A DNA stretch of 47,726 nt from Oscillospiraceae bacterium (GTDB lineage: Bacteria; Bacillota; Clostridia; Oscillospirales; Ruminococcaceae). The notes under the pieces are model-generated. The model was not told the origin of the DNA. It was given only the letters and a program-made list of their open reading frames with translations, and did no database searches. The position numbers were made by a program, and so were the translations under genes. Below are positions 1 to 47,726 of this stretch, piece after piece; position 1 is the first letter of the stretch, and every line of letters starts with the position of its first letter. Location of the stretch: contig JAFZPP010000049.1 of the NCBI GenBank assembly GCA_017550285.1, forward strand, positions 1-47,726, in the 5' to 3' direction.

Positions 1-96
1 ATATGCGTACATTCCCTGTTGACGCAGGACACTGGCGCAGGATACACCGTACTCCGCCGTGTCGTCACCGATCAGAACCTTGACTTGCTTTTGCAT
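1..96 (-). CDS. spo0A: Response regulator receiver domain, Spo0A-like (5' end only)
   Basis: Only the first 32 codons lie in the window; the gene runs off the left edge. The protein starts MQKQVKVLIGDDTAEYG, which has the first beta-strand and the paired acidic residues (GDD) of a CheY-type receiver domain. The start is a strong one: AAGGAGG lies a few bases upstream of the ATG at 96. The reading as Spo0A, the master regulator of sporulation and stationary phase, rests on this N-terminus, on spoIVB lying 1.1 kb away (the two are adjacent in most spore-forming Firmicutes), and on a Spo0A-box-like TGTCGAA upstream. The DNA-binding domain is not visible, so another response regulator cannot be excluded. 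Confidence 0.65.
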   Translation of the reverse strand, partial: MQKQVKVLIGDDTAEYGVSCASVLRQQGMYAY

Positions 97-125
97 GGTT
101 CAACCTCCTTTTGCTTTATGTTTCC

Positions 126-154
126 ATTTTATCACGCATGAGACATAAATGCAA
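126..154 (-). promoter_or_regulatory. Sigma-A promoter of the Spo0A-like gene
   Basis: On the minus strand TTGCAT (154-149) and TAAAAT (131-126) are separated by exactly 17 bases, about 30 bases before the start codon. The -35 belongs to the CTTGCATT class seen at several other genes in this window. Confidence 0.65.
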
Positions 155-184
155 GAGCGAAGAATCACGAACAGAAGCCGATCC

Positions 185-191
185 TGTCGAA
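185..191 (+). promoter_or_regulatory. Possible Spo0A box (0A box)
   Basis: TGTCGAA equals the core of the B. subtilis 0A box. It lies about 30 bases upstream of the -35 of the Spo0A-like gene, where an autoregulatory site would be expected. A 7-base match alone is weak evidence. Confidence 0.35.
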
Positions 192-370
192 AAATCAAGT
201 TCATGAAAAATAGTGCGTTTATTACGCATTTGCGTCGATTTCATCGGCTGCCATCTGCGCATCCTGCTGGATTCTGCGGCATTCTGGCGGAATGCGTCAC
301 CTGCTGTCGAGCCCGCCGGCATGATTCCCGCATCCTCTGCCGGAATCGGGAGCAATCGTCTGACTCCCCG

Positions 371-1045
371 TTATAAATCCGTCAGGAACACCGCCGGAAC
401 CTGTCTGCGTTCCAGCTTATAGCGCTGGATTTTCGTCAGCGGCACCGCATAATGCCGCATCGAGCGCTTATATTTTCCGGCTGCAATATGGCTGTAGAGC
501 GTGCTGAGGAAGACCAGTGCCTCCGTGCCGAGCACCTTGCGGTTCTCCTCTAAATAATCGTAACCGCCCGCGCAGTAGAACATTTCCAGCGCAAGCGAAA
601 GATCGCAGGCAGGCTCCGCCAGAATACCGCGCGGAACCTGAAAGCCTCGCTCCCATTCATGTCTGCGCAGAATCTCATCGAGCTGATGCAGCGTTTTGCC
701 CTCCTGCGCCGGAAAGCAGTCATTTTCGAGATAATAATTGAGCGTCCGGACGAGCGTTTCCGCATCCGCACAGTTACTGTGCGTCAGAACCTCCTCCGCA
801 ACCTCACAGAGCAATTCATCGGTCAGATAGGCAGACATCCCCTGCCGCACCGCATCCGGCGGCAGATGCACAAAGCCTGCATCCCCGAAATCCGGATAAT
901 CCGCCGGATAGCAGGGTGTATCCGGCGCAAAGGGCTCTGTTCCGGCTGTATACATGCACCAAGCATCATCGGGCTGCGACACCTGCAAATCGGCACACAG
1001 CGCCTTCATCAGCGCGCCGACCGTTGTCACTTTGTATTTTTCCAT
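371..1045 (-). CDS. Hypothetical protein, 224 aa
   Basis: I do not recognise this family. The protein is acidic in its first half and soluble-looking, with no signal peptide or membrane segment. Its basic C-terminus contains a stretch of Arg/Lys/Tyr (about residues 190-215, KYKRSMRHYAVPLTKIQRYK). The start is well supported: GGAGG lies seven bases before the ATG at 1045. It is transcribed towards the Spo0A-like gene and away from spoIVB, so it sits between two genes that are neighbours in most relatives. Its codon use resembles the surrounding core genes, so it looks like a resident gene rather than a recent arrival. Confidence 0.8.
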   Translation of the reverse strand: MEKYKVTTVGALMKALCADLQVSQPDDAWCMYTAGTEPFAPDTPCYPADYPDFGDAGFVHLPPDAVRQGMSAYLTDELLCEVAEEVLTHSNCADAETLVRTLNYYLENDCFPAQEGKTLHQLDEILRRHEWERGFQVPRGILAEPACDLSLALEMFYCAGGYDYLEENRKVLGTEALVFLSTLYSHIAAGKYKRSMRHYAVPLTKIQRYKLERRQVPAVFLTDL

Positions 1046-1196
1046 AGACTTCCTCCGTTTCCGTTTGATGCCGATGCATCTTCCGGAAAAAAAACTGACT
1101 GCATTTTTGAGGTTTGCCGGTCTGTAATCTGCGTATAATGAATCTGTGCGGAACGAACATGCAACATTTCGGATTCCGCAGAGAGGAAGGACGCAA

Positions 1197-2417
1197 ATGA
1201 TTTTTGGTTTCAGATGTTTCCGGCTGCGGCGGATTACCGCAGGCGCTGCCGCACTCCTGCTGAGTCTCTGCGGAGCGGTGCAGTTTTATGCGCACAGGCT
1301 GCCGGATCATTTTTATACGGACGCAGAACGTCCGCTTTCGGTCGCAACGGCACTGCCTGTGACATTTTCGCGCCGGACACCGACGGTTCCGCAGGCACAG
1401 GAGGCAGAGCTGCGGCTCTTCGGGATGATTCCTGTCAAAACGGTCTCACTGACAACGCTCGGTCCGGCGAATGTGTATATCGGCGGCGAGCCCTTCGGCA
1501 TCCGGATGCTCATGGCAGGCGTCATGGTGATCTCGCTGAGCGAGGTGCCGGCAGCCGACGGCAGCCGCTGTCCTGCGGCAGATGCCGGAATCCGGACAGG
1601 TGATATGATCGAGGCGGTCAACGGCAGACGCATCAGCAGCAATGCCGATATTCAGCAGGCGGTCGCCGATTCCCACGGCGAAGCGGTTGCAGTTGCGGTG
1701 CGGCGCGGTGAGATGCTGAAAACGGTCTCCGTGCAGCCTGCATATGTGCCGGACGCACAGCGCTGGCAGACAGGCATGTGGGTGCGCGACAGTACCGCAG
1801 GCATCGGCACCGTGACCTATTATACGCGCGCTGCAAGCGGTCAGATCACGTTTGCAGGGCTCGGGCACGCGGTCTGCGATGCAGATACCGGTGCGCAGAT
1901 TCCGCTCGCCTCCGGCGATGTCATCGCGGTTTCCGTGCGGGATATTGTCTCCGGCAGCGCAGGAAAGCCCGGCGAGCTGCTCGGCAGATTCGATATCGGG
2001 GAACAGATCGGCACGCTCTCGGCAAATACGCCCAGCGGCGTCTTCGGCTCACTCGTCCGGCTGCCGCGGAAGCAGCTTTCGGTGCCGCTCGGTTTCCGGC
2101 AGGATATCTCGCGCGGGGAAGCCGTCATGTATACCACAATCGACGGCACCGCACCGCAGCCCTACAGCATCGAGATCGAGGAGATCCGTGATGACGATTC
2201 CGCTCTCCGGAATCTGGTGATCCATGTCACCGATCCGGCGCTGCTGCATAACGCAGGCGGCATCGTGCAGGGCATGAGCGGCAGCCCGATTGTGCAGAAC
2301 GGCAGGCTGGTCGGCGCAGTGACGCATGTCTTTGTCCGCGACCCGACCAGAGGCTACGGCATCTTTGCCGAAAACATGTATGCGCAGACTGCCGCACTGG
2401 CAGCCTCCGCAGCGTAA
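1197..2417 (+). CDS. spoIVB: SpoIVB peptidase (S55 family)
   Basis: SpoIVB is the secreted serine peptidase that signals from the forespore to trigger pro-sigma-K processing in the mother cell during sporulation. The 406-aa protein has an N-terminal membrane anchor (about residues 10-30). A PDZ domain follows at about 105-185 (AGIRTGDMIEAVNGRRIS), then the S55 domain. The likely catalytic His is residue 224 in GLGHAVCD, and the Ser lies in GMSGSPIVQNG (361-363), followed by the family motif VGAVTHVFVRDP. I chose the ATG at 1197 because AGGAAGG lies just upstream; an in-frame ATG at 1146 lacks a good ribosome site. A TATAAT at 1134-1139 has no clear sigma-A -35 partner, which could fit a sporulation sigma factor, but this is unproven. 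Confidence 0.93.
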   Translation: MIFGFRCFRLRRITAGAAALLLSLCGAVQFYAHRLPDHFYTDAERPLSVATALPVTFSRRTPTVPQAQEAELRLFGMIPVKTVSLTTLGPANVYIGGEPFGIRMLMAGVMVISLSEVPAADGSRCPAADAGIRTGDMIEAVNGRRISSNADIQQAVADSHGEAVAVAVRRGEMLKTVSVQPAYVPDAQRWQTGMWVRDSTAGIGTVTYYTRAASGQITFAGLGHAVCDADTGAQIPLASGDVIAVSVRDIVSGSAGKPGELLGRFDIGEQIGTLSANTPSGVFGSLVRLPRKQLSVPLGFRQDISRGEAVMYTTIDGTAPQPYSIEIEEIRDDDSALRNLVIHVTDPALLHNAGGIVQGMSGSPIVQNGRLVGAVTHVFVRDPTRGYGIFAENMYAQTAALAASAA

Positions 2418-2469
2418 TACCGCGCAGAGGCATCCTTTTTCGGGAAAGCATCACCGCGGTCAGATTTGT

Positions 2470-2510
2470 AAAAATAAAAAAGGGGGCGCTTCGGTATGAA
2501 ACGCCCCTTT
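2470..2510 (-). terminator. Terminator of ptsH, between convergent genes
   Basis: A GC-rich stem (GGGGGCG paired with CGCCCC, one bulge) is followed on the minus strand by a long T-rich run (2482-2470). Read on the plus strand it could also end spoIVB. Confidence 0.75.
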
Positions 2511-2604
2511 CTCTGTCATTCTCATTCCATGCAGCTCAGTCAGGAACGCTGCCATGATGCAGTTCCTTCGTGAAAGGACTGCCTTTATTTCAGTTTACGA
2601 TAAA

Positions 2605-2877
2605 TCAGCGGCTCTCGTCGCTGAAACCGCTGTCAACCAGTTCAACAAGCGATGCGACTGCCTGCTCCTCGTCGGTGCCGTCAGCAATGATGCGGATTGC
2701 AGTACCGCCGACAATACCCAGCGAAAGGATGCCCAGCAGAGACTTGGCATTCACGCGGCGCTCCTCCTTCTCGATCCAGATAGCAGAGCGGAACTCATTT
2801 GCCTTCTGGATAAAGAATGTAGCCGGGCGTGCATGGAGACCAACCTGATTCTGAACCATGACATCTTTAATACACAT
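2605..2877 (-). CDS. ptsH: Phosphocarrier protein HPr
   Basis: HPr carries phosphate from enzyme I to sugar-specific PTS permeases and, in Firmicutes, is also a carbon-catabolite regulator. The 90-aa protein has the active-site His in GLHARPATFF and the regulatory Ser in NAKSLLGILSLG, matching the Ser46 region of B. subtilis HPr. Both the catalytic and the regulatory functions therefore look intact. The start at 2877 (MCIKDVMVQNQ) has GGAGA upstream; a longer in-frame start exists but has no ribosome site. It is a single-gene unit with a long leader, and no enzyme I or PTS permease is in the window. Confidence 0.93.
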   Translation of the reverse strand: MCIKDVMVQNQVGLHARPATFFIQKANEFRSAIWIEKEERRVNAKSLLGILSLGIVGGTAIRIIADGTDEEQAVASLVELVDSGFSDESR

Positions 2878-3133
2878 AAACTTTCTCTCCTTTAAGAATT
2901 CATAAAACCAATTTGCGGACAATCGGAAATGTGCTCCGTAATCGCTCCGTCACACACGGAAAAAAATTCGCAAAACAAAAAGCGGATTGACCGTTGCGCG
3001 TCAGCTGTCTGTACGTGTCTGCCTGACCAGCCGTACTACCTATCTGTTCGCTTTTCTAATTATACAGCATGTATAGCGCAATAAGATTGTTTCAAATCCC
3101 GAACGCTTTTGTCATTCACGGAACCACGCTATC

Positions 3134-3162
3134 ATTATACTGTTTTTTTGCAGTTTCGTCAA
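3134..3162 (-). promoter_or_regulatory. Sigma-A promoter of ptsH
   Basis: TTGACG (3162-3157) and TATAAT (3139-3134) are separated by 17 bases on the minus strand. Confidence 0.75.
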
Positions 3163-3259
3163 TCTCTTTTCTACACAAAACCCATGTATCCCGCTAAATT
3201 TCTCCCCTATGCTACATTCGGGGGAATAGAAAGCCGCCCCGTTTGGACATTTTTCACGA

Positions 3260-3305
3260 AAATAAATTGTTGAAAACTGTTGTTACAGTGCGTAGTTTTC
3301 AACAA
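3260..3305 (-). terminator. 12-bp perfect inverted repeat, probable trmD terminator
   Basis: TTGTTGAAAACT (3267-3278) and AGTTTTCAACAA (3294-3305) pair perfectly around a 15-nt loop. They are followed on the minus strand by TTTATTTTCG, downstream of the trmD stop. The stem is unusually AT-rich for this genome. Confidence 0.55.
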
Positions 3306-3335
3306 TGCATTTTGTTGAAACCGCCGAAGACGGAT

Positions 3336-4040
3336 TCAACTATTGTCCTTTGACCATTTTGCCCAAAGGTCCGGACGCCGGTTGCGGGTAATTTCAAGGC
3401 GCTGTTCCTGCCTCCATTGTGCAATGTTTTTGTGATGTCCGCTGAGCAGAACCTGCGGGACGCCTTCGCCCTCCCAGATTTCCGGTCTGGTATACTGGGG
3501 GTATTCCAGCAAACCGTTGAAATGAGACTCGTCTTCATAGGCATCCGGTGCCGGCAGCACATGCTCGCACATCCGCGCGACAGCATCCGTCAGGACGAGC
3601 GCCGGCAGCTCACCGCCCGTCACAACATAGTCACCGATCGAGATTTCCTCATCGACAATCCGGTCAATGACGCGCTGGTCGATGCCCTCATAATGCCCGC
3701 AGAGCAGAAAGAGCCGCGGCAGCTCCGCAAGCTCGCGCACACGCTGCTGCGTCAGGACTTTGCCCTTCGGCGAGAGATAAATCGTATGCATCGGCAGCTC
3801 CGACTGCGCACGTACCGCCTGCCAGCAGTCATAGACCGGCTGCGCCTGCATCACCATGCCCATGCCGCCGCCGAACGGCGAATCATCGACGCGGTTGTGC
3901 TTATCCTTCGTATAGGCGCGAATCTGGTGGCAGTTGACCGTGATCGCGCCCTTGGCACGCGCCCTGCCGATGATGCTCTCGGAGAGCACTGCCTCGCACA
4001 TCTCCGGAAAGAGCGTTGCAATCTCAATCAGCATCGTCAA
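3336..4040 (-). CDS. trmD: tRNA (guanine-N1)-methyltransferase TrmD
   Basis: TrmD methylates G37 of tRNAs using S-adenosylmethionine, which prevents +1 frameshifting. The 234-aa protein has the SPOUT knot signature near residues 130-160 (GDYVVTGGELPALVLTDAVAR), the early TLFPEM motif and the DDSPFGGGMGMVMQ loop, so it is full length. Its start at 4040 overlaps the end of rimM by 17 bases; an ATG two codons later is also possible. The rimM-trmD pair is classic, but the usual rpsP and ffh neighbours are absent here. Confidence 0.95.
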   Translation of the reverse strand: MTMLIEIATLFPEMCEAVLSESIIGRARAKGAITVNCHQIRAYTKDKHNRVDDSPFGGGMGMVMQAQPVYDCWQAVRAQSELPMHTIYLSPKGKVLTQQRVRELAELPRLFLLCGHYEGIDQRVIDRIVDEEISIGDYVVTGGELPALVLTDAVARMCEHVLPAPDAYEDESHFNGLLEYPQYTRPEIWEGEGVPQVLLSGHHKNIAQWRQEQRLEITRNRRPDLWAKWSKDNS

Positions 4041-4539
4041 ACAATCCCTTCAGCGGACGAATCGTGATCGTATCCGCGTCAAAATCCACATTCAGCACAA
4101 CATCCGGAATCACCGGCACAAGCAGCATCCTGCCCTCCGGCGATTCGACCTCATAGACATCGTTCGCACCGGTTTGCAGGACATCATGCAGCTTGCCGTA
4201 TTCCTTTCCGCTGTCGGCATCGACGACGCGCATCCCCTGCAAATCCTGAATGAAATAGGTATCGTCATCGAGCTCGACATCCTCGCGGTTCATATAGAGC
4301 ACCGTATTGCGCAGCGCATTGGCAGCCTCCGGCGTATCCACACCGGCAAACTTCATCAGCACCATATTCTTCTGCACGGCAGCGCGCTCGATCTCCATGG
4401 GGATATGCTCTCTGCCGCGGTAAAGCGTCTCAAATTCGCTGAGGAATTCCGCGCTGTCGCACCACGGCATGACCTTGACCATGCCGCCCAGCCCGTGCAC
4501 ATTGACAATCTTGCCGATCTCCAGATATTGTTTTTTCAT
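4024..4539 (-). CDS. rimM: Ribosome maturation factor RimM
   Basis: RimM assists 30S subunit maturation around ribosomal protein S19. The 171-aa protein has the N-terminal RimM domain (EIGKIVNVHGLGGMVKV, about residues 6-22) and a C-terminal PRC barrel (DLQGMRVVD through LLVPVIPDVVLNVD). The ATG at 4539 is chosen because GGAGAAG lies directly upstream. The terminator-like hairpin just ahead (4565-4604) leaves no room for a separate promoter. Transcription may therefore come from prfB by read-through. Confidence 0.94.
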   Translation of the reverse strand: MKKQYLEIGKIVNVHGLGGMVKVMPWCDSAEFLSEFETLYRGREHIPMEIERAAVQKNMVLMKFAGVDTPEAANALRNTVLYMNREDVELDDDTYFIQDLQGMRVVDADSGKEYGKLHDVLQTGANDVYEVESPEGRMLLVPVIPDVVLNVDFDADTITIRPLKGLFDDAD

Positions 4540-4564
4540 GGCTTCTCCTTCATCCGTATGCCGC

Positions 4565-4604
4565 AAAAAGCTGCGCCAAAAATGATGACCAAATCGGCGC
4601 AGCC
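4565..4604 (-). terminator. Hairpin between prfB and rimM (terminator or attenuator)
   Basis: GGCTGCGCC and GGCGCAGC pair on the minus strand and are followed by TTTTTGCGG. It follows prfB and ends about 26 bases before the rimM start. Confidence 0.7.
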
Positions 4605-4711
4605 TTGCAGTTATATCATTCGGGTATTGGTCTGCCCGCCAAAGACGGACACCGAACCGACCGTTTTGCGTTTCTCACATCGCTGTCAGATCGGCTGCCG
4701 GTCCTGCCGGC

Positions 4712-5851
4712 TTATTCCTCTGTTGCCGCGGCACCCGCCTTGAGCGTGCCGTGCGAAAGCGCTTTCAGATACGCATTGATGAAATCATCGAGATTGCCGT
4801 CCATAACAGACTGCACATTGCCGTTTTCGCAGCCCGTTCTGTGATCCTTGACGAGCGTATACGGCATGAACACATAGGAACGAATCTGGCTGCCCCACTC
4901 AATCTTGAGCTGATCGCCCTTGATATCGGAAATTTTGTCCAGATGCTCGCGTTCCTTGATCTCAACCAGCTTTGCGCGCAGCATCTTCATACAGTAATCC
5001 TTATTCTGGAACTGCGAACGCTGCGTCTGACAGGAGACCACAATGCCGGTCGGGAGATGCTTCAAGCGGACTGCCGAGCTCGTCTTGTTGATATGCTGAC
5101 CGCCGGCGCCGCTGGAACGGTAAACCTGCATCTCGATATCCTCCGGACGAATCTCAACCTCGACATCGTCGGAGAGCTCCGGCATGACTTCCAGCGCCGC
5201 AAAGGACGTATGCCGTCTGCCGGACGAATCGAACGGTGAAACGCGCACCAGACGGTGTACGCCTGCCTCGGATTTCAAAAAGCCGTAGGCATTTTCACCC
5301 TCAACCATGAACGATGCAGACTTGATGCCTGCTTCGTCGCCGTCAAGCCAGTCGAGCAAATCAACCTTGAAGCCATGGCTCTCGGCATATTTATTGTACA
5401 TGCGGTAGAGCATCTGCGACCAGTCCTGCGCCTCCGTGCCGCCTGCGCCTGCATGCAGCGTCAGGATTGCATTGGAATTGTCATATTCACCGGTCAGCAG
5501 CGATCTCAGCTTTTCTGCCTCCAGCTGCTGTTTGAATGCTTCCGCATCCGCAATGATCTCCTCATTCGAGGATTCGTCGCCTTCCTCCAGAGACATCTCG
5601 ATCAGCTCAATCGTATCCTCCAGCAAAGAGCGGAGCTTTTCAAAGTTCTCGATCTTGCGTTCGAGCGTATTGCATCGCTGGGTGATCTTCTGCGCCTTCT
5701 CGTGATCGTCCCAGAAGCCGTCATATTCCATTTGGATACGCAGGTCGCCGAGATCGGCTTTTGCACGCTCAATCTGCAAAACTTCGCCGAGCTCCTTGAC
5801 CTCCGGTCTCGCATTGACAAGTTCATTCTTGATATCTTCCAGTAATATCAT
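4712..5851 (-). CDS. prfB: Peptide chain release factor 2
   Basis: RF2 releases finished proteins at UAA and UGA codons. The 379-aa protein contains the stop-codon-recognition tripeptide SPF (VRVSPFDSSGRRHTSF) and the catalytic GGQ (SSGAGGQHINKT). Start ATG 5851 (MILLEDIKNE) has GAAAGGAAA upstream. The reading frame is continuous: the in-frame UGA and frameshift signal usually found near codon 25 of prfB is absent, so this gene lacks the common autoregulatory frameshift. A good promoter lies at 5953-5925. Confidence 0.95.
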   Translation of the reverse strand: MILLEDIKNELVNARPEVKELGEVLQIERAKADLGDLRIQMEYDGFWDDHEKAQKITQRCNTLERKIENFEKLRSLLEDTIELIEMSLEEGDESSNEEIIADAEAFKQQLEAEKLRSLLTGEYDNSNAILTLHAGAGGTEAQDWSQMLYRMYNKYAESHGFKVDLLDWLDGDEAGIKSASFMVEGENAYGFLKSEAGVHRLVRVSPFDSSGRRHTSFAALEVMPELSDDVEVEIRPEDIEMQVYRSSGAGGQHINKTSSAVRLKHLPTGIVVSCQTQRSQFQNKDYCMKMLRAKLVEIKEREHLDKISDIKGDQLKIEWGSQIRSYVFMPYTLVKDHRTGCENGNVQSVMDGNLDDFINAYLKALSHGTLKAGAAATEE

Positions 5852-5924
5852 ATCAGGTTTCCTTTCGGTCGCTATCTTCATGCGGACAGCCGTCCTGACT
5901 GCCGCGCAAATTTCCACGTATACT

Positions 5925-5953
5925 ATTTTACAGGATTTTCGGCATTCTGTCAA
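5925..5953 (-). promoter_or_regulatory. Sigma-A promoter of prfB
   Basis: TTGACA (5953-5948), 17-base spacer, TAAAAT (5930-5925), minus strand. Confidence 0.75.
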
Positions 5954-6045
5954 GTAGGATTCACGCAATTCATCCGGAACAGCTCTGTGCATTCTGCACA
6001 AACGAATATGCCGCAGCGCTTTCTCCACTGTGATTCCTATAAATT

Positions 6046-6099
6046 ATTAAAGTCTTTCTTTAATTTTCTATTGACATTCTTTAATTCTTGTGCTATACT
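6046..6099 (+). promoter_or_regulatory. Promoter with candidate XRE operator
   Basis: TTGACA (6071-6076), a 17-base spacer and TATACT (6094-6099) form a strong promoter. Just upstream, ATTAAAG (6046-6052) and CTTTAAT (6058-6064) form a perfect inverted repeat with a 5-base spacer. A third CTTTAAT half-site lies in the -35/-10 spacer at 6079-6085, within a 10-base repeat TTCTTTAATT present at 6056 and 6077. This suits repression by the operon's own regulator. Confidence 0.6.
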
Positions 6100-6156
6100 C
6101 AAATCATCAGCTGATAGAGACAACCAAACCGCTGTTTATTCAGGGAGGTATGAACC

Positions 6157-6615
6157 ATGAAAGATCCCAATGTCGAAGCACTCAACAAACGCACCCGCAC
6201 GGATGTCCTGATCACACTGCTGCTCTCTGCCGTATTCGCAGTCCGTGCCGTCATCAAACTGTTCCGGCACGCGCCCGATGCCGCCTGTTCCAGCATGTTT
6301 CTCTTTGTGATTTTCCTGCTGACCGGTCTGATTTTCGTAGATATCCGCAAAAACGGCAAGCCCTTTGCCAAATCTGTCATTACAAAAATGCGCGCCCTTG
6401 CCGTCACCGTCTGCATCAGCGGCTATGTTTCGCAGTTTGCAGACTGCATCGCGGAAGGCATCCGGAATCACGGCGGCGAAGCATTCCCGTTTACGTTCTA
6501 TCTCGATGACCGTCATTCGGTCTACATGTTCCTGCTCGGCACACTGATCGGCATTCTCTCCGAGATTTTTGTCTACGGTCACGCCTTGCAGAATGACATG
6601 GATCAGATCGCATAA
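6157..6615 (+). CDS. DUF2975-like membrane protein, 152 aa
   Basis: This small integral membrane protein has four hydrophobic segments, roughly at residues 17-33, 46-62, 80-98 and 121-141. Its C-terminus (GTLIGILSEIFVYGHALQND) resembles that of the next gene (IGRIFTQGVSLQEEND), so the two look like distant paralogues. DUF2975 proteins are typically encoded beside a YozG-type XRE regulator, as here; their function is not established. GGGAGG precedes the ATG. It is the first gene of a three-gene operon with 14- and 12-base gaps. Confidence 0.75.
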   Translation: MKDPNVEALNKRTRTDVLITLLLSAVFAVRAVIKLFRHAPDAACSSMFLFVIFLLTGLIFVDIRKNGKPFAKSVITKMRALAVTVCISGYVSQFADCIAEGIRNHGGEAFPFTFYLDDRHSVYMFLLGTLIGILSEIFVYGHALQNDMDQIA

Positions 6616-6629
6616 GGGAGGACATCATT

Positions 6630-7247
6630 ATGAAGCAAACAACACACAGCAAAAAAGCAGTGCCCCGCTACTATTTCAGCACAATGATCGCATATTTCTT
6701 CATCATACTGCTGCTCTTTCACGCCAGAGATTTCATCAATGCGGTCAGGACTGACAAATACAGCTATGAACTGAAATATCAGAGCGTGGAAACGACTGAA
6801 AACGGGCAGGAAATCTGGCAGCTTTTCCGAAACGGTGAATATTTCGCCGATGTCAATCCCAATGATTACGCGCTGCTCGACAGCAGCGGGACAACCGATC
6901 TCAAATACTGCGCAATCATGTATGAAGCACGGAATCTTGCGTATTCCGCAATCCTGACCGCCATGATCGTGCTGGTTCTGCTGATTGCCGAAAGCAGTAA
7001 ACATCATACGCCGTTCACGCGAAAAAATGCAAAGCGGATCAAAGCAATCGGATATCTGCAATTCTCGCTGGCGATTGTTCCCGGATTGATCGAATTCATC
7101 CTCAAATCCGCAAAGTTTGAGTATATCTATCTGCATCCGCGCATCGAATCACTCTATATGCTCGTGATTGGCTTTGTCATTCTCATGATCGGCAGAATCT
7201 TCACCCAAGGCGTCAGCTTGCAGGAAGAAAATGATCTCATCGCGTAA
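6630..7247 (+). CDS. DUF2975 family membrane protein, 205 aa
   Basis: Predicted topology is one N-terminal membrane segment (about 13-32), an extracytoplasmic loop of about 65 residues, and three further segments (about 100-122, 133-152, 168-190). The loop contains YSYELKYQSVETTENGQEIW. The layout fits the DUF2975 family found next to small XRE regulators in Firmicutes. GGGAGG precedes the start, and the HTH gene begins 12 bases after the stop. Biochemical function is unknown; a role in sensing envelope state would be inference. Confidence 0.8.
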   Translation: MKQTTHSKKAVPRYYFSTMIAYFFIILLLFHARDFINAVRTDKYSYELKYQSVETTENGQEIWQLFRNGEYFADVNPNDYALLDSSGTTDLKYCAIMYEARNLAYSAILTAMIVLVLLIAESSKHHTPFTRKNAKRIKAIGYLQFSLAIVPGLIEFILKSAKFEYIYLHPRIESLYMLVIGFVILMIGRIFTQGVSLQEENDLIA

Positions 7248-7259
7248 AAGGAGGCTGAC

Positions 7260-7475
7260 ATGGCAATTATCATCAGACTCGACCGTATGATGGCAGACCG
7301 CAAAATGTCGCTCAATGAGCTCGCGGAACGCATTGACATGACAAATGTCAATCTCTCGAACCTCAAAACCGGCAAAATGAAGGGCATTAAATTTGAAACG
7401 ATGAACGCAATCTGCCGCGCGCTGGACTGTCAGCCCGCCGATCTCTTTGAGTATACGCCGGACGAAGACGAATAA
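7260..7475 (+). CDS. XRE family regulator (YozG-like), 71 aa
   Basis: A single Cro/C1-type helix-turn-helix domain fills the whole protein (residues about 5-65: MSLNELAERIDMTNVNLSNL, then ETMNAICRALDCQPADLFEY). Proteins of this size and sequence are the regulators that accompany DUF2975 membrane proteins. AGGAGG lies seven bases before the ATG, and it is the last gene of the operon. It probably autoregulates through the inverted repeat at 6046-6064. That link is inferred from position. Confidence 0.9.
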   Translation: MAIIIRLDRMMADRKMSLNELAERIDMTNVNLSNLKTGKMKGIKFETMNAICRALDCQPADLFEYTPDEDE

Positions 7476-7481
7476 TACAAA

Positions 7482-7529
7482 ACCGCACAGAGTACACTGC
7501 CCTGCGGAGCGCTCTGTGCGGTATTTTTA
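7482..7529. terminator. Bidirectional terminator
   Basis: A perfect 11-bp stem, ACCGCACAGAG with CTCTGTGCGGT, is followed by ATTTTTAT on the plus strand and by TTTTGTATTATT on the minus strand. It ends both the XRE operon and the maf-hydrolase unit. Confidence 0.88.
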
Positions 7530-8213
7530 TCCGAGCGGTGCAAATTCGATGCCGGTGCCGCGGATTTTCTCCGCAAGCGCAGCCTCATCATCCAGATGCA
7601 TCAGACAGACATGCACGCCCTGCTCCGTCAGACGGATGAGCGCGGGCAGCACATCGTCAATATACATATGTACGCCGCTGTTGAAATTTGCAGCCTCTGT
7701 ATAAAGATATGCGCCGCTGTGCAGATAGGGCTGAAACGGCGCAAGCGATGCCGCATCGCCGGTATAGAGCACATCATTCCCGCCGATGCGCAGCCGGTAG
7801 CCGAAGCAGCGCCCTTCCAGCGCCGGCGCATGCTGCACCGGAACCGCCCCGATCAGCCACGCCGCATCCAGTGCATCCGCCGTGATAATCGTATATGCAA
7901 CAGGATCACAGCCGTCCAGCCGCGCAATCAGATAGCGCAAATCCTCCGCAACCTCGTCCGACGGCGCGGCAACCGTCACCGGCGCGTCTGAAATATACCG
8001 TGCCATATGAATCAGCATCGGAATGCCGCCGACATGATCACTGTGCGTATGCGTCACAAGCACAAAAATACGCTTCTGCGGGATGCCCCGTCTGCGCAGC
8101 ACATGAAACGCCGACATCGGGCAGTCGAGCAGTACCAGACTGCCGTCCTCTTCAAAATACGCACAGTTCTGCATATCGGCAAATGCAGAGCCGCGTCCGA
8201 GAAATTGCAGCAT
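7527..8213 (-). CDS. MBL-fold metallo-hydrolase (RNase Z-like fold)
   Basis: The 228-aa protein has the zinc-binding signature HTHSDHVGG (about residues 55-63), the downstream Asp in LYTGDAA and a C-terminal His (CLMHLDD), as in the metallo-beta-lactamase superfamily. The N-terminus (LQFLGRGSAFADMQNCAYF) resembles the RNase Z / ElaC / YhfI-like branch. The substrate cannot be deduced. It begins 14 bases after maf and ends at the shared terminator, so the two are probably co-transcribed. Confidence 0.9.
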   Translation of the reverse strand: MLQFLGRGSAFADMQNCAYFEEDGSLVLLDCPMSAFHVLRRRGIPQKRIFVLVTHTHSDHVGGIPMLIHMARYISDAPVTVAAPSDEVAEDLRYLIARLDGCDPVAYTIITADALDAAWLIGAVPVQHAPALEGRCFGYRLRIGGNDVLYTGDAASLAPFQPYLHSGAYLYTEAANFNSGVHMYIDDVLPALIRLTEQGVHVCLMHLDDEAALAEKIRGTGIEFAPLG

Positions 8214-8227
8214 GACGCGCCCCTTTC

Positions 8228-8788
8228 TCAGATCAGCTTCAGATCACGGAGCTGCCGCGCAAGCCTTGCAACCGGCAGTCCGACCACATTGTAATAATCA
8301 CCGTGGATTCCGGCAACGAGCAGCGCACCCTGCCCCTGAATGCCGTAGGCACCGGCTTTGTCATAAGGCTCCGCCGATGCAGCATAGGCGTCGATCTCCG
8401 CATCGGAAAGCGGATAGAACTGCACGCCGGTTTCATCCGAAAAGCTCGCGGAATGCCCTTCCCAGAAGATCGCAACGCCCGTCACGACCTTATGCAGCCT
8501 GCCGGAAAGCGCATGCAGCATCCGCTTGCAGTCGGCTTCATCTTCAGGCTTGCCGAGAATGACATCATCGAGCAGAACCGTCGTATCCGCACCGATGACA
8601 ACCGCATTCGGGTGTGCCTTGGCGACCGCGGCAGCCTTCCGGACGGCAAGCAGCTCCGCCGCAGCATCCGCAGGGATGCCCTCCGGCAGCGTCTCATCAC
8701 ATTCCGAGACAATCACTTCAAACGGGATATTCAGCTTTCCGAGCAGTTCCTTTCTGCGCGGAGAGCCCGATGCAAGAATCAGCTTCAT
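8228..8788 (-). CDS. maf: Maf family nucleoside triphosphate pyrophosphatase
   Basis: Maf proteins hydrolyse non-canonical or modified nucleoside triphosphates (dTTP/UTP in the YhdE type) and have been linked to septum arrest. The 186-aa protein has the start motif LASGSPRRKELL, the catalytic ADTTVLLDDVILGKP region and KVVTGVAI. I chose the ATG at 8788 because AAAGGAG lies just upstream and it begins the family's conserved N-terminus; a start 14 codons earlier is less likely. Confidence 0.94.
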   Translation of the reverse strand: MKLILASGSPRRKELLGKLNIPFEVIVSECDETLPEGIPADAAAELLAVRKAAAVAKAHPNAVVIGADTTVLLDDVILGKPEDEADCKRMLHALSGRLHKVVTGVAIFWEGHSASFSDETGVQFYPLSDAEIDAYAASAEPYDKAGAYGIQGQGALLVAGIHGDYYNVVGLPVARLARQLRDLKLI

Positions 8789-8842
8789 GTACTTTACTCC
8801 TTTCATTCGCGTCGGATGCCGTTTCTGCACCGAAACAGACGC

Positions 8843-8871
8843 TTGACGCGAGGGGCAGAATCAGGTATAAT
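8843..8871 (+). promoter_or_regulatory. Sigma-A promoter of the 8907 gene
   Basis: TTGACG (8843-8848), 17-base spacer, TATAAT (8866-8871). Confidence 0.75.
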
Positions 8872-8906
8872 AGATGCAGCAATGTATCACACAAGGAGAA
8901 TCATGT

Positions 8907-9743
8907 ATGAAAGCATTTCTGAAAAAACACCTCGGCATGATCATCATTCTGGCAGCCTTTCTGCTGTTCGTCATCGGCTGGCTGCTGATCTGGGGGCGCG
9001 TCGGCAAGCAGATGACGCAAGCCGCATACCGCTCTGTATACGAAACTTTCAGCTTCGACGGCGCACACTATGTACAATGCGATTTGCAGACCGCGCAGGC
9101 ATATCTGCCCGATACGGACGCCGTCACGGAAGCGCTCTGCGGCGAACAGCTCGGCGAACTGAGCTTTCCCTCGGAGACCGGCACCGTGACCTGTCCGCTC
9201 TACGCCTGCAAGGCGTTGCAGGATGCCGGAAAAAAGAACGCGATTGTCCTGCTCAAGCAGCAGGACGGCATCCGGACCTATGAGCTGACCGGTTTCCAGT
9301 ATCTCGACAAGCAGACTTCAATCTGGGCAGTCTGTGCATCCTACGGCATCGGCTATCCCGATGATATCGAATCCGTCACCGTCAGAGATCAGGATGGCAG
9401 TCTGCTCGAAACAATCACCGACAAACAGACACTCTCTGCATTTTTCGACAAGCTCTTAAAGCTCGGCGAGGACATCGGTCAGGAAGGCATCGCGCAGGCA
9501 TATTATGACGCATATACCGAAAAATTCGGCAAGACCGATCAGGTCTGGCTCGAGGACGGCACCGTCAAAGCCGAGAACGATACCGTCTATCAGGAAGCAA
9601 TGGAATACTGGACGCAGGATATGCGCCTTGTGACAATCGTACTGAAAAACGGCTTGCAGCTCCGCGACTGCATCTATGCACCGGTGCCCGGCACATTCTC
9701 CGTTTACGGCGATTATAAAATCACAGAGCCGTTTTTCTCATAA
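8907..9743 (+). CDS. Membrane-anchored hypothetical protein, 278 aa
   Basis: I do not recognise this family. The first ten residues are basic and are followed by one hydrophobic segment (about 11-30, MIIILAAFLLFVIGWLLIWG). The rest is a hydrophilic, probably extracytoplasmic domain rich in Asp, Glu and Gln. The start at 8907 has AAGGAGAA upstream; ATGs at 8874 (in frame) and 8903 (out of frame) are less favourable. It is monocistronic with its own promoter. It ends eight bases before the multi-hairpin element that separates it from the convergent antiporter gene. Confidence 0.8.
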   Translation: MKAFLKKHLGMIIILAAFLLFVIGWLLIWGRVGKQMTQAAYRSVYETFSFDGAHYVQCDLQTAQAYLPDTDAVTEALCGEQLGELSFPSETGTVTCPLYACKALQDAGKKNAIVLLKQQDGIRTYELTGFQYLDKQTSIWAVCASYGIGYPDDIESVTVRDQDGSLLETITDKQTLSAFFDKLLKLGEDIGQEGIAQAYYDAYTEKFGKTDQVWLEDGTVKAENDTVYQEAMEYWTQDMRLVTIVLKNGLQLRDCIYAPVPGTFSVYGDYKITEPFFS

Positions 9744-9750
9744 CGCCCCT

Positions 9751-10024
9751 TTTCAGCACGGTATTACCGCTGCGATAAACCGAAATATGCTGGGATGATT
9801 GAGAGACGCTCTGAGGGCTCTGCCCTCAGACTCCCGCTCAAGGGACACTGTCCCTTGAGAATCCCATTTCAAGTTTTGCCTGCCCCATACGGGGGCAGAC
9901 AAAACTTGCAGCGGGGTTCCTAGGGGATACTATCCCCTAGGCAGGGGTGTGGGGACAGCGTCCCCACAATGTCCCCCGACCACACCGGCAAACTCCGGTT
10001 TATTGTAGTGATACCGTGCTGAAA
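9751..10024. repeat. 274-bp multi-hairpin element with terminal inverted repeats
   Basis: The ends TTTCAGCACGGTAT (9751-9764) and ATACCGTGCTGAAA (10011-10024) are perfect 14-bp inverted repeats. Similarity continues inward to ATAAACCG. Inside are consecutive perfect hairpins: 9810-9830 (TCTGAGGGC), 9837-9859 (CTCAAGGGA), a compound one at 9870-9908 (CAAGTTTTG around CTGCCCC), 9919-9941 (CCTAGGGGATA), 9948-9968 (TGTGGGGA), and a short one at 9984-9999. It fills the space between two convergent genes and encodes no protein. It could be a MITE-like mobile repeat, a transcription or RNA-stability barrier, or a structured RNA. Confidence 0.8.
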
Positions 10025-10031
10025 GGAGCAT

Positions 10032-11345
10032 TTACGGGAGATTCGTTTCCTTGTCGATATCGTGGTGGACATTTTCGAGTGCTTCCGAAGAGATCGTGAC
10101 ATTGTGCGCGGTCGCCGCGGCAAGCTCCGCATCCTGATGTCCGCGGAAGACAAATTTCAGCAGGATCGGGCAAAGGATCGAGCTGGTGATGATCAGAAAG
10201 ATCGTTGCAACAAGCGGATCAATGCCGCCCTGCGGTGCAATGAGCACAGAACCCGTCGCATAGACCGCAAGCGCAACCTCACCGCGCGCGATCATACCGA
10301 AGCCCGCCGCGAGCGATTCATGCTTGTCATATTTGAAGCAGCGCGCCGCAGCACCGCATCCGACAATTTTGCCGATGATACCGGCAGCGACAAACGATAC
10401 CACGAACAGCATACTCGACCAGTGAAACGCGCTGAAATCCGCGCTGATGCCGATATATGCAAAGAACATCGGCGTAAAGAACATGTAGCTGCTGACGATG
10501 ACCTTGCGGTCCACAAACTGACTGTCGCCGAGCCCGCTCAGCATCAAGCCAGCCATATAGGCGCCGGTAATCGCGGCGATGCCGAAGAATTCCTCCGCGG
10601 CATACGCAAAGAAAAAGCATGCAGCAAAGGCAAAAATACTTGTTCTGCGCTTATGCGGATAGATTTTGACCATGAGCTGAAAAGCACGGCGCATCAGATA
10701 GCCGACAACGACCGTAAACACAAAGAATCCGAGCACGCGCAGCAGCGTCAGACCGATGCTGCCCTCACCGCCGAGACCGGTGATAATACTCAGCACGACA
10801 ATACCGATGACGTCGTCGATGATCGCCGCACTCAGCACAGTTGTACCGATCTTTGTTTTCAGCTTTCCGAGCTCACGCAGCGTCTCGACCGTGATGCCGA
10901 CGCTTGTCGCGGACAGGATGCAGCCGATAAACAGCGCATTCATGAGCTTTTCGGTGTCATGTACCGCAGAGAATCCGCCCATGAACAGCAATGCGACCAG
11001 CGTACCGAATAAGATCGGGATAAAGACACCGGCGAGCGCGATGCATGTCGCTGCTGCGCCGCTGCGCTTCATCTCGCGGAAATCCGTTTCCAGTCCGCTC
11101 GAGAAAAGAATAAATACGACACCGATCTGCGAAAAACTCTTCAGGACATCCATTTCGATTTCCGTCGGATGAATAAGCCCGGGGAATGCGGTTCCGCGGA
11201 AGAGTGCCGGACCGATCAGCAAACCGGCGATGATCATGCCGACGACCTGCGGCAAGCCGATCTTTCGTGTCACCATGCCGACAAGCTTCGTAGACAGCAA
11301 AATGATGCCGCAGTCAAGCAGAATATGCATGACATTGAAATCCAT
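10032..11345 (-). CDS. CPA2 family cation:proton antiporter
   Basis: The 437-aa polytopic protein has about 12-13 hydrophobic segments. It carries the early GLPQVVGMIIAGLLIGP motif and the paired acidic residues (SAAIIDDVIGIVVLS) that bind ions in KefB/NapA-type antiporters. It likely exchanges Na+ or K+ for H+ across the cytoplasmic membrane. There is no C-terminal RCK/TrkA-N domain, only a short hydrophilic tail. The ATG at 11345 lies nine bases after AGGAG; a TTG three codons earlier is too close to the ribosome site. The ion specificity cannot be read from the sequence. Confidence 0.9.
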   Translation of the reverse strand: MDFNVMHILLDCGIILLSTKLVGMVTRKIGLPQVVGMIIAGLLIGPALFRGTAFPGLIHPTEIEMDVLKSFSQIGVVFILFSSGLETDFREMKRSGAAATCIALAGVFIPILFGTLVALLFMGGFSAVHDTEKLMNALFIGCILSATSVGITVETLRELGKLKTKIGTTVLSAAIIDDVIGIVVLSIITGLGGEGSIGLTLLRVLGFFVFTVVVGYLMRRAFQLMVKIYPHKRRTSIFAFAACFFFAYAAEEFFGIAAITGAYMAGLMLSGLGDSQFVDRKVIVSSYMFFTPMFFAYIGISADFSAFHWSSMLFVVSFVAAGIIGKIVGCGAAARCFKYDKHESLAAGFGMIARGEVALAVYATGSVLIAPQGGIDPLVATIFLIITSSILCPILLKFVFRGHQDAELAAATAHNVTISSEALENVHHDIDKETNLP

Positions 11346-11377
11346 TTGATTCAACTCCTGATTCTCTGATACACGCC

Positions 11378-11406
11378 AAAAGCAGGACAGTAGCTGTCCT
11401 GCTTTT
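11378..11406 (-). terminator. Terminator of glyA
   Basis: A perfect 13-bp stem AAAAGCAGGACAG / CTGTCCTGCTTTT with a 3-nt loop separates glyA from the antiporter gene. Confidence 0.85.
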
Positions 11407-11429
11407 GTTTGTCATATTTGCGTATAAAC

Positions 11430-12683
11430 TCACTCGTAGAGCGGATATTTTGCGCAGAGTGCGCTCACGCCCTCACGAATCTCGTCTGCCTTGGTCTCGA
11501 ACTGTGTTGCAGTCAGGAACATGAACTCGGCGATCTTCTCCATATCCTCGGTCAGCAGACCGCGGGTGGTAACAGCCGGTGTACCGACGCGGATACCGCT
11601 GGTAACCATCGGCTTCTCCGGATCGTTCGGAATCGCGTTCTTGTTGACGGTGATATACACCTCATCGAGACGGTGCTCCATTTCCTTACCGGTGATATGA
11701 ACCGGACGGAGGTCAACGAGCATCAGGTGGTTGTCCGTACCGCCGGAAACGAGATCGAAGCCGCGTGCGAGCAGACCCTTTGCCAGAGCCTGTGCGTTGT
11801 CAACGATCTGCTGTGCATAAGCCTTGAACTCCGGCTTGAGTGCCTCACCGAAGCAGACAGCCTTGCCCGCGATGACATGCATGAGCGGACCGCCCTGGAT
11901 GCCCGGGAAAATGGACTTGTTGATCTTCTTTGCGATCTCTTCATCATTCGTGAGGATCAGACCGCCGCGCGGACCGCGGAGGGTCTTATGGGTTGTGGTG
12001 GTGACGACATCGGCAAGACCGACCGGAGACTGATGCAGACCTGCCGCAACGAGACCGGCGATATGTGCCATATCGACCATGAGCATTGCGCCGTTGCTGT
12101 GTGCGATCTCTGCGAGCTTCTTGAAGTCGATTGCACGCGGATATGCAGATGCACCGGCAACGATCATCTTCGGATGATGCTCCTTGGTCAGCTTCTCGAC
12201 AGCGTCATAATCGAGCACGCCGTCATCGCCGACACCGTAGGAGAGGAAGTTGAAATACTTTCCGGAAAGGTTGACCGGAGAACCGTGCGTCAGATGACCG
12301 CCGTGTGCAAGGCTCATGCCAAGAACGGTATCACCGGGCTGGAGCAGCGCGAAATACACAGCAGTATTTGCCTGTGCGCCGGAATGTGCCTGCACGTTTG
12401 CAAACTGTGCACCAAAGAGCTTCTTTGCGCGCTCAATTGCGATTTCTTCCACAATATCAACAGCCTCGCAGCCGCCGTAATAGCGCTTGCCCGGATAGCC
12501 CTCTGCATACTTATTGGTCAGGACGGAGCCCATTGCAGCCATAACAGCCGGCGAAACAATATTCTCGCTGGCGATCAGCTCAAGGTTGCGTCTCTGACGG
12601 GCAAGCTCCTTCTTCATTGCAGCGCCGACATCGGGATCACATTTTTCGACATAGCCGATTGTATCAATCAGGTCATTGAACAT
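11430..12683 (-). CDS. glyA: Serine hydroxymethyltransferase
   Basis: GlyA interconverts serine and glycine with transfer of a one-carbon unit to tetrahydrofolate, using pyridoxal phosphate. The 417-aa protein is full length. It has the PLP-binding lysine in [14 protein letters not shown] and other family motifs such as [22 protein letters not shown] and [13 protein letters not shown]. Start ATG 12683 is preceded by AAAGGA. It has its own promoter and a strong terminator, so it is a single-gene unit. Confidence 0.97.
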
Positions 12684-12737
12684 ATTACTTTCAATCCTTT
12701 CCGGTTTATTCCTGTCTTTACACAGGCAGATATTGGT

Positions 12738-12766
12738 ATTATAACATATTTTCAGGAAAGATGCAA
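12738..12766 (-). promoter_or_regulatory. Sigma-A promoter of glyA
   Basis: TTGCAT (12766-12761), 17-base spacer, TATAAT (12743-12738), minus strand; CTTGCAT class. Confidence 0.75.
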
Positions 12767-12798
12767 GAGCAAATCGGGATTTTTCCGTTATTCTCAGC

Positions 12799-12832
12799 AA
12801 AAAATTCGCACCGCCTTTGAAGCGGTGCGAAT
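12799..12832 (-). terminator. Terminator of the scaffoldin gene
   Basis: A perfect 11-bp stem ATTCGCACCGC / GCGGTGCGAAT is followed by a T6 run on the minus strand. Confidence 0.88.
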
Positions 12833-12850
12833 CTCAGTGATTCAGTAGAA

Positions 12851-13696
12851 TTACTTGGAAAGATCGGTAACGATCTTTGCAATGTACTTCAGGATCTGAA
12901 CGGTGTCATCACCGGTGATCTCGCCGTCGTGAGTAACGTCAGCGTTGATCTTGCCCTGTGCAGAAACGTCTGCGCCAGCATCTTCAGCAACGAAACGTGC
13001 GAGCAGAACTGCGTCAGAAACGTCTACGCCGCCCTTGCAGTTGACATTGCCCCAGTCAGCATCGTTATTTTCCTTGCCGGAAGTGGACTTGCTCTCCTCA
13101 GTAGACTGCGTTGTCTCATCCGGAACGGTAACGCCGCCTGCGGTGAATGCTGCCTCATAATTGGTTGTGCCGCTCGTGCCGACAGCAGACAGATAGGTGG
13201 AAGCCTTTGTAGAAGAATCCGGATATACGTTACGGTTTGCGCCAGCGCCTTCGAGCTTGAGCGTAGTGCCAGCCTTTGCGCTGCTGTCAACCTTACCCTT
13301 CAGGGTAACGAATACGCCGTCCTTTGCGACCCAGTACTTGGAGTCGGTCAGACCGGTAGACCAGACGATAACGATCTGCTTGCCGTTATCATACCAGTTG
13401 AATACGGTGTCACCGAGGTCGCCCTCAGCAGCCTTTGCACCAGTATCGCCGATCGTGCCGAGCGAAACGTCACTGATCTTGAGACCGGAATCATAATTGA
13501 TCGCAAAATCGATCGAGCTCAGACCGGAAGACGGAACGGAGCTCAGACTGACATCGACAGAAAAGTCTGCGCCTGCCTTCGCCTCAGCCGTGCCGATTTT
13601 AACAGCTACGCTGTCGGCTGCGGAAGCGGAGATGCCGAGACTCATGACTGTCATTGCCATAGCCATAAGGCCGGAAATGATCTTCGTTTTTTTCAT
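12851..13696 (-). CDS. Cohesin-dockerin adaptor scaffoldin, ScaC-like
   Basis: This secreted 281-aa protein has a signal peptide (residues 1-27, ending ISASAADS) and a cohesin-like beta-sandwich domain (about 30-185: VDVSLSSVPSSGLSSIDFAI at its start, DGVFVTLKGKV later). A Thr/Ser/Glu-rich linker follows (about 186-212), then a C-terminal dockerin with two calcium-loop/helix repeats (NVNCKGGVDVSDAVLLARF and ADVTHDGEITGDDTVQILKY). One cohesin plus one dockerin is the architecture of R. flavefaciens ScaC, an adaptor that lets a scaffoldin carry a different set of enzymes. ATG 13696 is best placed relative to GGAGG; an ATG two codons earlier is nearly on top of it. It is monocistronic. The cohesin assignment rests on fold-level features and architecture, so its specificity is unknown. 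Confidence 0.82.
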   Translation of the reverse strand: MKKTKIISGLMAMAMTVMSLGISASAADSVAVKIGTAEAKAGADFSVDVSLSSVPSSGLSSIDFAINYDSGLKISDVSLGTIGDTGAKAAEGDLGDTVFNWYDNGKQIVIVWSTGLTDSKYWVAKDGVFVTLKGKVDSSAKAGTTLKLEGAGANRNVYPDSSTKASTYLSAVGTSGTTNYEAAFTAGGVTVPDETTQSTEESKSTSGKENNDADWGNVNCKGGVDVSDAVLLARFVAEDAGADVSAQGKINADVTHDGEITGDDTVQILKYIAKIVTDLSK

Positions 13697-14021
13697 GTTC
13701 ATACTCCTCCAATATGTATGTATGCGGTAATACACCTGCGGATGCAGATGTACCGTGAGGTGGATGTCCCCTTCTTCATCCACTTTCACTTGATACCATC
13801 TATATCTTAACTGAAACCGGCGAAAAATGCAATGACTTTTTGTATCATGTTTATGACCAATCGCACATTCATTTTTCGATTTTGGTATTATATTGCCTAA
13901 AGTGCACCGATTACAGTTGATATATGTACAATATTGCGGTTTTATTGCTGTAATTTTGTGCTCAATCGCACATAAAAAAGATTGCCTGCCGGAGAAAAAT
14001 GCACCGGCAGGCAGTCCGAAC
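13697..14021 (-). promoter_or_regulatory. 325-bp regulatory gap upstream of the scaffoldin
   Basis: No gene is seen. On the minus strand TATAAT (13892-13887) is the likely -10, with only a poor -35 (TGTAAT at 17 bases). The 11-base sequence CAATCGCACAT occurs twice (13859-13869 and 13967-13977), flanking the promoter; the second copy is part of GTGC-TCAATC-GCAC. The tsf terminator occupies the far end. A weak -35 with flanking repeats suggests regulated expression. Confidence 0.45.
13974..14012 (-). terminator. Terminator of rpsB-tsf
   Basis: GCCTGCCGG (13984-13992) pairs with CCGGCAGGC (14004-14012) and is followed on the minus strand by AATCTTTTTT. Confidence 0.88.
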
Positions 14022-14948
14022 TTACTTATTGAGCATGCTTGCGATCTCGCCAGCGAAATCGTCAACGCGCTTTTCGATGCCTTCGCCGCAGATGAAGCGG
14101 ACAAAGCTGTTCACCTTAATCGGAGCGCCGGCCTTCTTGCCGCATGCAGCAACATACTGCTCAATCGACTCGCCCTCGCCCTTGACGAACTCCTGGCAGA
14201 GCAGGCAGTTGTCCTTGAAGTAAACGCCGAGCTTGCCCTCTGCGATCTTTGCGAGAACCTGCTCCGGCTTGTTTGCCATCTTCGGATCCTCAGCCATCTG
14301 TGCCATAACGATCTGCTTCTCCTGCTCGATGACGCTTGCCGGAACCTCTTCCTTGGTCAGGTAGGTTGCCTTCATCGCATCAGCCTGGAGTGCAACGTCA
14401 TTCAGGCATTCCAGAACGTCAGCGGTTGCGCCCGCATCGGTGGAAGCAGCAACGAGAACGCCTTCCTTCTTATTGAAGTGAACGTACTCCTTGACAACGC
14501 CCTCGAGGCGTGCAAAGCGGCGAATCTGGAGATTCTCGCGGAACTTGAGGAAGATTTCCTGAAGTGCCTCTTCGACAGTCATATCCTTGCCTGCGAACTT
14601 GGTCGCCTTCAGTGCATCAAGGTCAGCCGGATTTGCTTCGAGAACGGTCTGAGCCAGGCCCTCGCAGAAGCCGACGAATTCCTCATTCTGTGCAACGAAG
14701 TCGGTCTCGGAGTTGACCTCAACGATTGCGCCGACAGTGTGATCAGCATTGGTCACAGCAATAACTGCGCCCTCAGCTGCGATACGGTCAGCCTTCTTTG
14801 CCTGGTTTGCAAGGCCCTTTTCGCGGAGGATGACGATTGCCTTCTCGACATCGCCGTCAGCCTCGGTCAGAGCCTTCTTGCAGTCCATCAGACCGACGCC
14901 GGTGGACTTGCGGAGATCATTTACGTCTTTTGCGGTAAAATTAGCCAT
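14022..14948 (-). CDS. tsf: Elongation factor Ts
   Basis: EF-Ts is the nucleotide-exchange factor that recycles EF-Tu-GDP to EF-Tu-GTP. The 308-aa protein begins with the UBA-like N-domain (DVNDLRKSTGVGLMDCKKAL) and contains the EF-Tu-interacting region with VEVNSETDFVAQNEEF, so it is complete. GGGGAGG precedes the ATG. It follows rpsB after 21 bases in the conserved rpsB-tsf order and ends at a strong terminator. Confidence 0.97.
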   Translation of the reverse strand: MANFTAKDVNDLRKSTGVGLMDCKKALTEADGDVEKAIVILREKGLANQAKKADRIAAEGAVIAVTNADHTVGAIVEVNSETDFVAQNEEFVGFCEGLAQTVLEANPADLDALKATKFAGKDMTVEEALQEIFLKFRENLQIRRFARLEGVVKEYVHFNKKEGVLVAASTDAGATADVLECLNDVALQADAMKATYLTKEEVPASVIEQEKQIVMAQMAEDPKMANKPEQVLAKIAEGKLGVYFKDNCLLCQEFVKGEGESIEQYVAACGKKAGAPIKVNSFVRFICGEGIEKRVDDFAGEIASMLNK

Positions 14949-14969
14949 TTCGGTTATCCTCCCCGTAGA

Positions 14970-15710
14970 TTACTCAGCAGCAGCTTCTTCTTCGACGGCA
15001 GCAGCTTCCTCAGCAGCCTGTGCATCCGCACCCTGTCTGCCTTCGATGACTGCATTTGCAATCGTGCCTGCGATCAGCTTGACCGCACGGATTGCATCGT
15101 CGTTGCCCGGGATGACATAGTCCACATCATCCGGATCGCAGTTCGTATCAACGATTGCGACGATCGGGATGCAGAGCTTCTTTGCCTCAGCAACAGCGAT
15201 CTTCTCCTTGCGCGGATCGACGATGAAGAGTGCACCCGGCAGCTCCTTCATGCCCTTGATACCGCCGAGGAACTTCTCGAGCTTCTCGATCTCGAGGGTC
15301 AGCTTTGCAACTTCCTTCTTCGGGAGCAGAGCGAAGGTGCCGTCCGCTTCCATTGCATGGAGCTGCTCCAGACGCTTAATGCGCTGCTGAATGGTCTTGT
15401 AGTTGGTCATCATGCCGCCGAGCCAGCGAGCGTTTACGAAGTAGGAACCGCTGCGCTGAGCTTCCTCGCGGATGGAATCGGCAGCCTGCTTCTTCGTACC
15501 GACGAAGAGAACGGACTTTCCCTCTGCGGACAGATCGCGCACGAAGTTATATGCCTCTTCGAGCTTGCGAACGGTCTTTTGCAGATCAATGATGTAGATG
15601 CCGTTGCGCTCCGTGAAGATGTACGGAGCCATTTTCGGGTTCCAGCGTCTGGTCTGATGACCGAAGTGTACGCCGGCTTCGAGAAGCTGTTTCATAGATA
15701 CAACGCCCAT
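14970..15710 (-). CDS. rpsB: 30S ribosomal protein S2
   Basis: The 246-aa protein matches S2 across its length: [20 protein letters not shown] at the start, [28 protein letters not shown] and [19 protein letters not shown]. It ends in an Ala/Glu-rich acidic tail (about residues 228-246). Start ATG 15710 has AGGAGG upstream. Its leader of about 125 nt contains complementary segments, which could allow the S2 autoregulation known from other bacteria; that is inference. Confidence 0.97.
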
Positions 15711-15841
15711 TTTGGATATCCTCCTGTGAAATAAAAAATTTGGTTTGTGACCTCCGGACCCTGCAAGGCGTCGCCGCGATCGGCGCGGAAAACCGCTGCC
15801 GAAACCGTGCGGCTGCACAGGTCCGTGCGAAGTGCCTTACT

Positions 15842-15870
15842 ATTATACCACATTCTGCGCGGCAATGCAA
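15842..15870 (-). promoter_or_regulatory. Sigma-A promoter of rpsB-tsf
   Basis: TTGCAT (15870-15865), 17-base spacer, TATAAT (15847-15842), minus strand; CTTGCATT class. Confidence 0.78.
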
Positions 15871-15875
15871 GAAAG

Positions 15876-15908
15876 CGCGCCGGAAGTCTGTGTAGAAATT
15901 CCGGCGCG
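15876..15908. terminator. Terminator of the NatAB-like operon
   Basis: CGCGCCGGAA and TTCCGGCGCG form a 10-bp stem. On the minus strand it is followed by CTTTCTTGC and lies directly upstream of the rpsB -35. On the plus strand it is followed by a long T-rich run. Confidence 0.7.
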
Positions 15909-15915
15909 GTATTTT

Positions 15916-17352
15916 TTATTTTTTGGGATTATTATACAACTTCGTGTGTGATTGCTCCGTTGACTGCTTCTTACGCGCACGGTTTTCCTTGAACAGTGCA
16001 AGCAGCTGCTTCGGTTTCAGCGGCTCGCCGCGGTACAGCACGAGCATTTTGTAGATTGCCGCAGCGATGATCAGGAACAGAATCACCGAGGCGAACAGAA
16101 TCGCAATCGTACCGCAGCCGAACAGCAGCGATACCTTCCGCAGGATCAGTGCGCCCGGCGTCACGAGAATCGCCGTGAACGGGAACAGCTTGAGCCATGC
16201 CGCATCCGAGAGGAACTGCATCTCACCGGCATCGACGCCGGCTGCCATTTCCGAGGGCGACATAATGCAGAGGAACATGCTTGCCAGCAGAATCATCGTA
16301 AAGACGACATTCGTCTTGTTGAGGTCTTCCGCCTTCGAGGCAAGTGCGCCGGACACTGCCGAGAGCGACAGATACAGCAGGAAACCGAGCGCCAGAATCA
16401 CAATGCTCAGCAGAATGCCCGGAACGGACAGCGAAATGAACTCATCCGAAACCTCGCGGATCACCATGACTGTGCTGTTGCTTGTATCCGGAATCATTTT
16501 CAGAACGAAGAATGATCCGCCGACCATGCCGCCGATCAGCGAGAACAGCCAGATCAGAAGCTGTCCGACTGCTGCTGCCGCCGTCGCAAAGAGCTTGCCG
16601 GTCATCAGCGCAACAGGATGCACCGCCGTCAGGATTGTCTCCATGAGCTTCGTGGTCTTTTCCAGCAGGACGCTGTTCGCCATGCTCTGACCGTACAGCA
16701 GAACCATCATATAAATGAGCATCATCATCAGATACGGGATTACAAAGCCGATAATCTGACCGACCATATCGAGGTCCTCGGATTCGGTCTGCGCATCGGC
16801 ACCGACCGACGCCGTCTCCGAACGAACCGGCATTGAGAGCAGCATTGCGCCCTCCGGCGTCAGATTCGCCTTCTGCATCAGCACAAGCTGGAACTGCTCC
16901 TCAATCCGGCTGCCGAGCCTGCTCGCCTTGCCGCGCGAAATCTCCGTAATCTGCGGCAGATAGACTGTTGTCATATAGGTGCCGTCAGAATCGGTGACAC
17001 GCAGAATCACGGCATCATCCTTTCCTGCGGATTCGCCGATTGCTGCATCCATGGATGCACAGGCGACATATTCCGGATCGTCCTCCTCGGTGCGAAGCAC
17101 GCTGTAATCCGCCTTGCCCTCGGTCTCATCGACCACCAGCACCGTCCGGATCTGCGTTTCATCATCGTCCTTCTTCTCCTTCGTGCTGAGCGAGGATACA
17201 GCAAACAGCAGCGCCGGAATACCGATCAGCATCAGCAGCGCGATAATCACCGTCGAGGCAAGCCATGTCTTGGAACAAACCGTCTGCTTCAGCGTAAACC
17301 GGAAGACCCTGAATGTACCGGCAAAGGGATTCTTCTTCATATTATACTGCAT
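15916..17352 (-). CDS. ABC-2 type permease, NatB-like (second subunit)
   Basis: The 478-aa integral membrane protein has one membrane segment near residues 30-53, a large extracytoplasmic domain (about 60-205) and five or six segments in the C-terminal half. This is the layout of NatB/ABC-2 exporter permeases (Na+ or drug efflux). The cytoplasmic motif SVLLEKTTKLMETILTAVHP, shared with the next permease (EEKTSKLVELLMVSVSP), marks the family. ATG 17352 follows GGAGG and overlaps the upstream permease by 11 bases. Its C-terminus (LYRGEPLKPKQLLALFKENRA) resembles that of its neighbour, so they are diverged duplicates. Confidence 0.88.
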   Translation of the reverse strand: MQYNMKKNPFAGTFRVFRFTLKQTVCSKTWLASTVIIALLMLIGIPALLFAVSSLSTKEKKDDDETQIRTVLVVDETEGKADYSVLRTEEDDPEYVACASMDAAIGESAGKDDAVILRVTDSDGTYMTTVYLPQITEISRGKASRLGSRIEEQFQLVLMQKANLTPEGAMLLSMPVRSETASVGADAQTESEDLDMVGQIIGFVIPYLMMMLIYMMVLLYGQSMANSVLLEKTTKLMETILTAVHPVALMTGKLFATAAAAVGQLLIWLFSLIGGMVGGSFFVLKMIPDTSNSTVMVIREVSDEFISLSVPGILLSIVILALGFLLYLSLSAVSGALASKAEDLNKTNVVFTMILLASMFLCIMSPSEMAAGVDAGEMQFLSDAAWLKLFPFTAILVTPGALILRKVSLLFGCGTIAILFASVILFLIIAAAIYKMLVLYRGEPLKPKQLLALFKENRARKKQSTEQSHTKLYNNPKK

Positions 17353-18700
17353 GAGAATCCTCCTTTCCGGCGTTCAGCTTTGCCGATGCACGGTGTTCCT
17401 TCAGCATCTGCACAAACTGCTTCGGCTTCGGGAAACCGCCGCGGTAAAGCAGCATGATCTTATAGACCGTGCCGGCAAGACGCATCAGCAGCACCGCCGT
17501 CACCGCCTGAATCACCAGCGCAAGCAGCAGCACCGGAAAGCCGATCTTGCCGCAGACATAATTCGGGAACGCACTGAAAATCGAGGTAACCGGAAATACC
17601 GAGAAAAAGATATTTGCCGCATCGCTCTCGAACATCGGCGCAAAGGTGCATGCCAGATAGCCGATCAGCAGGGAGAATACGACCACAAGGCTCGCCTGCT
17701 GGGTATCCTCGGTCTTCGAGCAGCAGGAACCGACAGTGCCGCTCAGCGATGCGCAGATCGCATAGGTCAGCAAGACGCAGATCACAAACAGCACAACCGT
17801 ACCGGCTGTCAGATGCAGCGAGGTCGGATCAAACCGCAGCAGGCTGACTGCGATATCCTTGAAGGTTGTCAGATCGGTGATCTGCTGCGTAATCAGAACC
17901 GAAATGCAGAAGCCGAGCGCAATCAGTCCCAGACCGCCGAAGATAAACAGCGTCACGGCGAGAATCTTTCCGATCAGCAGCGCCGTCGGTGAAACGCTGA
18001 CCATGAGCAGCTCGACGAGCTTCGAGGTCTTCTCCTCCATGCAGTGCTGGAAGATATAGCCCATAGAAAGCGCACTGAGCATCATAATAAAATAGTTGTA
18101 GACCATATTCGCAAAGACATGCGTATCCGCATTGGTCTCCTCGGCGCCGCGGAGAAAATCGCTGACTTTGGAAACCTGTGATACTGCCTTTGTATGAATG
18201 ATCGCCTCCTGCGCCTCCGTCACGGACAGCGCATTCAGCAGGGATTTATGCAGAATGTCCTCCAGCAGAAGATTGAGCGATGCTGCATCGGCATACGAAA
18301 CGCCGCCCTCTCTGCCGTAATTCGTACTGATCAGAAAACGGTAGTCCTCTGCATCGAGACGGATCACGGAAGCCGCCGCATCGGATTCCTGCGTCAGATG
18401 CGCATTCAGTGCCGTATCGTCCTCGTCGGTCTCCACCAGCTTCAGCCCGCCGTAGCGTGCATCCGCAAAGAGCGCCTCAAAATCCAGTTCAAACTCCGTA
18501 TCATTGCGCAGATAGAGCTTCCGGATGCCGGTTTCGGTGCTTTCCTTTTTCTGACCGGAAACCAGTGCCGCAATCGGCAGCGCAGAGAGTGCGATCACAA
18601 ACAGCACCGTCAGGAAAATGATGACAGAGCGTGTCTTGTAATGCTGCTGCACCGTGTAGCGGAAGACGGTTCCGGCACCGCGCAGATTACCGTTCTTCAT
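17342..18700 (-). CDS. ABC-2 type permease, NatB-like (first subunit)
   Basis: The 452-aa permease is paralogous to the one downstream. It has an N-terminal membrane segment (about 25-50), an extracytoplasmic domain to about residue 205, and then five or six segments. Conserved pieces include FQHCMEEKTSKLVELLMVSV and the tail LLYRGGFPKPKQFVQMLKEH. It overlaps the ATPase gene by 14 bases, which implies translational coupling. A heterodimeric exporter made of the two permeases with one ATPase is the simplest reading. Confidence 0.88.
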   Translation of the reverse strand: MKNGNLRGAGTVFRYTVQQHYKTRSVIIFLTVLFVIALSALPIAALVSGQKKESTETGIRKLYLRNDTEFELDFEALFADARYGGLKLVETDEDDTALNAHLTQESDAAASVIRLDAEDYRFLISTNYGREGGVSYADAASLNLLLEDILHKSLLNALSVTEAQEAIIHTKAVSQVSKVSDFLRGAEETNADTHVFANMVYNYFIMMLSALSMGYIFQHCMEEKTSKLVELLMVSVSPTALLIGKILAVTLFIFGGLGLIALGFCISVLITQQITDLTTFKDIAVSLLRFDPTSLHLTAGTVVLFVICVLLTYAICASLSGTVGSCCSKTEDTQQASLVVVFSLLIGYLACTFAPMFESDAANIFFSVFPVTSIFSAFPNYVCGKIGFPVLLLALVIQAVTAVLLMRLAGTVYKIMLLYRGGFPKPKQFVQMLKEHRASAKLNAGKEDSHAV

Positions 18701-19625
18701 GCATCTCGCCTACCTTTTCCACAAAGATCTCGTGCAGGCTCGGCTCGCGCAGCTCAAACGCGACCAGCGGAATGCCGCGGTTGACCAGCTCTTTCAGCAG
18801 AATATTCGCCTGTGCATCGCCGGTCACTCTGCACTGATAGGAGAAGCCGACGCTCGACAGCACGGAAATGCCTGCCGCTTCGATCATCGGCCGCAGCTCC
18901 TGCTCCGCCTTGACAAACAGATTGATTCTGCCGTAGCTCTTTTTAATTTCCGCAAGATTGCCCTGCAAAACGGTCTTACTGCGGTTGAGGATTGTCAGAT
19001 CGGTGCAGAATTCCTCGATCGTCGCCATCTGGTGGCTGGACATAATCAGGTATTTGCCCTTGTCGATCTCCTCGTGAATGATGCTCTTGAAGAGATCGGT
19101 ATTGACCGGATCGAGACCGGAGAGCGGCTCATCGAGAATCAGCAGCTCCGGATCGCTCAGCAGCGAAAGCATGAACTGAATCTTCTGCTGATTACCCTTC
19201 GAGAGCTGATCCGCCTTCTTTGGCTTCACCGGACGCCTGCCCTCCTGCGGCGGATAGAGATATTCCGTCGCCTCAAGGCGCTCTGCCCAGTAATTGATAC
19301 GCTGCTTCGCCTCCGCCCGCGGCACACCGCGCAGCGATGCAAAATACAGCAGCTGATCCATGAGCGTATTCTTCGGATAAAGGCCGCGCTCCTCCGCCAG
19401 ATAGCCGACATTGCAGGTTTGCAGCGTCAGCGGACCGCCGTTCCATTCCACGGAGCCGCCGTCTTTCGCCAGCATATTCAGAATCATGCGGATCGAAGTT
19501 GTCTTTCCGGCGCCGTTCGTGCCGAGCAGCGCATAGACGCCCGGCTCCTTCATCTCAAAGCTCAGATGATCGACGACGACCTTTTCGCCGTACTTTTTAT
19601 AAAGTTCTGTAACCTTGAAGCCCAT
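18687..19625 (-). CDS. ABC transporter ATP-binding protein, NatA-like
   Basis: The 312-aa ATPase has Walker A (LLGTNGAGKTTS, about residue 34), a variant signature LSKGNQQKIQF, Walker B with the D-loop (LLILDEPLSGLDPVN) and the switch His (MSSHQM). A C-terminal extension of about 90 residues is typical of NatA-type ATPases. It powers the two permeases that follow, probably for export. The start at 19625 has GGAG upstream. No two-component system is nearby to hint at an inducing signal. Confidence 0.92.
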   Translation of the reverse strand: MGFKVTELYKKYGEKVVVDHLSFEMKEPGVYALLGTNGAGKTTSIRMILNMLAKDGGSVEWNGGPLTLQTCNVGYLAEERGLYPKNTLMDQLLYFASLRGVPRAEAKQRINYWAERLEATEYLYPPQEGRRPVKPKKADQLSKGNQQKIQFMLSLLSDPELLILDEPLSGLDPVNTDLFKSIIHEEIDKGKYLIMSSHQMATIEEFCTDLTILNRSKTVLQGNLAEIKKSYGRINLFVKAEQELRPMIEAAGISVLSSVGFSYQCRVTGDAQANILLKELVNRGIPLVAFELREPSLHEIFVEKVGEMHEER

Positions 19626-19860
19626 AGTCTCCTGTTCCTTTCTGTATGTATATAGTATATTCCGACACTTCCGGACAGAATTACACACATAACAACTTTA
19701 TTTTATCATATACAGAACAAAAAAGAAAGTACCGCAAATCCGATTTATGCATTTCATCAAGGAACCGGTTTTCAGCCCATTCCTTTTTAGGCATCATCGA
19801 CGATTTCAGGAAAATGCAGCAGGAAATTTGTGCAAAAGCGGTAATTTTTTCAGGATTCGC

Positions 19861-19889
19861 TTGACTGCACGGCGTTTTTATGGGATAAT
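19861..19889 (+). promoter_or_regulatory. Sigma-A promoter of the 19962 gene
   Basis: TTGACT (19861-19866), 17-base spacer, GATAAT (19884-19889). Confidence 0.68.
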
Positions 19890-19961
19890 AATATGCATCT
19901 GCCGGAAACGGCATGACTTAACTATTATATACAGTCAATCTGTGAACGGAGGCTGCAAAAT

Positions 19962-20519
19962 ATGATTCCTGCCATGATGTTCCCCGTCCTGCTCGCTTCG
20001 GGCGGCGCACAGGCACTTGCCGAAAAAATGACCTCGCTCCTCGGCGGACTGCCGCCGATCCTGATCCCGTTTATCATTTCCATGATCCCGATTCTGGAGC
20101 TGCGCGGCGGACTGATTGCCGCTTCGATCCTGCAAATCCCGATGTGGGAGGCAATCGGCATCTGCATCCTCGGCAATATCCTGCCGATTCCGTTCATCCT
20201 GCTGTTCATCGAAAAAATCCTCAACTGGATGGAGGGTTGCAAGATCGGCTGGATGCGCAAGCTGGCAACATGGCTCAAGGAGCGCGGCACCGGCAAAAAG
20301 GCGGACAAAATCCGCAAGGTCGAATTTATCGGGCTGCTGCTGTTCGTCGGCATTCCGCTGCCCGGCACCGGCGCATGGACCGGCTCGCTCATTGCGGCGC
20401 TGCTGCATGTCAGCAGAAAGAAATCCGTTCCGGCGATCTTCCTCGGACTGATCCTCGCAACGGTCATCATGACGATCCTCTCCTACGGCGGCTTACAGGC
20501 AATTATTGATCTCTTTTGA
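19962..20519 (+). CDS. Small multidrug export family protein (COG2426)
   Basis: The 185-aa membrane protein has about five hydrophobic segments. It contains the family motifs SMIPILELRGGLIAA (about residues 40-54) and LFVGIPLPGTGAWTGSL (about 127-143). The family name is historical and transport of drugs has little direct support. GGAGG precedes the ATG. It is a single-gene unit divergent from the NatAB-like operon. Confidence 0.88.
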   Translation: MIPAMMFPVLLASGGAQALAEKMTSLLGGLPPILIPFIISMIPILELRGGLIAASILQIPMWEAIGICILGNILPIPFILLFIEKILNWMEGCKIGWMRKLATWLKERGTGKKADKIRKVEFIGLLLFVGIPLPGTGAWTGSLIAALLHVSRKKSVPAIFLGLILATVIMTILSYGGLQAIIDLF

Positions 20520-20704
20520 ATCCTACGGCAATCGGCATTGCATCCGCAGTGTCGATTGTCTTTTTGCATAACAAATCCGGCATTATTCCGGTTTTGATTT
20601 GTGTGTGCATACAAAAAACAGAAAAAGCCGCCCGAAAAAGAGGATTTTCCGCCCCCGATGCGGTATATTTTATCAGATGATACTGAAAAAGGGGGATTGC
20701 CGAA

Positions 20705-21697
20705 ATGACTGTCCGCGAACAGACCGAATCCTTTGAAAATATGATTCTCTGTGAAAATGCCTGCCATGCCGATGCTGCCGTGCGCGATGTGCCGGAGGCG
20801 CCCTGTCCGCTGCGAACCGAATTCCAGCGCGACAGAGACCGCATTCTGCACTGTACCTCGTTCCGGCGGCTCAAGCGCAAGACGCAGGTTTTTCTTTCGC
20901 CGATCGGCGATCATTACCGCACGCGGCTGACGCATACGCTCGAGGTCGCACAGATTGCGCGAACCATGGCGCGTGCGCTGCGCATGAACGAGGACCTGAC
21001 CGAAGCAATCGCACTCGGGCACGATCTGGGACATTCCCCGTTCGGGCATGCCGGCGAAGCGGCACTCAATGCAATCACGCCCGGCGGCTACAAGCACTAT
21101 GAGCAGAGCGTCCGCGTGGTCGAGTACATCGAAAAAAACGGCAGGGGGCTGAATCTCACAAAGCAGGTGCGGGACGGCATCCTCTGCCATACAAATATGA
21201 TTGCACAGACACATGAGGGCAATCTCGTGCGCCTTGCTGACAGAATTGCCTATATCAATCACGATATCGACGATGCAATCCGCGGCGGCATCCTCAAAGA
21301 GAGCGATCTGCCGAAGGACTGCACCGAGATTCTCGGACATTCCAAATCGCAGCGCATCACGACGATGATCACCTCTGTGATTGAGCACGGCGGCGAGGAA
21401 ATGGATATGATGCCGCCGATCCGGCAGGCACATGACGCGCTGCATAAATTTCTCTATCAGAATGTCTACTCCGGCTCCGCGGCAAAAACCGAGGATCACA
21501 AGGCGCAGGAGCTCATCCGCAGGCTCTATGCCTATTATTGTGAGCATCCGCAGGAAATGCCGGCAGACTATCAGGCGCTTGCGGAACGCTTTACCGTGGA
21601 ACGCGCCGTCTGTGACTATATCGCAGGCATGAGCGACGACTACGCGATCTGGGATTACGAAAAGCTCTTTATCCCGCGCTCGTGGGATGTCAGATAA
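20705..21697 (+). CDS. dgt: dGTP triphosphohydrolase-like HD domain protein
   Basis: Dgt-family enzymes remove triphosphate from dGTP or other dNTPs. The 330-aa protein has the HD-domain metal ligands in RLTHTLEVAQIARTMARAL (His), ALGHDLGHSPFGHAGE (His-Asp) and LADRIAYINHDIDD (Asp). The N-terminal FQRDRDRILHCTSFRRL motif is typical of the short clostridial Dgt type. It usually precedes dnaG and rpoD in clostridia. Here a dockerin-type gene lies between it and dnaG. Confidence 0.92.
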   Translation: MTVREQTESFENMILCENACHADAAVRDVPEAPCPLRTEFQRDRDRILHCTSFRRLKRKTQVFLSPIGDHYRTRLTHTLEVAQIARTMARALRMNEDLTEAIALGHDLGHSPFGHAGEAALNAITPGGYKHYEQSVRVVEYIEKNGRGLNLTKQVRDGILCHTNMIAQTHEGNLVRLADRIAYINHDIDDAIRGGILKESDLPKDCTEILGHSKSQRITTMITSVIEHGGEEMDMMPPIRQAHDALHKFLYQNVYSGSAAKTEDHKAQELIRRLYAYYCEHPQEMPADYQALAERFTVERAVCDYIAGMSDDYAIWDYEKLFIPRSWDVR

Positions 21698-21728
21698 GAC
21701 ATATCTTTTTAGACACCGGAGAATCTCT

Positions 21729-23018
21729 ATGAAAAAGAAAATCATCCTGACAGCCGGTCTGACCGTGCTGATGCTCGGCGCTGTCTGCGCATATCCGGTT
21801 TGTGAAATCGCATTGCGCACAGTTTTTCCCGCGGCAGCAGATGCCGCACAGAACGGCTGGCTGTTTTATCAGCGCGATGATGAAGATACTTACCGGATTT
21901 ATCTGAAAGGCACATCCATCCCTGAGAACCTGTATATTCCGGCAGAGCTGACATTTGATACAGCCGGCGCAAAAGCGAGCGGACTGCCTGAAACCGCCGG
22001 AACATACAAGATGCGGTTTTACGGATTCCTTCTGCCGAAAATCGAAACCGATCCGAGCAGAAAAGCGGGCATTCCCGACAATCTGGACGTTTACACGCTG
22101 ATCGAAGATACAAGCTGTCTGGAAAAGCTCAGAACCGTCACCGTGGAAGACGGCGCCGTGCTGACGGACAACTCCGTTTTCAAGGACTGCATCAATCTGA
22201 CAGATGTGCGGCTACCTGCCGATCTAAAAAAGCTCCCGGGCGGCTGCTTTGCAGGCTGCACAAATCTCACCTGTCTGGACATTCCGGAAACAGTTACAAG
22301 CATCGGAAACGGTGCGTTTGCGGACTGCACCGGACTGGAATCGCTTACCATACCGGAGAGCATCACGGAAATCAGCAACCGCGCATTCGCCGGCTGCACC
22401 GCTCTGAACAAAATCACGATTCCGGAGGGCATCACAAAAATCGGAGACTACGCATTTTCCGGCTGCACTGCGCTGAATAAATTCACGATTCCGGAAGGCG
22501 TCAGGACAATCGCGCAAGGTGCCTTCAGCACAAGCGGAATCGAAGAAATCGTCCTGCCGGAACATGTGGAAGCGATTGAAGGCTTTGCATTCGGCGGCTG
22601 CGAAAATCTGAAATCCGTCACGATTGAAAACCCCGCATGCAGCATTGACAACAACAATCATGTGCTCTACAGCATCTGTGATGACAGCGGCTATCACTAC
22701 GACGGCATCATTTACGGCTTGGCAGGCAGTACCGCAGAAGCCTATGCAAAAGAAAACGGCTGTCAGTTTTCAGCAATCGGCGGCAGTTCTGCATCAACTG
22801 AGGAAACCGGTCAGACTGCAACCGAGGAAGTCAGTCAGGATAAAAACGAGAACGGTCTGCCGTATGCACCTGCCGGAAGCAGATTCGGTGATGTAAACGG
22901 CGACGGCATCATCACTGCTGACGATGCACGCGGTGTTCTGCAATATTATGTGCAAACGCTCGCCGGCGACACGCCCTCATGGCGCGAAATCACCGGCAAT
23001 CCGGATGCACCGTCATAA
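21729..23018 (+). CDS. Secreted leucine-rich repeat (BspA-type) protein with half-dockerin
   Basis: The 429-aa protein has an N-terminal signal or anchor segment (about 4-24). About seven LRR_5/BspA-type repeats of roughly 23 residues follow (about 155-315; unit like IPEGITKIGDYAFSGCTALN), then a linker. The C-terminus has one calcium-loop/helix unit (FGDVNGDGIITADDARGVLQ) ending PSWREITGNPDAP. A normal dockerin has two such units, so this is a half-dockerin. The start ATG 21729 has GGAGAA upstream. It begins 31 bases after dgt and ends 26 bases before dnaG with no promoter visible, so it seems embedded in the dgt-dnaG-rpoD operon. Confidence 0.85.
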   Translation: MKKKIILTAGLTVLMLGAVCAYPVCEIALRTVFPAAADAAQNGWLFYQRDDEDTYRIYLKGTSIPENLYIPAELTFDTAGAKASGLPETAGTYKMRFYGFLLPKIETDPSRKAGIPDNLDVYTLIEDTSCLEKLRTVTVEDGAVLTDNSVFKDCINLTDVRLPADLKKLPGGCFAGCTNLTCLDIPETVTSIGNGAFADCTGLESLTIPESITEISNRAFAGCTALNKITIPEGITKIGDYAFSGCTALNKFTIPEGVRTIAQGAFSTSGIEEIVLPEHVEAIEGFAFGGCENLKSVTIENPACSIDNNNHVLYSICDDSGYHYDGIIYGLAGSTAEAYAKENGCQFSAIGGSSASTEETGQTATEEVSQDKNENGLPYAPAGSRFGDVNGDGIITADDARGVLQYYVQTLAGDTPSWREITGNPDAPS

Positions 23019-23044
23019 CAATCACGGAAAGGATGTGAATACAT

Positions 23045-24802
23045 ATGCTGCCGCAGGAATTTATCTATCAGCTCAAGCAGGCAAATCCGATCGAGCAGGT
23101 CATGGGCAGCTATGTGCAGCTCATCCGTGCGGGCTCGCTGCTCAAGTGCCAGTGCCCGTTTCACTCCGAAAAAACACCCTCCTGCGTGGTCTATGCCGAT
23201 ACGCAGGACCCGCATTTCTATTGCTTCGGCTGTCATGCCGGCGGCGATGTGATTTCCTTTGTCCGGCAGATCGAGGGCATCGGCTATATGGATGCCGTCC
23301 GGATGCTGGCGGAACGCGCAGGGCTTACCGTTCCGGCGCAGGGAAATGACCGCAGAGAGGAAAATCAGCGAATGCGTCTGCTCGAGCTCAACCGCGCCGC
23401 CGCAAACTATTATTTCAAGCAGCTGACCGGTTCGGACAAGCGCGGGCTGGTCTATCTGAAAGACCGCGCACTCCGCCCCGACATCATCAAAAAATACGGG
23501 CTCGGCTTTGCAGGCGAACAGTGGGACGGGCTCCTCAATGCGATGCATCAGCTCGGCTTTACCGATGAAGAGCTGCTCGCCGCAAACCTTTGCAGCCGCT
23601 CTGCCAAAACCGGCAATCTCTATGACCGGTTCCGGAGCAGAGTCATATTCCCGATCATTGATCTGCGCGGCAATGTCATCGCATTCGGCGGCAGAACAAT
23701 CGAGAAGGAGGGCGAGCCGAAGTATCTCAATTCCTCGGATACGCCCGTCTTCAAAAAGGGACGCAATCTCTTTTCGATGAACTTTGCAAAGAAATCGCAG
23801 TCCAAGCGGCTGATTCTTGCGGAGGGCTATATGGACGTCATTGCGGTACATCAGGCGGGCTTCGAGAATGTTGTCGCGTCGCTCGGCACCGCGCTGACAC
23901 CCGATCAGTGCAGACTGATGCGGCAGTACGCCGAGGAGGTCGTGATCTCCTACGACAGCGATGCCGCAGGTCAGAATGCGACGGTCAAGGCAGTCAATCT
24001 GCTGCGCGCCGTCGGGCTCCGTCCGCGCATCCTGCATATGCATGACGCAAAGGACCCAGATGAATATATCAAAAAATTCGGCGCACCTTATTTCCGGAAG
24101 CTGCTCGAGGATGCAGACGATGCGCTGACCTACGAGCTCCGGCGATGCCGCGACGGTACCGATCCTTCCAGTGAGGACGGCACAATCACCGCACTGCATA
24201 AGGCGGTCGGCGTGCTCGCGGGCATTGAAAATGAGCTGGACAGAAACGTCTATCTTTCGCGCGTTGCGAAGGATTACGACATCAATCCGGAGCTGCTGAA
24301 ATCACAAGTCGAGCGCGAGCTCAGAAAGCGCAGGGCAGGCGCAAAGAAGGCAACATGGCGTGCCGTAACGGCAGCACCGCGGCTGCGCGATCCGGTCAAT
24401 CCGGAAGCATCGCAGCACCATGCGGAGGCAATCGCCGAGGAGCAGATTCTCTGTTACCTGTTCCGGCAGCCCGATGCGCTGGAATCCGTACTGGAAAGAA
24501 TCAAGCCGGAGGAATTCGTCACCGCGTTTCACCGAAAGGTCTACGAGCGGCTCGCAGAGATGCTGCCGCAGGGCTATGATTTTTCGCTTTCGCTCTTTTC
24601 CGGCGAGGATTTTACGCCGGATGAGACCGGCAGAATTACCGGCATTCCGGCGAAATATGCCGATATTGATATCTCGCCGCGCACCGTCGAGGACTGCATC
24701 CGGACGCTGAAACAGAAACCGATGCAGGATGTCGATGTTGCAAAGCTCAGCGATGCGGACGCTTCGGCGTTCTTCGCGCAGATCCGGCAGAACAAACGTT
24801 AA
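23045..24802 (+). CDS. dnaG: DNA primase
   Basis: DnaG makes the RNA primers for DNA replication. The 585-aa protein has the N-terminal zinc ribbon ([10 protein letters not shown] with [11 protein letters not shown]), the TOPRIM catalytic core ([15 protein letters not shown] and [13 protein letters not shown]) and a C-terminal DnaB-binding region (about 440-585). AAAGGATG precedes the ATG. It lies in the canonical position before the vegetative sigma factor genes. Confidence 0.97.
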
Positions 24803-24866
24803 TTCGCGCGTCAATCCGCGCTTTGGCTTTTATTTCGGCGCTGCGGCGCCAAGGAGGATTCAGAAA

Positions 24867-25919
24867 ATGGCAGATGAAGAAAAGCGGCTGAATCAGCTGC
24901 TCGAAAAGGCGAAGGCAACCGGCAGAATCACCATTGCCGAGGTACAGGAGGCATCCGAAGCACTTTCCGTCGATCCGGATGTCATCATGGAACGCTGCTC
25001 GGCAATGCAGATTGAACTGGCGGATGAGGATATGTCCATTGACGACATCTCCGATCCGGCTGTCACCATGGCAAATGACGAAATCTCGAATGATGACTCA
25101 GTCAAGATTTATCTGAAAGAGATTGGCAGAGTGCCGCTGCTCACTGCGGAGGAGGAAACCGAGCTTGCACGCCGCCTCGCGGATAATCCGCATGATGAAG
25201 GCGCACGGCAGCGTCTTGCGGAGGCGAATCTCCGTCTGGTCGTCAGCATCGCAAAGAAATATGTCGGCAGAGGCATGCAGTTCCTCGATCTGATTCAGGA
25301 AGGCAATATGGGTCTGCTGAAAGCCGTCGATAAGTTCGATTATACCAAAGGCTTCAAGTTCTCCACCTATGCAACATGGTGGATCCGGCAGGCAATCACC
25401 AGAGCGCTCGCCGATCAGGCGCGTACCATTCGTATCCCTGTGCATATGGTCGAGAGCATCACAAAGGTAAAGAAGGTCTCCAGCCAGATTCTCCACGAGA
25501 CGGGTCAGGAGGCAAGTCCGGAGGAAATCGCAAGCAAGCTCGAGATGCCCGTCGAAAAGGTGCTCGAGATCATGCGCATCGCACAGGATCCTGTCTCGCT
25601 CGAGACGCCGGTCGGCGAGGAGGAGGACAGCCACCTCGGCGACTTCATTCCGGACGATCAGGCGCCCTCCCCCGACGAAGCCGCCTCGAACGCCATGCTG
25701 AAGGAGCAGCTCAATGAGGTGCTCTCGACGCTCACCGACCGCGAAGCAAAGGTCATGCGGATGCGCTACGGTCTCGAAAACGGCAGACAGCAGACACTTG
25801 AGGATGTCGGAAAGGCGCTCGGCGTCACCCGCGAACGCATCCGTCAGATCGAAGCGAAGGCACTGCGCAAGCTCAAGCATTACAGCCGCAGCAAGAAATT
25901 GCAGGGCTATATTGACTGA
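24867..25919 (+). CDS. rpoD: RNA polymerase sigma factor, sigma-A type, copy 1
   Basis: The 350-aa protein has a short region 1.1, then region 1.2 ([17 protein letters not shown]). Region 2 includes the -10-melting segment ([20 protein letters not shown]), followed by region 3. Region 4 carries the -35-binding helix-turn-helix ([21 protein letters not shown]). It directs core RNA polymerase to housekeeping promoters. AAGGAGG lies before ATG 24867. It is followed 53 bases later by a second sigma factor with nearly the same regions 2-4. Its region 4.1 reads [19 protein letters not shown] and its end is [14 protein letters not shown]. Confidence 0.95.
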
Positions 25920-25972
25920 GCCGCACACAGTCGTTCATGTCATCAGATTGAATTTTGGGAGGAAAAGAAAAA

Positions 25973-27055
25973 ATGGCAACACCTGAGCAGCAGCAGAAGG
26001 TCGAACAGCTCCTCGAACGCATCAAAATGGCAGGCAAGCTCCCACAGAACGAGCTGGATGCGGCTTTTTCCGAAATGGAATTTACAGATGAGGAGATTTC
26101 ACTGTTTTATGACCAGTGCAATGCCCTGAATCTGGATTTTGCGGATGAGGATTTGCTTGATGACGATATCGAGACCAGACTCGATGAGGAGGATGCACTT
26201 TCGCTCGAAAGCGGCTCCTCGCCTGATGATCCGGTCAAGATTTATCTGAAGGAGATCGGCAGAGTTCCGCTGCTGACCCCCGAGGAGGAAACCGAGCTTG
26301 CACGCCGCCTTGCGGAGAATCCGAATGATACGGCAGCGAAGAACCGTCTTTCCGAGGCGAATCTCCGTCTGGTCGTCAGCATTGCGAAAAAATACGTCGG
26401 CAGAGGCATGCAGTTCCTCGATCTGATTCAGGAGGGCAATATGGGTCTGCTGAAAGCCGTCGATAAGTTTGATTATACCAAGGGTTTCAAATTCTCCACC
26501 TATGCAACGTGGTGGATCCGGCAATCCATTACCCGTGCAATCGCAGATCAGGCGCGCACGATCCGTATTCCGGTACACATGGTCGAAACGATCACCCGTG
26601 TCAAGAAGGCATCGAGTCAGCTTCTGCACTTAAACGGCAAAGACCCCTCCGAGGAGGAGATCGCGGATTATCTCGATATGCCGCTGGACAAGGTGCGCGA
26701 GGTCATGCGCATCGCACAGGAGCCGGTCTCGCTTGAAACGCCGATCGGCGAGGAGGAGGACAGCCACCTCGGCGACTTCATCCCCGATAACCATGCGCAG
26801 TCGCCGAATGACGCTGCGAACAATACCATGCTGAAAGAACAGCTCAATGAGGTGCTCTCGACGCTGACACCGCGTGAGGCGGATGTCCTGCGGATGCGCT
26901 ACGGTCTCGACAACGAGCCGCCGAAAACGCTCGAGGATGTCGGCAAGGCGTTCAATGTCACGCGCGAACGCATCCGTCAGATCGAAGCAAAGGCACTCCG
27001 CAAGCTGCGCCACCCGAGCCGCAGCAAAAAGGTCCGCGATTATCTCGAACACTGA
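25973..27055 (+). CDS. RNA polymerase sigma factor, sigma-A type, copy 2
   Basis: The 360-aa protein is a tandem paralogue of the preceding sigma factor. Regions 1.2, 2 and most of 3-4 are almost identical, with the same WWIRQ and [15 protein letters not shown] motifs. The N-terminal 80 residues are unrelated at the sequence level and rich in Asp/Glu. Region 4 differs in the stretch before the helix-turn-helix ([19 protein letters not shown]), in the recognition region ([12 protein letters not shown] versus [12 protein letters not shown]) and at the end ([15 protein letters not shown]). The latter end is closer to typical RpoD, so this copy may be the main housekeeping factor. GGGAGG precedes ATG 25973. 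Confidence 0.95.
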
Positions 27056-27063
27056 TAGAAATA

Positions 27064-27104
27064 ACATACGGCAGCAGATGCCATGAACATCTGCTGCCGT
27101 ATGT
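27064..27104 (+). terminator. 17-bp perfect hairpin after the sigma factor pair
   Basis: ACATACGGCAGCAGATG pairs perfectly with its complement around a 7-nt loop, nine bases after the second rpoD stop. It lacks a proper T run, so it may act as a weak terminator or as an mRNA 3' stabiliser. Confidence 0.65.
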
Positions 27105-27129
27105 CTTATGAAATCCCGCCTATGTTTTT

Positions 27130-27291
27130 GGTAAAGCAGCGGCATCCGCGCTCCGCCTGACTGCGGACGCCGCTGCGGGAGTATGCTTCAAATCTCCTGT
27201 TTTCTGTTTTTCTGACGAAACTGGGCTGCCGGCAGAGCAGCCCTCTGGGGGAAGAACTGCCCGCCCGTACAGTCCGGTGAATCCGGTTTCC
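27130..27291 (-). ncRNA. Possible small structured RNA
   Basis: A consensus-like minus-strand promoter (TTGAAA 27326-27321, 17 bases, TATGAT 27303-27298) would start a transcript near 27291. That transcript contains CCGG-ATTCA-CCGG, a 7-bp hairpin GGGCTGC/GCAGCCC (27243-27223) and a terminal 14-bp stem with one G-U pair (27176-27136). It ends in TTTACC. No convincing ORF with a ribosome site is present. I cannot match it to a known RNA family. Confidence 0.35.
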
Positions 27292-27297
27292 GCTTTT

Positions 27298-27326
27298 ATC
27301 ATACCGCATCGGGCAGCGCTTTTCAA
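27298..27326 (-). promoter_or_regulatory. Possible promoter of the small RNA
   Basis: TTGAAA and TATGAT with a 17-base spacer on the minus strand, not upstream of any protein gene. Confidence 0.45.
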
Positions 27327-27464
27327 TGATATATGATATGGAACTACTGCACAATCATCCGCCTCGGATTATTTTCGGAGAAAATGTAATCTGCGCGGCG
27401 GATTTACTGTCTGTCTTTCTGAAGCGCTTCACAAATCTGATCATCCGGAAAGGAGGTGCACCGT

Positions 27465-28019
27465 ATGAATGACGCTGAACTGATTGCGCTCTATTATGCA
27501 CGGGATGAACGTGCATCCGATGAAACCTTCCGTAAATTCGGCGGCTACTGCTATACGATTGCACATAATATTCTCGGCAGCAGTCAGGATTCGGAGGAAT
27601 GCGTCAATGACGTACTGCTGCGCCTCTGGGAGCGGATTCCGCCGGCAAAGCCTGATAATCTGTATGCCTATACTGCCGCCGTGACCCGCAGCATCGCCCG
27701 CAACCGCTATGCCGCTTCCCAGACAAAGAAGCGCGGCGGCGGCGAAACTGTACTTGTGCTCGATGAGCTCCGCGACTGCACGGACCCTGACTCCGTGGAG
27801 CAGCAGCTCGACAGCCGCGAACTCGGCACGGCAGTCAATGCCTTCCTCGGGACGCTCAAGGAACAGCACCGCATCATCTTTGTACAGCGGTACTGGTATC
27901 TCTGCCCCGTGGAAGACATCGCAGCAAACCTCGGCATCTCAAAATCAAAGGTCACGGTCACGCTGATGCGGACACGCCAGAAACTCCGGACATATCTCGA
28001 AAAGGAGGGATTCTTATGA
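27465..28019 (+). CDS. ECF-type RNA polymerase sigma factor
   Basis: The 184-aa protein has sigma region 2 (residues about 22-85, SSQDSEECVNDVLLRLWERI) and region 4 (about 125-180, EQHRIIFVQRYWYLCPVEDIAANLGI and KVTVTLMRTRQKLR), with no region 3. This is the layout of extracytoplasmic-function sigma factors. AAAGGAGGTG precedes ATG 27465. Its stop overlaps the start of the next gene (ATGA), which encodes a membrane protein with a cytoplasmic N-terminus. That is the standard arrangement of an ECF sigma and its anti-sigma factor. Confidence 0.93.
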   Translation: MNDAELIALYYARDERASDETFRKFGGYCYTIAHNILGSSQDSEECVNDVLLRLWERIPPAKPDNLYAYTAAVTRSIARNRYAASQTKKRGGGETVLVLDELRDCTDPDSVEQQLDSRELGTAVNAFLGTLKEQHRIIFVQRYWYLCPVEDIAANLGISKSKVTVTLMRTRQKLRTYLEKEGFL

Positions 28020-30481
28020 AACCGGAACAGCTGCTGGAATCTATGGAGCATATTTCCGCTGATTACATCGCAGAAGCAAAGCCGCATACGGAACCGCATC
28101 AGGAATCCCGTGTGAGGCAGCCTGAGACGGAGAAACCGGAGAAAAAGGACATCCGGAAGCATGACCGCGCAGCGGCTCCGTCCGGCACAGGAAAGGACAT
28201 CATCATGCGCAAACAATCCGTTACACAGCGCGTTACGACAGGCATTGTCGCAGCAGCAGCCTGCGCCGTATTTGTCGGCGGCGGCATTTTCATTGCACAG
28301 CAGGCAAAGCAGAACCGTCCGGAAGTCGCAAACTCCGGAAATAACATCGCAGAACAGACAAATGCAAACTTCCTCGGCGGCACCGGCGAAATCCATGTCG
28401 CCGGCACAACAGAATTCATGTATGATGACACAAGAGTCTATTTCGACTTCGGACACAGCTGCGGCAGCAGAAATACAGAAGACCTCAATGTGCTGCAAGA
28501 TACCGGCGATGCCGTCAAGAACTTTCTGACACATGTTTACTGGGACGGCGACCGGTTCTATTACGCAGACGGCATCGCGCTCTACCGGCTGAACAATGAC
28601 GGAACACATGAAAATACGCCTTTTTTCTCCGCAGACTGCTATGACGGCTCCGCAGACTGGAACGATTTTCAATATTCTGACATCACGCATCTGACCGGCA
28701 GCTATTACGGTGTCCGCATGTCACATCTGAACGGCAGTGATTACGCCGTCAGCTACTGTCTCTATAACGCGGAAACCCAGCAGGCAGAGCTCATGCCGAT
28801 TGATACCGGACATATTCAGTTCTTTGCGGAAACCGATGACAGCATTCTGCTGGAAAATCCGGAGACCGGCGGCATGACGCGCTATACGTTCAGCACGAAA
28901 TCCCGCAAGGAAATCCGCTTCAACGGTTATGAATTGGCGAACGGTAAGCTGCTGCTGCGCGATCACACGCTTTACGGTTTGATGCGCAAAACCGCAGGTG
29001 CTTCCAATGCGCTGCCGCAATACTGCAAGGTCGATCTCTCGACCGGAAACTGCGCCGAACTGATTGCCGCACCGCCGGAAATCAGCAGTTTTGCAGCATG
29101 CGGCGACAGCATCTTTACAATCACCAAGGGCATGTTCCTGAACGAGTCCGATCCGGAATTTGTGCAGCTCAATGAGCTCTGCTATTATGATGATATCAGA
29201 CCGGAGCGATTCAGCGATATTGCGGCAGAAGAAATAGATTCAGTCCCGATGTATTACGTTGTCGCTGCGGATGAAAACTATGTTGCAGTACGGCTCGGCG
29301 CGGGCTCCGATGCAGAGCGCAATCTGATCTATGACCGCAGGGAAAACAAGCCCGTTTTCTACTATCTGAATCATGCCGTACAGGAAAATCCGGTTGACAC
29401 AACAGACGGGGATACCAATCTTCTCGGCGGTACCGGAACGATCCGTCCGGTGAACGGTGAACGCGCCAGCTTTACATGGCTGCTCCGCGACGATCAGTAT
29501 TACTACATTCATACCGATGGCAACGAGGAACGCAGCTGGTTCCGCTATCCGCTCGAAGGCGGTCAGGGCACAATGATTTCCTCGCCGGTCAGCAATCCGC
29601 CTTCCAATGATATGTACGCAGAGCTGGTAACAGACGGCACGAATATCCTGAACCGTTCGCTGCAGCGGATCGTCGGCGGTGAGATGTATCCTTCCATGGA
29701 TGAGATCTGTGAAAAGCTGAGTCCGGAAGCGCAGGAAAAGAAGAATCTGCTGGAATGTGCAGGCATCTGGAAGATCGCCGACAAATACTTCATGTGGATC
29801 GCCGGACGTGAAGTGGATTATGACATTTATATCTGGCTTGACAGCAGCGGAAATATCCTTGACATGCAGGAATATGACGACGCACAGCATACCATGGGCG
29901 GCGTCTTCTGTGACCAAGAGCATGAGCATATGTACCAAACAATAGATCACGAAGATATCGGCAGGCGCCAAATTGATCTGATTCCGATGCCCGGATATCC
30001 GGATGAAAGCTATACCAGTCCGGAAGAGTGGGCCATCTCTTCAGCAGTGATCTCCGGCGGTAAAACGCTCTATTCTATGTGGTCGGAAACAGGCAAGAAT
30101 CAGTGTGAACTCCGCCTGAGCGATGATGACGGCAGCAGTATACTGCTTGCAAACGGTAACATATTATCTTTTAATACCCGCGATGATAAGGTCTATTACA
30201 CGGTTCATGACGATTCAGGTTCGGAAAATGCAGCGTATACGATTTATATGATCGACCTGCAATCCGATACACACGAGCCGGTCGCAATCTATAAATCAGA
30301 CTCCGTAACAAGTGTAAACGCCTTTACGGAAAGCAGCACTCCCGCAGGCTATGAGATCGTTGTTTACAATTCAAACCAATCTGTGATCTTCCTTGATCCC
30401 GATACCTATGCGGTGACCAGAGAGCTCAGTATGCCGGATGCTTCCGGCATGCTCGCAGGCGACGCATCGGATGCAGACTGA
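28016..30481 (+). CDS. Membrane-anchored putative anti-sigma factor/sensor, 821 aa
   Basis: Topology: a cytoplasmic N-terminus of about 70 residues (MKPEQLLESMEHISADYIAE), one membrane helix (about 74-94, TTGIVAAAACAVFVGGGIFI), and about 725 extracellular residues. The outer part carries two copies of a motif, NFLGGTGEIHV (about 118) and NLLGGTGTIRP (about 468). Each opens a region rich in Tyr/Asp beta-strands such as DDQYYYI and GDRFYYAD, suggesting two related propeller-like domains. Overlap with the ECF gene implies it binds that sigma factor. The extracellular domain would sense an unknown signal. The anti-sigma role is inferred from context; no ZAS zinc motif is visible. Confidence 0.75.
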   Translation: MKPEQLLESMEHISADYIAEAKPHTEPHQESRVRQPETEKPEKKDIRKHDRAAAPSGTGKDIIMRKQSVTQRVTTGIVAAAACAVFVGGGIFIAQQAKQNRPEVANSGNNIAEQTNANFLGGTGEIHVAGTTEFMYDDTRVYFDFGHSCGSRNTEDLNVLQDTGDAVKNFLTHVYWDGDRFYYADGIALYRLNNDGTHENTPFFSADCYDGSADWNDFQYSDITHLTGSYYGVRMSHLNGSDYAVSYCLYNAETQQAELMPIDTGHIQFFAETDDSILLENPETGGMTRYTFSTKSRKEIRFNGYELANGKLLLRDHTLYGLMRKTAGASNALPQYCKVDLSTGNCAELIAAPPEISSFAACGDSIFTITKGMFLNESDPEFVQLNELCYYDDIRPERFSDIAAEEIDSVPMYYVVAADENYVAVRLGAGSDAERNLIYDRRENKPVFYYLNHAVQENPVDTTDGDTNLLGGTGTIRPVNGERASFTWLLRDDQYYYIHTDGNEERSWFRYPLEGGQGTMISSPVSNPPSNDMYAELVTDGTNILNRSLQRIVGGEMYPSMDEICEKLSPEAQEKKNLLECAGIWKIADKYFMWIAGREVDYDIYIWLDSSGNILDMQEYDDAQHTMGGVFCDQEHEHMYQTIDHEDIGRRQIDLIPMPGYPDESYTSPEEWAISSAVISGGKTLYSMWSETGKNQCELRLSDDDGSSILLANGNILSFNTRDDKVYYTVHDDSGSENAAYTIYMIDLQSDTHEPVAIYKSDSVTSVNAFTESSTPAGYEIVVYNSNQSVIFLDPDTYAVTRELSMPDASGMLAGDASDAD

Positions 30482-30512
30482 CCGAACATCCGCGAGATAC
30501 CCATATAGAAGG

Positions 30513-30547
30513 AATGCCCCGAAGCATTTACAGTGCTTCGGGGCATT
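30513..30547. terminator. Bidirectional terminator hairpin
   Basis: A 14-bp perfect stem AATGCCCCGAAGCA / TGCTTCGGGGCATT lies between the convergent sensor and GNAT genes, overlapping the GNAT stop codon by two bases. Confidence 0.75.
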
Positions 30548-31004
30548 ATCTTTCCAGAACAAACCGAACAACCTTCACATTCCCGTCCATTTCGGTATCC
30601 TGTATACGAAAGCCGCATTTTTCTTTGTAAAATCTGATGTTTTCGCTTTTATCCGCCGGCGTAATCAATGTAAATCTGCTCCAGTCACTATAATAGGATT
30701 TTACGAATTCGATTGCAGACGTTCCGATCCCCTGCCCCTGAAATTCCGGAATCACACACAAACATCCGATTTCATAGACCCCTTTTTGTACCTGCTTGCA
30801 GGAAATACTGCCAACCGCTTTCTCCTGACAGACAATCAGGAATTTCGGATACACAGCGATTGAATGTTTCATTTCTTCCGTCGTCTTTCCATATGCAGGA
30901 CATTCGCCGTATTTGATGAAATCGCTGTAAAAGGAAGAATTGTAAATACGAATCAGCAGTTCTGCATCTGCTGTTTCCGCTTTTCTGAATGCAGTAGTCT
31001 TCAT
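30546..31004 (-). CDS. GNAT family N-acetyltransferase
   Basis: The 152-aa protein has the acetyl-CoA-binding motif A (VIPEFQGQGIGTSAIEFV, about residues 85-102) and the typical NIRFYKEKCGF motif B region. The substrate cannot be predicted. The ATG at 31004 sits nine bases from GGAG; an ATG two codons earlier is possible. It is convergent with the sensor gene. Confidence 0.88.
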   Translation of the reverse strand: MKTTAFRKAETADAELLIRIYNSSFYSDFIKYGECPAYGKTTEEMKHSIAVYPKFLIVCQEKAVGSISCKQVQKGVYEIGCLCVIPEFQGQGIGTSAIEFVKSYYSDWSRFTLITPADKSENIRFYKEKCGFRIQDTEMDGNVKVVRFVLER

Positions 31005-31162
31005 GAACATCCGCTCCGATCTCTGATTATTTTTTTCAAGCTACAGCGCCCTTTTAGCCCATTATAGCAAACCCTGCCTCAAAAGTCAACCACAGAAAGC
31101 AAACCGGATCACCGCTTTCCTGACGGTAAGCCGGTGCAGTGAAAAACTGCTGCTGAGCGGAA

Positions 31163-31387
31163 TCAGAAGGTATCATGCAGAAAGAACGCAACGATTCTAT
31201 TCACGATACGGCTCAGCACCCTTTCTTCAAAATATGCGGCGGCTATGAATGAAATGGCCGAAAAAAATATCCGCAAACCAAAAGATTCAATATAACGGAA
31301 TATGAGAAAAATCGCAATGAAGGCAAGCAGAACAAAGCATAAAATATTTGCAAAGCCGTAAATAGCTGCTTTTTGATTTGCATTCAT
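31163..31387 (-). CDS. Small membrane protein, 74 aa
   Basis: An unrecognised small protein with two closely spaced hydrophobic stretches (about 10-32, ILCFVLLAFIAIFLIFRYI, and 36-50) and a basic C-terminal part. It is short, but support comes from AGGTGA before the ATG at 31387 and an excellent promoter 44 bases upstream (31459-31431). Confidence 0.6.
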   Translation of the reverse strand: MNANQKAAIYGFANILCFVLLAFIAIFLIFRYIESFGLRIFFSAISFIAAAYFEERVLSRIVNRIVAFFLHDTF

Positions 31388-31430
31388 TTTTTCACCTCGC
31401 CGCGGTATATCCTGATTTATATTTGTATCA

Positions 31431-31459
31431 ATTATATCACAGCATCGCTGCCCTGTCAA
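31431..31459 (-). promoter_or_regulatory. Sigma-A promoter of the 74-aa gene
   Basis: TTGACA (31459-31454), 17-base spacer, TATAAT (31436-31431): a full consensus match on the minus strand. The -35 directly follows the T run of the preceding terminator. Confidence 0.8.
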
Positions 31460-31460
31460 T

Positions 31461-31507
31461 AAAAAAGCCATAGTACTTCTGACTGCACATCAGAAATACT
31501 ATGGCTT
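31461..31507 (-). terminator. Terminator of the metA-31568 unit
   Basis: AAGCCATAGTA and TACTATGGCTT form an 11-bp stem, extended by TTCTGA/TCAGAA after one mismatch, followed on the minus strand by TTTTTTATTG. Confidence 0.85.
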
Positions 31508-31567
31508 AAAGCTCCGTATAAGCGCAAGCCTTTGGTGCATTACGCTCCTTCTTTATTCGGTTCTGTG

Positions 31568-32179
31568 TTATGCAGGAAGCATAATCACATCATCGGGGAC
31601 CACATCAATCTGATCCGTTCCCGCTGCTTTGCTCGTTGTCACAGCGCCGCCGTATGGATTTTGCAGCGTACCCTGCTTATACTGCACCAGCAGCGCATCC
31701 ATGACATCATAGAATGTGATATCATACTTTGCAAAGAAGCTGGCATACGGCTCCTCGGTGTACTTTTCGAGGTAATCCGGAAGTGACTGGTCTGCCTCAT
31801 AATTCGTGAAGACCTCGTCCGCATTCTCCAGCATCTGCGTGTAGTCGGATGCAATCACATCCGCATACGGGATAATCTCGCGGATCGAGAAGAATACGCC
31901 GACGACTACGAGCAGACTCAGAACCGACAGGACAATACCCGTAATCGCAAGACCGGTTCCGTCCAGATGCTTGACCAGTACGATGATGCCGAAGATAATC
32001 GCAAGCGGTGCGGTAATGACATTGATGCAGCAGCAGCAAAGTCCGATAATACTCAGAATACCGAGAATCAGCGCCGCGATTGCAAGACCCGTCTTGCGCT
32101 GCTTCTGCGGCGGCAGCGTCACATTGACGCCCTCATAGCCGTAATTCGGCTGCTGCGGATTGTTAAAATTCTGTTCCAT
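31568..32179 (-). CDS. DUF4190-like membrane protein, 203 aa
   Basis: A Pro/Gln/Asn-rich cytoplasmic N-terminus (about 1-28) is followed by paired membrane helices with the AALILGILSIIGLCCCCINV stretch and a second pair (about 58-100). This layout is typical of DUF4190 proteins. A C-terminal extracytoplasmic domain of about 100 residues follows (YADVIASDYTQMLENADEVF). AAAGGAG precedes ATG 32179. It starts 24 bases after metA, so it is probably in the same transcript. Function is unknown. Confidence 0.75.
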   Translation of the reverse strand: MEQNFNNPQQPNYGYEGVNVTLPPQKQRKTGLAIAALILGILSIIGLCCCCINVITAPLAIIFGIIVLVKHLDGTGLAITGIVLSVLSLLVVVGVFFSIREIIPYADVIASDYTQMLENADEVFTNYEADQSLPDYLEKYTEEPYASFFAKYDITFYDVMDALLVQYKQGTLQNPYGGAVTTSKAAGTDQIDVVPDDVIMLPA

Positions 32180-32203
32180 ATTGCTCCTTTCCGGCATATG
32201 CCG

Positions 32204-33151
32204 TCAGACATCCAGCTCCCAGTTCCAGTTGCGCAGCGGCAGCTCCGCCAGATCAAAGGGCGTCCGCTGATAGACACAGTAGTTCAGCCAGTTGGAAAAC
32301 ATCAGGTTTGCATGGCAGCGCCACGAAAAACGCGGCATCTCTGCCGGATCGTTATGCGGGAAATAATTGAAGGGCATCTCGATCTCCAGCCCCTTTTCCT
32401 TATCGCGGAAATATTCCGCCGCAAGCGTATTGCGGTCATACTCCGAGTGACCGGTGATGAAATACTGTCTGCCGTTGCGGTTTGCAACAATATGCACGCC
32501 GGAAAGCTCCGAGCTCGTCAGGATAACAAGCTCCTTCACCTTTTCAATATCGGCTCTGCGCACCTCGGTATGCCTCGAATGCGGCACATCGAATACATCG
32601 TCAAATCCGCGCAGCAGCAGCGATTTTTTCACCTCTGCACGATGCGGAAAAATGCCGAACATCTTTTTCGGCAGCGGATACTTCGGAACCCCGAAGTGAT
32701 AATAGAGACCTGCCTGCGCACCCCAGCAGATGTGCAGCGTACTGAACACATGAGTTTTCGACCACTCCATGAGTTCGCAGATCTCCTGCCAGTAGTCAAC
32801 TTCCTCGAAGGGAAGCTGTTCGACCGGCGCGCCGGTGACAATCATGCCGTCATAGAATTTCTCACGGATCTCCGTCAGCGTTGTATAAAATGCGTCCATA
32901 TGGCTCTGCGAGGTGTTTTTGGAAACATGCGATTCCATGCGCAGCAGCGAAATATCGACCTGAAGCGGCGTATTGCTCAGCAGGCGCAGGAGCTGCAATT
33001 CGGTTTCCAGCTTTTTCGGCATGATATTGAGCACGAGAATCCGCAGCGGCCGGATATCCTGATGCGCCGCGCGGTCACTGCCCATGACAAAGATATGTTC
33101 ATTGAGGAGTGCCTGATAGGCAGGCAGCTCCGGTGATATACAAATCGGCAA
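32204..33151 (-). CDS. metA: Homoserine O-acetyltransferase (MetA family)
   Basis: MetA acylates homoserine in methionine biosynthesis. The 315-aa protein has the catalytic Cys in [15 protein letters not shown], the catalytic His/Glu in ITGHSEYD and the [12 protein letters not shown]-terminal motif. The specificity segment reads [17 protein letters not shown] Glu at this position is associated with acetyl-CoA use, whereas succinyl-CoA enzymes have Gly (GAPLG). I place the start at a TTG (33151) because AAAGGAG lies nine bases upstream and this gives the usual short N-terminus ([11 protein letters not shown]). No SAM riboswitch or T-box is evident upstream; only a hairpin after the oadA-like gene. 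Confidence 0.92.
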
Positions 33152-33192
33152 AAGAAACTGCTCCTTTCTCCCCTGCAATCAAACGGGGAAAT

Positions 33193-33216
33193 GACCGCCG
33201 GTCTCAGACGGCGGTC
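33193..33216 (-). terminator. Hairpin between the oadA-like gene and metA
   Basis: GACCGCCG and CGGCGGTC pair around an 8-nt loop, but the following bases (ATTTCCCCG) are not a strong T run. It may be a partial terminator. Confidence 0.5.
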
Positions 33217-33242
33217 ACCCGAAGCGTTTTCATTGCAGAAAT

Positions 33243-34640
33243 TCAGACGGGATGAATCTGCTTTTCGGCATTCCCGTGTACGCCGTCCAGACCGAACATC
33301 TTATCACGGCGCTTTTCAAAGAACTTGACTGCGACCTGACCGAACTGCGCATAGGAGAGAACATCCTCCTCCTGCGTGATCCACTCAGCACATTCCTCAC
33401 GGAGTTTATCAAGCTCCGGCTCGAGCAGGTCTGCCGGACGGCAGGTAATCGGTTCCTGATCCTTGAGGATCATCTTCTGGAATTCCGGATCAATCGGGAG
33501 CGGCGTTTTGCCGTACTCGCCGCGAACCATAGCTCTGAATTCCTTGGTAACCATTTTATAGCGCTCGCCGCCGATGATATTGAACACAGCCTGCGTACCG
33601 ACGATCTGAGAGGTCGGGGTCACGAGCGGCGGGAAGCCTGCATCCTTGCGGACGCGCGGAACCTCCTCGAGCACAGCCGTCAGCTGATCCTCCTTGCCTG
33701 CCTGCTTGAGCTGCGAGAGCAGGTTCGAGAGCATGCCGCCCGGAACCTGATAGATCAGCGTCTTGGCATCGGCAGCCAGCATCTTCGGATCGAGCAGACC
33801 GGATTTGATATACTTTTCGCGCAGTTCCATGAAGAACGGACGCAGCTCGCTCAGCTTGACAAGGTCCAGACCGGTATCATATTCCGTGCCTGCGAATGCA
33901 GCGACCATGGATTCGGTCGGCGCATGGGAGGTGCCGAGGGCGAGCGGGCTCATCGCGGTGTCGATCACATCGACGCCTGCCTCAGCCGCTTTGATCAGGC
34001 ACATCGACGCCAGACCGGAGGTATAGTGCGTGTGGAGCTGAATCGGCAGATCGGTCGCTTTTTTCAGCGCCTTGACCAGCGACTCTGCACGGTAAGGCGT
34101 CAGCAGCGCAGCCATATCCTTGATGCAGATGGAATCCGCACCTGCGCTCTCAATCTGCTTTGCATAATTGACATAGTATTCGTCAGTGAAGACCTCACCG
34201 GTCGTGAAGCTCATCGCAACCTGCGTATGTGCGCCTTCCTTCTTCGACGCCTTGATTGCGGTTTCGAGGTTGCGGATATCATTCAGCGCATCGAAGATAC
34301 GAATGACATCAATACCGTTTGCAATGGACTTCTGCACGAAATACTCGACCACATCATCTGCATAGTGGCGGTAGCCCAGCATGTTCTGACCGCGGAACAG
34401 CATCTGAAGCGGCGTATTCGGCATATTCTTCTTGAGGATGCGCAGTCTCTCCCACGGGTCCTCATTGAGGAAGCGCAGGCAGGAATCGAAGGTTGCGCCG
34501 CCCCAGCACTCAATCGAGCGGAAGCCGATCTTATCGAGCTCCGGCAGGATCGGGAGCATCTCATCCGTCGTCATGCGCGTTGCGATCAGGGACTGATGCG
34601 CGTCACGCAGTACGGTTTCTGTAATTCCAATTTTCGCCAT
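33243..34640 (-). CDS. Biotin-dependent carboxyltransferase, OadA / pyruvate carboxylase subunit B type
   Basis: The 465-aa protein is a DRE-TIM-type carboxyltransferase acting on oxaloacetate/pyruvate. It begins ITETVLRDAHQSL and carries SIECWGGATFD, RGQNMLGYRHY and the metal-site HTHYTSGLASM. The end corresponds to the post-catalytic PYC_OADA domain. It lacks a fused biotinyl domain, which is supplied by the small gene just upstream. With that gene and the 35141 gene it forms a three-subunit set of 12S-, 1.3S- and 5S-like components. Neither a membrane decarboxylase beta subunit nor a biotin carboxylase is in the window. Confidence 0.92.
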   Translation of the reverse strand: MAKIGITETVLRDAHQSLIATRMTTDEMLPILPELDKIGFRSIECWGGATFDSCLRFLNEDPWERLRILKKNMPNTPLQMLFRGQNMLGYRHYADDVVEYFVQKSIANGIDVIRIFDALNDIRNLETAIKASKKEGAHTQVAMSFTTGEVFTDEYYVNYAKQIESAGADSICIKDMAALLTPYRAESLVKALKKATDLPIQLHTHYTSGLASMCLIKAAEAGVDVIDTAMSPLALGTSHAPTESMVAAFAGTEYDTGLDLVKLSELRPFFMELREKYIKSGLLDPKMLAADAKTLIYQVPGGMLSNLLSQLKQAGKEDQLTAVLEEVPRVRKDAGFPPLVTPTSQIVGTQAVFNIIGGERYKMVTKEFRAMVRGEYGKTPLPIDPEFQKMILKDQEPITCRPADLLEPELDKLREECAEWITQEEDVLSYAQFGQVAVKFFEKRRDKMFGLDGVHGNAEKQIHPV

Positions 34641-34658
34641 ATCCGATCACACTTTCTG

Positions 34659-35054
34659 TCAGCCGAGTACGGCGAGTGCATCGCCCGGATTGACGCTGCT
34701 GCCCTTGGTCGTATTGACTGCGAGCACGGTGCCGTCCTCCGGTGCAACGATATCGTTTTCCATTTTCATCGCTTCCAGCACAAAGAGAACCTGACCCTTT
34801 GTGACGCTGTCGCCAGCCTTGCACTTGACATCGAGAATGGTGCCGGGCATCGGTGCAGAGACCGGTGTGCCGTCTGCTGCGGATGCAGCCGGCGCTGCTG
34901 CCGGTGCGGGTGCTGCTGCGGGAGCGGGCGCTGCCGCCGGTGCTGCTGCCGCAGGAGCCGGAGCTGCTGCTGCCGGTGCTGCGCCTGCGCCGAGCTCCTC
35001 GACGACGACATCATACTGTTTATTATTGACGGTTACACGAAACTGCTTGCTCAT
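34659..35054 (-). CDS. Biotin carboxyl carrier protein
   Basis: The 131-aa protein has a short N-terminal domain (about 1-20), an Ala/Pro-rich flexible linker (about 23-60, AAPAPAAA repeats) and a biotinyl domain (about 62-131). The acceptor lysine is in EAMKMEN. It carries CO2 on biotin between the carboxyltransferase subunits encoded on either side. CAGGAGG precedes the ATG. The linker DNA is repetitive (GCTGCTGCCGG-type units), which makes it prone to slippage. Confidence 0.95.
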
Positions 35055-35140
35055 GAGTTCATCCTCCTGATTCTTAATTCACAAATGTATGAACGCTCTG
35101 TTCCGGAACATGCGGCATAAGATTCCGCCGCTTTGCCGGA

Positions 35141-36481
35141 TCAGAACGGGATATTGCTGTGCTTCTTCGGCAGATTGGAAACGCGCTTGCCCTCGAGCAG
35201 ATCGAGCGCATCGACGATTGCCTGACGGGTCTCACCGGCAGCAATCACGGTATCAATCGCACCGATCTGTGCAGCCTGTTCGGCAGATGCCAGCGTGCGC
35301 TTATATTCATTTGCAAGCTCTCTGCGCTTTGCATTGACATCGGCAGCACCCTTGAGCTTGTCATGCCAGAGGAACTCAACAGCCGCCTCCGGACGCATCG
35401 GCGCGATCGCCGCATCCGACCATGCGATCACATAATCGCTGCCTGCACCTCTGCCTGCGATTGCAGAGAATGCCGCGCCGCATGCTTCACCGGCAATCAG
35501 CGCGATCTTAATCGTTGTCGCCTCGGCATATGCGCCGCAGAGCTGCGTCATGGCACGGAGCGAGCCGTTTCTTGCGGCATCGGTATCGGCTGCAAAGCCG
35601 ACCGTATCAAGCACCGTCAGCACCGGAATGGAGAATGCATCGCAGGTGCGGACAAAGCGTGCCATTTTTGCGGAATCGTCAGCGGTGAGTGCATCCGCGG
35701 ATTTGCAGGTCGTGATGATGCCGACTGCCTGACCGCGGACAGTTGCGAGTGCGGTTTCGACCGAGTCGCCGTATGCCTCATAAAGCGGCAGGAGCGAGCC
35801 TGCATCGGCAATGCCTTCAAGGAGTGTATCCTTCGCGCATGCAGCGGCAGGTTCATCAAATTCGGCAACCGGTGCACCTGCGAGATTGTTTGCAGGGAGC
35901 TTCCGCAGCAGGGATTTGACCTGCTCTGCGGCATCCGCGTCGTCCTTGCAGACGGCAGCGACAACGCCCGCTTTGGCAGCGGTCTCCGGCTTTGCGGCAT
36001 CGGTGCCGAAGGGCGGTGTCAGATAGAGCTCTGCCGATTCCGTTGCCAGGACGAAATCCGCCTCGGCAGCGAGCAGAGCCGCACTGCCTGCACAGACGCC
36101 TGCAATCACCGAAATCTGCGGCACAACACCCGACAGCTTTGCAGCACAGGCAATCAGCTTGCCGTAAGCCGTCAGCGAATCGGCGGTACCGTCCACATAG
36201 ACACCGTTTGAATCGTAAATCCCGACAAGCGGTGTACCGGTTTTTGCGGCGAGCGAATAGAGCCGCTTGATCTTACCGGCAGTATTTTTGCCCATGACGC
36301 CGTCATTGACATCCGGTGCCTGTGCAAATGCGCAGACAGCCTGTCCCTCGACATAGCCGTGTGCACAGATGACCGCAGCCGGTGCATCCTTTTCAGTCCG
36401 GAGCGCGTCCAGCTCGGTGAACACACCGCCGTCGAACAGCGCGCTCAGGCGTTCTCTTGCTATTGTTCCGATCTTATCCAT
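35141..36481 (-). CDS. Acyl-CoA carboxylase/transcarboxylase 12S-like carboxyltransferase
   Basis: The 446-aa protein has the two-lobed crotonase-like fold of propionyl-CoA carboxylase beta/MmdA subunits. The N-lobe contains VNDGVMGKNTAGKIKRLYSL and VIAGVCAGSAALLAAEADFV. The C-lobe contains FSIPVLTVLDTVGF, GAYAEATTIKIALIAG and SDYVIAWSDAAIAPMRPEAAVEFLW. It is shorter than the usual 510-520 residues. The usual DSGGAR-type loop reads DSNGVYV, so its substrate may differ. ATG 36481 has AGGATG upstream. It is first in the operon with the carrier and the OadA-like gene. Confidence 0.85.
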   Translation of the reverse strand: MDKIGTIARERLSALFDGGVFTELDALRTEKDAPAAVICAHGYVEGQAVCAFAQAPDVNDGVMGKNTAGKIKRLYSLAAKTGTPLVGIYDSNGVYVDGTADSLTAYGKLIACAAKLSGVVPQISVIAGVCAGSAALLAAEADFVLATESAELYLTPPFGTDAAKPETAAKAGVVAAVCKDDADAAEQVKSLLRKLPANNLAGAPVAEFDEPAAACAKDTLLEGIADAGSLLPLYEAYGDSVETALATVRGQAVGIITTCKSADALTADDSAKMARFVRTCDAFSIPVLTVLDTVGFAADTDAARNGSLRAMTQLCGAYAEATTIKIALIAGEACGAAFSAIAGRGAGSDYVIAWSDAAIAPMRPEAAVEFLWHDKLKGAADVNAKRRELANEYKRTLASAEQAAQIGAIDTVIAAGETRQAIVDALDLLEGKRVSNLPKKHSNIPF

Positions 36482-36884
36482 AGAAACGTACGCATCCTTT
36501 CGTGGTTCCGTTCTCAGTCCATACTGGAATCCATACTGTTTCATTATACCATAAACCGCAGCAAAATGCAAGTCTAAAATACCGTAAACAGTGCGGTGTT
36601 TTTCAGTGATTGTGCAATATCGCAGGACAAATAATAACAAGCCGTTCGCAATCGGTGCGAAGAACAGAATCAACAGCATGCATCGGCAGCGCTGCATGCC
36701 TTATCTTTTGTCCGGCATTGCCCGCCGCACACATTTCTCAATATCATAAAGAATGCCGCGCAATCCAAAGCCTGAATTGAGCGGCATATCTTTATCATTC
36801 TATAAAATACGGGGTTCGGGGACAATGTCCCCGACGAGGGGGATGGGGGCGAGAAGCCTCCATGATTGATCCGTCGGAGACACC
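36482..36884. other. 403-bp gap with several hairpins
   Basis: No gene is seen. Besides the promoter it holds perfect inverted repeats TTCGCA/TGCGAA (36645-36661), GCATGCA/TGCATGC (36676-36699) and TCGGGGACA/TGTCCCCGA (36816-36834). The last resembles a hairpin of the element at 9751-10024 (GGGGACAgcgTCCCC) and may be a decayed copy of part of it, or the terminator of the 36885 gene. Confidence 0.55.
36543..36571 (-). promoter_or_regulatory. Sigma-A promoter of the carboxyltransferase operon
   Basis: TTGCAT (36571-36566), 17-base spacer, TATAAT (36548-36543), minus strand; CTTGCATT class. Confidence 0.76.
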
Positions 36885-39239
36885 TTATTCAATCTCCAGC
36901 GCGATATACGCCGTATTCGGATGAATCACAAGGTTTTCATCAAGCCGGACGGAGAAATCCGTGAGCTGCTCCGGCGCAGTTTCATATATATCCCCTGCCT
37001 TGCCTGCGATGCAGTCCTCAGCCAGCGTACCGGTAATCCGGTGCTCCTCCGCCTTTACGACCTTCACCCAGATTTCATCGGAATCATCGCCGACCTCCGC
37101 GATCACACAGACATATGCATTCTCCGGTGCCTTATCAAGCAGTGCAGCCAGAATACCGTAACGCTCCTTTGCAAGCGCTGCGATCTTGCGGCTCGTTGCG
37201 ATATAGCTGCCGTAGCAGAAGGTATTGAATTCGTCCTCGGTAATTGCATCCAGACGCTTGCGGCGCTGCGTACCGTCCTGTGCTTCGCCGTCATGGAGAT
37301 ACAGCACGGCATCATCGTCGAGATCATCCGCCTCATCGCCGAGCAGCTGCATCCGCACCGCCATGCCGCCTGCATTGTCCGCCGGATAATCCGCCTTCGC
37401 CTCAGAAGCAGGCACCCATGTACATATCAACGAAGAACCGTCATTTTTCCGCACAACCTCAAACGGCTCCTTCGCGTCACTGAGCTCACCGCGCAGCAGA
37501 ATCCGCTCTGCGGCAAAGCAGAGCATATCGCAATAGCGCGGGAAATTCTGCTTCGTTGCATCGAGAATCTCAATCTCGCGGATACCGCAGCAGCGCAGAC
37601 CCTCCGTGCGAATCCAGAGTGCATCGGAATCCGGACCGCCGTGCAGCTGTAAATTATAAAGATAATCGACCAGCGGCGGCACATCGCTGTGCGCCTCCAT
37701 TGCAACCCAGCCTGCCGGAAGCAGCTTGCGGCGGGAAAAATCAAGAAATGCAACTGCGCCCGGAAACAGCAGATTCAGCAGCTTTAGCTGGAAATGCAGC
37801 GCCAGATCAGGCTGCTTCTCCTCAAAAGGCATGATGCACAGCACAACGCCTTCTGCATTCGTGACAGTCTCGGCAAGATCATCCGAAACAGGGCTTGCCG
37901 GACGGAAATCCTGCACAGGCGGCACCGGCTGACAGACCAGCATCAGCTGATAGATTTCCTCTGTTCCGCCCTCTGCAATCTGGAAAGCAAGCAGCCCCTG
38001 CTCCGGTTCCGTTTTTGCGAGAACGACTGCAAATCTGCCGTCATTTTCGAGTGTGCGCGTCACACTCTCAACCGTCAGCTCATCGGGCAGCACCGTGCAG
38101 ACCGCACCGATCACAGACGTCACCGGCTCCGTATCTCCGTGGATATAATCCACCTCGCCCTTTTCATATGCAAGGTCTGTGCCGTCTAAATAATCCATCA
38201 GGACGGTGTTTCCGTTGCGCGCATCGAGCTTTTCTGCAAGCGTTTTCGCTTCCTCATAAAAATACTTGCTGAGCTGCTTTGTTTCATAGCGATGCGTTTC
38301 ATTCCAGAGCGAAAATTCCTGCGGCAGCACCAGTCCGACGGTATCCGTTTTCAGCGCGGACATATGCGCAAACAGACGGTGTGCACCGGCTGCAAAATGG
38401 AACCGCATCCAGTGATTGCGGCAGTTCAGGAAATTACGCAGCTCATGGCGGAATACCGTTGTACCGGTCTGGAAGTCGATCAGACTGTAGAGATGCAGCA
38501 GCGTGCCGACCTCCCGCAGCATATCCATGCGGTGCCGCACCATAGGGTACAGCCGCTTCGCCAGCTTGCGCGCATCGCCGAAATCGCCCTTGCGCATATC
38601 GTATTCGATCCATGCGGCATAGGTCGTTTCAGGCACCTCGCCGCAGTGCTGCTCACCGGAAAAGATCGGCTTTCCGATCTCGCGTGCACGCTCCGGCTGA
38701 TCGAGCAGCAGCGCCATGCGGACATCATGCGAGGTCTCGCAGGCAGTGCAGTCTTTCAGATCATCTGTCGGATAATCGCGGTATTTGCCGTATTCCTCCG
38801 CAGGCAGCAGATTACCCGTCTGCTCGGAGATATTCTCGCGCATGTAGTAATACGTGCGCAGCGAGCGCCCCGCCTGCTCAAGCCGCCGCCGGAAATCCTC
38901 GAGAAATGCCTCGATCTGGTTCAGCGGCACATGATAAAAATTCTGCGCATTCTCAATGACCAGCTTATAGCTCCACATCAGGCTGTAGAAATATTCGTCA
39001 TCCGCCTGCAATTCCTCATTCCGGTCATAGATTGCGACCATTTCAGGGAAGATAATCAGTGCATCGACATCGTCGCTCTCAAAGGTCGATTCGTTCAGGC
39101 AGCGTTCGCGGAACCGGAAGCTCCATTCGTCATTATGTGCCTCATCGGCAGCCTGAATTGCCTTTCTGATTGCGCGGAGACGCGGCGCACCGTGCTCCAG
39201 CTCCTGATATTCTGCGATATATTTTTCTGCATCAAACAT
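36885..39239 (-). CDS. DUF4026/DUF2314-type protein, 784 aa
   Basis: A large cytoplasmic protein of unknown function. Residues about 1-330 are helical and TPR-like (many charged helices, YAAWIEYDMRKGDFGDARKL). A middle part resembles DUF4026 (about 350-620: LALHFQLKLLNLLFPGAVAF, YNLQLHGGPDSDALWIRTEG). The C-terminal 110 residues resemble DUF2314 (EVGDDSDEIWVKVVKAEEHR and ITGTLAEDCIAGKAGD). The domain names are from memory of these families. ATG 39239 follows GGAGGAG. It lies 14 bases after a 94-aa unknown gene and close to a TerB-like gene, which suggests a joint unit. Confidence 0.8.
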   Translation of the reverse strand: MFDAEKYIAEYQELEHGAPRLRAIRKAIQAADEAHNDEWSFRFRERCLNESTFESDDVDALIIFPEMVAIYDRNEELQADDEYFYSLMWSYKLVIENAQNFYHVPLNQIEAFLEDFRRRLEQAGRSLRTYYYMRENISEQTGNLLPAEEYGKYRDYPTDDLKDCTACETSHDVRMALLLDQPERAREIGKPIFSGEQHCGEVPETTYAAWIEYDMRKGDFGDARKLAKRLYPMVRHRMDMLREVGTLLHLYSLIDFQTGTTVFRHELRNFLNCRNHWMRFHFAAGAHRLFAHMSALKTDTVGLVLPQEFSLWNETHRYETKQLSKYFYEEAKTLAEKLDARNGNTVLMDYLDGTDLAYEKGEVDYIHGDTEPVTSVIGAVCTVLPDELTVESVTRTLENDGRFAVVLAKTEPEQGLLAFQIAEGGTEEIYQLMLVCQPVPPVQDFRPASPVSDDLAETVTNAEGVVLCIMPFEEKQPDLALHFQLKLLNLLFPGAVAFLDFSRRKLLPAGWVAMEAHSDVPPLVDYLYNLQLHGGPDSDALWIRTEGLRCCGIREIEILDATKQNFPRYCDMLCFAAERILLRGELSDAKEPFEVVRKNDGSSLICTWVPASEAKADYPADNAGGMAVRMQLLGDEADDLDDDAVLYLHDGEAQDGTQRRKRLDAITEDEFNTFCYGSYIATSRKIAALAKERYGILAALLDKAPENAYVCVIAEVGDDSDEIWVKVVKAEEHRITGTLAEDCIAGKAGDIYETAPEQLTDFSVRLDENLVIHPNTAYIALEIE

Positions 39240-39253
39240 TGTTTCTCCTCCGG

Positions 39254-39538
39254 TTATCCGTTGCCGCTGCACGGCTTGTCAAATTCCGCCTGCAAGTAAT
39301 CGAGCATCTGCTGAAAGCCCTCCTCCGAGACGGGATATTCGGCAGTTCCTTCGATTGCGCCGCGGTCCTCTGCGATCTCAAAGCAGACATCCTGCCGCCA
39401 GACGGCAATATGCAGCATGCCGTCCGCAGGCTCCACGCGGTAGCGCAGATGCTTCCGGCTGCCGGTATGGGTATTGCCTGTCTCAAAATAAAACACCTTC
39501 GGGATATCAAACGCATTGCGCGGCTGATGCTCCTCCAT
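39254..39538 (-). CDS. Hypothetical protein, 94 aa
   Basis: A small acidic soluble protein that I do not recognise. It has alternating strand-like segments (RKHLRYRVEPADGMLHIAVW, DVCFEIAEDRGAIEGTAEYP) and a C-terminal helix (SEEGFQQMLDYLQAEF). CAGGAGG before the ATG makes it a convincing gene, and it ends 14 bases before the DUF4026-type gene. Confidence 0.78.
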   Translation of the reverse strand: MEEHQPRNAFDIPKVFYFETGNTHTGSRKHLRYRVEPADGMLHIAVWRQDVCFEIAEDRGAIEGTAEYPVSEEGFQQMLDYLQAEFDKPCSGNG

Positions 39539-39579
39539 ATTGATGCACCTCCTGATGCAATCGGTTTATAATACAGCTT

Positions 39580-39603
39580 GCCCCCGCGTTAGGGTGCGGG
39601 GGC
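39580..39603 (-). terminator. Hairpin between the TerB-like gene and the 94-aa gene
   Basis: GCCCCCGC and GCGGGGGC pair around an 8-nt loop. No T run follows, so this may be an attenuator or processing site inside the operon. Confidence 0.45.
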
Positions 39604-39611
39604 AGCAATGA

Positions 39612-40040
39612 TCAGTTTTCAACCCTGACCGGCGAAGGGTCTGCGCCGAGTACGTCTTCGATCTCGGCATAAACGCCGTACAGATCGCGCGCACAGGTCT
39701 CGAGCTTATGGCAGATATGTGCATCCAGATCGAGCGCCTCGCGCAGCTCATTCAGTGCTCTGCGCTCCGAAGGGTCCTCGAAGCCGTCACAGATCGCAAA
39801 GGTATAGAGTTCCATATACACCTTGCGCTTGCTGACCTCATTCAGCTGCGCCATTGTATCACGGGCAGCCGCAGCCGCAGCCGCGTCATAGGTAAAGCCG
39901 GGTACGCGCAGCGATGCAGCATACTCAGCGAGCAGCGCATCCTCCTCTGCGGTGACGATACCGTCCTCTTCGATCATTTCGGAAGCGAGCGTCAGGAACG
40001 CTTCGGCTTCAATTCGCGCAAACTCATGCAAAAACAGCAC
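39612..40040 (-). CDS. TerB-like domain protein, 142 aa
   Basis: The all-helical acidic protein has the periodic E/D-rich pattern of TerB-like proteins (EAEAFLTLASEMIEEDGIVT, EDALLAEYAASL, YTFAICDGFEDPSERRALNE), including the repeated acidic DG motifs. TerB-like domains occur in stress and membrane-damage responses; the role here is unknown. The start is a GTG (40040) preceded by AAAGGAAGAG. It has its own promoter and is probably first in the unit leading to the DUF4026-type gene. Confidence 0.75.
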   Translation of the reverse strand: MLFLHEFARIEAEAFLTLASEMIEEDGIVTAEEDALLAEYAASLRVPGFTYDAAAAAAARDTMAQLNEVSKRKVYMELYTFAICDGFEDPSERRALNELREALDLDAHICHKLETCARDLYGVYAEIEDVLGADPSPVRVEN

Positions 40041-40093
40041 AGCGATCTCTTCCTTTCATACGATACTTCATCAAAGGCTTACGCCTTATTTTC

Positions 40094-40122
40094 AGTATAA
40101 CATACTTTCCGAAAAAAAGCAA
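40094..40122 (-). promoter_or_regulatory. Sigma-A promoter of the TerB-like unit
   Basis: TTGCTT (40122-40117), 17-base spacer, TATACT (40099-40094), minus strand. Confidence 0.65.
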
Positions 40123-40213
40123 GTCTCCGTATCAATATTCCGCCGGAAAGAAGCAGCAAGCCGTCCCCGCACCGGAACGGCAGCAGGGACGGCATTCTGT
40201 TGTCGGATGTGAT

Positions 40214-41356
40214 TTACGGGGCGTCAGGCGCCTTCGGGTTCTTGGTAATCTCGTACCAGCTCGGCGAATTGCCGGCCATTTGCTCAACATAATAGGTCAG
40301 GACGAACTGCGCATCGGCGACGTCAATCTCACCGTTGCCGTTTGCATCGCAGAACAGACCGGTATCCTGAACGGGCTCCGGTGCAGGCTTCTCACCGATT
40401 GACTTGAATACAACATGCATACGCTCACCGTTCTTCTCGCAGTATTTCTGCGCGGTGCTGCCCTCATAGCCGTAAATCGTCAGCGGCTTTTCCTCGGTGC
40501 CCTGGAACAGCCAGAACTCGCAGTCCGGATTCTCGATTGTAACCGACTTGATATTTGCAGCATAATTGCCCCAGTCGCTGAACATGCAGTAGCTGTTGCT
40601 GATGGAAATGGTATTGACACTCTTCGGAATCGTGATCTCTTCGATCGAATCGCATGCGCCGAACGAAGCAAAACCGATCGTCTTGACGCCGTTTTCAATC
40701 GTGACGTTCTTCAAAGCCTTGCATCTTTTGAATGCTTCACCCGTAATTTCGGTCACCTTCGCCGGAATCGTAATGGATGTCAGCGATTCGCAGGAAGCGA
40801 ATGCTTTGCTGCCAATCGTAGAAAGCGTAGACGGCAGTTTGATATTGTTCAGTCTGGTGCAGCCTGCAAAGCAGGAAGTACCGATCTCCATGAGTCCTTC
40901 CGGCAGCGTGACAGATTCCAGAGAAGTGCAGTCTGCGAAAGTATCCTCATTCAGCACAAGAATCTTGCCTTCAAATTTCACACTTGTCAGGTTGTTCAGT
41001 CCCTTGAACGCATAGTTGTCAATCAGATTGACACTTGCCGGAATCGTCAGACCGGTAATATACTTTGCATTGCTGCGGAAACCGCCGCTGATCTTTGTAA
41101 CAGGCAGCACCGTGCCGTCCTCCATTTGAATGCTTGCCGGAATCGCCACATCGCCCTGCACGGTATTTTCCGCGCCGGTGATCGTGCAGCTTGTGCCGTC
41201 AGTTGAAAACTTCCAGCCCTCGGTCGTCGTTCCGCTTGTTGCAGCAACAGCAACCAAACCCTGACGGTTCTCGATCCGGCTGATTGCCGGCGCAGCGCCG
41301 ATGCCCAGCAGCATACCGGCTGCAAGGCTGACCGAAATCAATGCTTTCTTGTTCAT
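40214..41356 (-). CDS. Secreted leucine-rich repeat (BspA-type) protein with half-dockerin
   Basis: The 380-aa protein has a signal peptide (about 1-22). LRR_5/BspA-type repeats follow (about 80-300; units such as LPEGLMEIGTSCFAGCTRLN and IPAKVTEITGEAFKRCKALK). The end is a single calcium-loop/helix unit (LFCDANGNGEIDVADAQFVL) finishing SPSWYEITKNPKAP. The tail matches that of the 21729 protein, as does the block KSVTIENP before the linker, so the two are paralogues. AGGAG precedes the ATG. BspA-type repeats usually bind host or polysaccharide surfaces. The half-dockerin may attach it to a scaffoldin, or have another purpose. Confidence 0.87.
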   Translation of the reverse strand: MNKKALISVSLAAGMLLGIGAAPAISRIENRQGLVAVAATSGTTTEGWKFSTDGTSCTITGAENTVQGDVAIPASIQMEDGTVLPVTKISGGFRSNAKYITGLTIPASVNLIDNYAFKGLNNLTSVKFEGKILVLNEDTFADCTSLESVTLPEGLMEIGTSCFAGCTRLNNIKLPSTLSTIGSKAFASCESLTSITIPAKVTEITGEAFKRCKALKNVTIENGVKTIGFASFGACDSIEEITIPKSVNTISISNSYCMFSDWGNYAANIKSVTIENPDCEFWLFQGTEEKPLTIYGYEGSTAQKYCEKNGERMHVVFKSIGEKPAPEPVQDTGLFCDANGNGEIDVADAQFVLTYYVEQMAGNSPSWYEITKNPKAPDAP

Positions 41357-41404
41357 CGTTCATTCTCCTCATATTTTTTTGCGGATTCTGTTTCCGTATC
41401 TGTC

Positions 41405-41433
41405 ATTATACCAGTTTTCGGAAAAAAATGCAA
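41405..41433 (-). promoter_or_regulatory. Sigma-A promoter of the LRR/half-dockerin gene
   Basis: TTGCAT (41433-41428), 17-base spacer, TATAAT (41410-41405), minus strand; CTTGCATT class. Confidence 0.76.
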
Positions 41434-41452
41434 GTACTTTCTGAAAAACAAT

Positions 41453-43300
41453 TCATTTCTGATTCTGATATTCCGCGATTGCCTGCAAAAAGGCTTCGCC
41501 GTATTTGTCCATTTTATATTTGCCGACGCCGGAGATCGCAAGCATCTCCTCCGCATCGGTAGGACGCTTATTGCACATATCGCGCAGCGTGGCATCCGAA
41601 AAGACAATATACGCCGGAACAAATTCCTTTGCTGCCAGGCGCTCACGAACCTGCCGCAGCTTCTGGAACAGCGCCTCATCCACACCGTAATCCGGCATCT
41701 CTGCAAGGCGCTGCTCGCGCTCCGTCTGCCGGAGATCACGCTTCGGCAGCGACATCATCACCTGCTCCTGCCCGCGCAGCACCGCATTCGCCGCGGGTGC
41801 GAGTGAAAGCGTCGCATACTGGCTCGTATCCATGCGCAGATAGCCCCGCGAAATCAGGATATTAACCATATGCTCCAGCTGTGTGCGCGAAAGATCGGCA
41901 AGCAGTCCGTAGGTCGAAAGCGTCTGATAACCGGCTTCTTTCAGCGCCTTGCTCTGACTGCCCGCAAGGATATCACAGAGCATACGGCTGCCGCAGTGCC
42001 GTCCGCGCTGTGCGACGCGGTACACACAGGAGAGAATTTTCTGCGCCGGAACGGTCGCATCCAGTGTTTCGTTATCGGAAAGACAGCTGCCGCAGTTGCC
42101 GCAGTGGGTCGGGGCAGTCTCACCGAAATAGCGCAGGATAAAATGCCGCAGACAGTCCGTCGCACTGCAATACTGCACCATTGTATGCAGGCGGTCAAAA
42201 TCACGCTGCCGCAGAATCTGCCGCTGTTCCGGCGTCAGGCGGTCATTTTCCTGCTCGGAATTTTCAATCAGCAGCGTATTCGTCCGGATATCCTGCGGGC
42301 TGTAGAGCAGAATGCACTCCGCAGGCATGCCGTCGCGTCCGGCTCTGCCCGCCTCCTGATAATACGCCTCCATGCTCTTCGGCATATTATAATGTATCAC
42401 AAAGGAGACATTCGATTTGTCGATGCCCATGCCGAACGCATTGGTCGCGGTCATAATCTGCACTTCATCGCGCAGAAATGCCTCCTGATTCGCCGCACGC
42501 TCCTCCGCAGAAAGTCCGGCATGATAGCGCACCGCCGGAATGCCGTCGGCGCAGAGCTTCGAGCAGATTTCATCGGTCAGCCGCCGCGAAATGCAGTAGA
42601 TAATGCCGCTCTTGTGCTTATTCCGTTTCAGGATGCGCAGCAGCGCGTCATATTTTTTTGCCGGACGTTCGACGATCCAGCGCAGATTTTTGCGGTCAAA
42701 GCCCGTGACAAGTTCCGTCGGATCATGCAGATCGAGCAGCCGTTTGATATCTGTACGAACGGTCTGTGTCGCCGTCGCGGTAAACGCTGCAACAACGGGT
42801 CTGCGCGGCAGCTCCGCAAGAAATTCCGTAATCCGCAGATAACTCGGGCGGAAATCCTGTCCCCACTGTGAAAGACAGTGCGCCTCATCGACCGCGACCA
42901 TCGTAATCGCAACGGATTCTGTCAGCGATAAAAACGAATCCGTCAGCAGACGCTCCGGCGCAGCATAGAGCAGCCGTACTTCCCCGCGCCGCACCACATC
43001 CAGCGCGGCAAAATAAGAAGCCTGATCCTGATTGCTGTGCAGACAGACTGCCGGAATACCGGCTTCCCGCAGCGCCGTCACCTGATCCTGCATCAGCGAA
43101 ATCAGCGGCGATACCACAACCGTCAGCCCCGGCATCAGCATCGCCGGAACCTGATAGCATATGGATTTGCCTGCGCCTGTCGGCATAATGCCGAGCACAT
43201 CGCCGCCGGAGAGAATCTGCCGGATCAGCGTTTCCTGTCCCTCACGGAACCGGTCGTAGCCGAAATATTCCTTCAGGATCGAATGGGGAGTCTGCTGCAT
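41453..43300 (-). CDS. recQ: ATP-dependent DNA helicase RecQ
   Basis: RecQ unwinds DNA 3' to 5' in recombination and repair. The 615-aa protein has Walker A (MPTGAGKSICYQ), the DEAH box (VDEAHCLSQWG), SF2 motifs V-VI (QEAGRAGRDG) and a zinc-binding RQC region (CLRHF then CGNCGSC). A C-terminal HRDC domain (about 535-610) completes it, so the full bacterial RecQ layout is present. GAAAGGAAA precedes the ATG. No clear promoter fits in the short space after the upstream terminator, so partial read-through is possible. Confidence 0.97.
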   Translation of the reverse strand: MQQTPHSILKEYFGYDRFREGQETLIRQILSGGDVLGIMPTGAGKSICYQVPAMLMPGLTVVVSPLISLMQDQVTALREAGIPAVCLHSNQDQASYFAALDVVRRGEVRLLYAAPERLLTDSFLSLTESVAITMVAVDEAHCLSQWGQDFRPSYLRITEFLAELPRRPVVAAFTATATQTVRTDIKRLLDLHDPTELVTGFDRKNLRWIVERPAKKYDALLRILKRNKHKSGIIYCISRRLTDEICSKLCADGIPAVRYHAGLSAEERAANQEAFLRDEVQIMTATNAFGMGIDKSNVSFVIHYNMPKSMEAYYQEAGRAGRDGMPAECILLYSPQDIRTNTLLIENSEQENDRLTPEQRQILRQRDFDRLHTMVQYCSATDCLRHFILRYFGETAPTHCGNCGSCLSDNETLDATVPAQKILSCVYRVAQRGRHCGSRMLCDILAGSQSKALKEAGYQTLSTYGLLADLSRTQLEHMVNILISRGYLRMDTSQYATLSLAPAANAVLRGQEQVMMSLPKRDLRQTEREQRLAEMPDYGVDEALFQKLRQVRERLAAKEFVPAYIVFSDATLRDMCNKRPTDAEEMLAISGVGKYKMDKYGEAFLQAIAEYQNQK

Positions 43301-43328
43301 AAAACGGGTTTCCTTTCATCACACGACA

Positions 43329-43363
43329 AAATCGCCTGACGCAGAATCCCGCGCAGGCGATTT
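43329..43363 (-). terminator. Terminator of the dockerin peptidase gene
   Basis: AAATCGCCTG and CAGGCGATTT form a 10-bp stem followed by TTGTCGTG on the minus strand. Confidence 0.7.
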
Positions 43364-43381
43364 CAGATATCAGATTGTTAT

Positions 43382-44884
43382 TCAGAGGAGCTGTCCCCAT
43401 GCTTCCTTCGGGGAAAGCCCTGAATCGGTCAGCGTATTGTTGACGTAGTAAAGCAGAATGAGCTGCGCATCGACAAGATCAATATAGCCGCTGCCGTCCA
43501 CATCCGCAATCGAAAGCGGGAGCTTTGCCAGCGCTTCGGTATCGGTCTCACTCATCGTGCTGTCTACATAGGCGGTCATGACCAGTACGGCATCCAGCGG
43601 ATCGGTCGCGCCGTCCTGATTGACGTCGCCGAGTGTATCCCAGTTGACTGCATCGACGCAGATCTCAAATTCAAAGCACTCGCTGCTGTTTTCCGCCGTA
43701 ATGACAGCCGTGCCGTTGCGCTTGGTGATTGCGATGCCGTCCCAGATCAGGAAAACGACCTCCGGATCGCTCGTACTCCATGTATAGCACTCTGCATTCG
43801 GAAGCGGCAGGAAGACCGGTGCATCCAGCTTCTGCGCAACAATCACGCTCGGCTCATCTGCTGCACTGTTCATCGCAGGCGATGCATAGAACAACGGCTC
43901 TGTCGAAACGGTTGTTTCCGCCTCTGTGGTTGTCGTCGCAGCAGTGGTGGTCGTGGTGGTTGTGGTGGTCGTTGTAGTCGTTGTTGTGGTGGTCGTTGTC
44001 GTGGTGGCGGCAGATGTCGTCGTAGTTGTTATGGTAGTTGTCGCCGCGGCGGTAGTCAGCTCAGACGTTGCCACGGGTTCCGGCTCTGTCAGGATACTCT
44101 CCTTCCGGACCGGTACGGTCTCGCCCGAATAGACCAGCATGCCGCTGCCGCCGGTAAAATACATCCCGTACTGCGAAGCGTAATAGGATTCCTCCGGCTG
44201 GATGACCTGACAGATTCCGCGCGTTTTACCGGTTGTAAACCGGCTGTTGAAGCGGTCATAGGTAAATGTATTCAGCTCGATTGCACCTGCCCCGTCGGCA
44301 TTGCCCTCGAGAATGGTAATCGTTGTATCGGTATAGCCCAGAACGATCATCGAATGCCCTGCGCCGCCGTTGAAGCTCATGTCCTCATTGACGGTCGTGC
44401 GCATATAGGCGCCCGGCATGACGCGGTGTGCATAGAGCAGTTCCGGCGTAATCTCCGTTACACCGCTGAGCACATTATGCATCCGCTCGCTGACAGCATC
44501 GCCGTTGCCCGGCATCGCGCCGAACAGGACACTGTAAACGCCCTGTGCATAGATATAGCACTGTCTGCCGCTCCAGCTTCCGGAGCCGGTGCTGACAAAA
44601 TAGGTCTGCCATGTATTGAGTGCAGAGCCGATCGGCAGAGATACCGGCTCATTCAGGGATGCATCCGCATAGACACCGCAGTCGCCTGCGAGAATGCTCT
44701 GCACCTTCGCGGAGAAGGATGCAGAATCCGTATACTGTGTTCCGTCCGCAGAAACCGTTGCTGCGGAGACTGACAAACGCTCAGCTGCGGGCACTGAGAC
44801 ACCGTAAACCGGTGCGGCGGTGATTCCCGGCAGCATACAGCACATTGCCGCTGCTGCAAGAATCCGTTTCATTTGTTCTCTCAT
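43382..44884 (-). CDS. Secreted papain-like cysteine peptidase/amidase with poly-Thr linker and dockerin
   Basis: The 500-aa protein has a signal peptide (about 1-30). A papain-like (NlpC/CHAP/C39-type) domain follows (about 60-260) with the likely Cys in SGRQCYIYAQGVY, His in GGAGHSMIVLGY and Asn in ILEGNADG. Next come a Thr-rich linker with 21 consecutive threonines, an Ig-like domain (about 360-425) and a complete two-repeat dockerin (GDVNQDGATDPLDAVLVMTA and ADVDGSGYIDLVDAQLILLY). It is probably cellulosome-borne and cuts peptides or peptidoglycan. Start 44884 is eleven bases from AGGAAAGG; an ATG at 44872 is possible. The threonine run is a likely site of O-glycosylation (inference). Confidence 0.85.
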   Translation of the reverse strand: MREQMKRILAAAAMCCMLPGITAAPVYGVSVPAAERLSVSAATVSADGTQYTDSASFSAKVQSILAGDCGVYADASLNEPVSLPIGSALNTWQTYFVSTGSGSWSGRQCYIYAQGVYSVLFGAMPGNGDAVSERMHNVLSGVTEITPELLYAHRVMPGAYMRTTVNEDMSFNGGAGHSMIVLGYTDTTITILEGNADGAGAIELNTFTYDRFNSRFTTGKTRGICQVIQPEESYYASQYGMYFTGGSGMLVYSGETVPVRKESILTEPEPVATSELTTAAATTTITTTTTSAATTTTTTTTTTTTTTTTTTTTTAATTTTEAETTVSTEPLFYASPAMNSAADEPSVIVAQKLDAPVFLPLPNAECYTWSTSDPEVVFLIWDGIAITKRNGTAVITAENSSECFEFEICVDAVNWDTLGDVNQDGATDPLDAVLVMTAYVDSTMSETDTEALAKLPLSIADVDGSGYIDLVDAQLILLYYVNNTLTDSGLSPKEAWGQLL

Positions 44885-45079
44885 GGGTTCGGTTACCTTT
44901 CCTTTCCTGTAAGCAGAAGGCGAAATTCGGCAGGTGCAGGTGTTCCCGATCATTCCCGTATTCTGTATGTTCGTTTTTTGATCAAATCTCTTTTTTATAG
45001 CATTGCAGTTACTGAAATGATATTCTGATCTTTCTTTTTATCTCAGGATACGCATCCGGTTTTGCCGGCGCGTAATGCC

Positions 45080-45108
45080 ATTATAACAGATTATTACAAG
45101 TCTGTCAA
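45080..45108 (-). promoter_or_regulatory. Sigma-A promoter of the dockerin peptidase gene
   Basis: TTGACA (45108-45103), 17-base spacer, TATAAT (45085-45080): a full consensus match on the minus strand. Confidence 0.8.
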
Positions 45109-45572
45109 GTATTGGGTTTTGCGGGCTCGGAAGCTGCATCCGTCAAAAAGCGGTTCAATTTTCAGCGAAATGTTGTGAAACGCAGCCATTTCTTGTGCAC
45201 AACCGACAAATCCGAATTCTCATTTTTTCGCAGATTGCCAAAACCATCCGGAATAAAAAGTAACAATGTATTACAATTCGGTTACGGAGCATAGAACAAA
45301 TCGGATACAATCCGACAGCTTTCGTGCATAATCAGACAGTATAATTTACTCAGAATTATACGCGCAGTGCAATCTGCGCATTAAAAAAAACTCCGGATCA
45401 GGCAGATACCCGCACAGGAGACTTGTTTCTGATTGCTGCAAAACGCGCAGGGACAATGTGTTGATTCATATTGTATTAGACTTGCAATATGCAAGTCGCG
45501 GCGTATCCATTCGTGTTAAGAATTACCTTTTGGGTGATTGACTTCCTCTCGCTCCCCGTTTGGACACATCAC

Positions 45573-45591
45573 TTCTTAAATATTCTTAAAT
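45573..45591 (+). promoter_or_regulatory. Direct repeats, candidate activator site
   Basis: TTCTTAAAT occurs at 45573-45581 and 45583-45591, exactly one helical turn (10 bp) apart and ending nine bases before the -35. This geometry suits an OmpR/PhoB-type response regulator. Confidence 0.45.
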
Positions 45592-45600
45592 GCATAAGCC

Positions 45601-45629
45601 TTGACAAAAGCAATATTGTGTGATATAGT
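45601..45629 (+). promoter_or_regulatory. Sigma-A promoter of the secreted-protein locus
   Basis: TTGACA (45601-45606), 17-base spacer, TATAGT (45624-45629), about 110 bases before the first start codon. Confidence 0.78.
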
Positions 45630-45737
45630 ACAAAGGAATCAAAAACTCTGCTAAATTGCGCAATTATATCAGACTAAGATTCAAATTCAATTAATTCACT
45701 CAATAGACTATGCAACATTTAACGAAAGGACTTAACT

Positions 45738-46130
45738 ATGAAACACTTTACAAAAAAGATCTCTGCTGTTTTGGCAGGCGTTCTCGCAACTGCTGCTCTG
45801 TCTGTCAGTACATTTGCAGGCAGCAGCACTGACTGGGCAAACTATTTTGATTCACATGGTGATACCGTCTATAAATGCAGTTTTTCTTTCATCCCGAATC
45901 ACAAAGGTGCACAGGGTGAGCCGTATACTCCTTACGGTCGTCAGATTAGACAGGCTTACGTTTCTGTTCATTCCGAAGCATGGATTTCCGGAAATTGGTC
46001 CGGTTATAGAAAGCAGTATTCTCCGTCCGGTCAGAAGTACATGAAGTGGAGACTTTCTACCGGCACGCTTTCTATTGAAAACAAGTTCGGTTCTACTGAA
46101 TATACCAATTACGGTACATTCCTTTTCTAA
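45738..46130 (+). CDS. Small secreted protein, 130 aa, bacteriocin-like context
   Basis: I do not recognise a family. It has a classic signal peptide (about 1-24, KKISAVLAGVLATAALSVST, cut after FAG) and a mature part of about 105 residues rich in Tyr, Ser, Gly and Trp with a single Cys. It ends STEYTNYGTFLF. The gene uses AT-rich codons unlike the core genes of the window. AAAGGA precedes the ATG. It is followed by a second small secreted protein and an ABC-type permease, an arrangement seen for secreted bacteriocins such as the lactococcin 972 group. Sequence similarity to that group is not evident. Confidence 0.82.
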   Translation: MKHFTKKISAVLAGVLATAALSVSTFAGSSTDWANYFDSHGDTVYKCSFSFIPNHKGAQGEPYTPYGRQIRQAYVSVHSEAWISGNWSGYRKQYSPSGQKYMKWRLSTGTLSIENKFGSTEYTNYGTFLF

Positions 46131-46215
46131 TCAGTTTTTTCTTTCCACTAATTGATTATTCTACACTCTATCTACATTCTATGCTACATTCTATTCTATA
46201 ACGAGGTAATAAAAA

Positions 46216-46611
46216 ATGAATAAGAAACTTATTTCTATGATCCTTGGAGCAACAGCAGCAGTGTGCGCTTTTGGTACTCTGTCTGCTTCCGCAGCTTCCA
46301 CCAAGACAAAAAGCTGGTCGGAAGAATCCTGGCCGATTGGTTTGTATTATACCGGTTATGCACAGTGCCAGGGCGCATATAAAATTCCGTCTAACCCGGG
46401 ATATCTTCTTAACAATTATGTCGGCAAGTATATCAAGCAGGCTGGCTTCTGGTATCAGAGAGGTAACAAAGAGGTTTGCACTAGAACATACACTCGTGCA
46501 GCTTCTTCCAAGCAGGATTACAATACGTATTCGGTAAATAAAAAGTTCTGGGATTCTATGAATCCGTGGGCAACGAAGACCGAATTCTATAGAGCATATA
46601 TTGCTTTCTAA
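46216..46611 (+). CDS. Small secreted protein, 131 aa, bacteriocin-like context
   Basis: This is a second secreted protein with a signal peptide (about 1-26, LISMILGATAAVCAFGTLSA, cut after SASA). The mature part is basic and aromatic (YYTGYAQCQGAYKI, KQAGFWYQRG) with two Cys, and ends KTEFYRAYIAF. The C-terminal pattern (T-E-aromatic, then an aromatic/hydrophobic finish) loosely matches the preceding protein, so they may be distant paralogues. GAGGTAAT precedes the ATG. A terminator follows before the permease gene, so the two secreted proteins would be made in excess over the transporter. Function is unknown. Confidence 0.82.
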   Translation: MNKKLISMILGATAAVCAFGTLSASAASTKTKSWSEESWPIGLYYTGYAQCQGAYKIPSNPGYLLNNYVGKYIKQAGFWYQRGNKEVCTRTYTRAASSKQDYNTYSVNKKFWDSMNPWATKTEFYRAYIAF

Positions 46612-46637
46612 GTTATAATTATTATCCATTCAACATT

Positions 46638-46683
46638 ATGCCGTGCGAATCCTTTTCGCACGGCATGGTGCTGTTTTTTATTT
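46638..46683 (+). terminator. Terminator/attenuator between secreted proteins and permease
   Basis: A perfect 12-bp stem ATGCCGTGCGAA / TTCGCACGGCAT has a 5-nt loop. T6 and TTTAT runs follow from 46674. The permease ribosome site begins directly after. Confidence 0.85.
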
Positions 46684-46694
46684 ATGAGGTAATT

Positions 46695-47641
46695 ATGCGA
46701 TATTTACTTTCAAAATCGAAATATATTCTGATACTGAGTTTTTTACTGCTTTCTTCATTACAATTGCATTTTCAAATATCGTAAAAGCATTTCATTTGAC
46801 AGGAAAATTACAGGATCTTCTCAGCCATTCGTATTATTCTTACGCAGTTCCGGATGGTGCGGATGTCGGAACACTGCTGAATTTAGCGGAACGGTACCGT
46901 AACAGCGGAACCTTGATCCTGCGATATAAGGAAAACGGAACCTGCGGCGTTTATGCTGCCGGCAGAGAATTTACGCCAAAAATGAGCAGCGGCAGATCGT
47001 TTCTTGAATCGGATTTTCAATCACACAGCAAAACAGCGATTATTTCAGATACCAGTACCGATCAACTGAAAAAAATTGATGGCCGTTCCTGTATTCTGAT
47101 TGATAACAAGTATTTTGAAGTGATTGGTACGTTTTCACGCTCCGATAATATTGTGAATCGAGATGCCAACGTATATTATAATCTGAGCGCATATAAAACC
47201 GAAAAAACAGTCAAACTGCGTGGTCAGTACGCATTGGATGCCGGTACTGACTCAGCACAGCTTGCCGCGGATTTTCAGAATGCATTTCAGGCAGATTCCA
47301 TCCATACACCTGAGGATCTCAGTTTCAAAAATCGGTTGCACACAGCGATATTTAATCAGGCAATCACAATTATGCCGTTGATACTTGTCGTTCTCATGAT
47401 TCTTCTGAACTCTATTAATGTCACGTTGAACTGGATTGATAAGCGAAAAAATGAACTTATTACAAGAAGAATCTGCGGTGCGACGACCTCTGCACTGATG
47501 TTGCACCTGAGCAGAGATTATATCCTGCTTGTAACAATCAGTTATGTGTTTGGGTTTGCAGTTGTTGCAGTGGCTTCTCACTTTATATTGATATACCAAT
47601 TATCTCTTGAATATTTTACGCAAATATGGTATAATAGAGAC
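46695..47641 (+). pseudogene. FtsX/MacB-like ABC permease, frameshifted and truncated
   Basis: ATG 46695 follows GAGGTAATT and encodes a basic start and first membrane segment (MRYLLSKSKYILILSF), but this frame stops at 46782-46784. Adding one T to the T6 tract at 46739-46744 joins it to a long open frame. That frame continues the segment (FTAFFITIAFSNIVKAFHL), has an extracytoplasmic domain of about 210 residues, then membrane segments (AITIMPLILVVLMILLNSIN and ILLVTISYVFGFAVVAVASH). This is the FtsX/MacB permease layout: TM1, periplasmic domain, TM2, TM3, with TM4 missing. The open frame runs straight into a transposase-like start at 47642, so an insertion has probably removed the C-terminus. 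The frameshift could be a mutation, a slippage switch or a sequencing error. Confidence 0.72.
47607..47635 (+). promoter_or_regulatory. Promoter ahead of the transposase-like start
   Basis: TTGAAT (47607-47612), 17-base spacer, TATAAT (47630-47635). The ATG at 47642 lies only six bases after the -10, so the mRNA would be almost leaderless. Confidence 0.55.
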
Positions 47642-47726
47642 ATGGAAAAAGAGTTGCGTGCAAATGCACGAAAAGCAGATGCGGAAACGCAGTATGAAAT
47701 CAGAAAAGCAATCATTCGGATGCTGA
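47642..47726 (+). mobile_element. Start of an IS630-like transposase (partial)
   Basis: Twenty-eight codons are visible before the window ends: MEKELRANARKADAETQYEI and then RKAIIRML. The AETQYEIRKAIIRML helix resembles the beginning of the N-terminal helix-turn-helix of IS630-family transposases, which insert at TA dinucleotides. It is in frame with the interrupted permease, with no ribosome site upstream. Because the rest lies outside the window, this identification is tentative. The alternative is that these residues are the hydrophilic loop of the permease itself. Confidence 0.5.

Follow-up and report, generated by a model that had tools for sequence, protein, structure and literature searches.

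The housekeeping sigma factor is usually single and is among the most constrained of bacterial proteins. In the stretch of DNA analysed here (the window, 47,726 nucleotides) the dnaG gene is followed on the same strand by two full RpoD/SigA genes, copy 1 and copy 2, Table 1. The first-pass annotation had described two complete sigma-A proteins lying next to each other, and this was exact in its coordinates, lengths and spacing with both reading frames open. Copy 2 has a canonical tail of 15 residues. The C-terminal end of copy 1, 14 residues long, is altered.

Table 1. Coordinates of the features at the dnaG–rpoD–rpoD locus of the window.
Feature	Coordinates	Strand	Remarks
dnaG (DNA primase), upstream neighbour	23045..24802	+	Pfam Zn_ribbon_DnaG, DNAG_N, Toprim, DnaB_bind; classical dnaG–rpoD locus
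Stem-loop, G+C, 5 bp, directly 5' of the copy 1 AAGGAGG	24837..24850	+	Found by folding
Copy 1, RpoD/SigA paralogue, 350 aa	24867..25919	+	ATG at 24867, TGA ending at 25919
Copy 1 region 1.1, residues 1–76, weak match	24867..25094	+	Pfam Sigma70_r1_1 22.1 bits, cut-off 22.5
Copy 1 region 2, residues 113–190	25203..25436	+	Signs of gene conversion with copy 2
Copy 1 tail past the −35 helix, residues 337–350	25875..25916	+	R599K, P601Y, D609G, L611I relative to unduplicated relatives (E. coli numbering)
Intergenic gap, 53 nt, holding the copy 2 ribosome-binding site	25920..25972	+	
Copy 2, RpoD/SigA paralogue, 360 aa	25973..27055	+	ATG at 25973, TGA ending at 27055
Hairpin, 20 bp, just past copy 2	27063..27105	.	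Scan puts the T-run on the minus strand side

The ribosome-binding sites are AAGGAGG for copy 1 and GGGAGG for copy 2. No promoter-like site was found on the plus strand of the gap between the copies, no conserved promoter was seen there among relatives, and the gap varies in both length (23–90 nt) and sequence among them. These observations suggest that transcription of copy 2 is probably by read-through from copy 1, and both copies are probably made from the dnaG operon. The stem-loop in front of copy 1 could act as a control of translation or of RNA stability; comparable stem-loops, differing in sequence, were present in 10 of the 24 genomes of the genus that were folded. The hairpin past copy 2 is a possible end of the operon, and a hairpin of this strength is absent from many relatives. 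A terminator-like site at 24806–24821, between dnaG and copy 1, is weak on its own because nine such sites were found in the region against 4.2 expected in shuffled sequences. Upstream, a gene for a BspA-type leucine-rich repeat protein (21687–23018) lies between an HD phosphohydrolase gene and dnaG, and the C-terminal stretch of this protein, judged by eye, resembles a dockerin. Downstream of the pair there is an ECF sigma factor gene (27456–28019), sharing 4 bases with a large open reading frame (28016–30481) which gave no Pfam match and is possibly the anti-sigma partner of the adjoining ECF factor.

Both proteins exceeded the cut-off of 354 bits for the C-terminal RpoD model TIGR02393 (385.9 bits for copy 1 and 398.1 bits for copy 2) and both fell below the cut-off of 572 bits for the full-length RpoD model NF006666 (508.7 and 534.4 bits). 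Sigma regions 1.2, 2, 3 and 4 gave Pfam matches over the cut-off in both copies. Region 1.1 of copy 2, at 21.5 bits, was just under the cut-off like that of copy 1; four unduplicated relatives scored 40.0–50.4 bits for this region, about twice as much, and genome G022 of the same genus scored only 11.9 bits, weaker than either window copy. The genome to which the window belongs (G000, 3.4 Mb) contains 53 matches to sigma-70 region 2. The two rpoD copies head this list at 89.7 and 87.6 bits, the next match has only 66.3 bits, and thus no third RpoD was found by the region 2 search in this assembly, which is 96.35% complete. The two proteins have several features of group 1 (primary) sigma factors, namely regions 1.2–4 of RpoD type, nearly all of the residues that read the −10 and −35 elements and no further RpoD found beside them. 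The number of region 2 matches is widely spread within the genus, 53 in G000 against 6 in G022.

Two RpoD matches were found in 25 of the 30 genomes of the genus (one in three, none in two), in 11 of 248 genomes of the family (one in 228, none in nine) and in 25 of 297 genomes of the order (one in 264, none in eight), the two-match counts being lower bounds as a second copy weaker than E 1e-90 was not counted. The earlier statement that most bacteria have one rpoD here thus holds for the order, but doubling is commoner than was supposed. Among the two-match genomes of the order, the copies lie on the same strand at most 1 kb apart in 18 and on separate contigs in seven. The order dnaG–rpoD–rpoD, with varying gaps, was seen in 20 genomes besides the window. 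Within the window's genus the G024 pair is very divergent, both copies of G019 are fragmentary and on separate contigs, and copy 1 of G027 is broken across two contigs. Six named records match the genus, under the titles Oscillospiraceae bacterium, uncultured Ruminococcus sp. or Clostridiales bacterium Firm_04; they are metagenome assemblies, with a sheep rumen sample and a horse faeces sample among them. No description of a tandem rpoD in this order was found in the open-access literature searched.

A phylogeny of both copies had been proposed as a check, and in trees of order members the copies of the main clade of the window's genus form separate clades arising from one duplication. With 99 sequences in the tree, the copy 1 and copy 2 sequences of this main clade fell into one group each (SH-aLRT support 99 and 96), and a node with support 99 united the two. 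This tree used 99 of the 114 aligned rows; G002, G003, G016, G025, G028, G029 and G244 were dropped to thin the set, and G373_1 (in-frame TAG) and G512_2 (doubtful start) were also left out. A tree of 45 sequences gave 100/99 for the copy 1 clade, 100/99 for the copy 2 clade and 98/95 for their union. Since the copies of the main clade form two clades, they derive from one tandem duplication which predates the species of that clade. Other pairs behaved differently. The two copies of G528 formed a clade (100/99) next to single-copy genomes of the genus to which G528 belongs, and those of G190 formed one (99/90) next to the single-copy G109. A single ancient duplication for five lineages, a grouping named after the tree had been seen, was rejected with p-AU 1.3e-10 (44 rows, the long branch G263_1 being left out of the 45). 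Given this rejection and the separate grouping of the G528 and G190 pairs, there were at least three separate origins of rpoD pairs, and pairs in other families probably add further ones, with the caution that gene conversion within a genome can group two copies and so mimic a fresh duplication. The G012 pair could derive from the main duplication or from a separate one, as AU tests of its separateness gave p-AU of 0.256 and 0.177. Collections of phages and plasmids contained no record whose best place reached at least 80% identity, the best eight listed of each lying at 53–71%, and a phage or plasmid origin of the extra copy was therefore set aside.

The divergence between the copies is unevenly distributed along the protein. 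Mean amino acid identity between the two copies within one genome was 26% in region 1.1, 77% in region 1.2, 94% in region 2, 69% in regions 3.0–3.1, 77% in region 3.2 and 73% in region 4, measured over the 19 main-clade genomes in which both copies are full-length (G019, G026, G027 and G029 were left out because of partial copies). For orthologues, identity was 73–74% in region 1.1 and 86–100% elsewhere. Over the whole protein the copies differ by about 30%. The first-pass annotation was thus correct that the N-terminal regions differ; its description of an almost identical core fits region 2 but not regions 3.0–3.1 and 4. Both copies are under purifying selection, dN/dS being 0–0.039 for both in eight genome pairs. 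Across the clade, 29 positions of the stretch alignable with E. coli sigma-70 tell the two copies cleanly apart. At 12 of these positions a residue shared by at least 21 of 24 unduplicated RpoDs is changed in copy 1 only, and at three in copy 2 only, and by this comparison of sequences copy 1 is the more changed and copy 2 the more canonical protein.

At codons with equal amino acids, the codons of region 2 agreed in 69.4% of cases between copy 1 and copy 2 from one genome against 57.2% between copies from different genomes (18 genomes, G025 being dropped as a near-copy of the window). This excess of 12.2 points compares with 5.4–6.5 points in the other regions of the same genomes, and with genome effects removed region 2 exceeded regions 3 and 4 in 14 of the 18. 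At third positions of region 2 the nearest sequence was the other copy of the same genome in 13 of 38 cases; the corresponding figures were 3/38 for region 1.2, 0/38 for regions 1.1 and 3 and 1/38 for region 4. The longest run of identical codons was significant (p ≤0.05) in 11 of 19 genomes, with nine of the 11 falling inside region 2. There are, then, signs that patchy gene conversion partly homogenises region 2. Five amino acid differences between the copies nevertheless persist there in 18 of the 19 genomes (four in G007).

The residues W433, W434, Q437 and T440, which we take to be the −10 reading positions, are the same in both window copies. So are R554, R562, R584, E585, R586, R588, Q589, K593 and R596 (E. 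coli positions). One source lists 16 positions of sigma-70 region 4 which contact the −35 element (PMC4943231), and of the contacts listed there 14 are equal in both copies and two differ. These 14 and the −10 readers are also nearly invariant over all 114 rows. Judged from these residues, equal reading of core promoters by both copies is likely but not certain.

The tail after the −35 helix presents a different picture. The 24 unduplicated relatives keep R599, H600, P601, S602, R603, D at 609 and L at 611. The four changes in the copy 1 tail are fixed in all 20 copy 1 sequences and are therefore not drift. To compare other lineages, 12 tandem pairs were used, one per genus except for three from the window's genus (main clade, G012 and G024), with G512 and G373 left out; the split pair of G184 entered the residue comparison of pairs only and is outside the discordance test. 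Taking as invariant the positions unchanged in the 24 unduplicated relatives, the seven invariant tail positions showed 37 discordant changes (5.29 per position out of 12) against 199 over all 142 invariant positions (1.40 per position). None of 20000 random seven-position sets matched the tail count, and a single one of 136 runs of seven consecutive invariant positions reached it, the highest of all. The helix-turn-helix stretch 573–598 was quiet, with 0.68 discordant changes per position.

In 10 of the 11 other pairs, at least one copy has a departing tail. The motif HPSRS is altered in one copy in seven of the 12 pairs, in both copies in four and in neither in one, so that one canonical and one rebuilt tail is the state of seven pairs. 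Of 80 named loci chosen for their similarity to copy 1, 15 have two RpoDs and 65 have one; for 17 of the 65 a contig end is so close that a neighbouring RpoD could have been missed. The canonical tail motif is present in 62 of these 65, and G022 is among the other three. Relaxed constraint after duplication may explain part of the tail pattern in other lineages but can hardly account for a tail that is fixed throughout a clade. One study models R599 and K593 of E. coli sigma-70 as residues touched by the activator IscR (PMC8561392).

The retention of both copies had been taken in the first-pass annotation to suggest divided labour in promoter choice or condition. Long retention of two distinct, apparently functional housekeeping sigma factors is supported. 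Divided labour by promoter choice has little support, as the reading residues are mostly equal. A division by condition or by regulatory partner is favoured here. In such a scheme an ancestral tandem duplication of rpoD would have given two group 1-like housekeeping sigma factors, both of which were kept. Their holoenzymes would open largely the same housekeeping promoters and would differ in the surfaces presented to regulators or polymerase, namely region 1.1, region 3 and the tail by the −35 helix, the last being close to residues for which contacts with activators have been modelled in E. coli. With an altered tail on copy 1 and a canonical tail on copy 2, the ratio of the two sigma factors would change the answer of the shared promoter set to activators or growth state, not the choice of −10 and −35 elements. 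We regard this proposal of two housekeeping holoenzymes, with shared core promoters, different regulatory surfaces and a response tuned by their ratio, as having an even chance of being right. Region 1.1 is described in one source as a gatekeeper of the DNA channel in E. coli (PMC4598750); the case for a copy-specific gatekeeper is blurred because this region is weak in both copies and weaker still in G022. No partner distinguishing the copies was found, and Spo0A does not track the tandem pairs.

Alternatively, the two sigma factors might be interchangeable and be kept for amount or through inertia, having diverged neutrally outside the parts that read DNA. The near equality of the DNA-reading residues and the signs of homogenisation in region 2 would fit this, as would genome G022 (96% complete, 30 contigs), from which copy 2 has gone. 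G022 has one RpoD match at E 1e-25, a copy 1 on a 128-kb contig, and is the only genome of the 30 in the genus with copy 1 alone and the only one from which copy 2 is missing. No remnant of copy 2 was found in the 600 nt downstream, which hold a hairpin and then a gene that looks to us like mscL. The G022 protein has the copy 1 state at 29 of the 29 class-specific positions, although it was itself among the 20 copy 1 sequences that defined them. However, neutral divergence should vary among species, and the 29 positions split the copies cleanly across the clade; the dN/dS of at most 0.039 for both copies also argues against redundancy. We therefore consider simple dosage unlikely.

A further possibility is that each copy recognises −10, −35 or discriminator sequences of its own. 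The two differing −35 contacts are position 570, Q in copy 1 and P in copy 2, and position 571, Q in copy 1 and K in copy 2, and copy 2 also has A438S adjoining Q437. With these differences, promoter reading need not be equal, and the moderate identities of regions 1.2, 3.0–3.1 and 4 leave scope for it. Copy 2 of G012 (locus L030) carries R584H and R588S in the −35 helix together with a canonical tail, its sibling having the altered tail; this could possibly change −35 reading, in one assembly, and changed reading may thus occur in the group. The first-pass annotation had placed the region 4 difference near the −35-binding helix, and differences do lie in region 4.1, in the turn before the helix-turn-helix, in its first helix and in the tail, but the recognition helix itself is the same. 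As the main −10 readers and 14 of the 16 listed −35 contacts are equal in both copies, distinct core promoter choice has little support and we think it quite unlikely as the reason for keeping the pair.

The tail of sigma region 4 is the contact patch for Spo0A in B. subtilis. Copy 2, with a canonical patch, might then serve sporulation and copy 1 vegetative growth. In favour of this, neither Spo0A nor SpoIVA was found in G022, which has copy 1 alone and only six sigma-70 region 2 matches against 12–53 in eight other genomes of the genus. This genome suggests that copy 1 can serve as the sole housekeeping sigma factor there and that copy 2 may have a link to regulated programmes. It is, however, a single event in a small genome. 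Neither Spo0A nor SpoIVA was found in G018 (77% complete) and yet both rpoD copies are present, and the tandem pairs of G190 and G512 occur in genomes without Spo0A. No general link between tandem pairs and Spo0A was apparent, as 17 of 19 tandem-pair genomes and 20 of 22 single-copy genomes carry it. The sporulation reading is thus improbable. Finally, a collapsed or chimeric assembly, a pseudogene or a peculiarity of one strain can be dismissed with near certainty, for although these are draft genomes, with metagenome assemblies as the named records of the genus and an in-frame TAG in the first copy of G373, the copies in the window have open frames and differ too much in protein, two matches occur in most genomes of the genus, the tree has two clades and the same gene order with varied gaps recurs in the 20 further loci.

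The preferred reading, two housekeeping sigma factors with different regulatory surfaces, can be set beside known systems. SigA/RpoD at the dnaG–rpoD locus of E. coli shares regions 1.2–4, nearly all DNA-reading residues and the place after dnaG; the differences are the presence of two copies instead of one and the altered tail of copy 1. SigA/RpoD of B. subtilis likewise lies at a dnaG–rpoD locus. Burkholderia and actinobacteria have extra RpoD-like alternative primary sigma factors which form separate group 1 lineages, and B. xenovorans has an additional rpoD copy, according to PMC2194791. These factors likewise have all promoter-recognition domains and are given no known role there. Unlike them, the copies described here lie in tandem and, in trees built from members of the order (with no actinobacterial or Burkholderia rows), fall among RpoDs from the same family, and an alternative primary sigma factor of a lineage apart from the host RpoD was thus rejected as a description. 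Group 2 sigma factors (cyanobacterial group 2, RpoS) are given in PMC4598750 as structurally close to group 1, lacking region 1.1 and non-essential. By comparison, both copies here have a weak region 1.1 and the pair are the only RpoD-class proteins found in the genome.

Extra RpoD-like factors are therefore known, and the present case differs in that the rpoD linked to dnaG has repeatedly doubled in tandem, with the changes focused on the tail. A broader proposal is put forward tentatively, and we doubt it more than we believe it: that Oscillospirales-type gut bacteria have repeatedly evolved dual housekeeping sigma factors with the same core promoter reading, typically one canonical and one rebuilt tail, region 2 being held alike by conversion and two regulatory modes being set by the ratio of the two proteins. 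Repeated doubling at one locus amounts to a set of natural experiments on the role of the tail surface, and also on the question whether a single set of promoters can work in two modes. There is a practical consequence for annotation, in that pipelines expecting a single rpoD may merge or drop a copy in gut and rumen bacteria.

A different arrangement was seen in three genomes of genus g72 (G244, G184 and G100; loci L066–L071), those fetched of the four with two matches. Here a second RpoD-class gene lies on a different contig, in a longer frame of 460–467 amino acids, and has an altered tail.
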